Source: Actinomycetes bacterium (GTDB taxonomy: Bacteria > Actinomycetota > Acidimicrobiia > Acidimicrobiales > Acidimicrobiaceae). Taken from it: a stretch of 39,188 nucleotides of DNA. Numbering within the stretch: position 1 is the stretch's first letter; the number at the start of each line of letters is the position of its first letter. The notes beneath the pieces are model-generated. The model was not told the DNA's origin, did not search any database, and saw nothing but the letters and a program-made list of their open reading frames with translations. Made by a program: the position numbers and the translations under genes. The DNA lies in NCBI GenBank assembly GCA_021784675.1, contig JAJYHR010000002.1, positions 1 through 39,188 of the forward strand, in the 5' to 3' direction. This document shows, in pieces, positions 1-39,188 of the stretch.

Positions 1-183
1 ACCAGCACGCCGACCCCTAGCACCTCCGGTTCGTCCTCGACGGCGCCGTCGGTGATCCCGACCGGGGCTACCTCCAACCCCAACCAGGTGCCATGGCTCG
101 ACCTCGGGTTGATGGGATTCGGGGGCGCGCTCACCGCTGGAGCCGCTTTCGACCTGCTCCGCCGGCTGAGGCGCTCCCGGTAG
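1..183 (+). CDS. C-terminal end of a secreted or membrane-anchored protein (partial)
   Basis: The reading frame is open from the first base to TAG at 181-183, giving 60 residues. It begins with a Thr/Ser/Pro-rich stretch (TSTPTPSTSGSSSTAPS), which looks like an extracellular linker. A hydrophobic segment (WLDLGLMGFGGALTAGAAF) follows, then a basic tail (DLLRRLRRSR). Linker, hydrophobic helix and positive tail together resemble a C-terminal membrane anchor with the bulk of the protein outside the cell. The N-terminal part is outside the window, so no function can be given. A strong hairpin follows the stop codon. Confidence 0.6.
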   Translation, partial: TSTPTPSTSGSSSTAPSVIPTGATSNPNQVPWLDLGLMGFGGALTAGAAFDLLRRLRRSR

Positions 184-196
184 GGAGGGCCTGTAC

Positions 197-223
197 ACCC
201 TGGCCGGCGTAACCGGCCAGGGT
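197..223 (+). terminator. Intrinsic-terminator-like hairpin
   Basis: A perfect 11-bp stem (ACCCTGGCCGG / CCGGCCAGGGT) closes a 5-nt CGTAA loop, 14 nt after the stop of the upstream gene. The T-tract after it is weak (GGCGCCTTTCGG). It separates that gene from the oppositely oriented tRNA-Ser/pheA block and could act in both directions. Confidence 0.6.
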
Positions 224-249
224 GGCGCCTTTCGGCGGGAAGCTGCCTT

Positions 250-336
250 TGGCGGAGGGAGTGGGATTCGAACCCACGGGGCTTTGGGCCCAAAGCATTT
301 CAAGTGCTTCGCATTCGTCCGCTCTGCCATCCCTCC
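250..336 (-). tRNA. tRNA-Ser (anticodon UGA)
   Basis: Read on the minus strand, the acceptor stem GGAGGGA pairs with TCCCTCC. The anticodon stem AAGCA/TGCTT closes the loop CTTGAAA, giving anticodon TGA. A long variable arm typical of class II tRNAs is present, and the T-arm is GTGGG-TTCGAAT-CCCAC. Discriminator G is followed by an encoded CCA (complement of 250-252). All parts expected of serine tRNA are visible. Confidence 0.93.
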
Positions 337-376
337 AGGACGAGCACAGCTTAGCTAGAGGAGACTTTCACCCCCA

Positions 377-1300
377 TTAGGCACCGGCTTCCGGGTCGAC
401 CAAGCCGACGAGCTCGGTGATGTAGGGGTCTGCGGGAGGCTGGCCGCAAGCCTGGCTCTCCCTCCACTGCGGGTAGGACCCGAGGAACTTCACCTCGCCG
501 AGGATCCGGTTGAGGTCGCTGAGGGCCTGCTGGACGTTGGGGTCCATGACGTGCCCTTCGAAGTCGATCACGAAGCAGTACTTTCCGAGCTCGATCTTGG
601 TAGGGCGCGATTCGAGCTTGGTCAGGTTGATGCCCCGGCTGGCGAACTGGACCAGGATCGAGAGCAGCGAGCCGGGGCGGTCGGCGAGCTGGAAGCAGGC
701 GATGGTGGTCTTGTCGCTCCCGGTTGGCCTCGGGATCCGCCGCCGGCCGAGGAGGAGGAAGCGCGTTAAGTTGTCCGGGAAGTCCTCGATGTCGGAGCGG
801 AGCACGCCAAGCCCGTAGATTTCGGCGGCGCGCCTGGGAGCTATGCAGGCGGCATCGCCCGAGGCCATGCCGGCGACCAGCCGGGCGCCCTCCGCCGTCG
901 AGGCGACCGCCTCGAGCTCGGCTCCGGGCAGCGTCTCGGCCAGGAATCGGGTCACCTGCGACAGCGCGTGGGGATAGGAGTAGACCCTCCGGATGGCGGA
1001 GATCTCGGTCCCCGGTTTGGCGAGGAGCTGCTGGTGGATCGCCTGAGCCACCTCCGCCTGGATAAATAGGTCGTAGCGAAAGATCAACGCGTCCAGGGTG
1101 GGAAGGACCGTGCCCTCGATGGAGTTCTCGATGGGCACGAATCCAAGATCGACCTCCCCGTCCCTGGTCGCCTTCAACACCTCTTCGATGGTGGAGAGGG
1201 GAACGGTTCTCCATCCACGCTCGGCCGCCATGGCCTCCAGCGCCTCTTCGGTAAAGGTTCCCGCAGGGCCCAGGTAGCCGGCGAGCTGGGTCTGGTTCAT
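377..1300 (-). CDS. pheA: Prephenate dehydratase (phenylalanine biosynthesis)
   Basis: The 307-residue product matches monofunctional prephenate dehydratase, which converts prephenate to phenylpyruvate in the cytoplasm. The N-terminal catalytic domain (about 1-190) opens with GYLGPAGTFTEEAL, carries the VPIENSIEGTV segment, and ends with the NLTRFLLLG segment containing the TRF catalytic motif. A C-terminal ACT domain (about 200-280) has the regulatory pieces LADRPGSLLSIL and NLTKLESRPTK, so feedback inhibition by phenylalanine is expected from the family. The ATG at 1300 has no Shine-Dalgarno sequence. A TAGAAT box lies 8 nt upstream, so the message is probably leaderless. Length and motifs are complete. 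Confidence 0.95.
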   Translation of the reverse strand: MNQTQLAGYLGPAGTFTEEALEAMAAERGWRTVPLSTIEEVLKATRDGEVDLGFVPIENSIEGTVLPTLDALIFRYDLFIQAEVAQAIHQQLLAKPGTEISAIRRVYSYPHALSQVTRFLAETLPGAELEAVASTAEGARLVAGMASGDAACIAPRRAAEIYGLGVLRSDIEDFPDNLTRFLLLGRRRIPRPTGSDKTTIACFQLADRPGSLLSILVQFASRGINLTKLESRPTKIELGKYCFVIDFEGHVMDPNVQQALSDLNRILGEVKFLGSYPQWRESQACGQPPADPYITELVGLVDPEAGA

Positions 1301-1308
1301 CCCGGCGG

Positions 1309-1314
1309 ATTCTA
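1309..1314 (-). promoter_or_regulatory. -10 box of pheA, leaderless start
   Basis: On the minus strand TAGAAT is separated by 8 nt (CCGCCGGG) from the pheA ATG. No ribosome-binding site lies between them. The arrangement matches several other genes in this window that start 6-8 nt after a TANNNT box. Confidence 0.55.
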
Positions 1315-1397
1315 GCTTCCGTCCCTGGGGTTGGCAGCTGCTGCGGAAGCAGCCAGTGGAACACCGCGTACCAATGTCCTAGCGATTGGATTGGCGT

Positions 1398-1649
1398 GTG
1401 GCTTTGACCGGCTGGGCACGCCGCCAGGGTATCCGCTCCCAACCCGTATGCAACCGGTTCCATGCGGGGACGCTCCCGGCGCCGGCGGTCGGGATGAACC
1501 AGCGGGCGATCCTTGTCTCTCCCTGGGCGCTGGCGACCCTCGACCTCTACGCCCGGGTCTCTCCTCCCACGACCGACGGGCAGACCTCGGCCGCCAGGAG
1601 GCCCGGCTCTCGGAGCGGGTGGCACAAACCGGCCAGCCGGTGGTCCGAG
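1398..1649 (+). pseudogene. IS607-family serine recombinase TnpA, 5' half (interrupted)
   Basis: From a GTG at 1398 the frame reads LTGWARRQGIRS, then FHAGTLPAPA, AILV and LDLYARVS. This is the layout of IS607-type TnpA: a MerR-like helix-turn-helix followed by the serine recombinase core with the YARVS nucleophile motif. Right after YARVS the frame shifts. Removing one TC from the TCTC run near 1560 restores SSHDRRADLGRQEARL. The frame then continues as ERVAQTGQPVVRV and is cut at 1649-1651 by the left end of a RIT element. Its continuation resumes at 5041 beyond the element. The gene is doubly broken and no tnpB is recognisable beside it. Confidence 0.75.
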
Positions 1650-1739
1650 TCCTATGTGCGGTCGCGATTTATGTGGCCCGTCCAGCGTCGACCCTTGTCC
1701 GTCGTGCTTGCCGGTGTGAGCAACTGAACATAATTCGGC
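1649..1739 (+). repeat. Left terminal inverted repeat of RIT element 1
   Basis: Matches the reverse complement of 4921-5011 over 91 bp with two adjacent mismatches near 1667-1668. It contains TTATGTGGCC at 1669-1678, CCCTTG at 1692-1697 and ACATAA at 1728-1733. The span from TTATGT to ACATAA is 65 bp. It ends 4 bp from the stop of the third recombinase gene. Confidence 0.93.
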
Positions 1740-1743
1740 CCGA

Positions 1744-2736
1744 TCAGAGGTTGTCGAGGAAGACGAGCAGTCGGTCCGGCGGTCGGTAGCGTCCTGGCTT
1801 GGCGTTGAGTGGCCGGGTGCGGGCGAGAGCACGTTCCTTGATCGACAGGTCCGCGTGGATGTAAGTCCGCGTGGTGGTCTCGACCTGCTCATGTCCGAGC
1901 CATAGCGCAATGACTGTGGAATCGACTCCTGAGCGCAGCAACTCCATCGCGCAACTGTGGCGAAGGGCGTGGGGCGTTGGATGTTTGGCACGCAGGGACT
2001 GGCAGTTTTTCGCGGCGGTGGCGGCATGCTTGGCGACCAGGCAACTCACGGCACTGCGAGTGAGCCGGGAGCCTCGTGAGGTGGGGAACAGAGGATCCTC
2101 GGGCGCCCCTGCTCGCTCTTGCATCCAGGCGCGCAGGGTCCTGACGGTCTGCTTGTCGAGCGGCGTGGACCTCTCTTTGCGTCCCTTGCCTCGACAGCGG
2201 ACATGGGCTCCCGCGGCGAGCTCCACGTCGCCGTTGCGCAGGGCGGTCAGCTCCGAGACCCGCAGGCCGGTCTGCACAGCAACGTGCAACAGCGCCTGAT
2301 CTCTGCGCCCGCACCAGGTGTCGCTGTCGGGAGCGGCGACGAGGGCCTCGACTTCGCTCTCGTTGAGGTAGGTGACGTCTTTGCGCTCGCAGCGCTTGGC
2401 CGGGATGTCGAGCACGCGGGCGATGAGCGCTGCGTGCTCAGGATGGCGGAGAGACGCGTAGCGAAAGAACGAGCGGATGGCGGCGAGGCGGGCGTTGCGA
2501 GTACGAGCACTGTTGTGGCGCTCCTGCTCGAGGTGGTCGAGGAAACTCGCCACGAGCGTGGCGTCGAGGTCGGCCATGTCCAGCTGGCTGGGCTGCTTGC
2601 CGCTTCGGGCCAGAACGAAGCGCAGCAAAAGACGCCACGTGTCCCGGTAGGCGGCCACCGTGTTGGGGCTGGCCTGCCGCTGGCCGATGAGTCGCTCGGT
2701 GAAGTACGCCTCGAGCGTAGGGGCGAGGGCGCTCAT
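1744..2736 (-). CDS. RIT tyrosine recombinase, third gene (RitC-type)
   Basis: The 330-residue product is a complete tyrosine recombinase. The N-terminal SAM-like core-binding domain (about 1-110) includes ASPNTVAAYRDTWRLLL. The catalytic domain carries the first Arg in TGLRVSELTAL, the box II HxxR in HALRHSCAMELL, LGHEQVETTTRTYIH with the second His, and the nucleophile Tyr. The final residues (YRPPDRLLVFLDNL) run almost to the repeat. The ATG at 2736 overlaps the stop of the preceding recombinase by ATGA, so translation is likely coupled. In RIT elements the three recombinases act together on the element ends. Their separate roles are not assigned from sequence. Confidence 0.9.
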   Translation of the reverse strand: MSALAPTLEAYFTERLIGQRQASPNTVAAYRDTWRLLLRFVLARSGKQPSQLDMADLDATLVASFLDHLEQERHNSARTRNARLAAIRSFFRYASLRHPEHAALIARVLDIPAKRCERKDVTYLNESEVEALVAAPDSDTWCGRRDQALLHVAVQTGLRVSELTALRNGDVELAAGAHVRCRGKGRKERSTPLDKQTVRTLRAWMQERAGAPEDPLFPTSRGSRLTRSAVSCLVAKHAATAAKNCQSLRAKHPTPHALRHSCAMELLRSGVDSTVIALWLGHEQVETTTRTYIHADLSIKERALARTRPLNAKPGRYRPPDRLLVFLDNL

Positions 2737-3662
2737 CGCTGCCTCCTCAGAGTCTGCTCGCGTCGTTCGGCCGCCAGTGCCAGTAGTTCGGGGACGGTCG
2801 ACAAGTACCAGAACGTGTTGGCCGGGTTGGCATGGCCCATATAGGTCGACAGCAGCGGGAGGTGTGCTTCGACGTCTACTCCGGCTCGATACCAGCCGAG
2901 CAGAGTCGTGCAGGCAAAGGTGTGCCTCGCGTCATGCAAGCGCGGCCGGCACTGTCTTGAGCGCGGCCGTAGACCGGCGGCCCGCGTCAGGCCGGCAAAT
3001 ACCTGCTGAACGGTGACATACACCAAGCGATGGCCGGTGCTGGACACGAAGAAGCTCGGCGCCTTCGGCTCGGCACACAGCTCATCGCGCTCGAGCGCGT
3101 AGGCCCTGAGCGCGTCGATGGTGCTCAGGTGCAATGGCAGCTCTCGGTGCTTGTCGAACTTCGTATAGGTAATGGTGAGCACTCCCTCGTCCCAGTCGAC
3201 GTCTTCTCGGTCGAGGCGGATCAGCTCGCCAACCCGCGCCCCGCTCACCTTCAACAGTCCGATCAAGGTCTCGTAGGTGGCGGCCCGCAGCCTTGGGCTA
3301 AGCGCCCGTGCGGCCCCCATCAGCGCGGCAATGTCGTCGTCGGAGTACAGGTAGGGGGTGGCCCGACACTGTTGCCACCGCAGCAGGTCAGCCGAGGGAA
3401 CCTCGGTCGCCGGGTCGAAGGCTTGGAGGTGTTGGGCGAAGCCGCGCACCACCGAGAGTCGTTTGCTCAGGTAGGAGGGGTGGGCGCCGTCTCCAGGCTG
3501 GAGCGCCCAGGCCAGGGCCAGCTCCGCGGTCACCGTCGAAGCGCCAGCGGCTTCGGCGTAGGTGACGAAGTCGCCCAGCATCCCGGGGTAGTCGCGGAGC
3601 TTGAAGCCGAGACCTCGGCGGACCGTGAGGTAGTCCTCGACTGCTTCACGTAGGCCACTCAT
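2733..3662 (-). CDS. RIT tyrosine recombinase, second gene (RitB-type)
   Basis: The start is set at 3662, where ATG overlaps the stop of the first recombinase (ATGA). A longer open frame upstream only overlaps that gene and is ignored. The 309-residue product begins MSGLREAVEDYLTVRRGLGF. The N-terminal core-binding domain is followed by the catalytic domain with the first Arg in SGARVGELIRL, HDARHTFACTTLL as box II, a longer spacer (GWYRAGVDVEAHLPLLS), and YMGHANPANTFWYLS with His and Tyr. The extended linker between the HxxR box and the GH box is typical of RitB-like recombinases and is also present in the second element's copy. The gene is intact here. Confidence 0.9.
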   Translation of the reverse strand: MSGLREAVEDYLTVRRGLGFKLRDYPGMLGDFVTYAEAAGASTVTAELALAWALQPGDGAHPSYLSKRLSVVRGFAQHLQAFDPATEVPSADLLRWQQCRATPYLYSDDDIAALMGAARALSPRLRAATYETLIGLLKVSGARVGELIRLDREDVDWDEGVLTITYTKFDKHRELPLHLSTIDALRAYALERDELCAEPKAPSFFVSSTGHRLVYVTVQQVFAGLTRAAGLRPRSRQCRPRLHDARHTFACTTLLGWYRAGVDVEAHLPLLSTYMGHANPANTFWYLSTVPELLALAAERREQTLRRQR

Positions 3663-4867
3663 GCCGACACTCCCGGCCAGGGCTGAGCGAGCGCGCCCAG
3701 TGCAATTCGGTCGACCTTCGCGTACACGGCCGTCGTGGCGGCACGCGAGTGACGAAGGACCTGGCCGACTTCGGCCAAAGAAGCGCCGCCTTGCAGCATG
3801 GCAGTGGCAGCGCTGTGACGCAATCGGTGGGCGCCGGCTATCGGGACGCCGGCCCGTCTGCAGGCGTGCCTGACGATCTCGGTGACGTTCGACGCTGTCA
3901 TTGCGGTGATCGGGGCGTGGACCCGGAGAAAGACCGCACGGCACTCGACGCGTGGGCGGCCATCAGTCAGGTATGCGACCAGCGACTCGCCCACGTCAGC
4001 GGGCAGGGGGAGGCGATCCCGACGAGCACCCTTGCCGTGAACCACAAGCTCGCCGTGGTGCCAGTCGAGGTCCTCGAGCTCCAGCCGCGCCACCTCCCCG
4101 GCCCGAAGGCCCAGACGTGACAGGACGGTGAGGATCGCATGGTCCCGCCCGCCAATCACCGTGGTCGAGTCGCAGCTGGCGAGCAGCGCCGCCACTACCT
4201 CGGGTCTCAGAGCCCGGGGCAGGAAGCCCCCACCCATGGCCGAGGCAGCGGGCACCGCCCCCGCCAGATGAGGGGCGGTGTATCCCTCCAGGGACAAAAA
4301 GCGCAGCAGGGAGCGAAGCGCCGTGACCAGGACCTTGGCCGAGCCCACACGTCGTCGTCGGCACTCCCCGACGACGTAGGCCCTTACCTCCCCAGCGGTC
4401 AGGCGCGACAGATTCAGCCCCTCGGGACGGTCCAGATGAGACAAGAACGACCTGGCCTCGCCGACATAGCCACGGACGGTTGCCGTTGCCAGGCCTCGCT
4501 CGTGGACCAAGCAATGGCGGTACTCCTCGACGACTGCCTCCACCACGCTGTCCGGGGCTGGAGCCAACGTCGCTGCAACGCTCAGAGCGGGTAGGTAGCC
4601 GAGAAGCGTGACTACCCACCGAGTGGTGGGCACCTCTGCGTAACCCTCGGCACGCCTCGCCTTGAGGAATGCGTTCACCCGCTCCTCGGTCAGCTCACCG
4701 CTGGTCAAGCCCTCCGCCTCGAGCCAGCGGCTCAAATGGGCCAATAGCTGCACGTGGCGAACAGCGCGCTCAGGTGGGTAGCCCCGCCTGGTCAGCTCCT
4801 CAGCGAAGCCGACCGCGTGTACCGCCAGCGGTCCGTGTATCCGTACCCGATTGGGATTTCTTGTCAT
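3659..4867 (-). CDS. RIT tyrosine recombinase, first gene (RitA-type)
   Basis: The 402-residue product starts at ATG 4867, 5-12 nt after an AGGAGGTAA-like ribosome-binding site on the minus strand (around 4873-4880). It has a longer N-terminal region than the other two recombinases (about 1-200, including HLSRWLEAEGL and VHERGLATATVRGYV). The catalytic domain has LGLRAGEVARLELEDLD, HRLRHSAATAMLQGG and LRHSRAATTAVYAKVD. In the last motif the usual GH is RH. As the first gene of the trio it is the only one with its own ribosome-binding site, so the operon probably starts just upstream, near or in the right terminal repeat. Confidence 0.9.
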   Translation of the reverse strand: MTRNPNRVRIHGPLAVHAVGFAEELTRRGYPPERAVRHVQLLAHLSRWLEAEGLTSGELTEERVNAFLKARRAEGYAEVPTTRWVVTLLGYLPALSVAATLAPAPDSVVEAVVEEYRHCLVHERGLATATVRGYVGEARSFLSHLDRPEGLNLSRLTAGEVRAYVVGECRRRRVGSAKVLVTALRSLLRFLSLEGYTAPHLAGAVPAASAMGGGFLPRALRPEVVAALLASCDSTTVIGGRDHAILTVLSRLGLRAGEVARLELEDLDWHHGELVVHGKGARRDRLPLPADVGESLVAYLTDGRPRVECRAVFLRVHAPITAMTASNVTEIVRHACRRAGVPIAGAHRLRHSAATAMLQGGASLAEVGQVLRHSRAATTAVYAKVDRIALGALAQPWPGVSA

Positions 4868-4880
4868 GGTTTACCTCCTG

Positions 4881-4898
4881 CCCGGGTCGGTCCCGGGT
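4881..4898 (-). promoter_or_regulatory. CCCGGG inverted/direct repeat upstream of the RIT1 recombinase operon
   Basis: Two CCCGGG hexamers separated by TCGGTC form a small palindromic region between the right repeat and the ribosome-binding site of the first recombinase gene. It could be an operator or a leader hairpin. Only the symmetry is seen. Confidence 0.3.
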
Positions 4899-4920
4899 CT
4901 AACAAGTGTCCCTCACAAAG

Positions 4921-5011
4921 GCCGAATTATGTTCAGTTGCTCACACCGGCAAGCACGACGGACAAGGGTCGACGCTGGACGGGCCACATAATCCGCGACC
5001 GCACATAGGAC
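4921..5011 (-). repeat. Right terminal inverted repeat of RIT element 1
   Basis: Inverted copy of 1649-1739 with two mismatches. It contains TTATGT at 4927-4932 and ACATAA at 4986-4991, again a 65-bp span, with the reverse complement of CCCTTG between them. Its outer edge merges with the 32-bp palindrome at 5009-5040. Confidence 0.93.
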
Positions 5012-5040
5012 CCCTTATGGAGAATTCTCCATAAGGGGTC
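5009..5040. repeat. Perfect 32-bp palindrome at the right RIT1 junction
   Basis: Positions 5009-5024 are the exact reverse complement of 5025-5040, centred on GAATTC. It contains TTATGG (5015-5020) and CCATAA (5029-5034), which resemble the TTATGT/ACATAA boxes of the terminal repeats at shorter spacing (20 bp). The IS607 tnpA frame resumes directly after it with GTC-GAA-GCG, so the palindrome is not part of tnpA. It is either the true right end of the inserted DNA or a second small insertion. Confidence 0.85.
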
Positions 5041-5166
5041 GAAGCGGAGATCGGCCCGGGTATGAACGAATCGCAGGCCAAGCCCCGCCGGTTGCTTGCG
5101 GACCCCGAGGTCACCACCGCAGTCGCCGATCACGGCGACCGCCTGGTCGAGATGACCGCCAGCGGC
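5041..5166 (+). pseudogene. IS607-family serine recombinase TnpA, continuation of the 5' half at 1398-1649
   Basis: Taking GTC as the codon shared by both junctions, the left half ending QPVVRV continues here as EAEIGPGMNESQAKPRR, then LLADPEVTTAV and DHGDRLVEM. In IS607-type TnpA the corresponding segment is the E(V/I)GSG-N region followed by LL.DP.V...V.EH.DRL. The similarity fades after about 5166, and no C-terminal zinc or E-helix region can be recognised. A single contiguous tnpA was therefore split by RIT element 1 and has also lost its 3' end. The match is from recall of the family and not from an alignment. Confidence 0.7.
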
Positions 5167-5385
5167 GGGCCCTCATCGCTGCGAGCCGGCCCTGGTTGTC
5201 GCCGGAGGCGGGTTCGGGCAGCGAGCACGGCAACGGAACCAGCGAAGCCCGAGGGCTGCCGCATCTGCGGCGTAAGACCTGACCGGCCAAACCGGCCACG
5301 CCTGGTGAACCAGATGGACCCAAGACCGTTCGGGGCCACCCACAGGGGCGGGAGTCCGTTCCGCTGAGTATTTAGGAACGGTTGT
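5167..5385. other. Non-coding stretch between the IS607 remnant and larB
   Basis: No convincing gene is seen. Weak coding-like traces (for example ALVVAGGG around 5190-5215) may be decayed tnpA. Positions 5325-5365 carry a G/C-rich segment with a GGGGCGGGAGTCC stretch that could be the old right end of the IS607 element. This is not firm. Confidence 0.3.
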
Positions 5386-5391
5386 TATGCT
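5386..5391 (+). promoter_or_regulatory. -10 box of larB, probable leaderless start
   Basis: TATGCT lies 8 nt before the ATG at 5400. No Shine-Dalgarno sequence is present in the TCTCTCGCA spacer. Spacing equals that of pheA. Confidence 0.45.
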
Positions 5392-5399
5392 CTCTCGCA

Positions 5400-6113
5400 A
5401 TGACCATGGATGCGTTTGACGGGCTGCTTCGTGCCGGATCGGTCTGGTTCGACGGCGCTCGGAGCCGGCGCATCGGGATGCCGGAGGCGATCTACGCACC
5501 CTCAAAGGGGGATGCGGTACTCAAGGAGGCGATCTGCCTCTCGCTCTCGCTGGAGGATCCGACGATCGTCACCAGGGTGGTGAGGGATCGCGCGGAGTGG
5601 TTGATGGGCCTCGGCCCCTTCGTCGCCTTCCCGGGGGCGGACGAGGCGGAGGAGTACGTGACGCTGGTAGCGAAGGCGCGGCCCAGGCAGCACCCCGAGG
5701 ACCGGGTGGCTATCCTCACCGCCGGCTCTTCCGACCGGTGGGTGGGAATGGAGGCGGCGGCGGTGCTCTACGCGCTGGGCGTCGGAGTCAGGGTGATCGA
5801 GGACTGCGGGGTCAGCGCGCTCAAGCGTACCCTGATCGCTTTGGAGGAGGCGTCGGAGGCGTCGGTCCTAGTGGTGGTGGCCGGCTTTGAGGGAGCCCTC
5901 CCCACCGTGGTCGGGGGCTTGACCGATCTGCCGATCATCGCGGTCCCCACCTCGGTGGGGTACGGAGCGGCGCGGAATGGGGAGACGGCGCTCTTTGCCA
6001 TGCTCACCAGCTGCGCCCAGGGGGTGGCCGTAGTGGGGGTGGACAACGGTTTTGGCGCGGGTTGCGCCGCCGCCCGGATCCTCGCGCAGCTCGGCCGGGC
6101 CGATGCCCCTTAA
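5400..6113 (+). CDS. larB: LarB, pyridinium-3,5-biscarboxylic acid mononucleotide synthase
   Basis: LarB carboxylates and hydrolyses nicotinic acid adenine dinucleotide in the first step of nickel-pincer nucleotide synthesis. That cofactor is used by lactate racemase and related LarA enzymes. The product (237 residues from ATG 5400) has the short N-terminal part (MPEAIYAPSKGDAVLKEAI) and the PurE-like domain. The latter shows ILTAGSSDRWVGMEAAA, VIEDCGVSALKR, VVVAGFEGALPTVVGGL, PIIAVPTSVGYGA and VDNGFGAGCAAARI, all family hallmarks. Starts further upstream (TTG 5382) or at ATG 5406 are possible, and 5400 is preferred because it follows a TANNNT box. The stop overlaps larC by 11 nt, so the pair forms one operon. 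Confidence 0.88.
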   Translation: MTMDAFDGLLRAGSVWFDGARSRRIGMPEAIYAPSKGDAVLKEAICLSLSLEDPTIVTRVVRDRAEWLMGLGPFVAFPGADEAEEYVTLVAKARPRQHPEDRVAILTAGSSDRWVGMEAAAVLYALGVGVRVIEDCGVSALKRTLIALEEASEASVLVVVAGFEGALPTVVGGLTDLPIIAVPTSVGYGAARNGETALFAMLTSCAQGVAVVGVDNGFGAGCAAARILAQLGRADAP

Positions 6114-7269
6114 GTACTTGGTGTTCAACCCCATGAACGGTGCGGCTGGCGATATGCTGGCCGCGGCGCTCGTCGATCTGGGGGTGCCGCTTCCGGAGAT
6201 GCTGCGCCCGCTTCAGCCGCTGGTTTCGCGGGGATGGATCGAGGTGAGGGCCTCTCCGGTCCGGCGCTCGTCGATCCAGGCGACGGCCCTCGAGGTCGAG
6301 GTCTGCCCACCGGCCCCCCGCCTTTCCCTCGCGGAGATGGCCGAGACCGCCCGGGGCCTGGATCTTGGCCGAGGGCCGCTGGCGACGGTGGAGCTTGCCC
6401 TGTCTCATCTCGGAAGGGCGGAGGGGTTCGTCCACGGCCAGGAGAACGGTCACCTGCACGAGCTTGGAAGCCTGGACACGCTCGCCGATGCGGTGATGGT
6501 GGCGGAGGGGATCTCCCTGCTCGAGGTGGCCGGGGCCTTCACCATGCCGCTAACTCTGGGGGTGGGCGCGGCGGAGATGGGCCACGGCCGGCTTCCCCTG
6601 CCCGGACCGGCGGTGGCGGCACTGCTTGCCGGTTCCGGGATCGAGGTGTCGCTGGTGCCCGGACCGGAGACGGTTACCCCGACCGGGGCCGCCCTGCTGC
6701 TGGCGGCCACGAAGCGATGGGAGGCGGGCCTTCCCGCCCTCCAGATCGCCCGGACCGGTTACGGGGCGGGCGATCGCGACGACGAGAAGGTCGCCAACGT
6801 CTGCCAGGCGCTGCTGCTGGAGGCGGGGGAGTCCCTGGTGGAGCGGGTGGGCGTCCTGGAGGTCTACGTGGACGACCTGGCCCCCGAGTACCTGGGATCG
6901 CTCGCCGACGAGGCGGTTGCCGAGGGCGCGATCGACGCCTACGTCTCGGCGGCCGCCGGGAAGAAGGGGAGGATGGGGGCGGAGATCACCGTGCTCTGCG
7001 CCGAGCGGGATGTCGATCGCCTTCTTGGCTGGCTGCACCGGAGGACGAAGAGTCCCGGAGTCCGCTACCGGGTCCAGTCCCGGAGCGTCCTGCCGCGAAG
7101 CACGGTTACCGTGGAGGTGGAGGGTTACTCCATCGCCATCAAGGTGACCCCGGTCGGCGTCAAGCCCGAGTTCGAGATGGTGAGCTCGGCAGCCTCCGCC
7201 ACCGGTATGACCCTCTTCGAAGTGGAGCGGCGGGCTATCCAGGCCTATCTCCAGCTGGCGGCGGGTTGA
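6103..7269 (+). CDS. larC: LarC, nickel insertion enzyme of nickel-pincer cofactor synthesis
   Basis: LarC inserts nickel into the pincer nucleotide in a CTP-dependent step (established for the Lactobacillus enzyme). The 388-residue product starts at ATG 6103 inside the end of larB. It shows the N-terminal FNPMNGAAGDMLAAAL, HLHELGSLDTLADAV around residue 115, the TPTGAALL segment near 190 and the GYGAGDRDDEKVANV segment near 223. The C-terminal half (about 240-388) contains YVDDLAPEYLG and matches the LarC2 region. In some bacteria larC is split by a programmed frameshift, but here it is one continuous frame. Neither larE nor larA is in the window. Confidence 0.9.
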   Translation: MPLKYLVFNPMNGAAGDMLAAALVDLGVPLPEMLRPLQPLVSRGWIEVRASPVRRSSIQATALEVEVCPPAPRLSLAEMAETARGLDLGRGPLATVELALSHLGRAEGFVHGQENGHLHELGSLDTLADAVMVAEGISLLEVAGAFTMPLTLGVGAAEMGHGRLPLPGPAVAALLAGSGIEVSLVPGPETVTPTGAALLLAATKRWEAGLPALQIARTGYGAGDRDDEKVANVCQALLLEAGESLVERVGVLEVYVDDLAPEYLGSLADEAVAEGAIDAYVSAAAGKKGRMGAEITVLCAERDVDRLLGWLHRRTKSPGVRYRVQSRSVLPRSTVTVEVEGYSIAIKVTPVGVKPEFEMVSSAASATGMTLFEVERRAIQAYLQLAAG

Positions 7270-7320
7270 ACCGGGCATGGCTCTGGAGGCGCGGCCGGTT
7301 CCCATCCCCGTAGCCGCTGT

Positions 7321-7326
7321 TAGCAT
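7321..7326 (+). promoter_or_regulatory. -10 box of the aldo/keto reductase gene, leaderless start
   Basis: TAGCAT is followed by exactly 6 nt (GGGATC) and the GTG start at 7333. No Shine-Dalgarno sequence is present. Confidence 0.55.
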
Positions 7327-7332
7327 GGGATC

Positions 7333-8253
7333 GTGAGATACCGGCAGCTGGGAAGATCAGGGCTACGCGTCTCCGAGGTGGGGCTCGGATGCAATAATTT
7401 TGGGGAACGGCTTGACCTGGAGCGGTCGAGAGCCGTGATCGAGGCGGCGCTCGCGAGCGGGATAAACCTCTTCGATACCGCCGACATCTACGGGGTCGCG
7501 GGAGCCTCGGAGGAGATCGTCGGCACGGTGCTGCGTCCCCACCGGGCGGAGGTGGTAATCGCCACCAAGTTCGGGATGGACATGGGCACCGGAGAGCTGG
7601 CCCGGGGGTCCAGAAGGTACCTGACTCGAGCGCTCGAGGCCTCCCTCCGGCGGCTGGGGACGGACTACATCGACCTCTACCAGCTCCACGAGCCCGACCC
7701 CCTCACCCCTATCGAGGAGACCATCTCCGCCCTCGACGACGCCGTGCGCTCGGGGAAGGTGCGCTACGTCGGCTCCTCCAACCTGGCGGCGTGGCAGGTT
7801 GTCGAGGTCGACCTGATCTCGCGGGAGCTGGGCGCGAGCCGGTTGATCTCCGCGCAGAACCTCTACTCCCTGCTCGAGCGGGGGGTGGAGCGGGAGCTCG
7901 TCCCGGCCTGCCGCAGCTACGGGGTAGGCATCCTTCCCTTTTACCCGCTCGCATCGGGCCTGCTCACGGGCAAGTTCAAGCGCGGCGAGGCCGCCCCGCC
8001 CGGCACCCGGATAGCTTCGCGCCCGGAGAGGCTGGCCTCCGCCGACTTTAACCGCATCGAACGGCTGGAGGGGTACGCCCGCTCGGCCGGGATGGAGCTG
8101 ATCGATCTGGCCTTCGCCTACCTGCTGGCCGAGGGGCAGGTAGGCTCGGTTATCGCCGGCGCCACCTCTCCAGAGCAGATCGCCAGGAACGTGGCCACCC
8201 AGGAGCACTCGCTCTCCCTGGAGCAGGCGGCAGAGGTTAGGGGGCTCGGATGA
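7333..8253 (+). CDS. Aldo/keto reductase
   Basis: The 306-residue product is an NADPH-dependent aldo/keto reductase with a TIM-barrel fold, probably cytoplasmic. It starts MRYRQLGRSGLRVSEVGLGC. The catalytic tetrad is visible: Asp and Tyr in FDTADIYG, Lys in VIATKFGMD, and His in YQLHEPDPLTP. The cofactor-binding end is also recognisable in GVIAGATSPEQIARN-like sequence (here SVIAGATSPEQIARN). Substrate cannot be predicted. Resemblance is to the AKR subgroup annotated as general oxidoreductases (YajO/Tas-like). Its stop overlaps the start of the next gene (ATGA), so the two are translationally coupled. Confidence 0.88.
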   Translation: MRYRQLGRSGLRVSEVGLGCNNFGERLDLERSRAVIEAALASGINLFDTADIYGVAGASEEIVGTVLRPHRAEVVIATKFGMDMGTGELARGSRRYLTRALEASLRRLGTDYIDLYQLHEPDPLTPIEETISALDDAVRSGKVRYVGSSNLAAWQVVEVDLISRELGASRLISAQNLYSLLERGVERELVPACRSYGVGILPFYPLASGLLTGKFKRGEAAPPGTRIASRPERLASADFNRIERLEGYARSAGMELIDLAFAYLLAEGQVGSVIAGATSPEQIARNVATQEHSLSLEQAAEVRGLG

Positions 8254-9167
8254 TGCTGGATCCGCTCGTAGACGCCCTGCTGACCCAACTCGACGCGGGT
8301 CCGATTGCGGCGATGCCGCTGGAAGAGGCTCGGGCCAACCTCGACCTGCTCACCCGTCTCGGCTTCAGCCGGAGCGTCGCCATGTCCGAGGTTAGGGAGG
8401 TGACTATCCCCGGGGAGGTGGAGATCCCGGCGAGGCTCTACGTCCCGAAGGGGGATCGGCTGGCCCGGCTCACCCTGTTCTTTCACGGTGGCGGCTTCGT
8501 CCTCGGAAGCCTGGGCGGCTACGACGGCATGGCCCGCTACCTGGCTGGAGCCACCCGGGCGCCGGTGTTGTCGGTTGGGTACCGGCTCGCGCCGGAGTAC
8601 CCGTTCCCGGCCGCGGTGGCCGACGCGCTCGCCGCCCTCTCCTTTGCGGCTGGGAACCTGGCGGAGCTCGGCGGTGCGAGCCGTCTCGGCCTCGCCGGCG
8701 ACTCCGCGGGCGGCAACCTGGCGGCGGTGGCGGCACTCGAGGCCCGGGACCTCGGCATCGACGTCGCCGGCCAGCTCCTCATCTACCCGGCCTGCGACTT
8801 CGCCGGGGAGTACCCGTCGATGGCCGAGTTCGCTGCCGGCTACTTCCTCACCCTCGAGGACCTGATCTGGTTTGGGGGCTGTTACCTCCAGGAGGCCGGC
8901 CAAGCGGCCGACTGGAGGGTCAGCCCGGCGCTCGCGCCCGACCATGCCAACCTGGCACCGGCGGTGATCGGAGTCGCCGGCTACGACCCGCTGCGGGACC
9001 ACGGGCTACGCTACTCCGAGCTGCTTGCCGGCTCCGGAGTTCCGGTCGAGCTGAGGAGCTATGGAGACATGATCCACGGCTTTGCCGCTCTAACCGGCCT
9101 GGTTCCGGCGGCAAAGAGCGCGTTCGACGATCTTATCGGGCTCTACCGGGGGCTGCTCGCCCGCTAG
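8250..9167 (+). CDS. Alpha/beta hydrolase of the hormone-sensitive lipase family
   Basis: The 305-residue product is a carboxylic-ester hydrolase of the HSL (bacterial family IV) type. The oxyanion-hole motif HGGGF is near residue 78, the nucleophile elbow is GDSAGGN (Ser near 153), the acidic residue is in YDPLRDHG and the catalytic His in MIHGFAAL. No signal peptide is seen. The ATG at 8250 overlaps the aldo/keto reductase stop. The pair may process a common ester or carbonyl substrate, but this is an inference from coupling only. The TAG stop shares the palindromic CTAG with the stop of the convergent ppc gene. Confidence 0.88.
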   Translation: MMLDPLVDALLTQLDAGPIAAMPLEEARANLDLLTRLGFSRSVAMSEVREVTIPGEVEIPARLYVPKGDRLARLTLFFHGGGFVLGSLGGYDGMARYLAGATRAPVLSVGYRLAPEYPFPAAVADALAALSFAAGNLAELGGASRLGLAGDSAGGNLAAVAALEARDLGIDVAGQLLIYPACDFAGEYPSMAEFAAGYFLTLEDLIWFGGCYLQEAGQAADWRVSPALAPDHANLAPAVIGVAGYDPLRDHGLRYSELLAGSGVPVELRSYGDMIHGFAALTGLVPAAKSAFDDLIGLYRGLLAR

Positions 9168-11659
9168 CCGGTGTTCTTCTGGCAGGCGGCGATGGCGTTG
9201 ATCGAGCGGAGGACCAGGGTCAGCTGCTCCTCTCCGTGGTGCTCGCGGTACTCGGCCAGGAGCTGGACCTGGATCCGGTTGAGCTCCTTGAGGAAGGCGC
9301 TCCGATCCCGGAGCGACTGGCGCATCCGCGGATCGTGATCGAGGAGGGAGCCGCTGCCGGTTGCGGCCAGCACCTCGGCCACGCTGAGCTCGTACTCCTC
9401 CCTGATCTGCTGGTAGATCCGGGCAGCCATCCCGGCGTCGGGGACCAGGTTGCGGTACCAACCGGCGATCTCGAGGTCCGCCTTCGCGAGGGCGATCTGG
9501 ACGTTGTCGAGCATGGTCTGGACCAGGGGCCACCGGGAGCGCATGGCATGGATCTCCGGGAGGCCAAAGCGCTCCCTGGCGGAGCGGAGCGCGGAGCCAA
9601 AGCCAAACCAGGCGGGGAGGGTGTGCCGCGATTGGGCCCAGGCGAAGACCCAAGGTATGGCGCGAATCGAGGAAAGCCCAAGGTCGCCGGAGGCTCTCCG
9701 GGCGGGACGGGAGCCGATCCGGAGCTTGGTCAGCTCGGGGAAGGGGGTGGCCGCCTGAAAGTAGTCGAAGAAGCCCTCCTGCCCGGTCAGGCTGCGGTAG
9801 GCCGACTCCGCCTCCCGGGCCAGCGTGCCCATGATCGCGCGGTCGTCGGGGTTGAGGTGCTGGGGGTGCCGCCTACCCTGGAGGGTCCCGAGTATCCCCG
9901 CGGCAAGCTCCATCGCGGCCCGCTCTGGCGTCGGGTACTTGAAGGAGATGGTTTCGCCCTGCTCGGTGACCCGATTCCTCCCCTGGAGCGCCGCCGGGGG
10001 TTGCGCGCGTACCAGCTTTCCCATCGGGCCGCCGCCACGCCCCACCGTTCCCCCCCGTCCGTGGAAGAGGTCGATGAGCACGCCGTGGCGTCGCCCCAGC
10101 GTCGCCAGCTGCTCCTGTGCCCGGTACAGTGACCAGCTCGACGCCAGCAACCCACCGTCCTTGGCGGAGTCGGAGTAACCGAGCATCACCTCCTGCCGCA
10201 GCCCGAGGGCGTCCAGGTGCTCCCGGTAGGCCGGCGTGGAGAGGAGGGAGTCCATCACCGCCTCCAGGTGCGACAGGTCGGCGATGGTCTCGAACAGCGG
10301 CGTGATCCGGATCCCTCTCCCCTCGCTTGCGGAGAGCCCGTGGGTCCGGGCGAGCACCAGCAGCGCCAGGATGTCGGCTTGGTGGTGGGTCATCGAGATC
10401 ACGTAGCTGCCGATCGCGTCCCTCCCAATGTGGTCGATCACGGTGTTCAGGCAGTTGAAGAGGGCGGTGAGGTCCGCGGTCAGCGAGGTGCGGGCGGCTC
10501 CCGGCGGCTTCGGGTCGCGGAGCAGCTCGGCGAGGAGGCCGCTCTGGATATCGGGAGCGAGGCTGGCGTAGCGCTCGTAACCGGGCAGGTAGCCAAAGAG
10601 CTCCTCGATGGCTTGGTGGTGCACCGAGGACTCCTGCCTGATGTCCAGGGAGACCAGGTGGGTGCCGAACGACCGGACCTGCCAGAGGAGGTCCTGGATC
10701 TCGCCGAGCGCGAGCTCCCGGTCACCGTGCCCCAGGAGGCTCTCCCGGATGGTGATCAGGTCCTCCTCGAGGAGCGCCGCGGAGAGGACCGGAATGTCGA
10801 GCGTGTCCGGACGGTTCTCCAGGCGGACGATCTCGTTGTCGATCCGGGCAAGCAGGTAGTAAAGCTTCTGCCGGTAGGGCTCGTCGAGATAGCGGGAGCG
10901 GACCCAGGGGGCGAGGTTGACGAAGTCGGCCTCGTCGCGGTGGAGGGAGTCGAGCAGGCGGTCGGAGAAGGTGGTGAAGTGGAGGGAGTGGGAGAGCCGC
11001 CGCCGGAGAGCGTTGAGCCGCTTCTGGTACTCGCGCAGGGCCGCCACCGCGTTGGAGCGGGCGGCGTTGCAGGTGGTCTCGGCCCTGACGTTGGGGTTGC
11101 CGTCACGGTCGCCCCCGATCCAGGAGCCGAAGCCGATCACCTGGTCGAGCTCGGTCGGGTCAACTCCAAGGAGGCTGGCCAGGAGGCGGCAGAGCCTGGG
11201 GACCGCATCGAAGAAGCTCGAGGTCAGGTAGAAGATCCCGGTCTCGACCTCGTCGGCCACCTCCGGCTGCCGCCCGCGGACCTCCTCCGTGAACCAGAGC
11301 AGCCGCATGTCTCCCGGGCTGACCTGGCCGGGGTTCTCGGCGATCCGCTTCAGCGTCGAGAGCACGGTCCGCCGCTTGGTCTCGGTGGGGTGCGCCGTGA
11401 TCACCGGGACAAAGGCCACCCCGTCGACCTCCGCCGCCTCGACGGCAGGGAGGGGCGGCGTGTCGGTCACCGCCTCCAGCATGTTCAGGGTGTTGAAGGC
11501 GATCCCGATCAGGCGGATCAGGTCCCGGCGGGCGAGCGCATCTTTGGGAGCCTCGGGAGCGGACCCGGCTCGCAAAGCCTCGAACGCGGAGGCCGCTTCC
11601 GGGTGGGCGTGATTTACCAGCTCTTCGAGCGGCACTAACTCGAGGGGGTCTACACCCAC
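9164..11659 (-). CDS. ppc: Phosphoenolpyruvate carboxylase
   Basis: PEP carboxylase adds bicarbonate to PEP to give oxaloacetate, the anaplerotic feed of the TCA cycle. The product is 831 residues from GTG 11659, a little shorter than the usual 880-960. Motifs in order are FVPVITAHPTETKRR (catalytic His), GSWIGGDRDGNPNV, LVSLDIRQESSVH, EVMLGYSDSAKDGG, LFHGRGGTVGRGGGP, KLRIGSRPARR and RAIPWVFAWAQSR. The C-terminus is the invariant NTG. The open frame extends further upstream but only through a tRNA gene, so that part is rejected. GTG 11659 has an AAGGGAG Shine-Dalgarno sequence 10 nt upstream, and GTG 11635 is an alternative. tRNA-Ser(GGA) precedes it on the same strand. Confidence 0.94.
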   Translation of the reverse strand: MGVDPLELVPLEELVNHAHPEAASAFEALRAGSAPEAPKDALARRDLIRLIGIAFNTLNMLEAVTDTPPLPAVEAAEVDGVAFVPVITAHPTETKRRTVLSTLKRIAENPGQVSPGDMRLLWFTEEVRGRQPEVADEVETGIFYLTSSFFDAVPRLCRLLASLLGVDPTELDQVIGFGSWIGGDRDGNPNVRAETTCNAARSNAVAALREYQKRLNALRRRLSHSLHFTTFSDRLLDSLHRDEADFVNLAPWVRSRYLDEPYRQKLYYLLARIDNEIVRLENRPDTLDIPVLSAALLEEDLITIRESLLGHGDRELALGEIQDLLWQVRSFGTHLVSLDIRQESSVHHQAIEELFGYLPGYERYASLAPDIQSGLLAELLRDPKPPGAARTSLTADLTALFNCLNTVIDHIGRDAIGSYVISMTHHQADILALLVLARTHGLSASEGRGIRITPLFETIADLSHLEAVMDSLLSTPAYREHLDALGLRQEVMLGYSDSAKDGGLLASSWSLYRAQEQLATLGRRHGVLIDLFHGRGGTVGRGGGPMGKLVRAQPPAALQGRNRVTEQGETISFKYPTPERAAMELAAGILGTLQGRRHPQHLNPDDRAIMGTLAREAESAYRSLTGQEGFFDYFQAATPFPELTKLRIGSRPARRASGDLGLSSIRAIPWVFAWAQSRHTLPAWFGFGSALRSARERFGLPEIHAMRSRWPLVQTMLDNVQIALAKADLEIAGWYRNLVPDAGMAARIYQQIREEYELSVAEVLAATGSGSLLDHDPRMRQSLRDRSAFLKELNRIQVQLLAEYREHHGEEQLTLVLRSINAIAACQKNTG

Positions 11660-11719
11660 GCTTTTGCGACTCCCTTCGAATCCGGGTGCGGGCGCCACCG
11701 GGACGCCCGCGTCGTCGAG

Positions 11720-11804
11720 CGGAGGAGGTGGGATTCGAACCCACGGTGAGTTGCCCCACACGCGACTTCCAATCGCGCCGATTCGGCCGCTCTCGCACCC
11801 CTCC
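11720..11804 (-). tRNA. tRNA-Ser (anticodon GGA)
   Basis: On the minus strand, acceptor GGAGGGG pairs with CTCCTCC (one G-T). The anticodon stem CGCGA/TCGCG closes TTGGAAG, giving anticodon GGA. A long variable arm is present, and the T-arm is GTGGG-TTCGAAT-CCCAC. The 3' CCA is not encoded (discriminator G followed by CTC), unlike tRNA-Ser(UGA) at 250-336. It lies 60 nt upstream of ppc in the same direction. Confidence 0.93.
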
Positions 11805-11854
11805 ATGCCCCGGAGGTGTCCCACCAGGGTGTGCTAAACTATCTTACTGTTCCT

Positions 11855-11990
11855 GCAAGCGTGGCCATCACGGAAGCCGGGCCCCACGTGGCGGTGGCCC
11901 GTGAACCGGGTCAGGGCCGGAAGGCAGCAGCCCTCAGCGGTGTCCATCGGGTACCGTGGGAAGCCTGGCTTCCGCGATGGCCACGCTTGC
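11855..11990 (+). ncRNA. ffs: Signal recognition particle RNA (4.5S-type)
   Basis: The conserved apical domain signature is GGGTCAGGGCCGGAAGGCAG followed by CAGCCCT (about 11908-11934). It is enclosed by a long stem: 11855-11878 pairs with 11967-11990 over 24 bp with a single A-C mismatch. This RNA binds Ffh and targets membrane proteins to FtsY. About 136 nt is somewhat longer than the E. coli 4.5S RNA. A TATCTT or TAAACT box at 11835-11845 lies at the right distance for a promoter. Location between tRNA-Ser and dnaX is a familiar actinobacterial arrangement. Confidence 0.93.
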
Positions 11991-12040
11991 TCCCGGTTGC
12001 CGGGAGCGGTAGGTCAAGGAGGCGCGTCACAGCGAGCGGT

Positions 12041-12046
12041 TAGGAT
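12041..12046 (+). promoter_or_regulatory. -10 box of dnaX, leaderless start
   Basis: TAGGAT is followed by exactly 6 nt (TGGCGT) and the GTG start at 12053, with no Shine-Dalgarno sequence. Confidence 0.55.
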
Positions 12047-12052
12047 TGGCGT

Positions 12053-13825
12053 GTGGCGATCAACTACCAGTCCCTCTACCGGCGATTCCGGCCACAGCGC
12101 TTCGAGGACGTCCTGGGGCAGGCGCACGTTACCCGGGCGCTTCGCTCCGCCGTCGCCTCCGGCTCGGTGTCTCACGCCTACCTTTTCAGCGGGCCGAGGG
12201 GAACCGGCAAGACCTCGACGGCAAGGATCCTGGCGATGGCGCTCAACTGCGAGGCGCCGGTCGAGGGGGAGCCCTGCCTCGGCTGTGCCTCCTGCCTCTC
12301 GATAGCGGAGGGCCGCTCGATAGACGTCGAGGAGGTCGACGCCGCCTCGAACTCCGGAGTCGATTCGATCCGCTGGCTGATCCAGACCGCGGCTACCGCC
12401 GGAACCGGTCGGTGGAGGGTGTACATCGTCGACGAGGTGCACATGCTCAGCACCGCGGCGTCTAACGCCCTGCTCAAGACGCTCGAGGAGCCACCGCCGC
12501 ACGTCGTCTTCATCCTGGCTACCACCAACCCGCAGAAGGTCCTGCCCACCGTGCTCTCCCGGACCCAGCACTACGAGTTCCGGCTTCTCGACGCCGCCGC
12601 CCTCGGGGAGGTGGTGAGCAGGGTGGTCGCCGCCGATTGCATCGAGCTCTCCCCGGACAGCCGGGAGTGGCTGCTCCGGCGGGGGGCCGGTTCGGCCCGC
12701 GACACCCTCTCCCTGCTCGAGCAGGTGGTCGCCTCCGGCGGGGTGATCGATGACGGGGTTGCTGAGGTGGGCGGGCTTGTTGACAGCCTCCTCGATCTCG
12801 ATCGGCGGGCGGTTGCCGCCGCCCTTGACGGGATGCTGTCGAGGGGCCTCGATCCGGTGCTGGTCCTGACCGACATGCTGGCGGAACTGAGGCGGCGTTT
12901 CCTGGGCCAGCTTGGCGTGGGTCAGGCGGCCGCCGGAGCGGCGGCCTACCCGCTTGCGAGGATCACCGGTGCTATGGAGTCGCTCGGGCGCCTCGGAGTG
13001 CACGTAAAGGAGTCGCTCGATCCCGGGATCATGCTGGAGGCCACCACCGCCTTGTTTATGGCGGAGCAGGAGGCCACCGTCGGTCTCGACCAGCGCATCG
13101 CCCGGCTGGAGCAGCGGCTCGATGCCCTCGAGGGATCCCCGGGGCGGGCCGCCACCCGGAGCGGAAGCGAGTTCAGCCGCCTCCGGGGTGCGATCCACGA
13201 GGCAGGGAGGGCGCGCTCGACGCAGCAGGCTGCCCCACAGCCACAGCCACAGCCACAGCCACAGCCACAGCCACAGCCACAGCCACAGCCACAGCCACAG
13301 CCAGGAGGAGAGGCGGCGAGCGGCAACGGGCCGGATCGTGCTCCCCGGGAGCCGGTAGGAGAGGCGCCGGCACCGCCGGCCGGGGGAGGGGTGGATGACC
13401 TTGAGCTCTTGCGCACCCGGATCCAAGCCGAGTGGACCGACCGGTTCCTCCCCGCCATCAAGGCGGGCACCTTCAAGGCGGTGATCAGGGATACCCGTCT
13501 CGCCATCGCCGGCGAGGGTACGATCGCGATCCTGGTCGACCACGCCAGCAGGCTTGAGCGGCTGTCCGTCTACGAGCGCGAGATCGCCGCCCTCTTTTCC
13601 GACCTCTACGGGGACGGATTCAGCGTTGTGCTCCAGCTCGACTCCGGAAGCCCCGCCACCGATCGGCAGGGTGCACCCGCCGGCTTCGCCCCCGCGCCCG
13701 CTCTAGAGGAGGTTGAGGAGGTCGAGGAGGCGGCGAGCTCAGTTGCGGACCTGAACGCCGACGTCATCGCCGACAACGTCGCCAGGGTGTTCCCGGGAGC
13801 CAGGATGCGCGATGTACCCCGATAG
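12053..13825 (+). CDS. dnaX: DNA polymerase III subunit gamma/tau
   Basis: DnaX is the ATPase motor of the clamp loader. The 590-residue product has Walker A GPRGTGKT at 47-54 and a zinc-binding module with Cys66, 75, 78 and 81. Walker B lies in YIVDEVHML near 127, and sensor I in ATTNPQKVLPTVLSR near 160. Domain III extends to about residue 365. A low-complexity linker at about 395-417 consists of eleven Pro-Gln pairs encoded by pure CCACAG repeats. The last part (about 440-590) resembles the tau C-terminal region that contacts the polymerase. The GTG start follows a TAGGAT box by 6 nt. Its end overlaps recR by 14 nt. Confidence 0.95.
   Translation: MAINYQSLYRRFRPQRFEDVLGQAHVTRALRSAVASGSVSHAYLFSGPRGTGKTSTARILAMALNCEAPVEGEPCLGCASCLSIAEGRSIDVEEVDAASNSGVDSIRWLIQTAATAGTGRWRVYIVDEVHMLSTAASNALLKTLEEPPPHVVFILATTNPQKVLPTVLSRTQHYEFRLLDAAALGEVVSRVVAADCIELSPDSREWLLRRGAGSARDTLSLLEQVVASGGVIDDGVAEVGGLVDSLLDLDRRAVAAALDGMLSRGLDPVLVLTDMLAELRRRFLGQLGVGQAAAGAAAYPLARITGAMESLGRLGVHVKESLDPGIMLEATTALFMAEQEATVGLDQRIARLEQRLDALEGSPGRAATRSGSEFSRLRGAIHEAGRARSTQQAAPQPQPQPQPQPQPQPQPQPQPQPGGEAASGNGPDRAPREPVGEAPAPPAGGGVDDLELLRTRIQAEWTDRFLPAIKAGTFKAVIRDTRLAIAGEGTIAILVDHASRLERLSVYEREIAALFSDLYGDGFSVVLQLDSGSPATDRQGAPAGFAPAPALEEVEEVEEAASSVADLNADVIADNVARVFPGARMRDVPR
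13235..13300 (+). repeat. Hexanucleotide microsatellite (CCACAG) x 11 inside dnaX
   Basis: Eleven exact tandem copies of CCACAG encode eleven Pro-Gln pairs in the linker between the DnaX ATPase/collar part and its C-terminal domain. The unit is a multiple of three, so copy-number changes only lengthen or shorten the linker. Confidence 0.95.
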
Positions 13826-14405
13826 CCTCCAGGGCCTCATCGATGAGCTGGCAAGGCTTCCCGGCATCGGTCCGAAGTCGGCGCAGCGGATCGCGCTAAG
13901 CGTGGTGAAGCGCGGACCCGTCGACGCCCGCCGGCTGGCGGATTCCCTGGTTGGCGCGGTCTCCAAGGTGCGCCCCTGCCGGGAGTGCTTCGCCCTCTCC
14001 GACGGAGAGCTCTGCCCGGTCTGCGCCAACCCGACACGGGACCAGGCGACCATCTGCGTGGTCGAGGGGGAGCGGGACGTGCTCGCCTTCGAGCGGGCGA
14101 AGGCCTTCTCCGGCCGGTACCACGTCCTGGGAGGGGTGATCAACCCGCTGGAGGGGATCGGTCCGGAGGATATCCACCTCAAAGAGCTGCTCGAGAGGCT
14201 GAGGAGCGCGGAGGTGCAGGAGGTCATCCTGGCCACCTCGGCTACGGTCGAGGGGGAGGCGACCGCCCGTTACCTGGCCCGGCTCCTCGAACCCTCCGGG
14301 ATCAGCATCTCCAGACTCGCCACCGGTGTGCCGGTGGGCGGAGACCTCGACTACGTCGACGAGGTGACCTTGGGTATGGCGCTCGAGGGTCGCCGGCAGC
14401 TCTAG
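13812..14405 (+). CDS. recR: Recombination mediator RecR
   Basis: RecR works with RecO/RecF to load RecA on gapped DNA. The 197-residue product has the N-terminal helix-hairpin-helix LPGIGPKSAQRIAL at 16-29 and the zinc finger with Cys56, 59, 68 and 71 (CRECFALSDGELCPVC). The TOPRIM domain starts with ICVVEGERDVLAFE near 81 and continues through VLGGVINPLEGIGPEDI. The C-terminal Walker-B-like and tail region (ISRLATGVPVGGDLDYVD) is complete. ATG 13812 lies inside the 3' end of dnaX, a common coupled arrangement. Confidence 0.95.
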   Translation: MYPDSLQGLIDELARLPGIGPKSAQRIALSVVKRGPVDARRLADSLVGAVSKVRPCRECFALSDGELCPVCANPTRDQATICVVEGERDVLAFERAKAFSGRYHVLGGVINPLEGIGPEDIHLKELLERLRSAEVQEVILATSATVEGEATARYLARLLEPSGISISRLATGVPVGGDLDYVDEVTLGMALEGRRQL

Positions 14406-14412
14406 TCCCGGT

Positions 14413-14832
14413 TCACGGGAGCTCTGCCGGCTCCTGCACCAGCTCGATCAGGGTGCCGTTTGCGGACTTGGGGTGGAGGAAGGCGACCAAGGTTCCGCGC
14501 GACCCGGAGCGGGGAGCTTGGTCTATAGGGGTGAAACCCATGGAGCGGGCGGCGCTGATCGCCTCCGCGCAGTTCGGAACGCGGAGCCCCATGTGGTGGA
14601 GGCCCTCGCCACGGCGCTCGATGAACCGGGCCACCGTGGAGTCCGGCCTCGCCGCCGAGACCAGCTGGATGTAGCTTCCGGCCAGCAGGAGGAGGGCCTC
14701 GTCGACGCCGTCCGCCTCGATGATCTCGCGGTGCGCCAGCTCGGCTCCGAGCTGCTCCCAATGCGCTATCGCCGACTCCAGGTCGGAGACCGCGATAGCT
14801 ACGTGGTCGATGCTGGTGCCTTGCAGAGTCAC
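14413..14832 (-). CDS. mce: Methylmalonyl-CoA (ethylmalonyl-CoA) epimerase
   Basis: The 139-residue product is a vicinal-oxygen-chelate protein of the methylmalonyl-CoA epimerase family, which inverts the alpha carbon of methyl- or ethylmalonyl-CoA. Likely metal ligands are His in SIDHVAIAVSD, Gln in SYIQLVSA, His in GLHHMGLRV and Glu in GTLIELVQE. The GTG at 14832 shares GTGA with the stop of ccr and has a GAGGAG ribosome-binding site on the minus strand. A longer open frame upstream only overlaps ccr. Cotranscription with ccr suggests it serves the ethylmalonyl-CoA pathway, making the epimer needed by the next mutase. The two stop regions of mce and recR are 7 nt apart. Confidence 0.9.
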   Translation of the reverse strand: MTLQGTSIDHVAIAVSDLESAIAHWEQLGAELAHREIIEADGVDEALLLLAGSYIQLVSAARPDSTVARFIERRGEGLHHMGLRVPNCAEAISAARSMGFTPIDQAPRSGSRGTLVAFLHPKSANGTLIELVQEPAELP

Positions 14833-16187
14833 GCCCGCTCCTCCTCTGTAAACCGCTTGAACAGCGTGATCTTCTCCTCGCCTACCTTGCTCCTCAGCTC
14901 GGGATCTTCGATCCCCATGCCCTCCTGCGGCGCGAGGCAGAGGACCCCGACCTTTCCCTCGTGCAGGTTCGCCCGGACCACCCGGACCGCCTCTCCGGTC
15001 TGCTCGAGGGGGAAGGAGGCGGATAGCACCGGTTGGATCTTGCCCTTGGCGATCAGCCGGTTGGCCTCGAAGGCCTCGCGGTAGTTGGCGAAGTGGCTCG
15101 ACTTGATCGACTTCAGCTTCATCCACAGGTGGCGGTTGTCGTACTCGATCATGTAACCGGTGGTAGCGGCGCAGGTCATGATCAGACCGCCCCGCTTGGT
15201 GACGAAAACGGAGGCACCCATGGTGTCCCTTCCCGGGTGCTCGAAGACGATATCGGGGTCCTCACCGACCAGGTCGCGGATGTCGCGGCCGAAGCGGCGC
15301 CACTCCGCCTCGTCCTGGTGGGTCTCGTCCTTCCAGAACTGGTATCCCTGCTCCCTGCGGTCGATGACGTACTCGCATCCCATCCGGCGGAGCAGTTCCG
15401 CCTTCCTCGGCGAGGAGACCACTCCGACCGGGATGCCGCCGCCGTTGAGGACGTACTGGACCGCGTAGGATCCGATGCCCCCGGTCGCCCCCCAGATCAG
15501 GACCACCTGGCCCTGCCGCATCGAAGCTCCGTTCTTGGAGACGATCATCCGGTAGGAGGTGGAGTTGCACAGCGGGTTGACCGCCGCCTCCTCCCAGCTG
15601 AGGTGGGCGGGCTTGGGCATCAGCTGGTTGGCCTTGGCGATGGCGAACTCGGCCAGCCCGCCAAAGTTGGTCTCGAATCCCCAGATGCGCTGCTCGGCGG
15701 CGAGCATGGAGTCGTCGTGGCTGGACGGATCCTGGTCGTCGACGTAGTTGCAGTGGATTGCCACCTGGTCGCCAACCCGCCAGGTGCGGACGCCGGAACC
15801 CACCCGGACCACGACGCCGGCGCCATCCGAGCCAAGGATGTGGTAGGGGAGGTTGTGGCGCCTGGCCCAGACGCTGTCCGAGCGGCCCAGCCGCTTCAGG
15901 AAGCTGAAGGTGGGTACCGGCTCGAAGAGGGCCGACCATACCGTGTTGTAGTTGATCGAGGAGGCCATCACCGCCACCAGCACCTCGTCCGGCGCCATCT
16001 CCGGCATCGGGACCTCGCCGACCTTGAGCGAGAGGGCCGGGTCCTTCTGGCTGGTGCTCAGCCCGGCAAAGATCTCGGAGTCGGACTCGAGCACGTAGGC
16101 GGCCCGGAAGCTCTCCGGCAGCGGTGTCGCCGCCAGCTCGGCCGGATCAGCGCCGGCCAGCACCGCTTCTGCAAGAAAGGACGCCAT
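14829..16187 (-). CDS. ccr: Crotonyl-CoA carboxylase/reductase
   Basis: Ccr reductively carboxylates crotonyl-CoA with NADPH and CO2 to ethylmalonyl-CoA, the key step of the ethylmalonyl-CoA pathway for acetate assimilation. It also supplies polyketide extender units. The 452-residue product is a medium-chain dehydrogenase. Residues known in the Kitasatospora enzyme to bind CO2 are conserved: Asn in SSINYNTVW, Phe-Glu in WGFETNFGGLAEF, and His in SSHFANYREAFEA. The nucleotide-binding loop is IWGATGGIGSYAVQ. The full set argues for true carboxylation and against plain reduction. ATG 16187 follows a TATCAT box by 6 nt without a Shine-Dalgarno sequence. Confidence 0.94.
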   Translation of the reverse strand: MASFLAEAVLAGADPAELAATPLPESFRAAYVLESDSEIFAGLSTSQKDPALSLKVGEVPMPEMAPDEVLVAVMASSINYNTVWSALFEPVPTFSFLKRLGRSDSVWARRHNLPYHILGSDGAGVVVRVGSGVRTWRVGDQVAIHCNYVDDQDPSSHDDSMLAAEQRIWGFETNFGGLAEFAIAKANQLMPKPAHLSWEEAAVNPLCNSTSYRMIVSKNGASMRQGQVVLIWGATGGIGSYAVQYVLNGGGIPVGVVSSPRKAELLRRMGCEYVIDRREQGYQFWKDETHQDEAEWRRFGRDIRDLVGEDPDIVFEHPGRDTMGASVFVTKRGGLIMTCAATTGYMIEYDNRHLWMKLKSIKSSHFANYREAFEANRLIAKGKIQPVLSASFPLEQTGEAVRVVRANLHEGKVGVLCLAPQEGMGIEDPELRSKVGEEKITLFKRFTEEERA

Positions 16188-16193
16188 CCGGCA

Positions 16194-16199
16194 ATGATA
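16194..16199 (-). promoter_or_regulatory. -10 box of ccr, leaderless start
   Basis: TATCAT on the minus strand is followed by exactly 6 nt (TGCCGG) and the ATG of ccr at 16187. The 77-bp gap to the divergent thiolase gene thus holds two facing promoters. Confidence 0.55.
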
Positions 16200-16241
16200 C
16201 CACCGGCAGTTCCCTCTCTGGTAAAGCGGCTTCCGGTGGCG

Positions 16242-16247
16242 TATAAT
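16242..16247 (+). promoter_or_regulatory. -10 box of the thiolase gene
   Basis: A consensus TATAAT lies 17 nt before the ATG at 16265. Unlike the leaderless genes, it is followed by a clear ribosome-binding site GGGAGG at 16255-16260. Confidence 0.6.
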
Positions 16248-16264
16248 AGCGACCGGGAGGCACC

Positions 16265-17446
16265 ATGTCCGGATCTTTGATATTGGGTGGCGCGCGGACG
16301 CCGATCGGGAAGCTCTCCGGGGCGCTGGGAGGCTTCACGGCGATGGCGCTGGGAAGCCTGGCGATCAAGGGAGCGCTGGAGCGGACCGGGATCCGGCCCG
16401 ACCAGGTCGAGTACGTCTTCATGGGCCACGTGCTGCAGGCGGGGCAGGGGCAGATCACCGCACGCCAGGCGGCGGTTGGTGCCGGGATCCCGATGACGGT
16501 CCCCTCCACCACGGTAAACAAGGTCTGCCTCTCCGGGCTAAACAGTGTCTACCTGGCCGATCTGCTGATCGCGTCGGGGGCCGCCGACATCGTCGTCGCC
16601 GGCGGCATGGAGTCGATGACCCAGGCGCCCTACGTCCTGCCCGGCGCCCGCCAGGGTTTGCGGATGGGGGACGTCGAGCTGATCGACTCGATGCTCTACG
16701 ACGGCCTCTTCTGCGCTTTTGACCGGCTGCCGATGGGCTCTGCCACCGAGAAGTACTGCGCGGCGACCACGCTCAGCCGCCAGCGCCAGGACGAGCTCGC
16801 GATGGCTTCGCACGAGCGGGCGGCCCGGGCGGCCGAGTCGGGCCGGATGGCCCGGGAGATCGTCCCGGTGGCCATTCCCCAGCGCAAGGGAGAATCGATC
16901 ACGGTCGCAGCCGACGAGGGGATCCGGCGGGAGACCACCATGGACAGCCTGGGCAGGCTGAGGCCGGCCTTCGACCCGTCGGGCTCGATCACCGCCGGGA
17001 ACGCCTCGCAGATCAGCGACGGAGCTGCCGCGCTGGTGATCGCCTCCCGGAGGAAGGCCGAGGAGCTCGGGATTGCGCCGCTGGCCGAGGTGGTGGGGTA
17101 CGGCCAGGTGGCCGGACCGGACACCTCCCTGCTCCACCAGCCCTCCAACGCGATCAGGAACGCGCTGGAGCGGGCGAATCTCTCCCTCTCCGAGGTCGAC
17201 CTCTTCGAGATCAACGAGGCCTTCGCCGCAGTGTCGGCCGCCTCCTCGGAGGATCTGGGCCTCTCTGATTCGGTCGTGAACGTCAACGGCGGCGCGATCG
17301 CGCTCGGTCACCCGATCGGGGCGTCCGGAGCCAGGCTGGCGCTCACGCTGGTAACCGAGCTGTCGCTCCGGGGCGGTGGCATCGGCGCTGCGGCGCTCTG
17401 CGGCGGTGGCGGCCAGGGGGACGCGCTGCTGGTGAGGGCCCTCTAA
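16265..17446 (+). CDS. Acetyl-CoA C-acetyltransferase (thiolase)
   Basis: The 393-residue product condenses two acetyl-CoA to acetoacetyl-CoA or runs the reverse. The catalytic set is visible: the acylated Cys88 in VNKVCLSGLNSV, NEAFAAVSAAS, the His in LGHPIGASGARLAL, and the second Cys in AALCGGGGQGDALLV. Position beside, and divergent from, ccr-mce suggests it makes the acetoacetyl-CoA that feeds crotonyl-CoA for the ethylmalonyl-CoA pathway. A beta-oxidation role is the alternative. The ATG has a GGGAGG ribosome-binding site and a TATAAT box. Confidence 0.93.
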   Translation: MSGSLILGGARTPIGKLSGALGGFTAMALGSLAIKGALERTGIRPDQVEYVFMGHVLQAGQGQITARQAAVGAGIPMTVPSTTVNKVCLSGLNSVYLADLLIASGAADIVVAGGMESMTQAPYVLPGARQGLRMGDVELIDSMLYDGLFCAFDRLPMGSATEKYCAATTLSRQRQDELAMASHERAARAAESGRMAREIVPVAIPQRKGESITVAADEGIRRETTMDSLGRLRPAFDPSGSITAGNASQISDGAAALVIASRRKAEELGIAPLAEVVGYGQVAGPDTSLLHQPSNAIRNALERANLSLSEVDLFEINEAFAAVSAASSEDLGLSDSVVNVNGGAIALGHPIGASGARLALTLVTELSLRGGGIGAAALCGGGGQGDALLVRAL

Positions 17447-17447
17447 C

Positions 17448-17473
17448 CCGTAGCTTCGACCCGTAGCTTCGAC
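17448..17473 (+). repeat. 13-bp tandem duplication after the thiolase gene
   Basis: CCGTAGCTTCGAC occurs twice back to back, beginning one base after the thiolase stop codon. It lies in non-coding DNA and looks like a recent slip duplication. Confidence 0.8.
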
Positions 17474-17585
17474 AACGTCGCAGCGGCGCGGACTTTTTCC
17501 CGGTTCGCGTCCCTGCACGAACTGAGACTACACGACTGCCATAGTCATGGCGTAGCGCGTTTTCCCAGGGGACAGGGGTAGCGGA

Positions 17586-17790
17586 TACGCTATTAGGAAA
17601 GGCACGGTCCAGCGCTGCACGGCCCCGGGGGAGCCCTAAGGGGGCGCTCCAGCGGTTCGAGCGGCTGGCGGCCCGGGCAACCCGTGGCGGGACGGCAAGC
17701 ATCTTGCCCTCAAGTATCTCCAGGCTGAGCCGACTCCTGTGGGAGAGGCGCGCTGACGGCGCGCCCGCGGCTCTTTGCCCGGGGAGGTAC
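17586..17790 (+). promoter_or_regulatory. Promoter and structured 5' leader of the glycosyltransferase fusion gene
   Basis: A TACGCT box at 17586-17591 could start a leader of about 190 nt before the TTG at 17792. The leader is G/C-rich and holds several clear hairpins. GGCAAG-CAT-CTTGCC is at 17694-17708, a CTCC/GGAG hairpin lies around 17735-17745, and a 7-bp stem GGCGCGC/GCGCGCC is at 17747-17765. The last stem sits 15 nt before the ribosome-binding site GGGGAGG (17781-17787) and could act as an attenuator or translation block. It does not fit any riboswitch class recalled. The rest of the 345-bp gap (17474-17585) shows no gene. Confidence 0.4.
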
Positions 17791-17791
17791 G

Positions 17792-20770
17792 TTGCGGATA
17801 CTCGTGCAGGGCAACTCGCGCCCGGACAACAGTTACGGCATCGTCAACGTCTCCCTTGCCGGCGCGCTCAGGGATCGGGGCCACCGGGTGCTCGTCGAGC
17901 CCTGGGATCAGTCACCCGCCGCCTTCGAACGGGCGTGGGAGGGCCGCGGCGCCGAGTACTTCGCCGGGGAGCCCGAGGACGGTCACGATCTGGTGATCCG
18001 GCAGTACTGGCCCCCAGTCTGGGAGCGCCCCCGCTGCCGCTGGTTCGTGGTGATCCAGCCCTACGAGTACGGGGCGGTTCCGCTCTCCTGGGTAGCCGGT
18101 GCCGCCAGCGCCGACGCGATCTGGGTCCCCTCGAGCTTCGCCAAGTCGTGCTGGGTCAAGGCCGGCGCCGACGCCGGCAAGATCTTCGTGGTGCCGAACG
18201 GCATCCACCCTCACCGGGCTACCGCAGAGCCGGTCTCCGGGCGCCTGCTCTACGTTGGCGGGGGGATCTGGCGGAAGGGGGTGGACCTCCTCTTCGCCGC
18301 CCTTAGCGGCCTCTCCGAGCCGGAGCTCTCCTCGATGGAGCTGGTGATCAAGGAGACCGGATACGGCTCCTACTACACCGGCCAGTCCCTCGTCGACCGG
18401 CTGCTGGAGTCCAACCCGGCGGTCGCGGCCCGGACCACCGTGCTCCGGAAGGAGATGGACCGCCGCGAGCTCCTGGAGCTGATGGCCTCCGCCACGGCGC
18501 TGGTCCACCCCTACCGGGCCGAGGGTTTTGGGCTTCCCATGCTGGAGGCGCTCTCGGTCGGGGTTCCGGTCATCGCTACGCGGGGAGGCGCCGCGGACGA
18601 CTTTCTCGACGACGGCAACGCCTACCTGGTCCGCTCGAAACTCATGTTCGGCGCCGCCGCCATCGACGAGCAGGTCGGACCGGCAGGGGGGTTGCACCAC
18701 TGGGTGGAGGCCGAGATCGGGGGCCTGCAGGGCCGGATTCGCGAGGCGCTCCGCTCCCCTGCGCCGCCGGAGCGGATCGCGGCCGGCATCGAGACCGCCT
18801 CCCGGTTTAGCTGGGATGCGGCGGCGATCGCCGCCGAGCTGGCGATCGAGCGCATGGCCAGCCATGACCAGCCCGCCGACCGGCTCTCCGCCGTGATCAG
18901 CAGGGTGGAGCGCCCGGAAGGAGCCAGCGCTCCCGCCCTCGCCGGCGACCTGGTGTCGATCGGCGACCTTCACGGGGCGTTGCTGCTTCTCGAGGGGAGC
19001 GGCGGCGGGGCACCCGGGCCGCTGCTGGCCGAGCTGCGCGGACTGGTGGCCGGGCGCGGCGACATCTGGGCGTCGGCGGGTTACCGGCTCCGGATGGCCG
19101 AACGGGAGCGCTCCCGCTCCGCCAGTGCCCACTCCTTTGAAGGCAACCTCGCCGCCACCACCCGGACCGCCGCCTTCCTGGGGAAGTTCTTCCTCGCCGC
19201 CACCAGCGTGATCGATCTCGGGTGCGGCGACGGCGCCATGCTCCGCTACCTGAGGCAGGAGGGGATCTCCGCCGCCGGAATCGACATCGATCCCGACCGG
19301 GTCGGCGCCCTGCGCGGCGAGGGGCTCGCCGTCGAGGTGGGGCTCCTCCCCGCGGCGCTGGCGGAGCGCGGCGACGGCGCCTACGACGGCGCCTTCCTGG
19401 GGCACATCGTCGAGCACCTCAACCGGGAGGATCTCTACCAGCTGTGCGCGGAGCTCCGCCGTACCCTCCGCCCCGGCGGCGTGGTGGTGATCCAGACGCC
19501 GGACTTCTCCCGCCCCGAGGTGGGTCTCAAGAACTTCTGGCTCGACCCCACCCACATCCGGCCCTACCCGGCCGAACTGCTCGGCGAGATCCTCGACGAG
19601 TTCGGCTTTGAGGTGCTTCCCGGCGCCTCCGGCAACCTGGCGCCGATCGCGCCGCTCGACGTCTACGTCGCGGCAAGGAGGCGCTCGGGCGCCGCGGGAG
19701 AGGGGCGGCCAGCCGCCCACCCGGTGATCTACTCCGGGATCCTGAGCGGTACGTCGGGCTTTGCCCGCGCCACCGCCGACCTGCTCCGGGTGCTGGAGGG
19801 GGATCTCGGCCTCCCGGTCGACAGGGCGGACTGCGCTACCGGCCCCTTCATGGTCACGAGCGTTCTCCCCGAGGCGTTGGCCACCATCTTTGACCTCCCG
19901 CTCCCCTGGCTCGAGCTGAGCCCGCCCCTTCCTGGCAGCGGGCGGCGGATCTTGAGGACCACCTTCGAGGCCTTCGGAATCCCCGAGCGGCTGGTGCGCA
20001 CCATGAACGGCTTCGACCAGATCTGGTGCATGTCCAGCTATGACCGGGAGATCTTCGCCGCCGCCGGGGTGGACCCCTCCCGGCTGCTCGAGGTGCCACC
20101 CCGCCTCCATCGCGCCGCCGACCCCGAACAGGTCCGGGAGTACCGGCTGGCCCGGGAGCCCGGGGAGAGGCTGCTCTCCATCTTCAAGTTCGAGGAGAGG
20201 AAGAATCCGCGGGCCCTGCTCCGCGCCTTCGCCGAGATCGCCGCCGCCCGCCCGGAGGCGCGGCTGGTCCTGAAGGTGGACGGGATCTCCACCGCCGACC
20301 TCTACCGCTTTGCCCTCTCCATCCCCGGAGTCGGCTCCGAGGCCATCTCCCGGATCGAGGTGGTCGACCGCGCCCTCTCCGACGAGGAGCTGGCCCGCCT
20401 CTACCTAGAGGCGGACGCCTTCGTCCTTCCCTCCAGGGGGGAGGGGTTCGGGCTCCCCTACCTGGAGGCGCTCAGCTTCGGAATCCCGGTGATCGCCCCG
20501 GATCGCGGCGGCCACCGCGACTTCTGCACCGGGGAGAACTCCTACCTGGTTCCGGCGCGGCTGATCGGTGCCGGAGACGAGTGGCTGCTCCCGATCTACC
20601 GGGGGACGAGGTGGCTGGAGGTCGACGCCGGAGAGCTGGCCCGCGCCACCATCTCAGCGCTGGAGGACAAGGCCGACCTCGCCAAGCGGGGCTTGAACGG
20701 CATCGCGGCCGCGGCGCGCCACAACGCGACCGACATCCCGTCCCTGGTGGGAGCGGCGCTTAGCGGCTGA
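17792..20770 (+). CDS. Glycosyltransferase / methyltransferase / glycosyltransferase fusion protein
   Basis: The 992-residue product has three enzymatic parts. Residues about 1-360 form a GT4-like (GT-B) glycosyltransferase, with VVPNGIHPHR and the EGFGLPMLEAL donor-site motif near 243. Residues about 440-620 form an S-adenosylmethionine methyltransferase, with VIDLGCGDGAMLRYL (motif I, near 472), GHIVEHL and LRPGGVVVIQTPD. Residues about 640-992 form a second GT4-like domain, with GEGFGLPYLEALSFG near 883 and a DRGGHRDF tail motif. There is no signal peptide or membrane segment. TTG 17792 is set by the ribosome-binding site GGGGAGG. The role is probably in a surface or flagellar glycan. Lying 4 kb before flagellin is suggestive only. 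Confidence 0.85.
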   Translation: MRILVQGNSRPDNSYGIVNVSLAGALRDRGHRVLVEPWDQSPAAFERAWEGRGAEYFAGEPEDGHDLVIRQYWPPVWERPRCRWFVVIQPYEYGAVPLSWVAGAASADAIWVPSSFAKSCWVKAGADAGKIFVVPNGIHPHRATAEPVSGRLLYVGGGIWRKGVDLLFAALSGLSEPELSSMELVIKETGYGSYYTGQSLVDRLLESNPAVAARTTVLRKEMDRRELLELMASATALVHPYRAEGFGLPMLEALSVGVPVIATRGGAADDFLDDGNAYLVRSKLMFGAAAIDEQVGPAGGLHHWVEAEIGGLQGRIREALRSPAPPERIAAGIETASRFSWDAAAIAAELAIERMASHDQPADRLSAVISRVERPEGASAPALAGDLVSIGDLHGALLLLEGSGGGAPGPLLAELRGLVAGRGDIWASAGYRLRMAERERSRSASAHSFEGNLAATTRTAAFLGKFFLAATSVIDLGCGDGAMLRYLRQEGISAAGIDIDPDRVGALRGEGLAVEVGLLPAALAERGDGAYDGAFLGHIVEHLNREDLYQLCAELRRTLRPGGVVVIQTPDFSRPEVGLKNFWLDPTHIRPYPAELLGEILDEFGFEVLPGASGNLAPIAPLDVYVAARRRSGAAGEGRPAAHPVIYSGILSGTSGFARATADLLRVLEGDLGLPVDRADCATGPFMVTSVLPEALATIFDLPLPWLELSPPLPGSGRRILRTTFEAFGIPERLVRTMNGFDQIWCMSSYDREIFAAAGVDPSRLLEVPPRLHRAADPEQVREYRLAREPGERLLSIFKFEERKNPRALLRAFAEIAAARPEARLVLKVDGISTADLYRFALSIPGVGSEAISRIEVVDRALSDEELARLYLEADAFVLPSRGEGFGLPYLEALSFGIPVIAPDRGGHRDFCTGENSYLVPARLIGAGDEWLLPIYRGTRWLEVDAGELARATISALEDKADLAKRGLNGIAAAARHNATDIPSLVGAALSG

Positions 20771-21329
20771 GGATGGTTACGCTATCGATGGTGCAAGTCT
20801 CCTGGGGCTTGCCGGAGGGCGAGCCGGCCTTATCGAGCTGGGAGAGCACCTCCTCGCCCTCGACCAGCTGCCCGAAGAGGGAGTAGGAGGGCGGGAGCTG
20901 CACCCCGCTCGGCCCGGAGATGATGAAGAACTGGCTCCCGTTGGTGTTGGGGCCGGCGTTCGCCATCGCCAGGCTGCCGATCCGGTACTCGCCGGGCTTG
21001 GGGAGCTCGTCGCGGAAGCGGTACCCGGGTCCACCGGCTCCCGATCCGGTCGGATCACCGCCCTGGACGACGAAGCCGGGGATGATCCGGTGGAAGCCGA
21101 TCCCGTCGAAGTAGTGGTAGCGGGCCAGGAAGACGAAGCTGTTGACCGTGGTCGGGGCGCGGTCGCTGGAGAGGTCGAAGAGCATCCGGCCCTTGCTGGT
21201 CTCCATCACCGCCTGATAGCGGGCGCCGTCCTCCAGGCAGTAGCCGGGATCGGCGTCGAAGGTCCGCGTCTTCTCGCTCGATCCGTCCGGATCGGGGCAC
21301 GGGTAGGGGCTCTGCTGCTTTCCGAACAT
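20760..21329 (-). CDS. Peptidyl-prolyl cis-trans isomerase, cyclophilin type (cytoplasmic)
   Basis: The 189-residue product is a cyclophilin. The catalytic core reads FHRIIPGFVVQGGDP (catalytic Arg in FHRI), SLAMANAGPNTNGSQFFI and YSLFGQLVEGEEVL. A preamble of about 40 residues carries YPCPDPDGSSEKTRTF and PGYCLEDG, a two-cysteine segment also found in the neighbouring paralogue. No signal or membrane helix is present, so it should act in the cytoplasm as a folding helper. ATG 21329 has a GGAG ribosome-binding site. Its end overlaps the convergent glycosyltransferase gene by 11 nt. It lies 20 nt after the membrane-anchored paralogue, probably in one operon. Confidence 0.9.
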   Translation of the reverse strand: MFGKQQSPYPCPDPDGSSEKTRTFDADPGYCLEDGARYQAVMETSKGRMLFDLSSDRAPTTVNSFVFLARYHYFDGIGFHRIIPGFVVQGGDPTGSGAGGPGYRFRDELPKPGEYRIGSLAMANAGPNTNGSQFFIISGPSGVQLPPSYSLFGQLVEGEEVLSQLDKAGSPSGKPQETCTIDSVTILSR

Positions 21330-21349
21330 GGTTTGGCTCCTCTCCGGCT

Positions 21350-22129
21350 CTACTTGGAGACCAGGATCTTGACCGACTCGATCTTGTAGGTGTGGACCGG
21401 CGGGATGCCGTTGTTGGCGGCGTTGCCCCCATCGTTGATCTTGGTTATCACCGGCAACCCCTTGCTCACTTGCCCGAAGATGGTGTAGGAGGGCGGCAGC
21501 TGCACCCCGCTCGGCCCGGAGATGATGAAGAACTGGCTCCCGTTGGTCCCGGGGGCGCCGGAGTTGGCCATCGCCACCGTGCCGATCCGGTACGACCCCG
21601 CCGGAGGCGTCTTGTCGGCAAAGGAGTAGCCGGGGGTGCCGTAGTCGTTGTTGGATGGGCTGCCCCCCTGGATCACGAAACCGGGCATGACCCTGAAGAA
21701 GGTGGTTCCGCGGAAGAAGTGGTAGAGGGAGAGGACGTAGAAGTTGTTCGCCGACTTCGGCCCCAGCTTCGGCTCCAGGGTGATATCGAAGGTGCCGGCG
21801 GTGGTCGTGACCACCGCGGTGTAGTGGTACGCGGGGTTCAGGCACTGCGGCGGGTAGTGCTTGAAGCTGGTCCGGCGGGGCGCGGAGCCGTCCGGGTTCG
21901 GGCACCCGTTGGCAAGGACGGCCGGCGACGCGGAGGTCTTGCTCTTGGCGCTCTTGGCGGCGGGCGCCTGAGGCCGGGTGAGGAGGTAGATGGCGCCGAG
22001 GACAACCGCGGCCACCACCACCGCGATGGCCAACCTCTTCACGTTCTTCTTCCTGCGCGCCACCGCCAGTTGCTGCTCTTTCAGCCGCTGCTGGTTGGCG
22101 CGGATCCGTTCGCGTTTCGCACTTGGCAC
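21350..22129 (-). CDS. Peptidyl-prolyl cis-trans isomerase, membrane-anchored cyclophilin
   Basis: The 259-residue product has a basic N-terminus rich in Lys/Arg (about 1-30) and a single membrane helix at about 31-51 (LAIAVVVAAVVLGAIYLL). An Ala/Lys/Ser linker and the cyclophilin domain (about 100-259) follow. The core reads FFRVMPGFVIQGGSP, VAMANSGAPGTNGSQFFI and YTIFGQVSKGLPVI. The domain is expected outside the membrane. The segment CPNPDGSAPRRTSF with QCLNP precedes the core and mirrors the paralogue. GTG 22129 follows a TAGTGT box by exactly 6 nt without a Shine-Dalgarno sequence. Resembles actinobacterial PpiB-like exported cyclophilins. Confidence 0.9.
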   Translation of the reverse strand: MPSAKRERIRANQQRLKEQQLAVARRKKNVKRLAIAVVVAAVVLGAIYLLTRPQAPAAKSAKSKTSASPAVLANGCPNPDGSAPRRTSFKHYPPQCLNPAYHYTAVVTTTAGTFDITLEPKLGPKSANNFYVLSLYHFFRGTTFFRVMPGFVIQGGSPSNNDYGTPGYSFADKTPPAGSYRIGTVAMANSGAPGTNGSQFFIISGPSGVQLPPSYTIFGQVSKGLPVITKINDGGNAANNGIPPVHTYKIESVKILVSK

Positions 22130-22135
22130 GCAAAC

Positions 22136-22141
22136 ACACTA
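22136..22141 (-). promoter_or_regulatory. -10 box of the membrane cyclophilin gene, leaderless start
   Basis: TAGTGT on the minus strand is followed by 6 nt and GTG 22129. It faces the lysC promoter across a 107-bp divergent gap. Confidence 0.5.
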
Positions 22142-22224
22142 GCAGGAGGCCGCTCGCCGCCGCCTCCCGGGGCGGGGCTGCGGGGAGCGGCGCGGCGGCT
22201 AGGCTTTTGCGATCCCGCGGCTGG

Positions 22225-22230
22225 TAGGGT
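22225..22230 (+). promoter_or_regulatory. -10 box of lysC, leaderless start
   Basis: TAGGGT is followed by 6 nt (GGAGAT) and the GTG start at 22237. The GGAG in the spacer ends only 2 nt before the start codon, too close for a normal ribosome-binding site. Confidence 0.5.
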
Positions 22231-22236
22231 GGAGAT

Positions 22237-24461
<2,225 letters not shown>

Positions 24462-24464
<3 letters not shown>

Positions 24465-24489
24465 AGATCTCCCGCGCATCTCCCGATGC
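24462..24489 (+). promoter_or_regulatory. Sigma-28 (FliA/SigD)-like promoter of the flagellin operon
   Basis: TAAAGATC at 24462-24469 and CCCGATGC at 24482-24489 resemble the flagellar sigma consensus TAAA...GCCGATAA, with 16 nt between TAAA and CCCGAT (15 is usual). It lies 61 nt before flagellin, and its first box includes the asd stop codon. Confidence 0.45.
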
Positions 24490-24550
24490 CTGATGTGGCA
24501 GTCAAAGAAGGCTGCCAGTTACGGGAAAACGGGATGTCAAGGAGGATCAA

Positions 24551-25393
24551 ATGTCCCTCTCGATCAACACCAATATTGCGGCGATCGACGCATACAACAA
24601 TCTGAACAACACCAGCAATGCCATGCAAACCACGATCCAGCAGCTCTCTTCGGGCCTGCAGATCCAGACTGCCGCGGACAACGCCTCCGGTTACGTAATC
24701 TCCCAGGGTCTCCAGACCCAGGCGAACGGGCTTGGGGTGGCGATCAACAACGGTCAGAACGCCATCTCGGTGCTCCAGATCGCTTCGGGAGCCATGAACC
24801 AGCAGGTGTCGATCTTGCAGCGCATGAACGAGCTTGCGACCCAGGCGGCGAACCAGGGCGCGACCAACCCCAACTCGCTCGCAGCCGACCAGCAGGAGTT
24901 CCAGGCGCTGCAGAACCAGCTCGACCAGATCGCCAACTCGACCAGCTTTGGCGGCACCAGCCTGCTTACCGGGAGCTACACCAACCAGGTCTTCCAGATT
25001 GGGGCTTACGCCTCCAGCGTGGACCAGGTGACGGTCTCCATCGGGGCGCTCACGACCGGGGCGCTCAGCGTCGCCGCCTCCGGGAGCTTCGCGATCTCCA
25101 TCGGCACCGTCTCGGCGGCGATCTCCGCTATGGCCGCGGTGCAGAGCGCGATCATGAGCGTGGCCTCGGTCGAGGCCTCGGTGGGCGCTGTGCAGAACCA
25201 GATCCAGGCGGTCGTGGCCAACGACACGGTTGGGCAGCAGAACGTCCAGGCGGCCAACTCGTCGCTGGTAGATACCAACATGGCCCAGGCGATGACGACC
25301 TTCTCCTCGCAGCAGGTCCTCATGCAAGCCGGCGTGGCCATGCTCTCCCAGGCGCAGGCCCTGCCCCAGCTGATCTTGAAGCTGATCCCGTAG
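24551..25393 (+). CDS. fliC: Flagellin
   Basis: The 280-residue product is a minimal flagellin, the filament subunit exported by the flagellar type III system. The N-terminal D0/D1 region begins SLSINTNIAAIDAYNNLN and carries the family segment LSSGLQIQTAADNASGYVIS. The C-terminal D0/D1 helix ends SQQVLMQAGVAMLSQAQALP. The central part is short, so no D2/D3 outer domains exist and the filament should be thin. The middle contains many Ser/Thr residues that could carry glycans. ATG 24551 has an AAGGAGG ribosome-binding site, and a 13-bp stem terminator follows. Confidence 0.94.
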   Translation: MSLSINTNIAAIDAYNNLNNTSNAMQTTIQQLSSGLQIQTAADNASGYVISQGLQTQANGLGVAINNGQNAISVLQIASGAMNQQVSILQRMNELATQAANQGATNPNSLAADQQEFQALQNQLDQIANSTSFGGTSLLTGSYTNQVFQIGAYASSVDQVTVSIGALTTGALSVAASGSFAISIGTVSAAISAMAAVQSAIMSVASVEASVGAVQNQIQAVVANDTVGQQNVQAANSSLVDTNMAQAMTTFSSQQVLMQAGVAMLSQAQALPQLILKLIP

Positions 25394-25405
25394 CCGTTCC
25401 GATCC

Positions 25406-25435
25406 GGACTCAGGGCCCTTCGGGGTCCTGAGTCC
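25406..25435 (+). terminator. Hairpin between flagellin and fliD
   Basis: A 13-bp stem (GGACTCAGGGCCC paired with GGGTCCTGAGTCC, one G-T) closes a TTCG tetraloop, 12 nt after the flagellin stop. No T-tract follows. It may stabilise the flagellin message or reduce read-through into fliD. Confidence 0.75.
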
Positions 25436-25459
25436 TAATCTATCCAGGAGGCGCGCCAG

Positions 25460-27997
25460 TTGTCCGCCATCTCGCCGACGTCGAGCACCACCAGCACCAG
25501 CACCAGCACCACCAGTTCCTCTGGATCCGGTCCGATCACCTTCAACGGGATCATCTCCGGCCTCAACACCACCGCGATCATCAACGCGCTTATGCAGGCT
25601 TACGAGCAGCCGCAGATCGACATCGGCAACCAGATCCAGACGCTCCAGGCCAACCTCTCCGACTACCAGCAGATCTCCGCCGACATGACCGGCCTGCAGA
25701 GCGCCGCCGACTCGCTCACCCAGACCAGCCAGTGGAGCGTGATGGGGGCTACCACCTCGAATTCCGCGGTAGCGACCGCCACCGCGGGTGCCGGGGCGAG
25801 CCCCTCCACCATCGCCTTCAACGTCAACCAGCTAGCCCAGTCGAACGTCATCACCGGGGCGAACTCCGTCTCCTCGACCACGAGCACGGTCGCCTCCTCC
25901 AACTTTCTTCTCTCCTCGCAGGCCTCCGGGTTCGGGATCTCTTCGCTCGCGGGGAGCTCCCTGACCGTCGGTACCCACGCCTTCTCGGTCTCCACCGCCC
26001 TCTCCGGCGGGGTGGCGACCGGCTCCGCTTACCTCCCCTCCTCGGTGACGATCGGGTCGTCGAACGATACCGTCAACGCCACCGTCAACGGCACCGCCTA
26101 CACCTTCACCATCGCCAGCGGCACCTACACCCAGGCCCAGCTGTCCCAGGCGGTCGCCTCCGCCTCCGTCGTCTCCGGAACCCAGCTCCTCCAGTCGCGG
26201 GTCAACTCCGACGGCCAGCTGGTGGTCGGGACCTCCCTGCTCGGGAGCTCGGCCTCGCTCCAGCTCACCGGCGGTACCGCTCTGTCCACGCTCGGGCTCG
26301 CCGCCCAGTCGACCGCCTCAGTCGGGACCGCCGGCTCGATCACGCTGGACGGGACGGCTACCGCGGTCAACAATGTGCAGGCCGGCTCCACCGTCTCCCT
26401 CGCCGACGGCTCCGGCGGCACTATCACCGCGGGCATCGGCTCCTTCGGGATCAAGAAGGGAAGCTTCAACGCCATGGAGGTGGCCGCGGGGAACGGTTCG
26501 CTCCAGGACGTCGTCAACAACATCAACAACTCCGGCGCCGGGGTCACCGCAACCGCGGTGCAGGTCAGCTCCACCCAGTACATCCTCCAGCTCTCCTCCA
26601 ACACCACCGGCACCGACGGCGCGATCACGGTGGAGAGCGCCCCCTTTGCTACCGCCCTGGGCTCGTTCAATACCGTGGCGGCGGCGCAGAACTCGCAGAT
26701 CAACGTGGGAGGCTCCGGCGGGTACGTGCTCTCGGGCCAGACCAACGCGATCTCCGGGGTGCTTCCCGGGGTCACCATAAACCTGGTCTCCGCCCAGGCT
26801 CCGGGGTCGAGCCCGATCGACCTTACGGTCTCGCCCGACGGCCAGTCGATGGCGAAGCAGGTCCAGTCGCTGGTGACCGCCGCCAACCAGGCGCTCACCG
26901 ACATCAACAAGTACGCCGGCTACAACTACAAGACCAACACCGGCGGGCCGCTTATGGGGGACTCCACCCTCAGCCAGCTGACCAACCAGGTCCTCGGGAT
27001 CGTCTCCAACGCGATCGGGCAGGGCAACTTCACGCCTGCCCAGGCGGGACTGAGCGTCACCAGCGGCGGGCTGCTCCAGTTCGACCCCACCACCTTCGCC
27101 CAGGCCTACGACGCCAACCCCAGCCAGGTCGCCTCGCTCTTCAACCAGTCGGGGAGCTTCACCCCGTCATCCTCGACGTACTCGGGGACGGTCTCGCTGG
27201 TGTACGCCTCCGACGGCACCGCTGCCGGGGCGTACCCGATCACCATAACCCACTCGGCGACTCAGGCCCAGGATGCCGGTAACGTCCTCTCGACCGGCAC
27301 CATCACCAACGCGGAGACCATCACCGTCACCATGAACGGCGCCAGCGCCAGCTACGCCGCCGCGGCCGGGGAGTCGCTGACCTCGATCGCCCAGGGGTTG
27401 AACGCCGCCTTCGTCGCCAGTGGGATTGGGGTGGCGGCGACCGTGGTCACCTCGTCCGGCGGTTCGCAGCTGGTCTTGACCTCGAACCAGTACGGCTCCG
27501 CCCAGAGCTTTTCCGTGGACTCGACCGCCGCCGGTTCGGGCCAGACCGGCCTGGTCACTACGGCCAATACCCCCCAGAGCTTCACCGGTACCGACGTCGC
27601 GGGCACTATCAACGGGGTCACCGCCACCGGGAGCGGGCAGGTGCTCTCCGCGCCGACCTCGGATCCGACGCTTGCGGGGCTGGCGGTCCAGGTTACCGCC
27701 ACCGGGATCACCTCGGCTACCAACATCGGCACCTTCAACTACCAGCAGGGCATAGCCGGCGGGCTGGCTTACGCGTCGAACGGGGCGGCGGCGCCGGTGA
27801 CCGGAAGCCTGACCACCACCGTCTCCGGGATCCAGGGGCAGATCGCCAGCCTCCAGCAGCAGTACGCCAGCTACACCCCGATGATCCAGGCGGAGCAGGC
27901 GATGCTGGAGCAGGAGTTCTCGACCATGGAGTCACAGCTCGGGGCGCTCCAGAACCAGGGCCAGTGGCTCGCTGGCCAGATCAAGCAGCTACCGTAA
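25460..27997 (+). CDS. fliD: Flagellar filament cap protein FliD
   Basis: FliD caps the growing filament and folds incoming flagellin. The 845-residue product is longer than usual (about 450-700). After a Ser/Thr-rich start (about 5-22, from AGCACC repeats), the N-terminal domain reads ISGLNTTAIINALMQAYEQP. Flagellin-IN-like segments follow. The C-terminal domain starts near 425 (NAISGVLPGVTINLVSAQAP) and continues through PLMGDSTLSQLTNQVLGIV. A region of about 180 residues (about 566-750) with Ser/Thr-rich repeats appears inserted in it. The closing coiled coil (VSGIQGQIASLQQQY to MESQLGALQNQ) is intact. TTG 25460 follows an AGGAGG ribosome-binding site. Confidence 0.9.
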   Translation: MSAISPTSSTTSTSTSTTSSSGSGPITFNGIISGLNTTAIINALMQAYEQPQIDIGNQIQTLQANLSDYQQISADMTGLQSAADSLTQTSQWSVMGATTSNSAVATATAGAGASPSTIAFNVNQLAQSNVITGANSVSSTTSTVASSNFLLSSQASGFGISSLAGSSLTVGTHAFSVSTALSGGVATGSAYLPSSVTIGSSNDTVNATVNGTAYTFTIASGTYTQAQLSQAVASASVVSGTQLLQSRVNSDGQLVVGTSLLGSSASLQLTGGTALSTLGLAAQSTASVGTAGSITLDGTATAVNNVQAGSTVSLADGSGGTITAGIGSFGIKKGSFNAMEVAAGNGSLQDVVNNINNSGAGVTATAVQVSSTQYILQLSSNTTGTDGAITVESAPFATALGSFNTVAAAQNSQINVGGSGGYVLSGQTNAISGVLPGVTINLVSAQAPGSSPIDLTVSPDGQSMAKQVQSLVTAANQALTDINKYAGYNYKTNTGGPLMGDSTLSQLTNQVLGIVSNAIGQGNFTPAQAGLSVTSGGLLQFDPTTFAQAYDANPSQVASLFNQSGSFTPSSSTYSGTVSLVYASDGTAAGAYPITITHSATQAQDAGNVLSTGTITNAETITVTMNGASASYAAAAGESLTSIAQGLNAAFVASGIGVAATVVTSSGGSQLVLTSNQYGSAQSFSVDSTAAGSGQTGLVTTANTPQSFTGTDVAGTINGVTATGSGQVLSAPTSDPTLAGLAVQVTATGITSATNIGTFNYQQGIAGGLAYASNGAAAPVTGSLTTTVSGIQGQIASLQQQYASYTPMIQAEQAMLEQEFSTMESQLGALQNQGQWLAGQIKQLP

Positions 27998-28013
27998 CCA
28001 AGGAGGGTTTGCA

Positions 28014-28418
28014 GTGGTAATGTCGCGCGCAAGGAGCAGGAGCTACTCGGAGACGGCGGTCCATACCGCCACCCCCGCCGGCCGGCTGGTCCTCCTTCTA
28101 GACCAGCTTGACGCCAATCTGGACCGGGCGGGGTTCTCCCTCGACTCCGGCGACCTGGCGGGCAGCCACGAGGGCCTGATGGGAGCCCAGGCCGCGGTGG
28201 CGCTCCTCAGAGACTCGCTGCGGGAGGATGTCTGGGATGGGGCGCGGGATCTGAAGATCCTCTACCACTACGTTCTCGACAAGCTGGTCTGGGCCAATAT
28301 GGACAAGGACCGGCAGCACCTGCGGGACGCGGAGCTGGTCATCCGGCCACTGATCGCGGCTTGGCGGCAGGCGGCGGAGATCGTCGCCGGCGAGATGAGC
28401 GGGGTTTCCGGTGGATGA
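28014..28418 (+). CDS. fliS: Flagellin export chaperone FliS
   Basis: FliS binds the C-terminus of flagellin in the cytoplasm and stops premature assembly. The 134-residue product is mostly helical and shows SYSETAVHTATPAGRLVLLLDQLDANLDRA, split here as SYSETAVHTATPAGRL and VLLLDQLDANLDRA, the usual FliS start region. GTG 28014 is preferred over ATG 28020 because the AGGAGG site (28001-28006) is 7 nt from the GTG. It lies 16 nt after fliD, and its last 8 nt overlap the next gene, so fliD-fliS and the small gene form one operon. Confidence 0.9.
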   Translation: MVMSRARSRSYSETAVHTATPAGRLVLLLDQLDANLDRAGFSLDSGDLAGSHEGLMGAQAAVALLRDSLREDVWDGARDLKILYHYVLDKLVWANMDKDRQHLRDAELVIRPLIAAWRQAAEIVAGEMSGVSGG

Positions 28419-28692
28419 GGAGTGGGACGCCTACCTGACCGCCTACCGCCGGCACCTCGACCTCCTGGAGGAGTCGCTGTGTCGCGGGCGGGTGCTTCCC
28501 TACACCTTTGACCAACCCCAACCCTCCCGAAACATGCCCAAGGACTTCAAAGAGCCGGCCCGGGAGCTGGCAGATCGGACCGAGAGGCTGGCCCTGGAGA
28601 TGAAGCAGAGGATGCAGGCAGTCGGGACTGTGCTCCGCTACTCGCGGATGAAGGACCCCAGCCGGATCGTCCTCATCGACGTCAAGATCTAG
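28411..28692 (+). CDS. Small flagellar-operon protein, FliT-like
   Basis: The 93-residue product (GTG 28411) overlaps fliS by 8 nt. It is charged and largely helical, beginning MDEEWDAYLTAYRRHLDLLE and containing LADRTERLALEMKQRM. FliT, the FliD chaperone, is the gene most often found after fliS and has this size and helical character. The assignment rests on position and composition, not on a recognised motif. There is no signal or membrane segment. It is the last intact gene before the decayed island. Confidence 0.6.
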   Translation: MDEEWDAYLTAYRRHLDLLEESLCRGRVLPYTFDQPQPSRNMPKDFKEPARELADRTERLALEMKQRMQAVGTVLRYSRMKDPSRIVLIDVKI

Positions 28693-28940
28693 CCGGCGCT
28701 CGCGGGTCTTGCCGGGAAGCGGGGCGGCCGTGAAACAGGAAACCCACTCCGTGAGGGCTGGAACCCCCGCTCTTCAGGGCGGGGACTACCTAAGGACCCA
28801 ATCCTCGCTCTCGGGGGAGGCGTGGTCAAGTCCCGTGGACGAGATCGCGTCACCGTTCTGTCCGCGCCGCTTCCTGCCCACAGCCAGCGACACCAGACCA
28901 CTGGCTCGCCGGTGTCTTTGCCCAGCCGGTGGCTGATGTG
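28693..28940. other. Non-coding stretch at the edge of the accessory island
   Basis: No gene is seen between the fliT-like gene and the AbiE remnant. The only recognisable item is an IS200/IS605-type end hairpin at 28756-28790. Confidence 0.4.
28756..28790 (+). mobile_element. Solitary IS200/IS605-type right-end hairpin (relic)
   Basis: GGGCTGGAACCCCCGCTC is followed by TTCA and GGGCGGGGACTACC. CCCCGCTC pairs with GGGCGGGG over 8 bp (one T-G). The sequence GCTGGAA-hairpin-ACTACC resembles the conserved right end of IS200/IS605 elements, which also forms the 3' end of TnpB guide RNAs. No tnpA or tnpB lies beside it, so it is either a relic or a non-autonomous end. Confidence 0.5.
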
Positions 28941-29344
28941 TCAGCGGGCGCCGTTCAGGCGGCTGCCGGGGAGGTCACCGAGGAGGCGCAGGACGACGTT
29001 GCGATCCTGCGGCCGGCCTTGGGCAAGGGTCTGTTCGTCGTCGTCGAGATCGGCCAGCCACCCGTAGCGGGCGGACAGGTCCGCGCCGAGTTGGTCGAGG
29101 CCGGGGGTGGGCGCCACCCACACGAGGTCGTAGGCGTTGCGGGCGGGGCTGCGCCGGCGTAGGTCTTGCGCAGCGCGGTGCCGCCCTTGAATGCCACCAG
29201 ACTGAGCGCACCCTGCTCGGCGAGGTGCCGGAGGAGGAGGTCCTGGGCGATGTCGATCACCGCGGCGTCACGTCCCTGGGGCGACTGGGCGGGGGCGTGG
29301 CGCAGCAGGTGGCCCTCGGTCAGACGGACGTCACTGCCGGTCAC
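28941..29344 (-). pseudogene. AbiEii-like nucleotidyltransferase toxin, frameshifted and truncated
   Basis: From GTG 29344 the frame reads VRLTEGHLLRHAPAQSP, then LSLVAFKGGTALRKTYAG. FKGGT-L-K is the nucleotide-binding motif of AbiEii-type nucleotidyltransferases. The frame is then lost. Adding one base near 29145 restores ARNAYDLVWVAPTPGLDQLG through LLGDLPGSRLNGAR to TGA at 28941. Total length would be about 135 residues, against about 300 in the family, and the metal-binding DxD after RFS is not recognisable. Its GTG shares GTGA with the stop of the upstream AbiEi-like gene, the usual order of an AbiE antitoxin-toxin operon. It is inactive as it stands. Confidence 0.65.
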
Positions 29345-29975
29345 GGAGCGGGACGGAGGGTGGCGGGGTCGAAGGGCAACAGGGTGTCGGCGACCGAGAA
29401 CCGGGTGCTGTGGCGCTTGAGGGGACCCCGGGGTCCGAACCACACCTTGGGCGCGGCCCGACCGCCTTCTCCTTCTGGTAGGAGGCGGTCGGCGAGGTCG
29501 GGGGAGACGCCCTGGGTGAGGTAGGCAAGACGGACCCGGACAGACCGGGGTCGGCCGGCCAGTTCGGCGTCGATGTCGCCGGGGGGATCGTGTCTAGGAG
29601 GTAGGGGAGGGCATCGGCGATCGCACCCCAGCTCCGCACGTCGGCCGGGCGTGCCACGAGATGGGTGAGGACGGTGGCCGGTCGGTGGACCGGGACGCCG
29701 AGGGACTGCTCGGGGGCGATGCGCGGGTCGAAGACGATGACCCGGGCAGCTCGGCGCAGCCCCCGGGGGATCGAGGCGCTGTCGCCAACCGCGATTTCGA
29801 GGCGATCGGTGGCGCGTTCGACGAGGTGGTGGGCGGCAAGGGCCGAGGTGAGACAGACCGCGGCGTCGAGCGACGGTCGGGCGACTAGCGCGGCTCGCAA
29901 CTCGAGGAACGGGTCGCCATGGCCGATCGACCCGGCGTGGGCGGCGGCGGGCCCAAGGCAAGTCCGATCGGGAGA
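29341..29975 (-). pseudogene. AbiEi-like antitoxin, frameshifted, 5' end lost
   Basis: The first part reads GDPFLELRAALVARPSLDAAV, then LTSALAAHHLVERATDRLEI and VFDPRIAPEQSLGVPVHRPA, consistent with the AbiEi-like central region. After WGAIADALPYLLDTIPP the frame fails in a run of six G on the plus strand (29581-29586). A seventh base restores GDIDAELAGRPRS and LAYLTQGVSPDLADRLL down to FDPATLRPAP-stop at 29341. No N-terminal winged helix is found, and the open frame ends at a TGA near 29976-29978, where IS110-related sequence begins on the other strand. The antitoxin would act on its own promoter and block AbiEii. Confidence 0.6.
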
Positions 29976-30244
29976 TCATGCGCTGCCTGAAGCGCTATGT
30001 GGCACGAGAGGTCTTCGGCCACCTTGTACATTCCGGATCCGTCCCGGTGGGAGCCGATCTGCGGGAGGCTCGTTTGAAGGCTAGCCTGAGCCTGGCCAGC
30101 GTCGCCGACGTGCTCGGCAGCTGGCCTAACCGAATCTCGGAGCTCCAGCGGGGACTGCTTTACGACACCGATCTGGCGTTGCGTTACGAGGCGATGCTGG
30201 GCGGAGGTGATCCCGCTACCTCGGAGGCGAAAAATGTCGCTTGA
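29953..30244 (+). pseudogene. IS110-family transposase, C-terminal tail with helix-turn-helix-like extension
   Basis: The frame reads AQGKSDREIMRCLKRYVAREVF, split as AQGKSDREIMRC and LKRYVAREVFGHL. This is the conserved C-terminal end of IS110/IS116-type transposases. It continues in frame with LREARLKASLSLASVADVLG and WPNRISELQRGLLYDTDLAL, which reads as an XRE-like helix-turn-helix, ending at TGA 30244. The catalytic RuvC-like and serine domains are missing. The left break lies at the 5' end of the AbiEi remnant, so this is the stump of an insertion that cut that gene or a later deletion. Confidence 0.6.
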
Positions 30245-30304
30245 CAGGCATAGGAGAATCGGATTCATGGGATGGCCCATGGGACGCGACCCCGGGCAGC
30301 AGAA

Positions 30305-30328
30305 GGGCCGGTCCCTGGAGACCGGCCC
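30305..30328 (-). terminator. Hairpin behind the tRNA-Met fragment
   Basis: A 9-bp perfect stem (GGGCCGGTC / GACCGGCCC) with a 6-nt loop lies 16 nt beyond the 3' end of the tRNA-Met fragment on the minus strand. It looks like the original tRNA terminator carried along. Confidence 0.65.
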
Positions 30329-30344
30329 TGACCTGCATTTTCTT

Positions 30345-30389
30345 TGGTGGCGGGGGCAGGATTTGAGCCTGCGACCTTCGGGTTATGAG
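30345..30389 (-). other. 3' fragment of tRNA-Met, probable attachment-site remnant
   Basis: On the minus strand, CTCATAACCCGAAGG is followed by the T-arm CGCAGG-CTCAAAT-CCTGC and GCCACCA. This is the 3' half of a tRNA-Met from the anticodon loop (CAT) to an encoded CCA. The 5' half is absent: beyond 30389 the sequence is unrelated. The T-loop starts CTC where TTC is normal, so the copy is also mutated. A 3' tRNA fragment of this kind is what integration into a tRNA gene leaves at the far end of an element. Confidence 0.75.
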
Positions 30390-30508
30390 ACCACAACCCC
30401 TGATCCGGCCTGTGTTTTCGGGTAGTCCGCAGTATGCCAGATGTGGCCGCTGACCTGGTGTTATGTGATTAGCATGGCCACTGAGTAGGAGAGGGCATCT
30501 GACACGAT

Positions 30509-30574
30509 CCCCGCAGTTTTGAAGAGTTTTTGGGATGGACCCGACCTTCGGGTTTATGTGCGGGGCATTTTTTT
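30509..30574 (+). terminator. Terminator-like nested hairpin with T-tract
   Basis: CCCCGCA (30509-30515) pairs with TGCGGGG (30559-30565) around an inner hairpin ACCCGA-CCT-TCGGGT (30539-30553). A run of seven T follows at 30568-30574. The plus-strand gene it would end is not visible. The stretch 30390-30508 shows no gene. Confidence 0.5.
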
Positions 30575-30660
30575 CGAGACCCGGAGGCTGCCTTCGGGAG
30601 GATCATCGGATGCTGTCAGGGCAACGGCCTGGCTGGTCTCCGAAGTCGTCAGTCCCTCGC

Positions 30661-31094
30661 TCATGACTCCCCCAGCTCCACTTGAAGCGTCTCGACCGTC
30701 CAGGTGGGACAGCCACAGCCGAGGAAGTCGTTGTCCCCGGTCAGGATGCCAGCGTCGAGGCCATGGCGAGGGCGACCGGCGCCCAGTCGTTGGGGTCTCG
30801 TGGCACCCGGCGACGAGCTGCCTCCTCAAACTGCTCGTAGGCGCTTCGGGGGATGACTTCGATGCCTTGGACATCGACGAGGTGTTGGACTGCTCCTTCG
30901 AGGACGTTCCGTCGCTCAGGAGTGATGCGACCCCTGGACTCCATGATGGACAGACGCCGCTCCAGCTCGTGCTCCACCTCGCTCCACTGGTGTTCGGCGA
31001 CAACGAGCTGCACCCGTGGGTGCAGGATGAGGTCACGCCCACGGTCCCGAAGCAACTCGCCAACGAGGACGCTGGCATCGGCAACGATGATCAT
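30661..31094 (-). pseudogene. PIN-domain (VapC-like) toxin, frameshifted near its C-terminus
   Basis: From ATG 31094 the frame reads MIIVADASVLVGELLRD, with the first PIN-domain Asp. It continues with WSEVEHELERRL and DPNDWAPVALAMA, then stops at 30741. A single missing base near 30757-30767 removes the end. Restoring it gives GLDAGILTGDNDFLG, the last acidic motif of PIN nucleases, and runs to TGA at 30661. PIN toxins of this type cleave RNA. Lacking the final acidic motif, the short product is probably inactive. Its ATG shares ATGA with the antitoxin stop. Confidence 0.75.
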
Positions 31095-31348
31095 TCAGGC
31101 ATGGGCCGTCGCAGGTCGAACACCCGAGCCAGCTCCTCTTCGGTCATGCCGGTCTCTTCCAGGACCTGGCCAACTGCAGCCCCGAGTTGGGCGACAGCAC
31201 GCCGGACCTCGTCCTCGTCCCGTTCGAGCGGGATGTAGAACCCGATCACCTTGCCGTGTCGGTTGACGGCGATCGTCTCCGAGCCAGAGAGGTACGTGCT
31301 GGCGTTGTTGCGGAACTCACGGACGCCGATACTCTTCACCTTGGCCAT
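31091..31348 (-). CDS. Phd/YefM-family antitoxin
   Basis: The 85-residue product starts at ATG 31348, 7 nt after an AAAGGAG ribosome-binding site on the minus strand, which decides this start over a longer frame upstream. The N-terminal MAKVKSIGVREFRNNASTYL is the DNA-binding fold of Phd/YefM antitoxins. ETIAVNRHGKVIGFYIPL completes the sheet, and the C-terminal helices (EVRRAVAQLGAAVGQVLEE) would bind the toxin. It remains intact although its partner is frameshifted. TGTATACA at 31362-31369, just upstream, is a likely operator for autorepression. Confidence 0.85.
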   Translation of the reverse strand: MAKVKSIGVREFRNNASTYLSGSETIAVNRHGKVIGFYIPLERDEDEVRRAVAQLGAAVGQVLEETGMTEEELARVFDLRRPMPE

Positions 31349-31361
31349 TGTGTCTCCTTTG

Positions 31362-31369
31362 TGTATACA
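31362..31369 (-). promoter_or_regulatory. TGTATACA palindrome upstream of the antitoxin
   Basis: An 8-bp perfect palindrome lies 14-21 nt before the antitoxin start, overlapping the expected promoter. Phd/YefM antitoxins bind TGTACA-type palindromes, so this is a plausible autoregulation site. No gene is seen in 31370-31594. Confidence 0.45.
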
Positions 31370-31594
31370 GTGTAGCGCCTTCTCGTGGCAACGGTCAACA
31401 CCGCTGATGACTGGTGCGCCGGCGTCGTTGGCACCCAACCGGTCGAAGCGGCTTCACTCCTGGACACGTACCACCCCGTGCAGTGGGGCTCCGGCCTCAA
31501 GACGTGCTCGGAGGACGAGTCCTCCTCGGGCGCTCCGCCGTAACCGGGGCGGTTGGTCACCTCCATGAATCCACTCTCACTGGAGGGCACCACG

Positions 31595-31975
31595 ATGGCC
31601 CCGACAACCTTCAACCTCATCCGGACGTTCACCCGCCACTCACGACGGGGCGTCCGCCACCCGGACGCTGTGCCCGAAGCGCAGCTCAACCTCCCCCGAA
31701 GGATCGACGGACCTGCGGCAGCGGCGCAGCTCGCTTGCGATCTGCTCCGGCATCACCGAGAAGACATCACGCTGGCGCTCTACCTGGACGACCGGCACCG
31801 GCTGGTCGGCACGGCCATCGTTGCTGTCGGCTGGGTTCAGGCAGCTCGCCTCCCGGCACGCCCGATCCTCGCAGGATCCCAGGCGTGCCGGGCGACCGGC
31901 TTCGTCCTCGTACGCTACCGCCGCTGGGGGGGCTCCCAGCGCCACGGAACCCGAGGTCGCGCCTTCCGTGCCATT
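31595..31975 (+). pseudogene. RadC-like (JAB/MPN fold) domain protein, cut by RIT element 2
   Basis: ATG 31595 has a GGAGGG site 7 nt upstream. The product has PAAAAQLACDLLRHHREDI, then LYLDDRHRLVGTAIVAVGWV and FVLVRYRRWG, resembling the RadC/JAB fold of actinobacterial accessory proteins. Around 31925-31965 the reading is odd. Dropping one G from the G7 run (31926-31932) gives WGAPSATEPEV. A second, opposite shift is then needed to return to RAFRAI, so two compensating indels seem to have happened. The frame then enters the left repeat of RIT element 2 at 31976. No continuation is found beyond 35491. Family assignment is moderate and function unknown. Confidence 0.5.
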
Positions 31976-32064
31976 ACGTGGACGGATGGGTTATGTGGCC
32001 GGCTGGCGTAGTTCCCTTGCTGGGCCTGTCGCGGGCACCGGTTCCGGCCACATAACGTGGGAGG
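31976..32064 (+). repeat. Left terminal inverted repeat of RIT element 2
   Basis: Matches the reverse complement of 35403-35491 with one mismatch in 89 bp. It contains TTATGTGGCCGG (31991-32002), CCCTTG (32014-32019) and CCGGCCACATAA (32044-32055). The two 12-mers are exact reverse complements, and TTATGT to ACATAA spans 65 bp. Confidence 0.94.
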
Positions 32065-32132
32065 CCGTCCGCTGACGCGTTGAGCGCGGCTAATAATCGC
32101 TCCTGTCCATCACGATCAGGGAGGCGATTCTC

Positions 32133-33404
32133 ATGCAGGTAACAGTGGTCCGTGACGCGTCGGTGCGGGTGATCGTCGCGTTGGAGGCGGCGGGGCGTTC
32201 GAAGGCGACGATCAAGCGCCATCAGGCGGAGTTCAACGCGTTCGCCGGGTTTCTCGAGGCTCGCGGCCGGGCAATCCCGACCGAGGCGGACTCCCTCGAT
32301 TTCATCGCTGAGCGGTCCGGGTCAAGGCTCGCGGGTCTGCGTGAACCGACCAGTTGCGGACGGGCTCAGCTCGCGCGCCGGCCGTTGCTTCTATTGATGG
32401 AAGCGTTGGCTGGAGGCGCCCCGTTGGTGGGGCAGGCGACAACGCCGCCGGTGGATCGCTGTCCGGCGCGGTTCCGGTCGGTCAGGGACGAGTACCTGGG
32501 GGCGTGCCGACGGCGGGGAAACGCGGAAGCGACCGTTGTGAGCAAGCAGCAGGCGGCGGACCAGTTCCTTGTCTACTTGGAGGAGGTCGGTCGGGAGACG
32601 ATCGCGCAGGTGCAGGCCCGGGACTTGGCTGGGTTCTGGGCTCGGCGTCAGCGGCGGGGGTACGCCCTGAAGACAACCGGTTTGTTGCGTTCGTCGTTGG
32701 CTGACTTCCTGCGCTACCTGCACGAGGGCGGGCAGATCCGGGAGGACCTGGCTGGGCGGCTCCCGCCGCAGCGCTATCCGCGACGCGGCCAGTCGGCCCC
32801 GCACCCGTGGACGGCGGGGGAAGTCCGCCTAGTGTTGGAGCAGATCGATCGGCAGTCCGCTATCGGCAAACGCGATTACGCGATGGTGTTGCTGACCGTC
32901 AGGCTTGGTGCAAGGGTCGGAGATCTCCGCCGCTTGGAGCTCGGTTGGTTCGACTGGCGCGCCAAGACGCTGGCGTTCACGCAGCACAAGACTGGGCTCC
33001 CGTTAAGACTGCCGCTGCCCGGTGACGTCGGCTGGGCCGTGATCGACTACATCCGCCACGGTCGGCCCGACGCGGTCTGCCGGCAGGTGTTCGTCAAGCA
33101 CCGCTATCCGTTCACCGCGTTCGGGTCGTCGGCGGCGGCGGGGTGCCGGCTTGGATACTACGCGCGGCGCGCCGGGATCGTGTTCTCAGCCGGGCGGTCG
33201 CACGGCCTGCACTCGCTGCGTGGTGTGCTGGCAGTCGCGATGCTTCAAAGCGACACGCCGCCGCCGGTTGTCACCGCGGTCCTGGGTCACGCAGCTGCCA
33301 CCACGACCGCCGCGCACTACCTCAGGCTCGACACCGAGCACCTGCGCCGCTGCGCGCTCGATATCGAAGATGTCCTTCACGCGGTGCAAGGGGCACGGTC
33401 GTGA
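32133..33404 (+). CDS. RIT tyrosine recombinase, first gene (RitA-type)
   Basis: The 423-residue product starts at ATG 32133 with a GGGAGG ribosome-binding site. The N-terminal half holds the core-binding domain (AGRSKATIKRHQAEFNAF, then CRRRGNAEATVVSKQQAADQ). The catalytic half has LGARVGDLRRLELGWFDW with the first Arg, HGLHSLRGVLAVAMLQ as box II, and LGHAAATTTAAHYLRLD with the final His and Tyr. In box II the usual HxLRH reads HSLRG, a change at the third position of the His-Arg-His motif. Its stop shares GTGA with the next gene. Divergent from the RIT1 counterpart. Confidence 0.87.
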   Translation: MQVTVVRDASVRVIVALEAAGRSKATIKRHQAEFNAFAGFLEARGRAIPTEADSLDFIAERSGSRLAGLREPTSCGRAQLARRPLLLLMEALAGGAPLVGQATTPPVDRCPARFRSVRDEYLGACRRRGNAEATVVSKQQAADQFLVYLEEVGRETIAQVQARDLAGFWARRQRRGYALKTTGLLRSSLADFLRYLHEGGQIREDLAGRLPPQRYPRRGQSAPHPWTAGEVRLVLEQIDRQSAIGKRDYAMVLLTVRLGARVGDLRRLELGWFDWRAKTLAFTQHKTGLPLRLPLPGDVGWAVIDYIRHGRPDAVCRQVFVKHRYPFTAFGSSAAAGCRLGYYARRAGIVFSAGRSHGLHSLRGVLAVAMLQSDTPPPVVTAVLGHAAATTTAAHYLRLDTEHLRRCALDIEDVLHAVQGARS

Positions 33405-34362
33405 GCGCGCTGACGTTGGGCGAGTTGGTAGACACGTTGGTCGCGGCCCGCCGCGCCGGCGGGTTTCGCTACGACGCTCAGGCACGGGTTCTCGGGCAGT
33501 TCGCCGAGCACTGCCGCCGGGAAGGGTATGCGGACGGGTCGATCATCCAAGAGGCGGTCGAGGGGTTCCTCTACGACCGTCACCTCAAGGCATCCACGAT
33601 CCGTCGCGAGGAGATCATCGTGCGCGAGTTGGCGCAGCACGCCCGCCAGTTCGGCTGGCCGGCATGGGCGCCGCCGACGCTGACACGCCTCAAGACCCGC
33701 CACCGCATGTGTTCAGCGACGAGGAGATCCGCCGCTTCTTCCACGCGATCGATGCCCAGCCGCTGTCGGAGATGTCCAACCGGGCGCTGGTCGACCCGGT
33801 GCTGTTCCGGGTCCTCTACGGCACCGGGCTGCGCATCTCCGAAGCGCTCAACCTGCAACTGCACGACGTCGACCAGGAGCAAGCCACGCTCGAGGTGCGC
33901 GACACCAAGAACCGCGAGAACCGCATCGTGCCGATCACCAGGCGCCTCGCCGCCACGCTGGAGGCCTATATCGCGTCCGGGCACTCCGACCCGGAGCCCT
34001 CCCAGCATCTGTTTCACACTGGCGACCCGTCCAAACCGGCCGACAAGTCCACGATCTACAACCGGTTTCGCCGCTACCTTGCCGACGCTGGCATTCCTCA
34101 TTTCGCGCCGGGCGGACCGCACATCCATTCGCTGCGACACGGGTTTGCCGTGGCGAACCTACGCCGCTGGGCGGCTAACGGCAGCGACCTGGCGGTGATG
34201 CTGCCCTACCTATCCGCATACATGGGCCACGCCGACCTGCGGGGAACCCAGTACTACCTCCGGCTGACCGCGGACGCGTACCCGGAGGTTGCCGCGAGGG
34301 TCGAAGCGAGGTTCGGGTATGTCATCCCGGACCCGGCCGCGCGGCAAGGAGGCGAGCAGTGA
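33401..34362 (+). pseudogene. RIT tyrosine recombinase, second gene (RitB-type), frameshifted
   Basis: From GTG 33401 the frame reads VSALTLGELVDTLVAARRAG to PAWAPPTLTRLKTRHR, the core-binding domain. The catalytic domain (HVFSDEEIRRFFHAID, GTGLRISEALNLQL, HSLRHGFAVANLRR, YMGHADLRGTQYYLRL) lies in the neighbouring frame and ends at 34362. Adding one C near 33705 joins them as RHRHVFSDEEI, matching YLYSDDDI at this point of the RIT1 protein. No good slippery heptamer is visible, so a deletion is more likely than programmed frameshifting. All catalytic residues are present in the second frame. Confidence 0.85.
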
Positions 34363-35402
34363 GCCGCGTCATCCCTGCCGGCGGGGATCTGGCCGGCCGC
34401 TGGCTGTCGAAGTTCCTCACCGACCACCTCGCCGGCGAGCGGGACCTGTCTCCCCAGACGATCTCCTCCTACCGAGACGCAATCAAAGTGCTGCTCACCT
34501 GGTTTCGGGACGTGCAGGGAACCCCGCCTGAGAAGTTGCGCCTCTCAGACCTCGACCGGGAGCGCGTCCTCGCGTTCTTGGACTGGCTCCAAGCCGAACG
34601 CGGCAACTCGCCTGCGACCCGCAACCAGCGCCTCGCTGTGATCAAGTCGTTCGCCCGCTACGCCGCGGTCGAGCGGCCAGAGTTCCTCGACCAAGCCACC
34701 CAGATCATCGCCGTCAAGCAGAAGAAGACCCCGGTCACCGACATCGGTTACCTCACCGGCGACGAGGTCAAAACGCTGCTGGGCGCACCAAACCCGACCA
34801 CCCGGCCCGGACTGCGCGACATCGTCCTTCTCTCCACGCTCTACGACACCGCCGCTCGCGTCCAAGAGATCTACGACCTGAACAGCGCCGACGTCCGCGT
34901 AGCCAGACCGATGCTCGTCACGCTGCACGGCAAAGGCTCCAAAACCAGGCGCGTCCCGCTGATGGACCCCACAGCCAGGCTCCTTGAGAACTACCTCGAC
35001 CGGCGCACCTGCCATCCTGGCGTTGGCGCAGACGCTGACCCGCTATTTTACGGGCCTCACCAGACCCGATTGACCCGCTGGGGCGTCACCAAGATTCTCG
35101 CCAGGCACGTCCAGGCCGTGCGCCGCCGCGACCCTGGCTATGCGGCCGGCGTGAACGTCACCCCGCATGTGATCAGAAGAACCCGGGCGATGCACCTGCT
35201 CAATGCCGGAGTGAACGTGATCTACATCCGCGATCTGCTCGGCCATGCTGACGTCTCAACCACCGAGATCTACGCCCGCGCCGATCCGGAAGCGAAGCGC
35301 AAAGCCATCGAGAGCGCCTACGAGTCACTCACCCCCGAGCACCTGCCCAGCTGGACAGCCGACCGAGATCTCCTCGAATGGCTCGACCAGATCTGCCGAT
35401 AA
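34359..35402 (+). CDS. RIT tyrosine recombinase, third gene (RitC-type)
   Basis: The 347-residue product begins at GTG 34359, sharing GTGA with the end of the second gene. The core-binding domain contains ERDLSPQTISSYRDAIKVLL and RGNSPATRNQRLAVIKSF. The catalytic domain has DTAARVQEIYDLNSADV, HVIRRTRAMHLLNAG and LLGHADVSTTEIYARAD. The HxxR box is intact although the following His is Arg. TAA at 35400-35402 is directly followed by the right repeat at 35403. The gene appears complete. Confidence 0.9.
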   Translation: MSRVIPAGGDLAGRWLSKFLTDHLAGERDLSPQTISSYRDAIKVLLTWFRDVQGTPPEKLRLSDLDRERVLAFLDWLQAERGNSPATRNQRLAVIKSFARYAAVERPEFLDQATQIIAVKQKKTPVTDIGYLTGDEVKTLLGAPNPTTRPGLRDIVLLSTLYDTAARVQEIYDLNSADVRVARPMLVTLHGKGSKTRRVPLMDPTARLLENYLDRRTCHPGVGADADPLFYGPHQTRLTRWGVTKILARHVQAVRRRDPGYAAGVNVTPHVIRRTRAMHLLNAGVNVIYIRDLLGHADVSTTEIYARADPEAKRKAIESAYESLTPEHLPSWTADRDLLEWLDQICR

Positions 35403-35491
35403 CCTCCCACGTTATGTGGCCGGAACCGGTGCCCGCGACAGGCCCAGCAAGGGAAATACGCCAGCCGGCCACATAACCCATCCGTCCACGT
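35403..35491 (-). repeat. Right terminal inverted repeat of RIT element 2
   Basis: Inverted copy of 31976-32064 with one mismatch. TTATGT at 35412-35417 and ACATAA at 35471-35476 again span 65 bp. It begins at the base after the stop codon of the third recombinase gene. Confidence 0.94.
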
Positions 35492-35527
35492 GATGTCGAT
35501 TATCGTGCATGTCGGTAGATTGACGCG

Positions 35528-35533
35528 TATGAT
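35528..35533 (+). promoter_or_regulatory. -10 box of the small winged-helix-like gene, leaderless start
   Basis: TATGAT is followed by exactly 6 nt (GTTCGC) and the ATG at 35540. A TTGACG sequence at 35520-35525 is too close to be a standard -35 element. Confidence 0.5.
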
Positions 35534-35539
35534 GTTCGC

Positions 35540-35907
35540 ATGCAGGAGTCTCTGAGCTTTCGTGCCGTGATTCGTCTGGCGAGCGAACGACCCGAGTGGG
35601 TGCCCGTCCTCCAGGCAGCGTGCGTTTGTGCCGAGCGGGCAGAGCAGTTTGACGGTGAGTTCGCAGGTGCGTGGGTGCTTTCTGAGTTGAAGCGTGAGAC
35701 GGGCGAAGGGTGGCGGCCAGGGCTGCGAACCCTTGCGACCTATGGACTGCTAGTGGACTGCTAGTGAAGTCCGGGGAGTCGGTCCGTGGCGGACGGCGTG
35801 CGTACTACCGGATGCCCGATCGGCCCGGCGTCGAGGAGGCACTCGCGGAGCTGCAGCGCCGGAAGATCCTTGCAGAGCCGACGGTTCCGCAAGGAGTCTC
35901 CCGATGA
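35540..35907 (+). pseudogene. Small winged-helix-like protein disrupted by an 11-bp tandem duplication
   Basis: From ATG 35540 the frame reads LSFRAVIRLASERPEW, then FAGAWVLSELKRETGEGWRP and LRTLATYGLLVDC-stop at 35764. The 11-mer GGACTGCTAGT occurs twice in tandem (35744-35754 and 35755-35765). Removing one copy gives TYGLLVKSGESVRGGRRAYY and MPDRPGVEEALAELQ, ending at TGA 35907, a product of about 118 residues. The restored order (helices, then GLL, then a SVRGGRRAYY hairpin) looks like a winged-helix DNA-binding fold. The family is not recognised. It precedes the AAA+ ATPase by 87 nt on the same strand and may be its partner or regulator. Confidence 0.65.
35744..35765 (+). repeat. 11-bp tandem duplication inside the small gene
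   Basis: GGACTGCTAGT is repeated exactly with no spacer. As 11 is not a multiple of three, it shifts the frame and creates a stop 74 codons into the gene. Loss of one copy would restore the full reading frame. Confidence 0.92.
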
Positions 35908-35994
35908 GTGACAGCCTCATCAGCATGCTGTTACCAGCGCCAGGGCGCCTCCAGAGGCGCACCTGCGAGTGGTCCACTGAGCGAGAATGACGAC

Positions 35995-36978
35995 ATGGCA
36001 CGCTCCGATCTTCTCGTCTCCCTGGTCCGCTCCGGTAGCACCGGTGATCAGGGCACGTTTCGGCGAACGGTCGACGCGATCATCGCCGAGGAGCAGGCGA
36101 AGAAGCACGTCGTCTTGGCGTCCGAGCTTGCAGATGCCATTTCCCACGTCCCCGCAACGGCGTCATCCGCTCGGAATGGTAACGGTCTCTCGCGATCAGT
36201 GATGGCGTTCGAGCAACTCGTCTACGAGGTTGTGCCGGAGCGACGAGTCGCTGATCTCGTCCTTCCTCCGTCGGTGACGTCGGCTACCGCGGAATTGGTT
36301 GAAGAGCACCATCGAGCAGACCTTCTTCGGTCATACGGACTAGAGCCTCGCCACCGAATCCTGCTGGTCGGGCCGCCGGGAAGCGGAAAGACGTCACTGG
36401 CAGAGGCAATTGCAACGGAGGTAATGGTTCCTCTCGTCGTCGTGCGCTACGAGACTCTGATCGGCAGCTACCTCGGAGAAACGGCAGGCCGACTGCAGGC
36501 TGTGTTTGAGAGCGTGCGCCAGAGGCGTTGTGTCCTGTTCCTGGACGAGTTTGACACGCTGGGCAAGGAGCGCGGAGACGAACATGAGTCAGGAGAGGTC
36601 AAGCGAGTCGTCAGCTCGCTTCTGCTCCAGATTGATCAGCTACCGAGCTACGTGATCGTAGTAACGGCGACCAATCATCCAGAGCTGCTGGATCGTGCCG
36701 TTTGGCGTCGCTTCCAATTGCGGCTCTCGCTATCACAGGCGAGCCGAGCGGGTATTGAGCGGCTTCTGGAACGATGGGTCCGACGGACGGGACGTCCGCT
36801 CGGGCTTGCGCCCCGAACGTTGGCCGACAAGATGGTTGGCGCCAGCTATGCGGAGGTTGAAGAGTTTGCGTCCGATGTAGACCGGCGGGCGGTGCTGGCA
36901 ATGCCAGAGCCTGATATGCAGGCGATCGTCAAGGCACGGCTCGCCCAATGGAAGGAGCGGGCGGGTCCGAGCGCATGA
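35995..36978 (+). CDS. AAA+ ATPase
   Basis: The 327-residue product is a classic AAA domain protein. Walker A GPPGSGKT is at about 126-133, followed by VVVRYETLIGSYLGETAGRL (pore-region and substrate-sensor helix). Walker B with CVLFLDEFD is near 180, sensor 1 in VVTATNHPELLD, and an arginine-finger region in RAVWRRFQLRL. The C-terminal lid includes LAPRTLADKMVGASYAEVEE. The first 75 residues are family-specific. Single-domain AAA proteins like this often pair with a protease or another effector gene downstream, but here the next DNA is an integrase module on the other strand. A partner, if any, is lost. Start ATG 35995 has only a weak ribosome-binding site. Confidence 0.85.
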   Translation: MARSDLLVSLVRSGSTGDQGTFRRTVDAIIAEEQAKKHVVLASELADAISHVPATASSARNGNGLSRSVMAFEQLVYEVVPERRVADLVLPPSVTSATAELVEEHHRADLLRSYGLEPRHRILLVGPPGSGKTSLAEAIATEVMVPLVVVRYETLIGSYLGETAGRLQAVFESVRQRRCVLFLDEFDTLGKERGDEHESGEVKRVVSSLLLQIDQLPSYVIVVTATNHPELLDRAVWRRFQLRLSLSQASRAGIERLLERWVRRTGRPLGLAPRTLADKMVGASYAEVEEFASDVDRRAVLAMPEPDMQAIVKARLAQWKERAGPSA

Positions 36979-37387
36979 CGAACGTATCACTTGACAGTCG
37001 CCCGCTTCTTGTGACTGCACCGACGGGGCGCCGTCCAGCGCCGTCCAGCAACCGCTCAAGCGCCACCTTGGGGATGAGGATGCGCCTGCCGATGCGGATG
37101 CAGGGAATCTCGCCACGGGAGACGGCGTCGTAGGCGCTCGCCCGGGAGATGCCGAGCACGACCGCTGCCTCTTCGACGGTCATGGTGAGCCGCTGCGGTG
37201 GGCGCTCCTCGATGACCGGCCCGACCGTCCCGCGCTCGGCGTGCAGCTCGTCCCACTCGATGACCGCGACGGCTTCGCTGAAGGCATCGGGGTGTGCGTT
37301 CCACCAGTCCAACTGGGTGATGGTGATGCGTCCGACCGTCTCGGCGCCAGCAAGCTCGGGAAGGTCGAGGTCGGTCTCGTCGGACAC
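36929..37387 (-). CDS. Excisionase-like helix-turn-helix protein
   Basis: GTG 37387 opens a 152-residue product. Residues about 68-118 (MTVEEAAVVLGISRASAYDA, then EIPCIRIGRRILIPKVALER) form the MerR/excisionase-type winged helix found in Xis and AlpA-like proteins. It lies 10 nt after the integrase gene, the usual xis-int neighbourhood, although here it comes after int. The C-terminal 30 residues look uncharacteristic and overlap the end of the convergent AAA+ gene by 50 bp, so the natural C-terminus may have been replaced at an insertion junction. Confidence 0.75.
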   Translation of the reverse strand: MSDETDLDLPELAGAETVGRITITQLDWWNAHPDAFSEAVAVIEWDELHAERGTVGPVIEERPPQRLTMTVEEAAVVLGISRASAYDAVSRGEIPCIRIGRRILIPKVALERLLDGAGRRPVGAVTRSGRLSSDTFVMRSDPPAPSIGRAVP

Positions 37388-37397
37388 GACGCCAGTC

Positions 37398-38373
37398 TTA
37401 TGCGCCAGACGGCAGTACGGCAGGTTCCTTCTTGGCTGCGAGCACCTGGCCCATGATGGTGGCTGCAGCCCGGGTCCGTTCCTCGATGGCGTGCGAGTAG
37501 ACCCGGAGGGTGAGGGAGGGATCGGAATGGCCGAGAAAGTCGGCCACGGTCCGGATGTCCATGCCTGCCCCGATGAGCTGGGTTGCCGTGAAGTGGCGGA
37601 GGTCGTGGAGGCGCACGTCGGGTGCTCCGACGGCGTCCCGGACCCGGATGGAGAACGATGTCACGTTGTCCGGCCGGAAGGGCGTCACGGCCTCGGCGAT
37701 CCACTCCTCGACCCGCTTCCGGTGTGCAGTGAAGAGGGCGATGCCGACAGGGTCGAGCGCGACTTTCCGGGAGCGGTCGGTCTTGGTGCTCTTCTCGGCG
37801 AGCCCGCCCGGTGCCACGACGACGGAGCGGGCAACGTCGAGGACGCCGACGTCGAGGTTGACGTCGGACCAGCGGAGGGCACACAGCTCCCCCCCGGCGC
37901 ATCCCCGTGAGCGCAGCGAGCATGAGGAGCGGAGCAAGACGGGGATCCCGCCGTTCTGCCTCTTCGATGACCTGCTGGACGACGTCCACGGCCGGAGCCG
38001 TCACCCGGCGGTTCGACACCCGGGGAGGCTTCGCACGCTCCGCGATGTTCTCCCGGAGCCATCCCCAGCGCACGGCCTGGTGGAGGGCAGCGGAGAGGAT
38101 GGCGTGGACGTTCCGGACAGTCGTCGGCGAGAGGTCGAGGCGTTCGCACTCCTCCAGCCACCGGTCGAGGATCTGGCCGACCGTGACGCCGATGCCGTCA
38201 GTGCGTCCTTGGGCGTGCTGGTCCACGAGGTCCCGGAGTGCAGCGTCGGCAGCCCGGGCTCCGCCGTGGAAGGTCCGGGAGAGCTGCTTCAGCTTGCCGG
38301 TGGCGGGGTCGTTCCCAAGAGAGACCCGCAGCTCCCACACGCCGTCCCGTATCTGGCGCTTCGATCCACGCAC
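37398..38373 (-). pseudogene. Tyrosine integrase, frameshifted in a C7 homopolymer
   Basis: From GTG 38373 the frame reads MRGSKRQIRDGVWELRVSLG (AP2-like arm-binding domain) and LSPTTVRNVHAILSAALHQA (core-binding domain). It reaches LLMLAALTGMRRG, the first catalytic Arg. There it fails. Removing one base of the run of seven C at 37889-37895 gives RRGELCALRWSDVNLD. It then continues through VRLHDLRHFTATQLIGAG and FLGHSDPSLTLRVYSHAIEE to TAA at 37398. Every catalytic residue is present across the two frames. With the excisionase it marks an integrative element, and the integrase N-terminus abuts another recombinase gene at 38387. Confidence 0.85.
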
Positions 38374-38386
38374 GATCCCATGGTAG

Positions 38387-39188
38387 CGAGGGGGTAATCA
38401 CACGTTCTGGTCGGCCTTTGTCGCCTATCTCGAACGCAAGAGGGGGACCTGCCGGGCAAACACTGTAAGCGGCATGGCCACCCGCTTGGCCCACTTTGGC
38501 CGATTCCTCGCGACCATCGACCCGGAGCTCGGCTCACTGGGCGAGCTGGACCGGCGCCGGCACATCGAGCCCTACTTGAACTCGCTGCCAACCACGGCCA
38601 ACACCAAGACCGGCGGGATAATCACCACAGCCGACCAGGCACGGCGTGTGCTGGCCGTCTCGAGCCTCCTCGCCGACATCACCGAGTGGGGATGGGGCGA
38701 CGCCCCATCGCGCAAGATGATGTTCCGCTCCGACGTGCCCCGACTGCCAAGGCCCCTCCCGCGCTACCTGCCGGTCGATGCCGACCGGCGACTCGGCGAA
38801 GCCCTCGCCGAGTCGGAGTTCCGCCTGGCCGCCGACGCCCTGCTGCTCGCCCGGGCCTGTGGTCTGCGCATAGGCGAGCTGCTCGATCTCGAGCTCGACT
38901 GTGTCCACGAGGTTCCCGGCAACGGGGCATGGTTGAAGGTGCCACTTGGCAAGCTCGACACCGAGAGGATGGTTCCCCTGGACGACGAGACCGTCGCCCT
39001 TATCGACCGGATCGCCGCCAGCCGCTCTGACGGTCGGCCTCTCCCTCATCCCCGTTACGGACGCCCGGCCCAGTTCCTCTTCACCCATCACGGCCGCCGC
39101 CTCGCCCAGCAGGCACTGCGACTCGAGCTCGACCGGGCCGCTGACCGCGCCGGCATCGGCCACGTGACGCCTCACCAGCTGCGCCATA
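38387..39188 (+). CDS. Tyrosine recombinase (partial, runs off the window; 5' end probably lost)
   Basis: The plus frame is open from 38387, after a TAG at 38384-38386, to the last base. It reads FWSAFVAYLERKRGTCRANT, then MATRLAHFGRFLATIDPELG, ACGLRIGELLDLELDCV with the first catalytic Arg, and VTPHQLRH at the very end, where box II begins. ATG 38474 is available, but the family-like sequence extends upstream of it. The true N-terminus was therefore probably removed by the neighbouring integrase element, whose gene starts 14 bp away on the other strand. The Tyr nucleophile would lie outside the window. It could be the first gene of yet another recombinase cluster. Confidence 0.75.

Follow-up and report, generated by a model that had tools for sequence, protein, structure and literature searches.

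Ends of RIT elements carry Xer-type arms at fixed spacings that point to a probable circle junction with two inverted cores

RIT elements are units of about 3.5 kb in which overlapping ritA, ritB and ritC genes are flanked by terminal inverted repeats (Van Houdt 2009/2012; Ricker 2013), and their insertion into genes such as radC and the tnpA gene of IS66 is already known (PMC3414803, PMC2864759). Our description of the ends differs from the published ones, which give 28-29 or 34-bp inverted repeats and leave a palindrome unexplained; in Van Houdt 2012 the description is of a 28-29 bp inverted repeat overlapped by a palindrome, and convincing sites for the recombinases were not found (PMC3414803). 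RitA has been reported to have two core-binding domains and RitC an extra C-terminal helix (PMC8138268). RITs are widespread, and the way in which a trio of tyrosine recombinases mobilises a single element has been a puzzle. The other described systems considered here are the Xer/dif system, in which the E. coli dif site is GGTGCGCATAA-TGTATA-TTATGTTAAAT (PMC3025954), the strand-biased circularizing integrative elements (SEs), for which a copy-out/copy-in route has been proposed and a rule for the placement of circle and target spacers reported (PMC10214605), and the GInts, which use several tyrosine recombinases and a 6-nt staggered exchange that leaves heteroduplex spacers (PMC5385486).

The window analysed here, a stretch of 39,188 nucleotides from a bacterium of the Acidimicrobiaceae, contains two RIT elements. 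In each of them three adjacent tyrosine recombinase genes run in the same direction with 4-bp overlaps, and Pfam Phage_integrase is matched in all six genes, the ritB of RIT2 being frameshifted. The terminal inverted repeats lie at 1649-1740 and 4920-5011 in RIT1 (98% complementary) and at 31972-32075 and 35392-35495 in RIT2 (93% complementary), and the D-arm-to-D-arm lengths of 3357 and 3520 bp agree with repeats flanking about 3.5 kb. The original prediction took the two elements to be unrelated-looking, whereas the two RitC proteins have 37-38% identity (E 2.8e-52); at the sequence level RIT1 and RIT2 are distant relatives, not strangers. Each end is described below by an inner arm (I), an outer arm (O), a D arm and a 6-bp spacer, with or without a palindrome (P), and the target is written B-6 bp-B'. 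All of these parts are present in RIT1:

1652..5008, minus strand: RIT1 element, D arm to D arm, from terminal inverted repeats and end code
1744..2736, minus strand: ritC, 330-aa Xer-like tyrosine recombinase (Phage_integrase 3.6e-35; best solved-structure match XerD, 6.4e-26)
2733..3662, minus strand: ritB, 309 aa (Phage_integrase 2.5e-19)
3659..4867, minus strand: ritA, 402 aa (Phage_integrase 4.8e-25), with about 110 additional N-terminal residues ahead of the SAM-like domain recognised by Pfam (113-195)
1646..1651, minus strand: ritC-side 6-bp spacer, CGAGTC on the plus strand and GACTCG outward, D-B' junction
1652..1661, minus strand: ritC-side D arm, CCGCACATAG outward
1669..1678, minus strand: ritC-side outer arm O, GGCCACATAA outward
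1724..1733, minus strand: ritC-side inner arm I, TTATGTTCAG outward; I-to-O span 65
4927..4936, plus strand: ritA-side inner arm I
4982..4991, plus strand: ritA-side outer arm O
4999..5008, plus strand: ritA-side D arm, CCGCACATAG
5009..5014, plus strand: inner 6-bp spacer GACCCC, in the unused core D-6-P
5015..5034, no strand: palindrome P, TTATGGAGAATTCTCCATAA, on the ritA side, the only P-like sequence in the window
5035..5040, plus strand: outer 6-bp spacer GGGGTC, B-P junction

In RIT2, I, O and D are present at both ends, and P is absent beyond the spacer at either end:

31974..35493, plus strand: RIT2 element, D arm to D arm, from terminal inverted repeats and end code
32133..33404, plus strand: ritA, 423 aa
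33401..34362, plus strand: ritB, frameshifted near 33700
34359..35402, plus strand: ritC, 347 aa
31974..31983, minus strand: ritA-side D arm, GTCCACGTAA outward
31991..32000, minus strand: ritA-side outer arm O
32046..32055, minus strand: ritA-side inner arm I
35412..35421, plus strand: ritC-side inner arm I
35467..35476, plus strand: ritC-side outer arm O
35484..35493, plus strand: ritC-side D arm, GTCCACGTGA

The ritB gene is a single open frame in the closest relative of RIT2 (L044), and that of RIT2 is probably inactive through its frameshift. With this frameshift and no P, RIT2 looks dead. A search of its flanks identified no target gene, and a flanking stretch resembling a decayed tyrosine recombinase motif (MHDNRHH, minus-strand frame 1) was set aside as too weak to claim.

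The original prediction rested on TTATGT...ACATAA pairs that span 65 bp at the four ends (1669-1733, 4927-4991, 31991-32055 and 35412-35476). These pairs are real: TTATGT occurs six times and ACATAA four times in the whole window, the two are paired within 200 bp at the four RIT ends and nowhere else, and shuffled windows contain no such pair. TTATGTGGCC is indeed common to the RIT ends of the window, the RIT2 arms form perfect 12-bp inverted copies, and CCCTTG starts 23 bp after TTATGT in all four ends. The pairs had further been read as a conserved recombination site in which CCCTTG is a fixed element and a candidate crossover region.

Protein similarity searches of bacterial genomes, viral contigs and plasmids yielded 105 RIT loci in all; a first RitC scan of the viral contigs with RIT2 as the query gave no matches. 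A motif-free scan of the DNA after ritC, in which the O-D gap was allowed to vary from 3 to 12, returned as its top structure two arms in inverted orientation and, beyond them, a directly repeated copy of the outer one, the gap being exactly 7 bp in 77 of 77 high-scoring ritC-side ends. The ends were then anchored on TTAT/ATAA, which yielded 101 non-redundant ends from many bacterial phyla, belonging to 24 RitC families (60% identity). The end code read from these sequences is I (TTATGnnnAG), about 45 bp, O (CTnnnCATAA), 7 bp, D (CTnnnCATAA) and a 6-bp spacer, beyond which lies either host DNA or P (20 bp, TTATGnnnAG-CTnnnCATAA) with a second 6-bp spacer; the arm consensus is CTTTGCATAA. The D arm is off consensus in a Cupriavidus/IS66-type group (L041, L114), yet some loci with a divergent D arm, for example pHG1 (L041), keep the 64-66 bp span and P.

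The I-O span is 64 bp in 14 ends, 65 bp in 58, 66 bp in 19, 67 bp in three and 68 bp in one, so that 95 of the 101 ends fall within 64-68 bp; the other six have 75-78 bp, and none has 69-74 bp. The longer spans exceed the others by about one turn of the helix, which supports the helical phasing of the arms that had been proposed. All RITs are related, and the terminal repeats might have the plan in common simply by descent, with no function attached to it. This is very improbable because the 45-bp interior between I and O cannot be aligned between families, yet the span stays at 64-68 bp or jumps by about one turn, with nothing between.

The recurrence of the spacing does not extend to CCCTTG. 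On either strand this motif is found three times in the 101 end interiors as against 1.2 expected by shuffling, and none of the ends recovered from the three closest relatives of RIT2 contains it. Since it is at chance level elsewhere and missing from these relatives, its occurrence in the four ends of the window is, on this sequence comparison, a coincidence.

P is found at one end in about three quarters of the 61 two-ended loci, on the ritA side in 24 and on the ritC side in 22. About 12 loci have no P, and in three P was scored at both ends. The ritC-side P of L080 looks like a chance palindrome in a host gene, and the other loci with no P or a double P can be read as products of exchange or as decay. 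Because P is found beyond the terminal inverted repeats and at a single end, and because RIT1 adjoins a perfect 32-bp palindrome, P might be a pre-existing target feature, such as a terminator or a REP-like palindrome, beside which RITs insert. However, the arms of P are closer to the D arm of their own element than to those of others (0.71 vs 0.50 identity at variable positions), the same P occurs at different targets within one strain, and its orientation relative to the element is constant at the ritA or ritC end. A target origin, to which we give hardly any credence, was rejected on the empty sites, which lack P in thousands of genomes. By genome comparison, P travels with the element.

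The empty sites are directly visible for the E. coli RIT (L042), which lies in a methylase gene that is empty in thousands of plasmids. The empty site (L128) reads GTGCTG-GACCCG-TTTGCAGG and the filled site GTGCTG-GACCCG-P-CAGGTC-D...D-GACCCG-TTTGCAGG, with no target DNA lost. Strains 550 and WP4-S18-ESBL-07 are natural carriers of the element. The chromosomal yhdJ gene, whose target is intact in 5337 of 5426 genomes, carries the same element both ways round, L125 having one orientation and L124 and L127 the other; the side of yhdJ on which P is found is the same in all three. In strain 550 a variant spacer, GACCTG, separates yhdJ from P. The sole match to this variant in a search of intact yhdJ is the B-P junction of strain 550 itself, and GACCCG spans intact yhdJ in about 5324 genomes. 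GACCTG is foreign to yhdJ, and therefore the P-side spacer arrived with the element and the D-side spacer is that of the target.

From these junctions the crossover maps to the 6-bp spacer that adjoins D, either within it or at its edge. At both D-6-P and D-6-host the layout is that of a Xer/dif-type core, with inverted arms of about 10-11 bp separated by 6 bp. The idea that the 65-bp palindrome is the recombination site with CCCTTG as its crossover draws on the constant offset of 23 in the four ends of the window; it is almost certainly wrong, given the chance-level occurrence elsewhere and the E. coli empty and filled sites, which contradict it by putting the real junctions outside D. The junctions of mobilised copies thus lie outside the 65-bp site, which is half of what the original prediction had named as counting against it. 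A conserved recombinase site of fixed spacing stands in 24 RIT families, but the 65-bp palindrome is not the whole of it; the prediction had overlooked a third arm, D, which lies 7 bp further out than O, as well as P and the 6-bp spacer.

Our best model, which we regard as likely, combines Xer-type arms at fixed spacings with a circle that has two inverted cores sharing P and with exchange in or at the 6-bp spacer. The excised circle, a putative intermediate, would carry D_C-6 bp-P-6 bp-D_A, so that its junction would consist of two alternative cores in opposite orientation with the 20-bp palindrome P in common; for the E. coli element the predicted junction is CACCACATAA-6bp-P-6bp-TTATGTGGTG. 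In integration, either core would recombine with the target B-6 bp-B', strands being exchanged within the spacer beside D or at its edge, in an arm-6-arm arrangement like dif. The B side would then hold B-P together with the unused core and the opposite side D-B', the 6 bp joined to P being those of the circle and the 6 bp joined to D those of the target. The I/O pair, 65 bp across, probably serves as an accessory site by which the end is folded or kept in helical register, and it may bring a second arm pair to the core. The arms are presumably bound by RitA, RitB and RitC, and one may speculate that RitA bridges O and D.

Two alternative inverted cores would let the element insert either way round while the target side that receives P stays constant, and the split of P between ritA and ritC sides is as expected of two equivalent cores. 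The spacer pairs that the circle model predicts were found on the correct sides in two lineages with distinguishable spacers, recognised post hoc, L042 to L124 (strain 550) and L098 to L100, the latter two in one Lachnospiraceae genome. None of the side-swapped control matches had spacers that could be told apart, since every one of them involved copies whose two spacers are identical. A search for the circle junction in assembled E. coli sequence gave no full match, and three viral contigs fitting the junction pattern were read as integrated copies; with no literal circle junction in the assemblies, the circle stays inferred.

The placement of the circle spacer beside P and of the target spacer beside D is also the rule reported for SEs, which raises a strand-biased copy-out/copy-in route, or a single-strand route with 6-P-6 folding as a hairpin, comparable to integron attC, in place of double-strand excision and integration. 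In many cases 6-P-6 forms a perfect palindrome of 32 bp, and nearly identical copies coexist in one strain. However, P has no loop, and ordinary exchange followed by heteroduplex spacer repair gives the same spacer outcome; such a route is possible but rather unlikely. Because the arms look like dif arms, it might also be supposed that these elements are IMEX-like, with host XerCD recombining the dif-like D-6-P core and the trio secondary. This is very improbable: the arms vary with the element (O-D identity is 0.76 within one end and 0.52 between elements), the targets are gene motifs and not dif, and all elements carry their own trio. Under the two-core circle model, the attachment site would be a composite, D_C-6-P-6-D_A, whose two oppositely oriented dif-like cores share a travelling palindromic half-site; three dedicated recombinases would read these cores along with the pair of phased accessory arms at each end. 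This reading, which we favour by a little, would give a new layout of attachment site for tyrosine-recombinase elements.

Removal of the element and P in silico restored open conserved genes in many cases. A Pfam run on 27 restored target peptides identified reverse transcriptases (6), IS66 transposases (4), IstB (4), integrases (3), N6/N4 DNA methylases (2) and ParA-type ATPases (2), besides a C5 methylase, AbiEii, DUF3489, TetR and an integrase core. The target of RIT1 is an IS607-type transposase gene, the restored peptide matching NF033518 across the junction with E 3.7e-11, below the full-length cut-off of the family. The insertions fall in conserved motifs such as PQGG-VISPLLAN, P-loops, HxLRH and DPFAGSG.

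The D-6bp-P core shares its CATAA-N6-TTATG arms with dif, and RitC is a simple Xer-like tyrosine recombinase with XerD closest among solved structures. RITs differ from Xer/dif in their three element-encoded recombinases, the extra arms I and O, the two inverted cores and the gene-motif targets. The arm-6bp-arm junction and the spacer-side rule are shared with SEs (PMC10214605), but SEs have a gene set with tfp and srap and one junction, and no P with two alternative cores has been described for them; in the present elements only ritABC lies between the ends. GInts likewise have several recombinases (PMC5385486), but they have a ginABCD operon and large cargo, and long inverted repeats or a palindrome are not reported; RITs have three genes and no fourth conserved one. 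For RIT elements, which are themselves known, the papers compared here apparently describe neither the I-O-D-P code nor where the crossover lies nor what P does; Ricker 2013 may hold parts of this.

The sites that RITs interrupt are the most highly conserved motifs of their target genes, most of which belong to other mobile elements (reverse transcriptases, IstB, IS66, ParA and integrases). The end code gives exact candidate sites for binding and cleavage, a rule for the automatic delimitation of elements and a prediction of the circular form, and spacer fingerprints may be used to trace which copy gave rise to which. If the two-core circle model is true, integration would be free of orientation, and the spacers would record the previous hosts of the element.

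RIT1 has broken an IS607-type serine recombinase gene, the halves of which lie at 1500-1651 and 5035-5310. Removal of RIT1 together with P, a 20-bp palindrome that usually occurs at one end of an element only, rejoins these halves in frame (NF033518 match, weak). In Mycobacterium europaeum (L046), a RIT2-type element is located inside a tyrosine recombinase gene that seems to resemble ritB of a different RIT, so this locus looks like an insertion of one RIT into another. RIT insertions are also seen close to protease and capsid genes in gut prophage-like contigs (L132-L134), and the targets of these insertions themselves look like RIT arms. The co-occurrence of RIT1 and RIT2 types in the window is paralleled by two other actinobacterial contigs (L044 and L045), in which RIT1-like sequence adjoins RIT2-like sequence. 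Elsewhere in the window, a short tandem repeat of CCACAG (13223-13315) lies within a long open frame.

The interior between the inner arm I and the outer arm O was compared by fold energy across many loci. The z value falls below -2 in 31% of the interiors on the ritC side versus 7% on the ritA side, suggesting that hairpins are commoner on the ritC side, where they are probably transcription terminators. The E. coli RIT (L042) has a fourth gene on this side, which is a small cargo of the element:

L042:6206-6781, hypothetical gene WP_069903716.1, between ritC and the element end

The RIT2 copy looks inactive: a frameshift near 33700 splits ritB (33401-34362) and P is absent. P is also absent from L073, L087, L101 and L102, each of which has a junction between the third arm D and the host at each end (two per copy). 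In L073, L101 and L102, the two junctions stem from separate copies within a single target gene family. P is present at both ends of the element in L057, L085 and L090. Copies without P and copies with two P look like the reciprocal products of exchange between copies.
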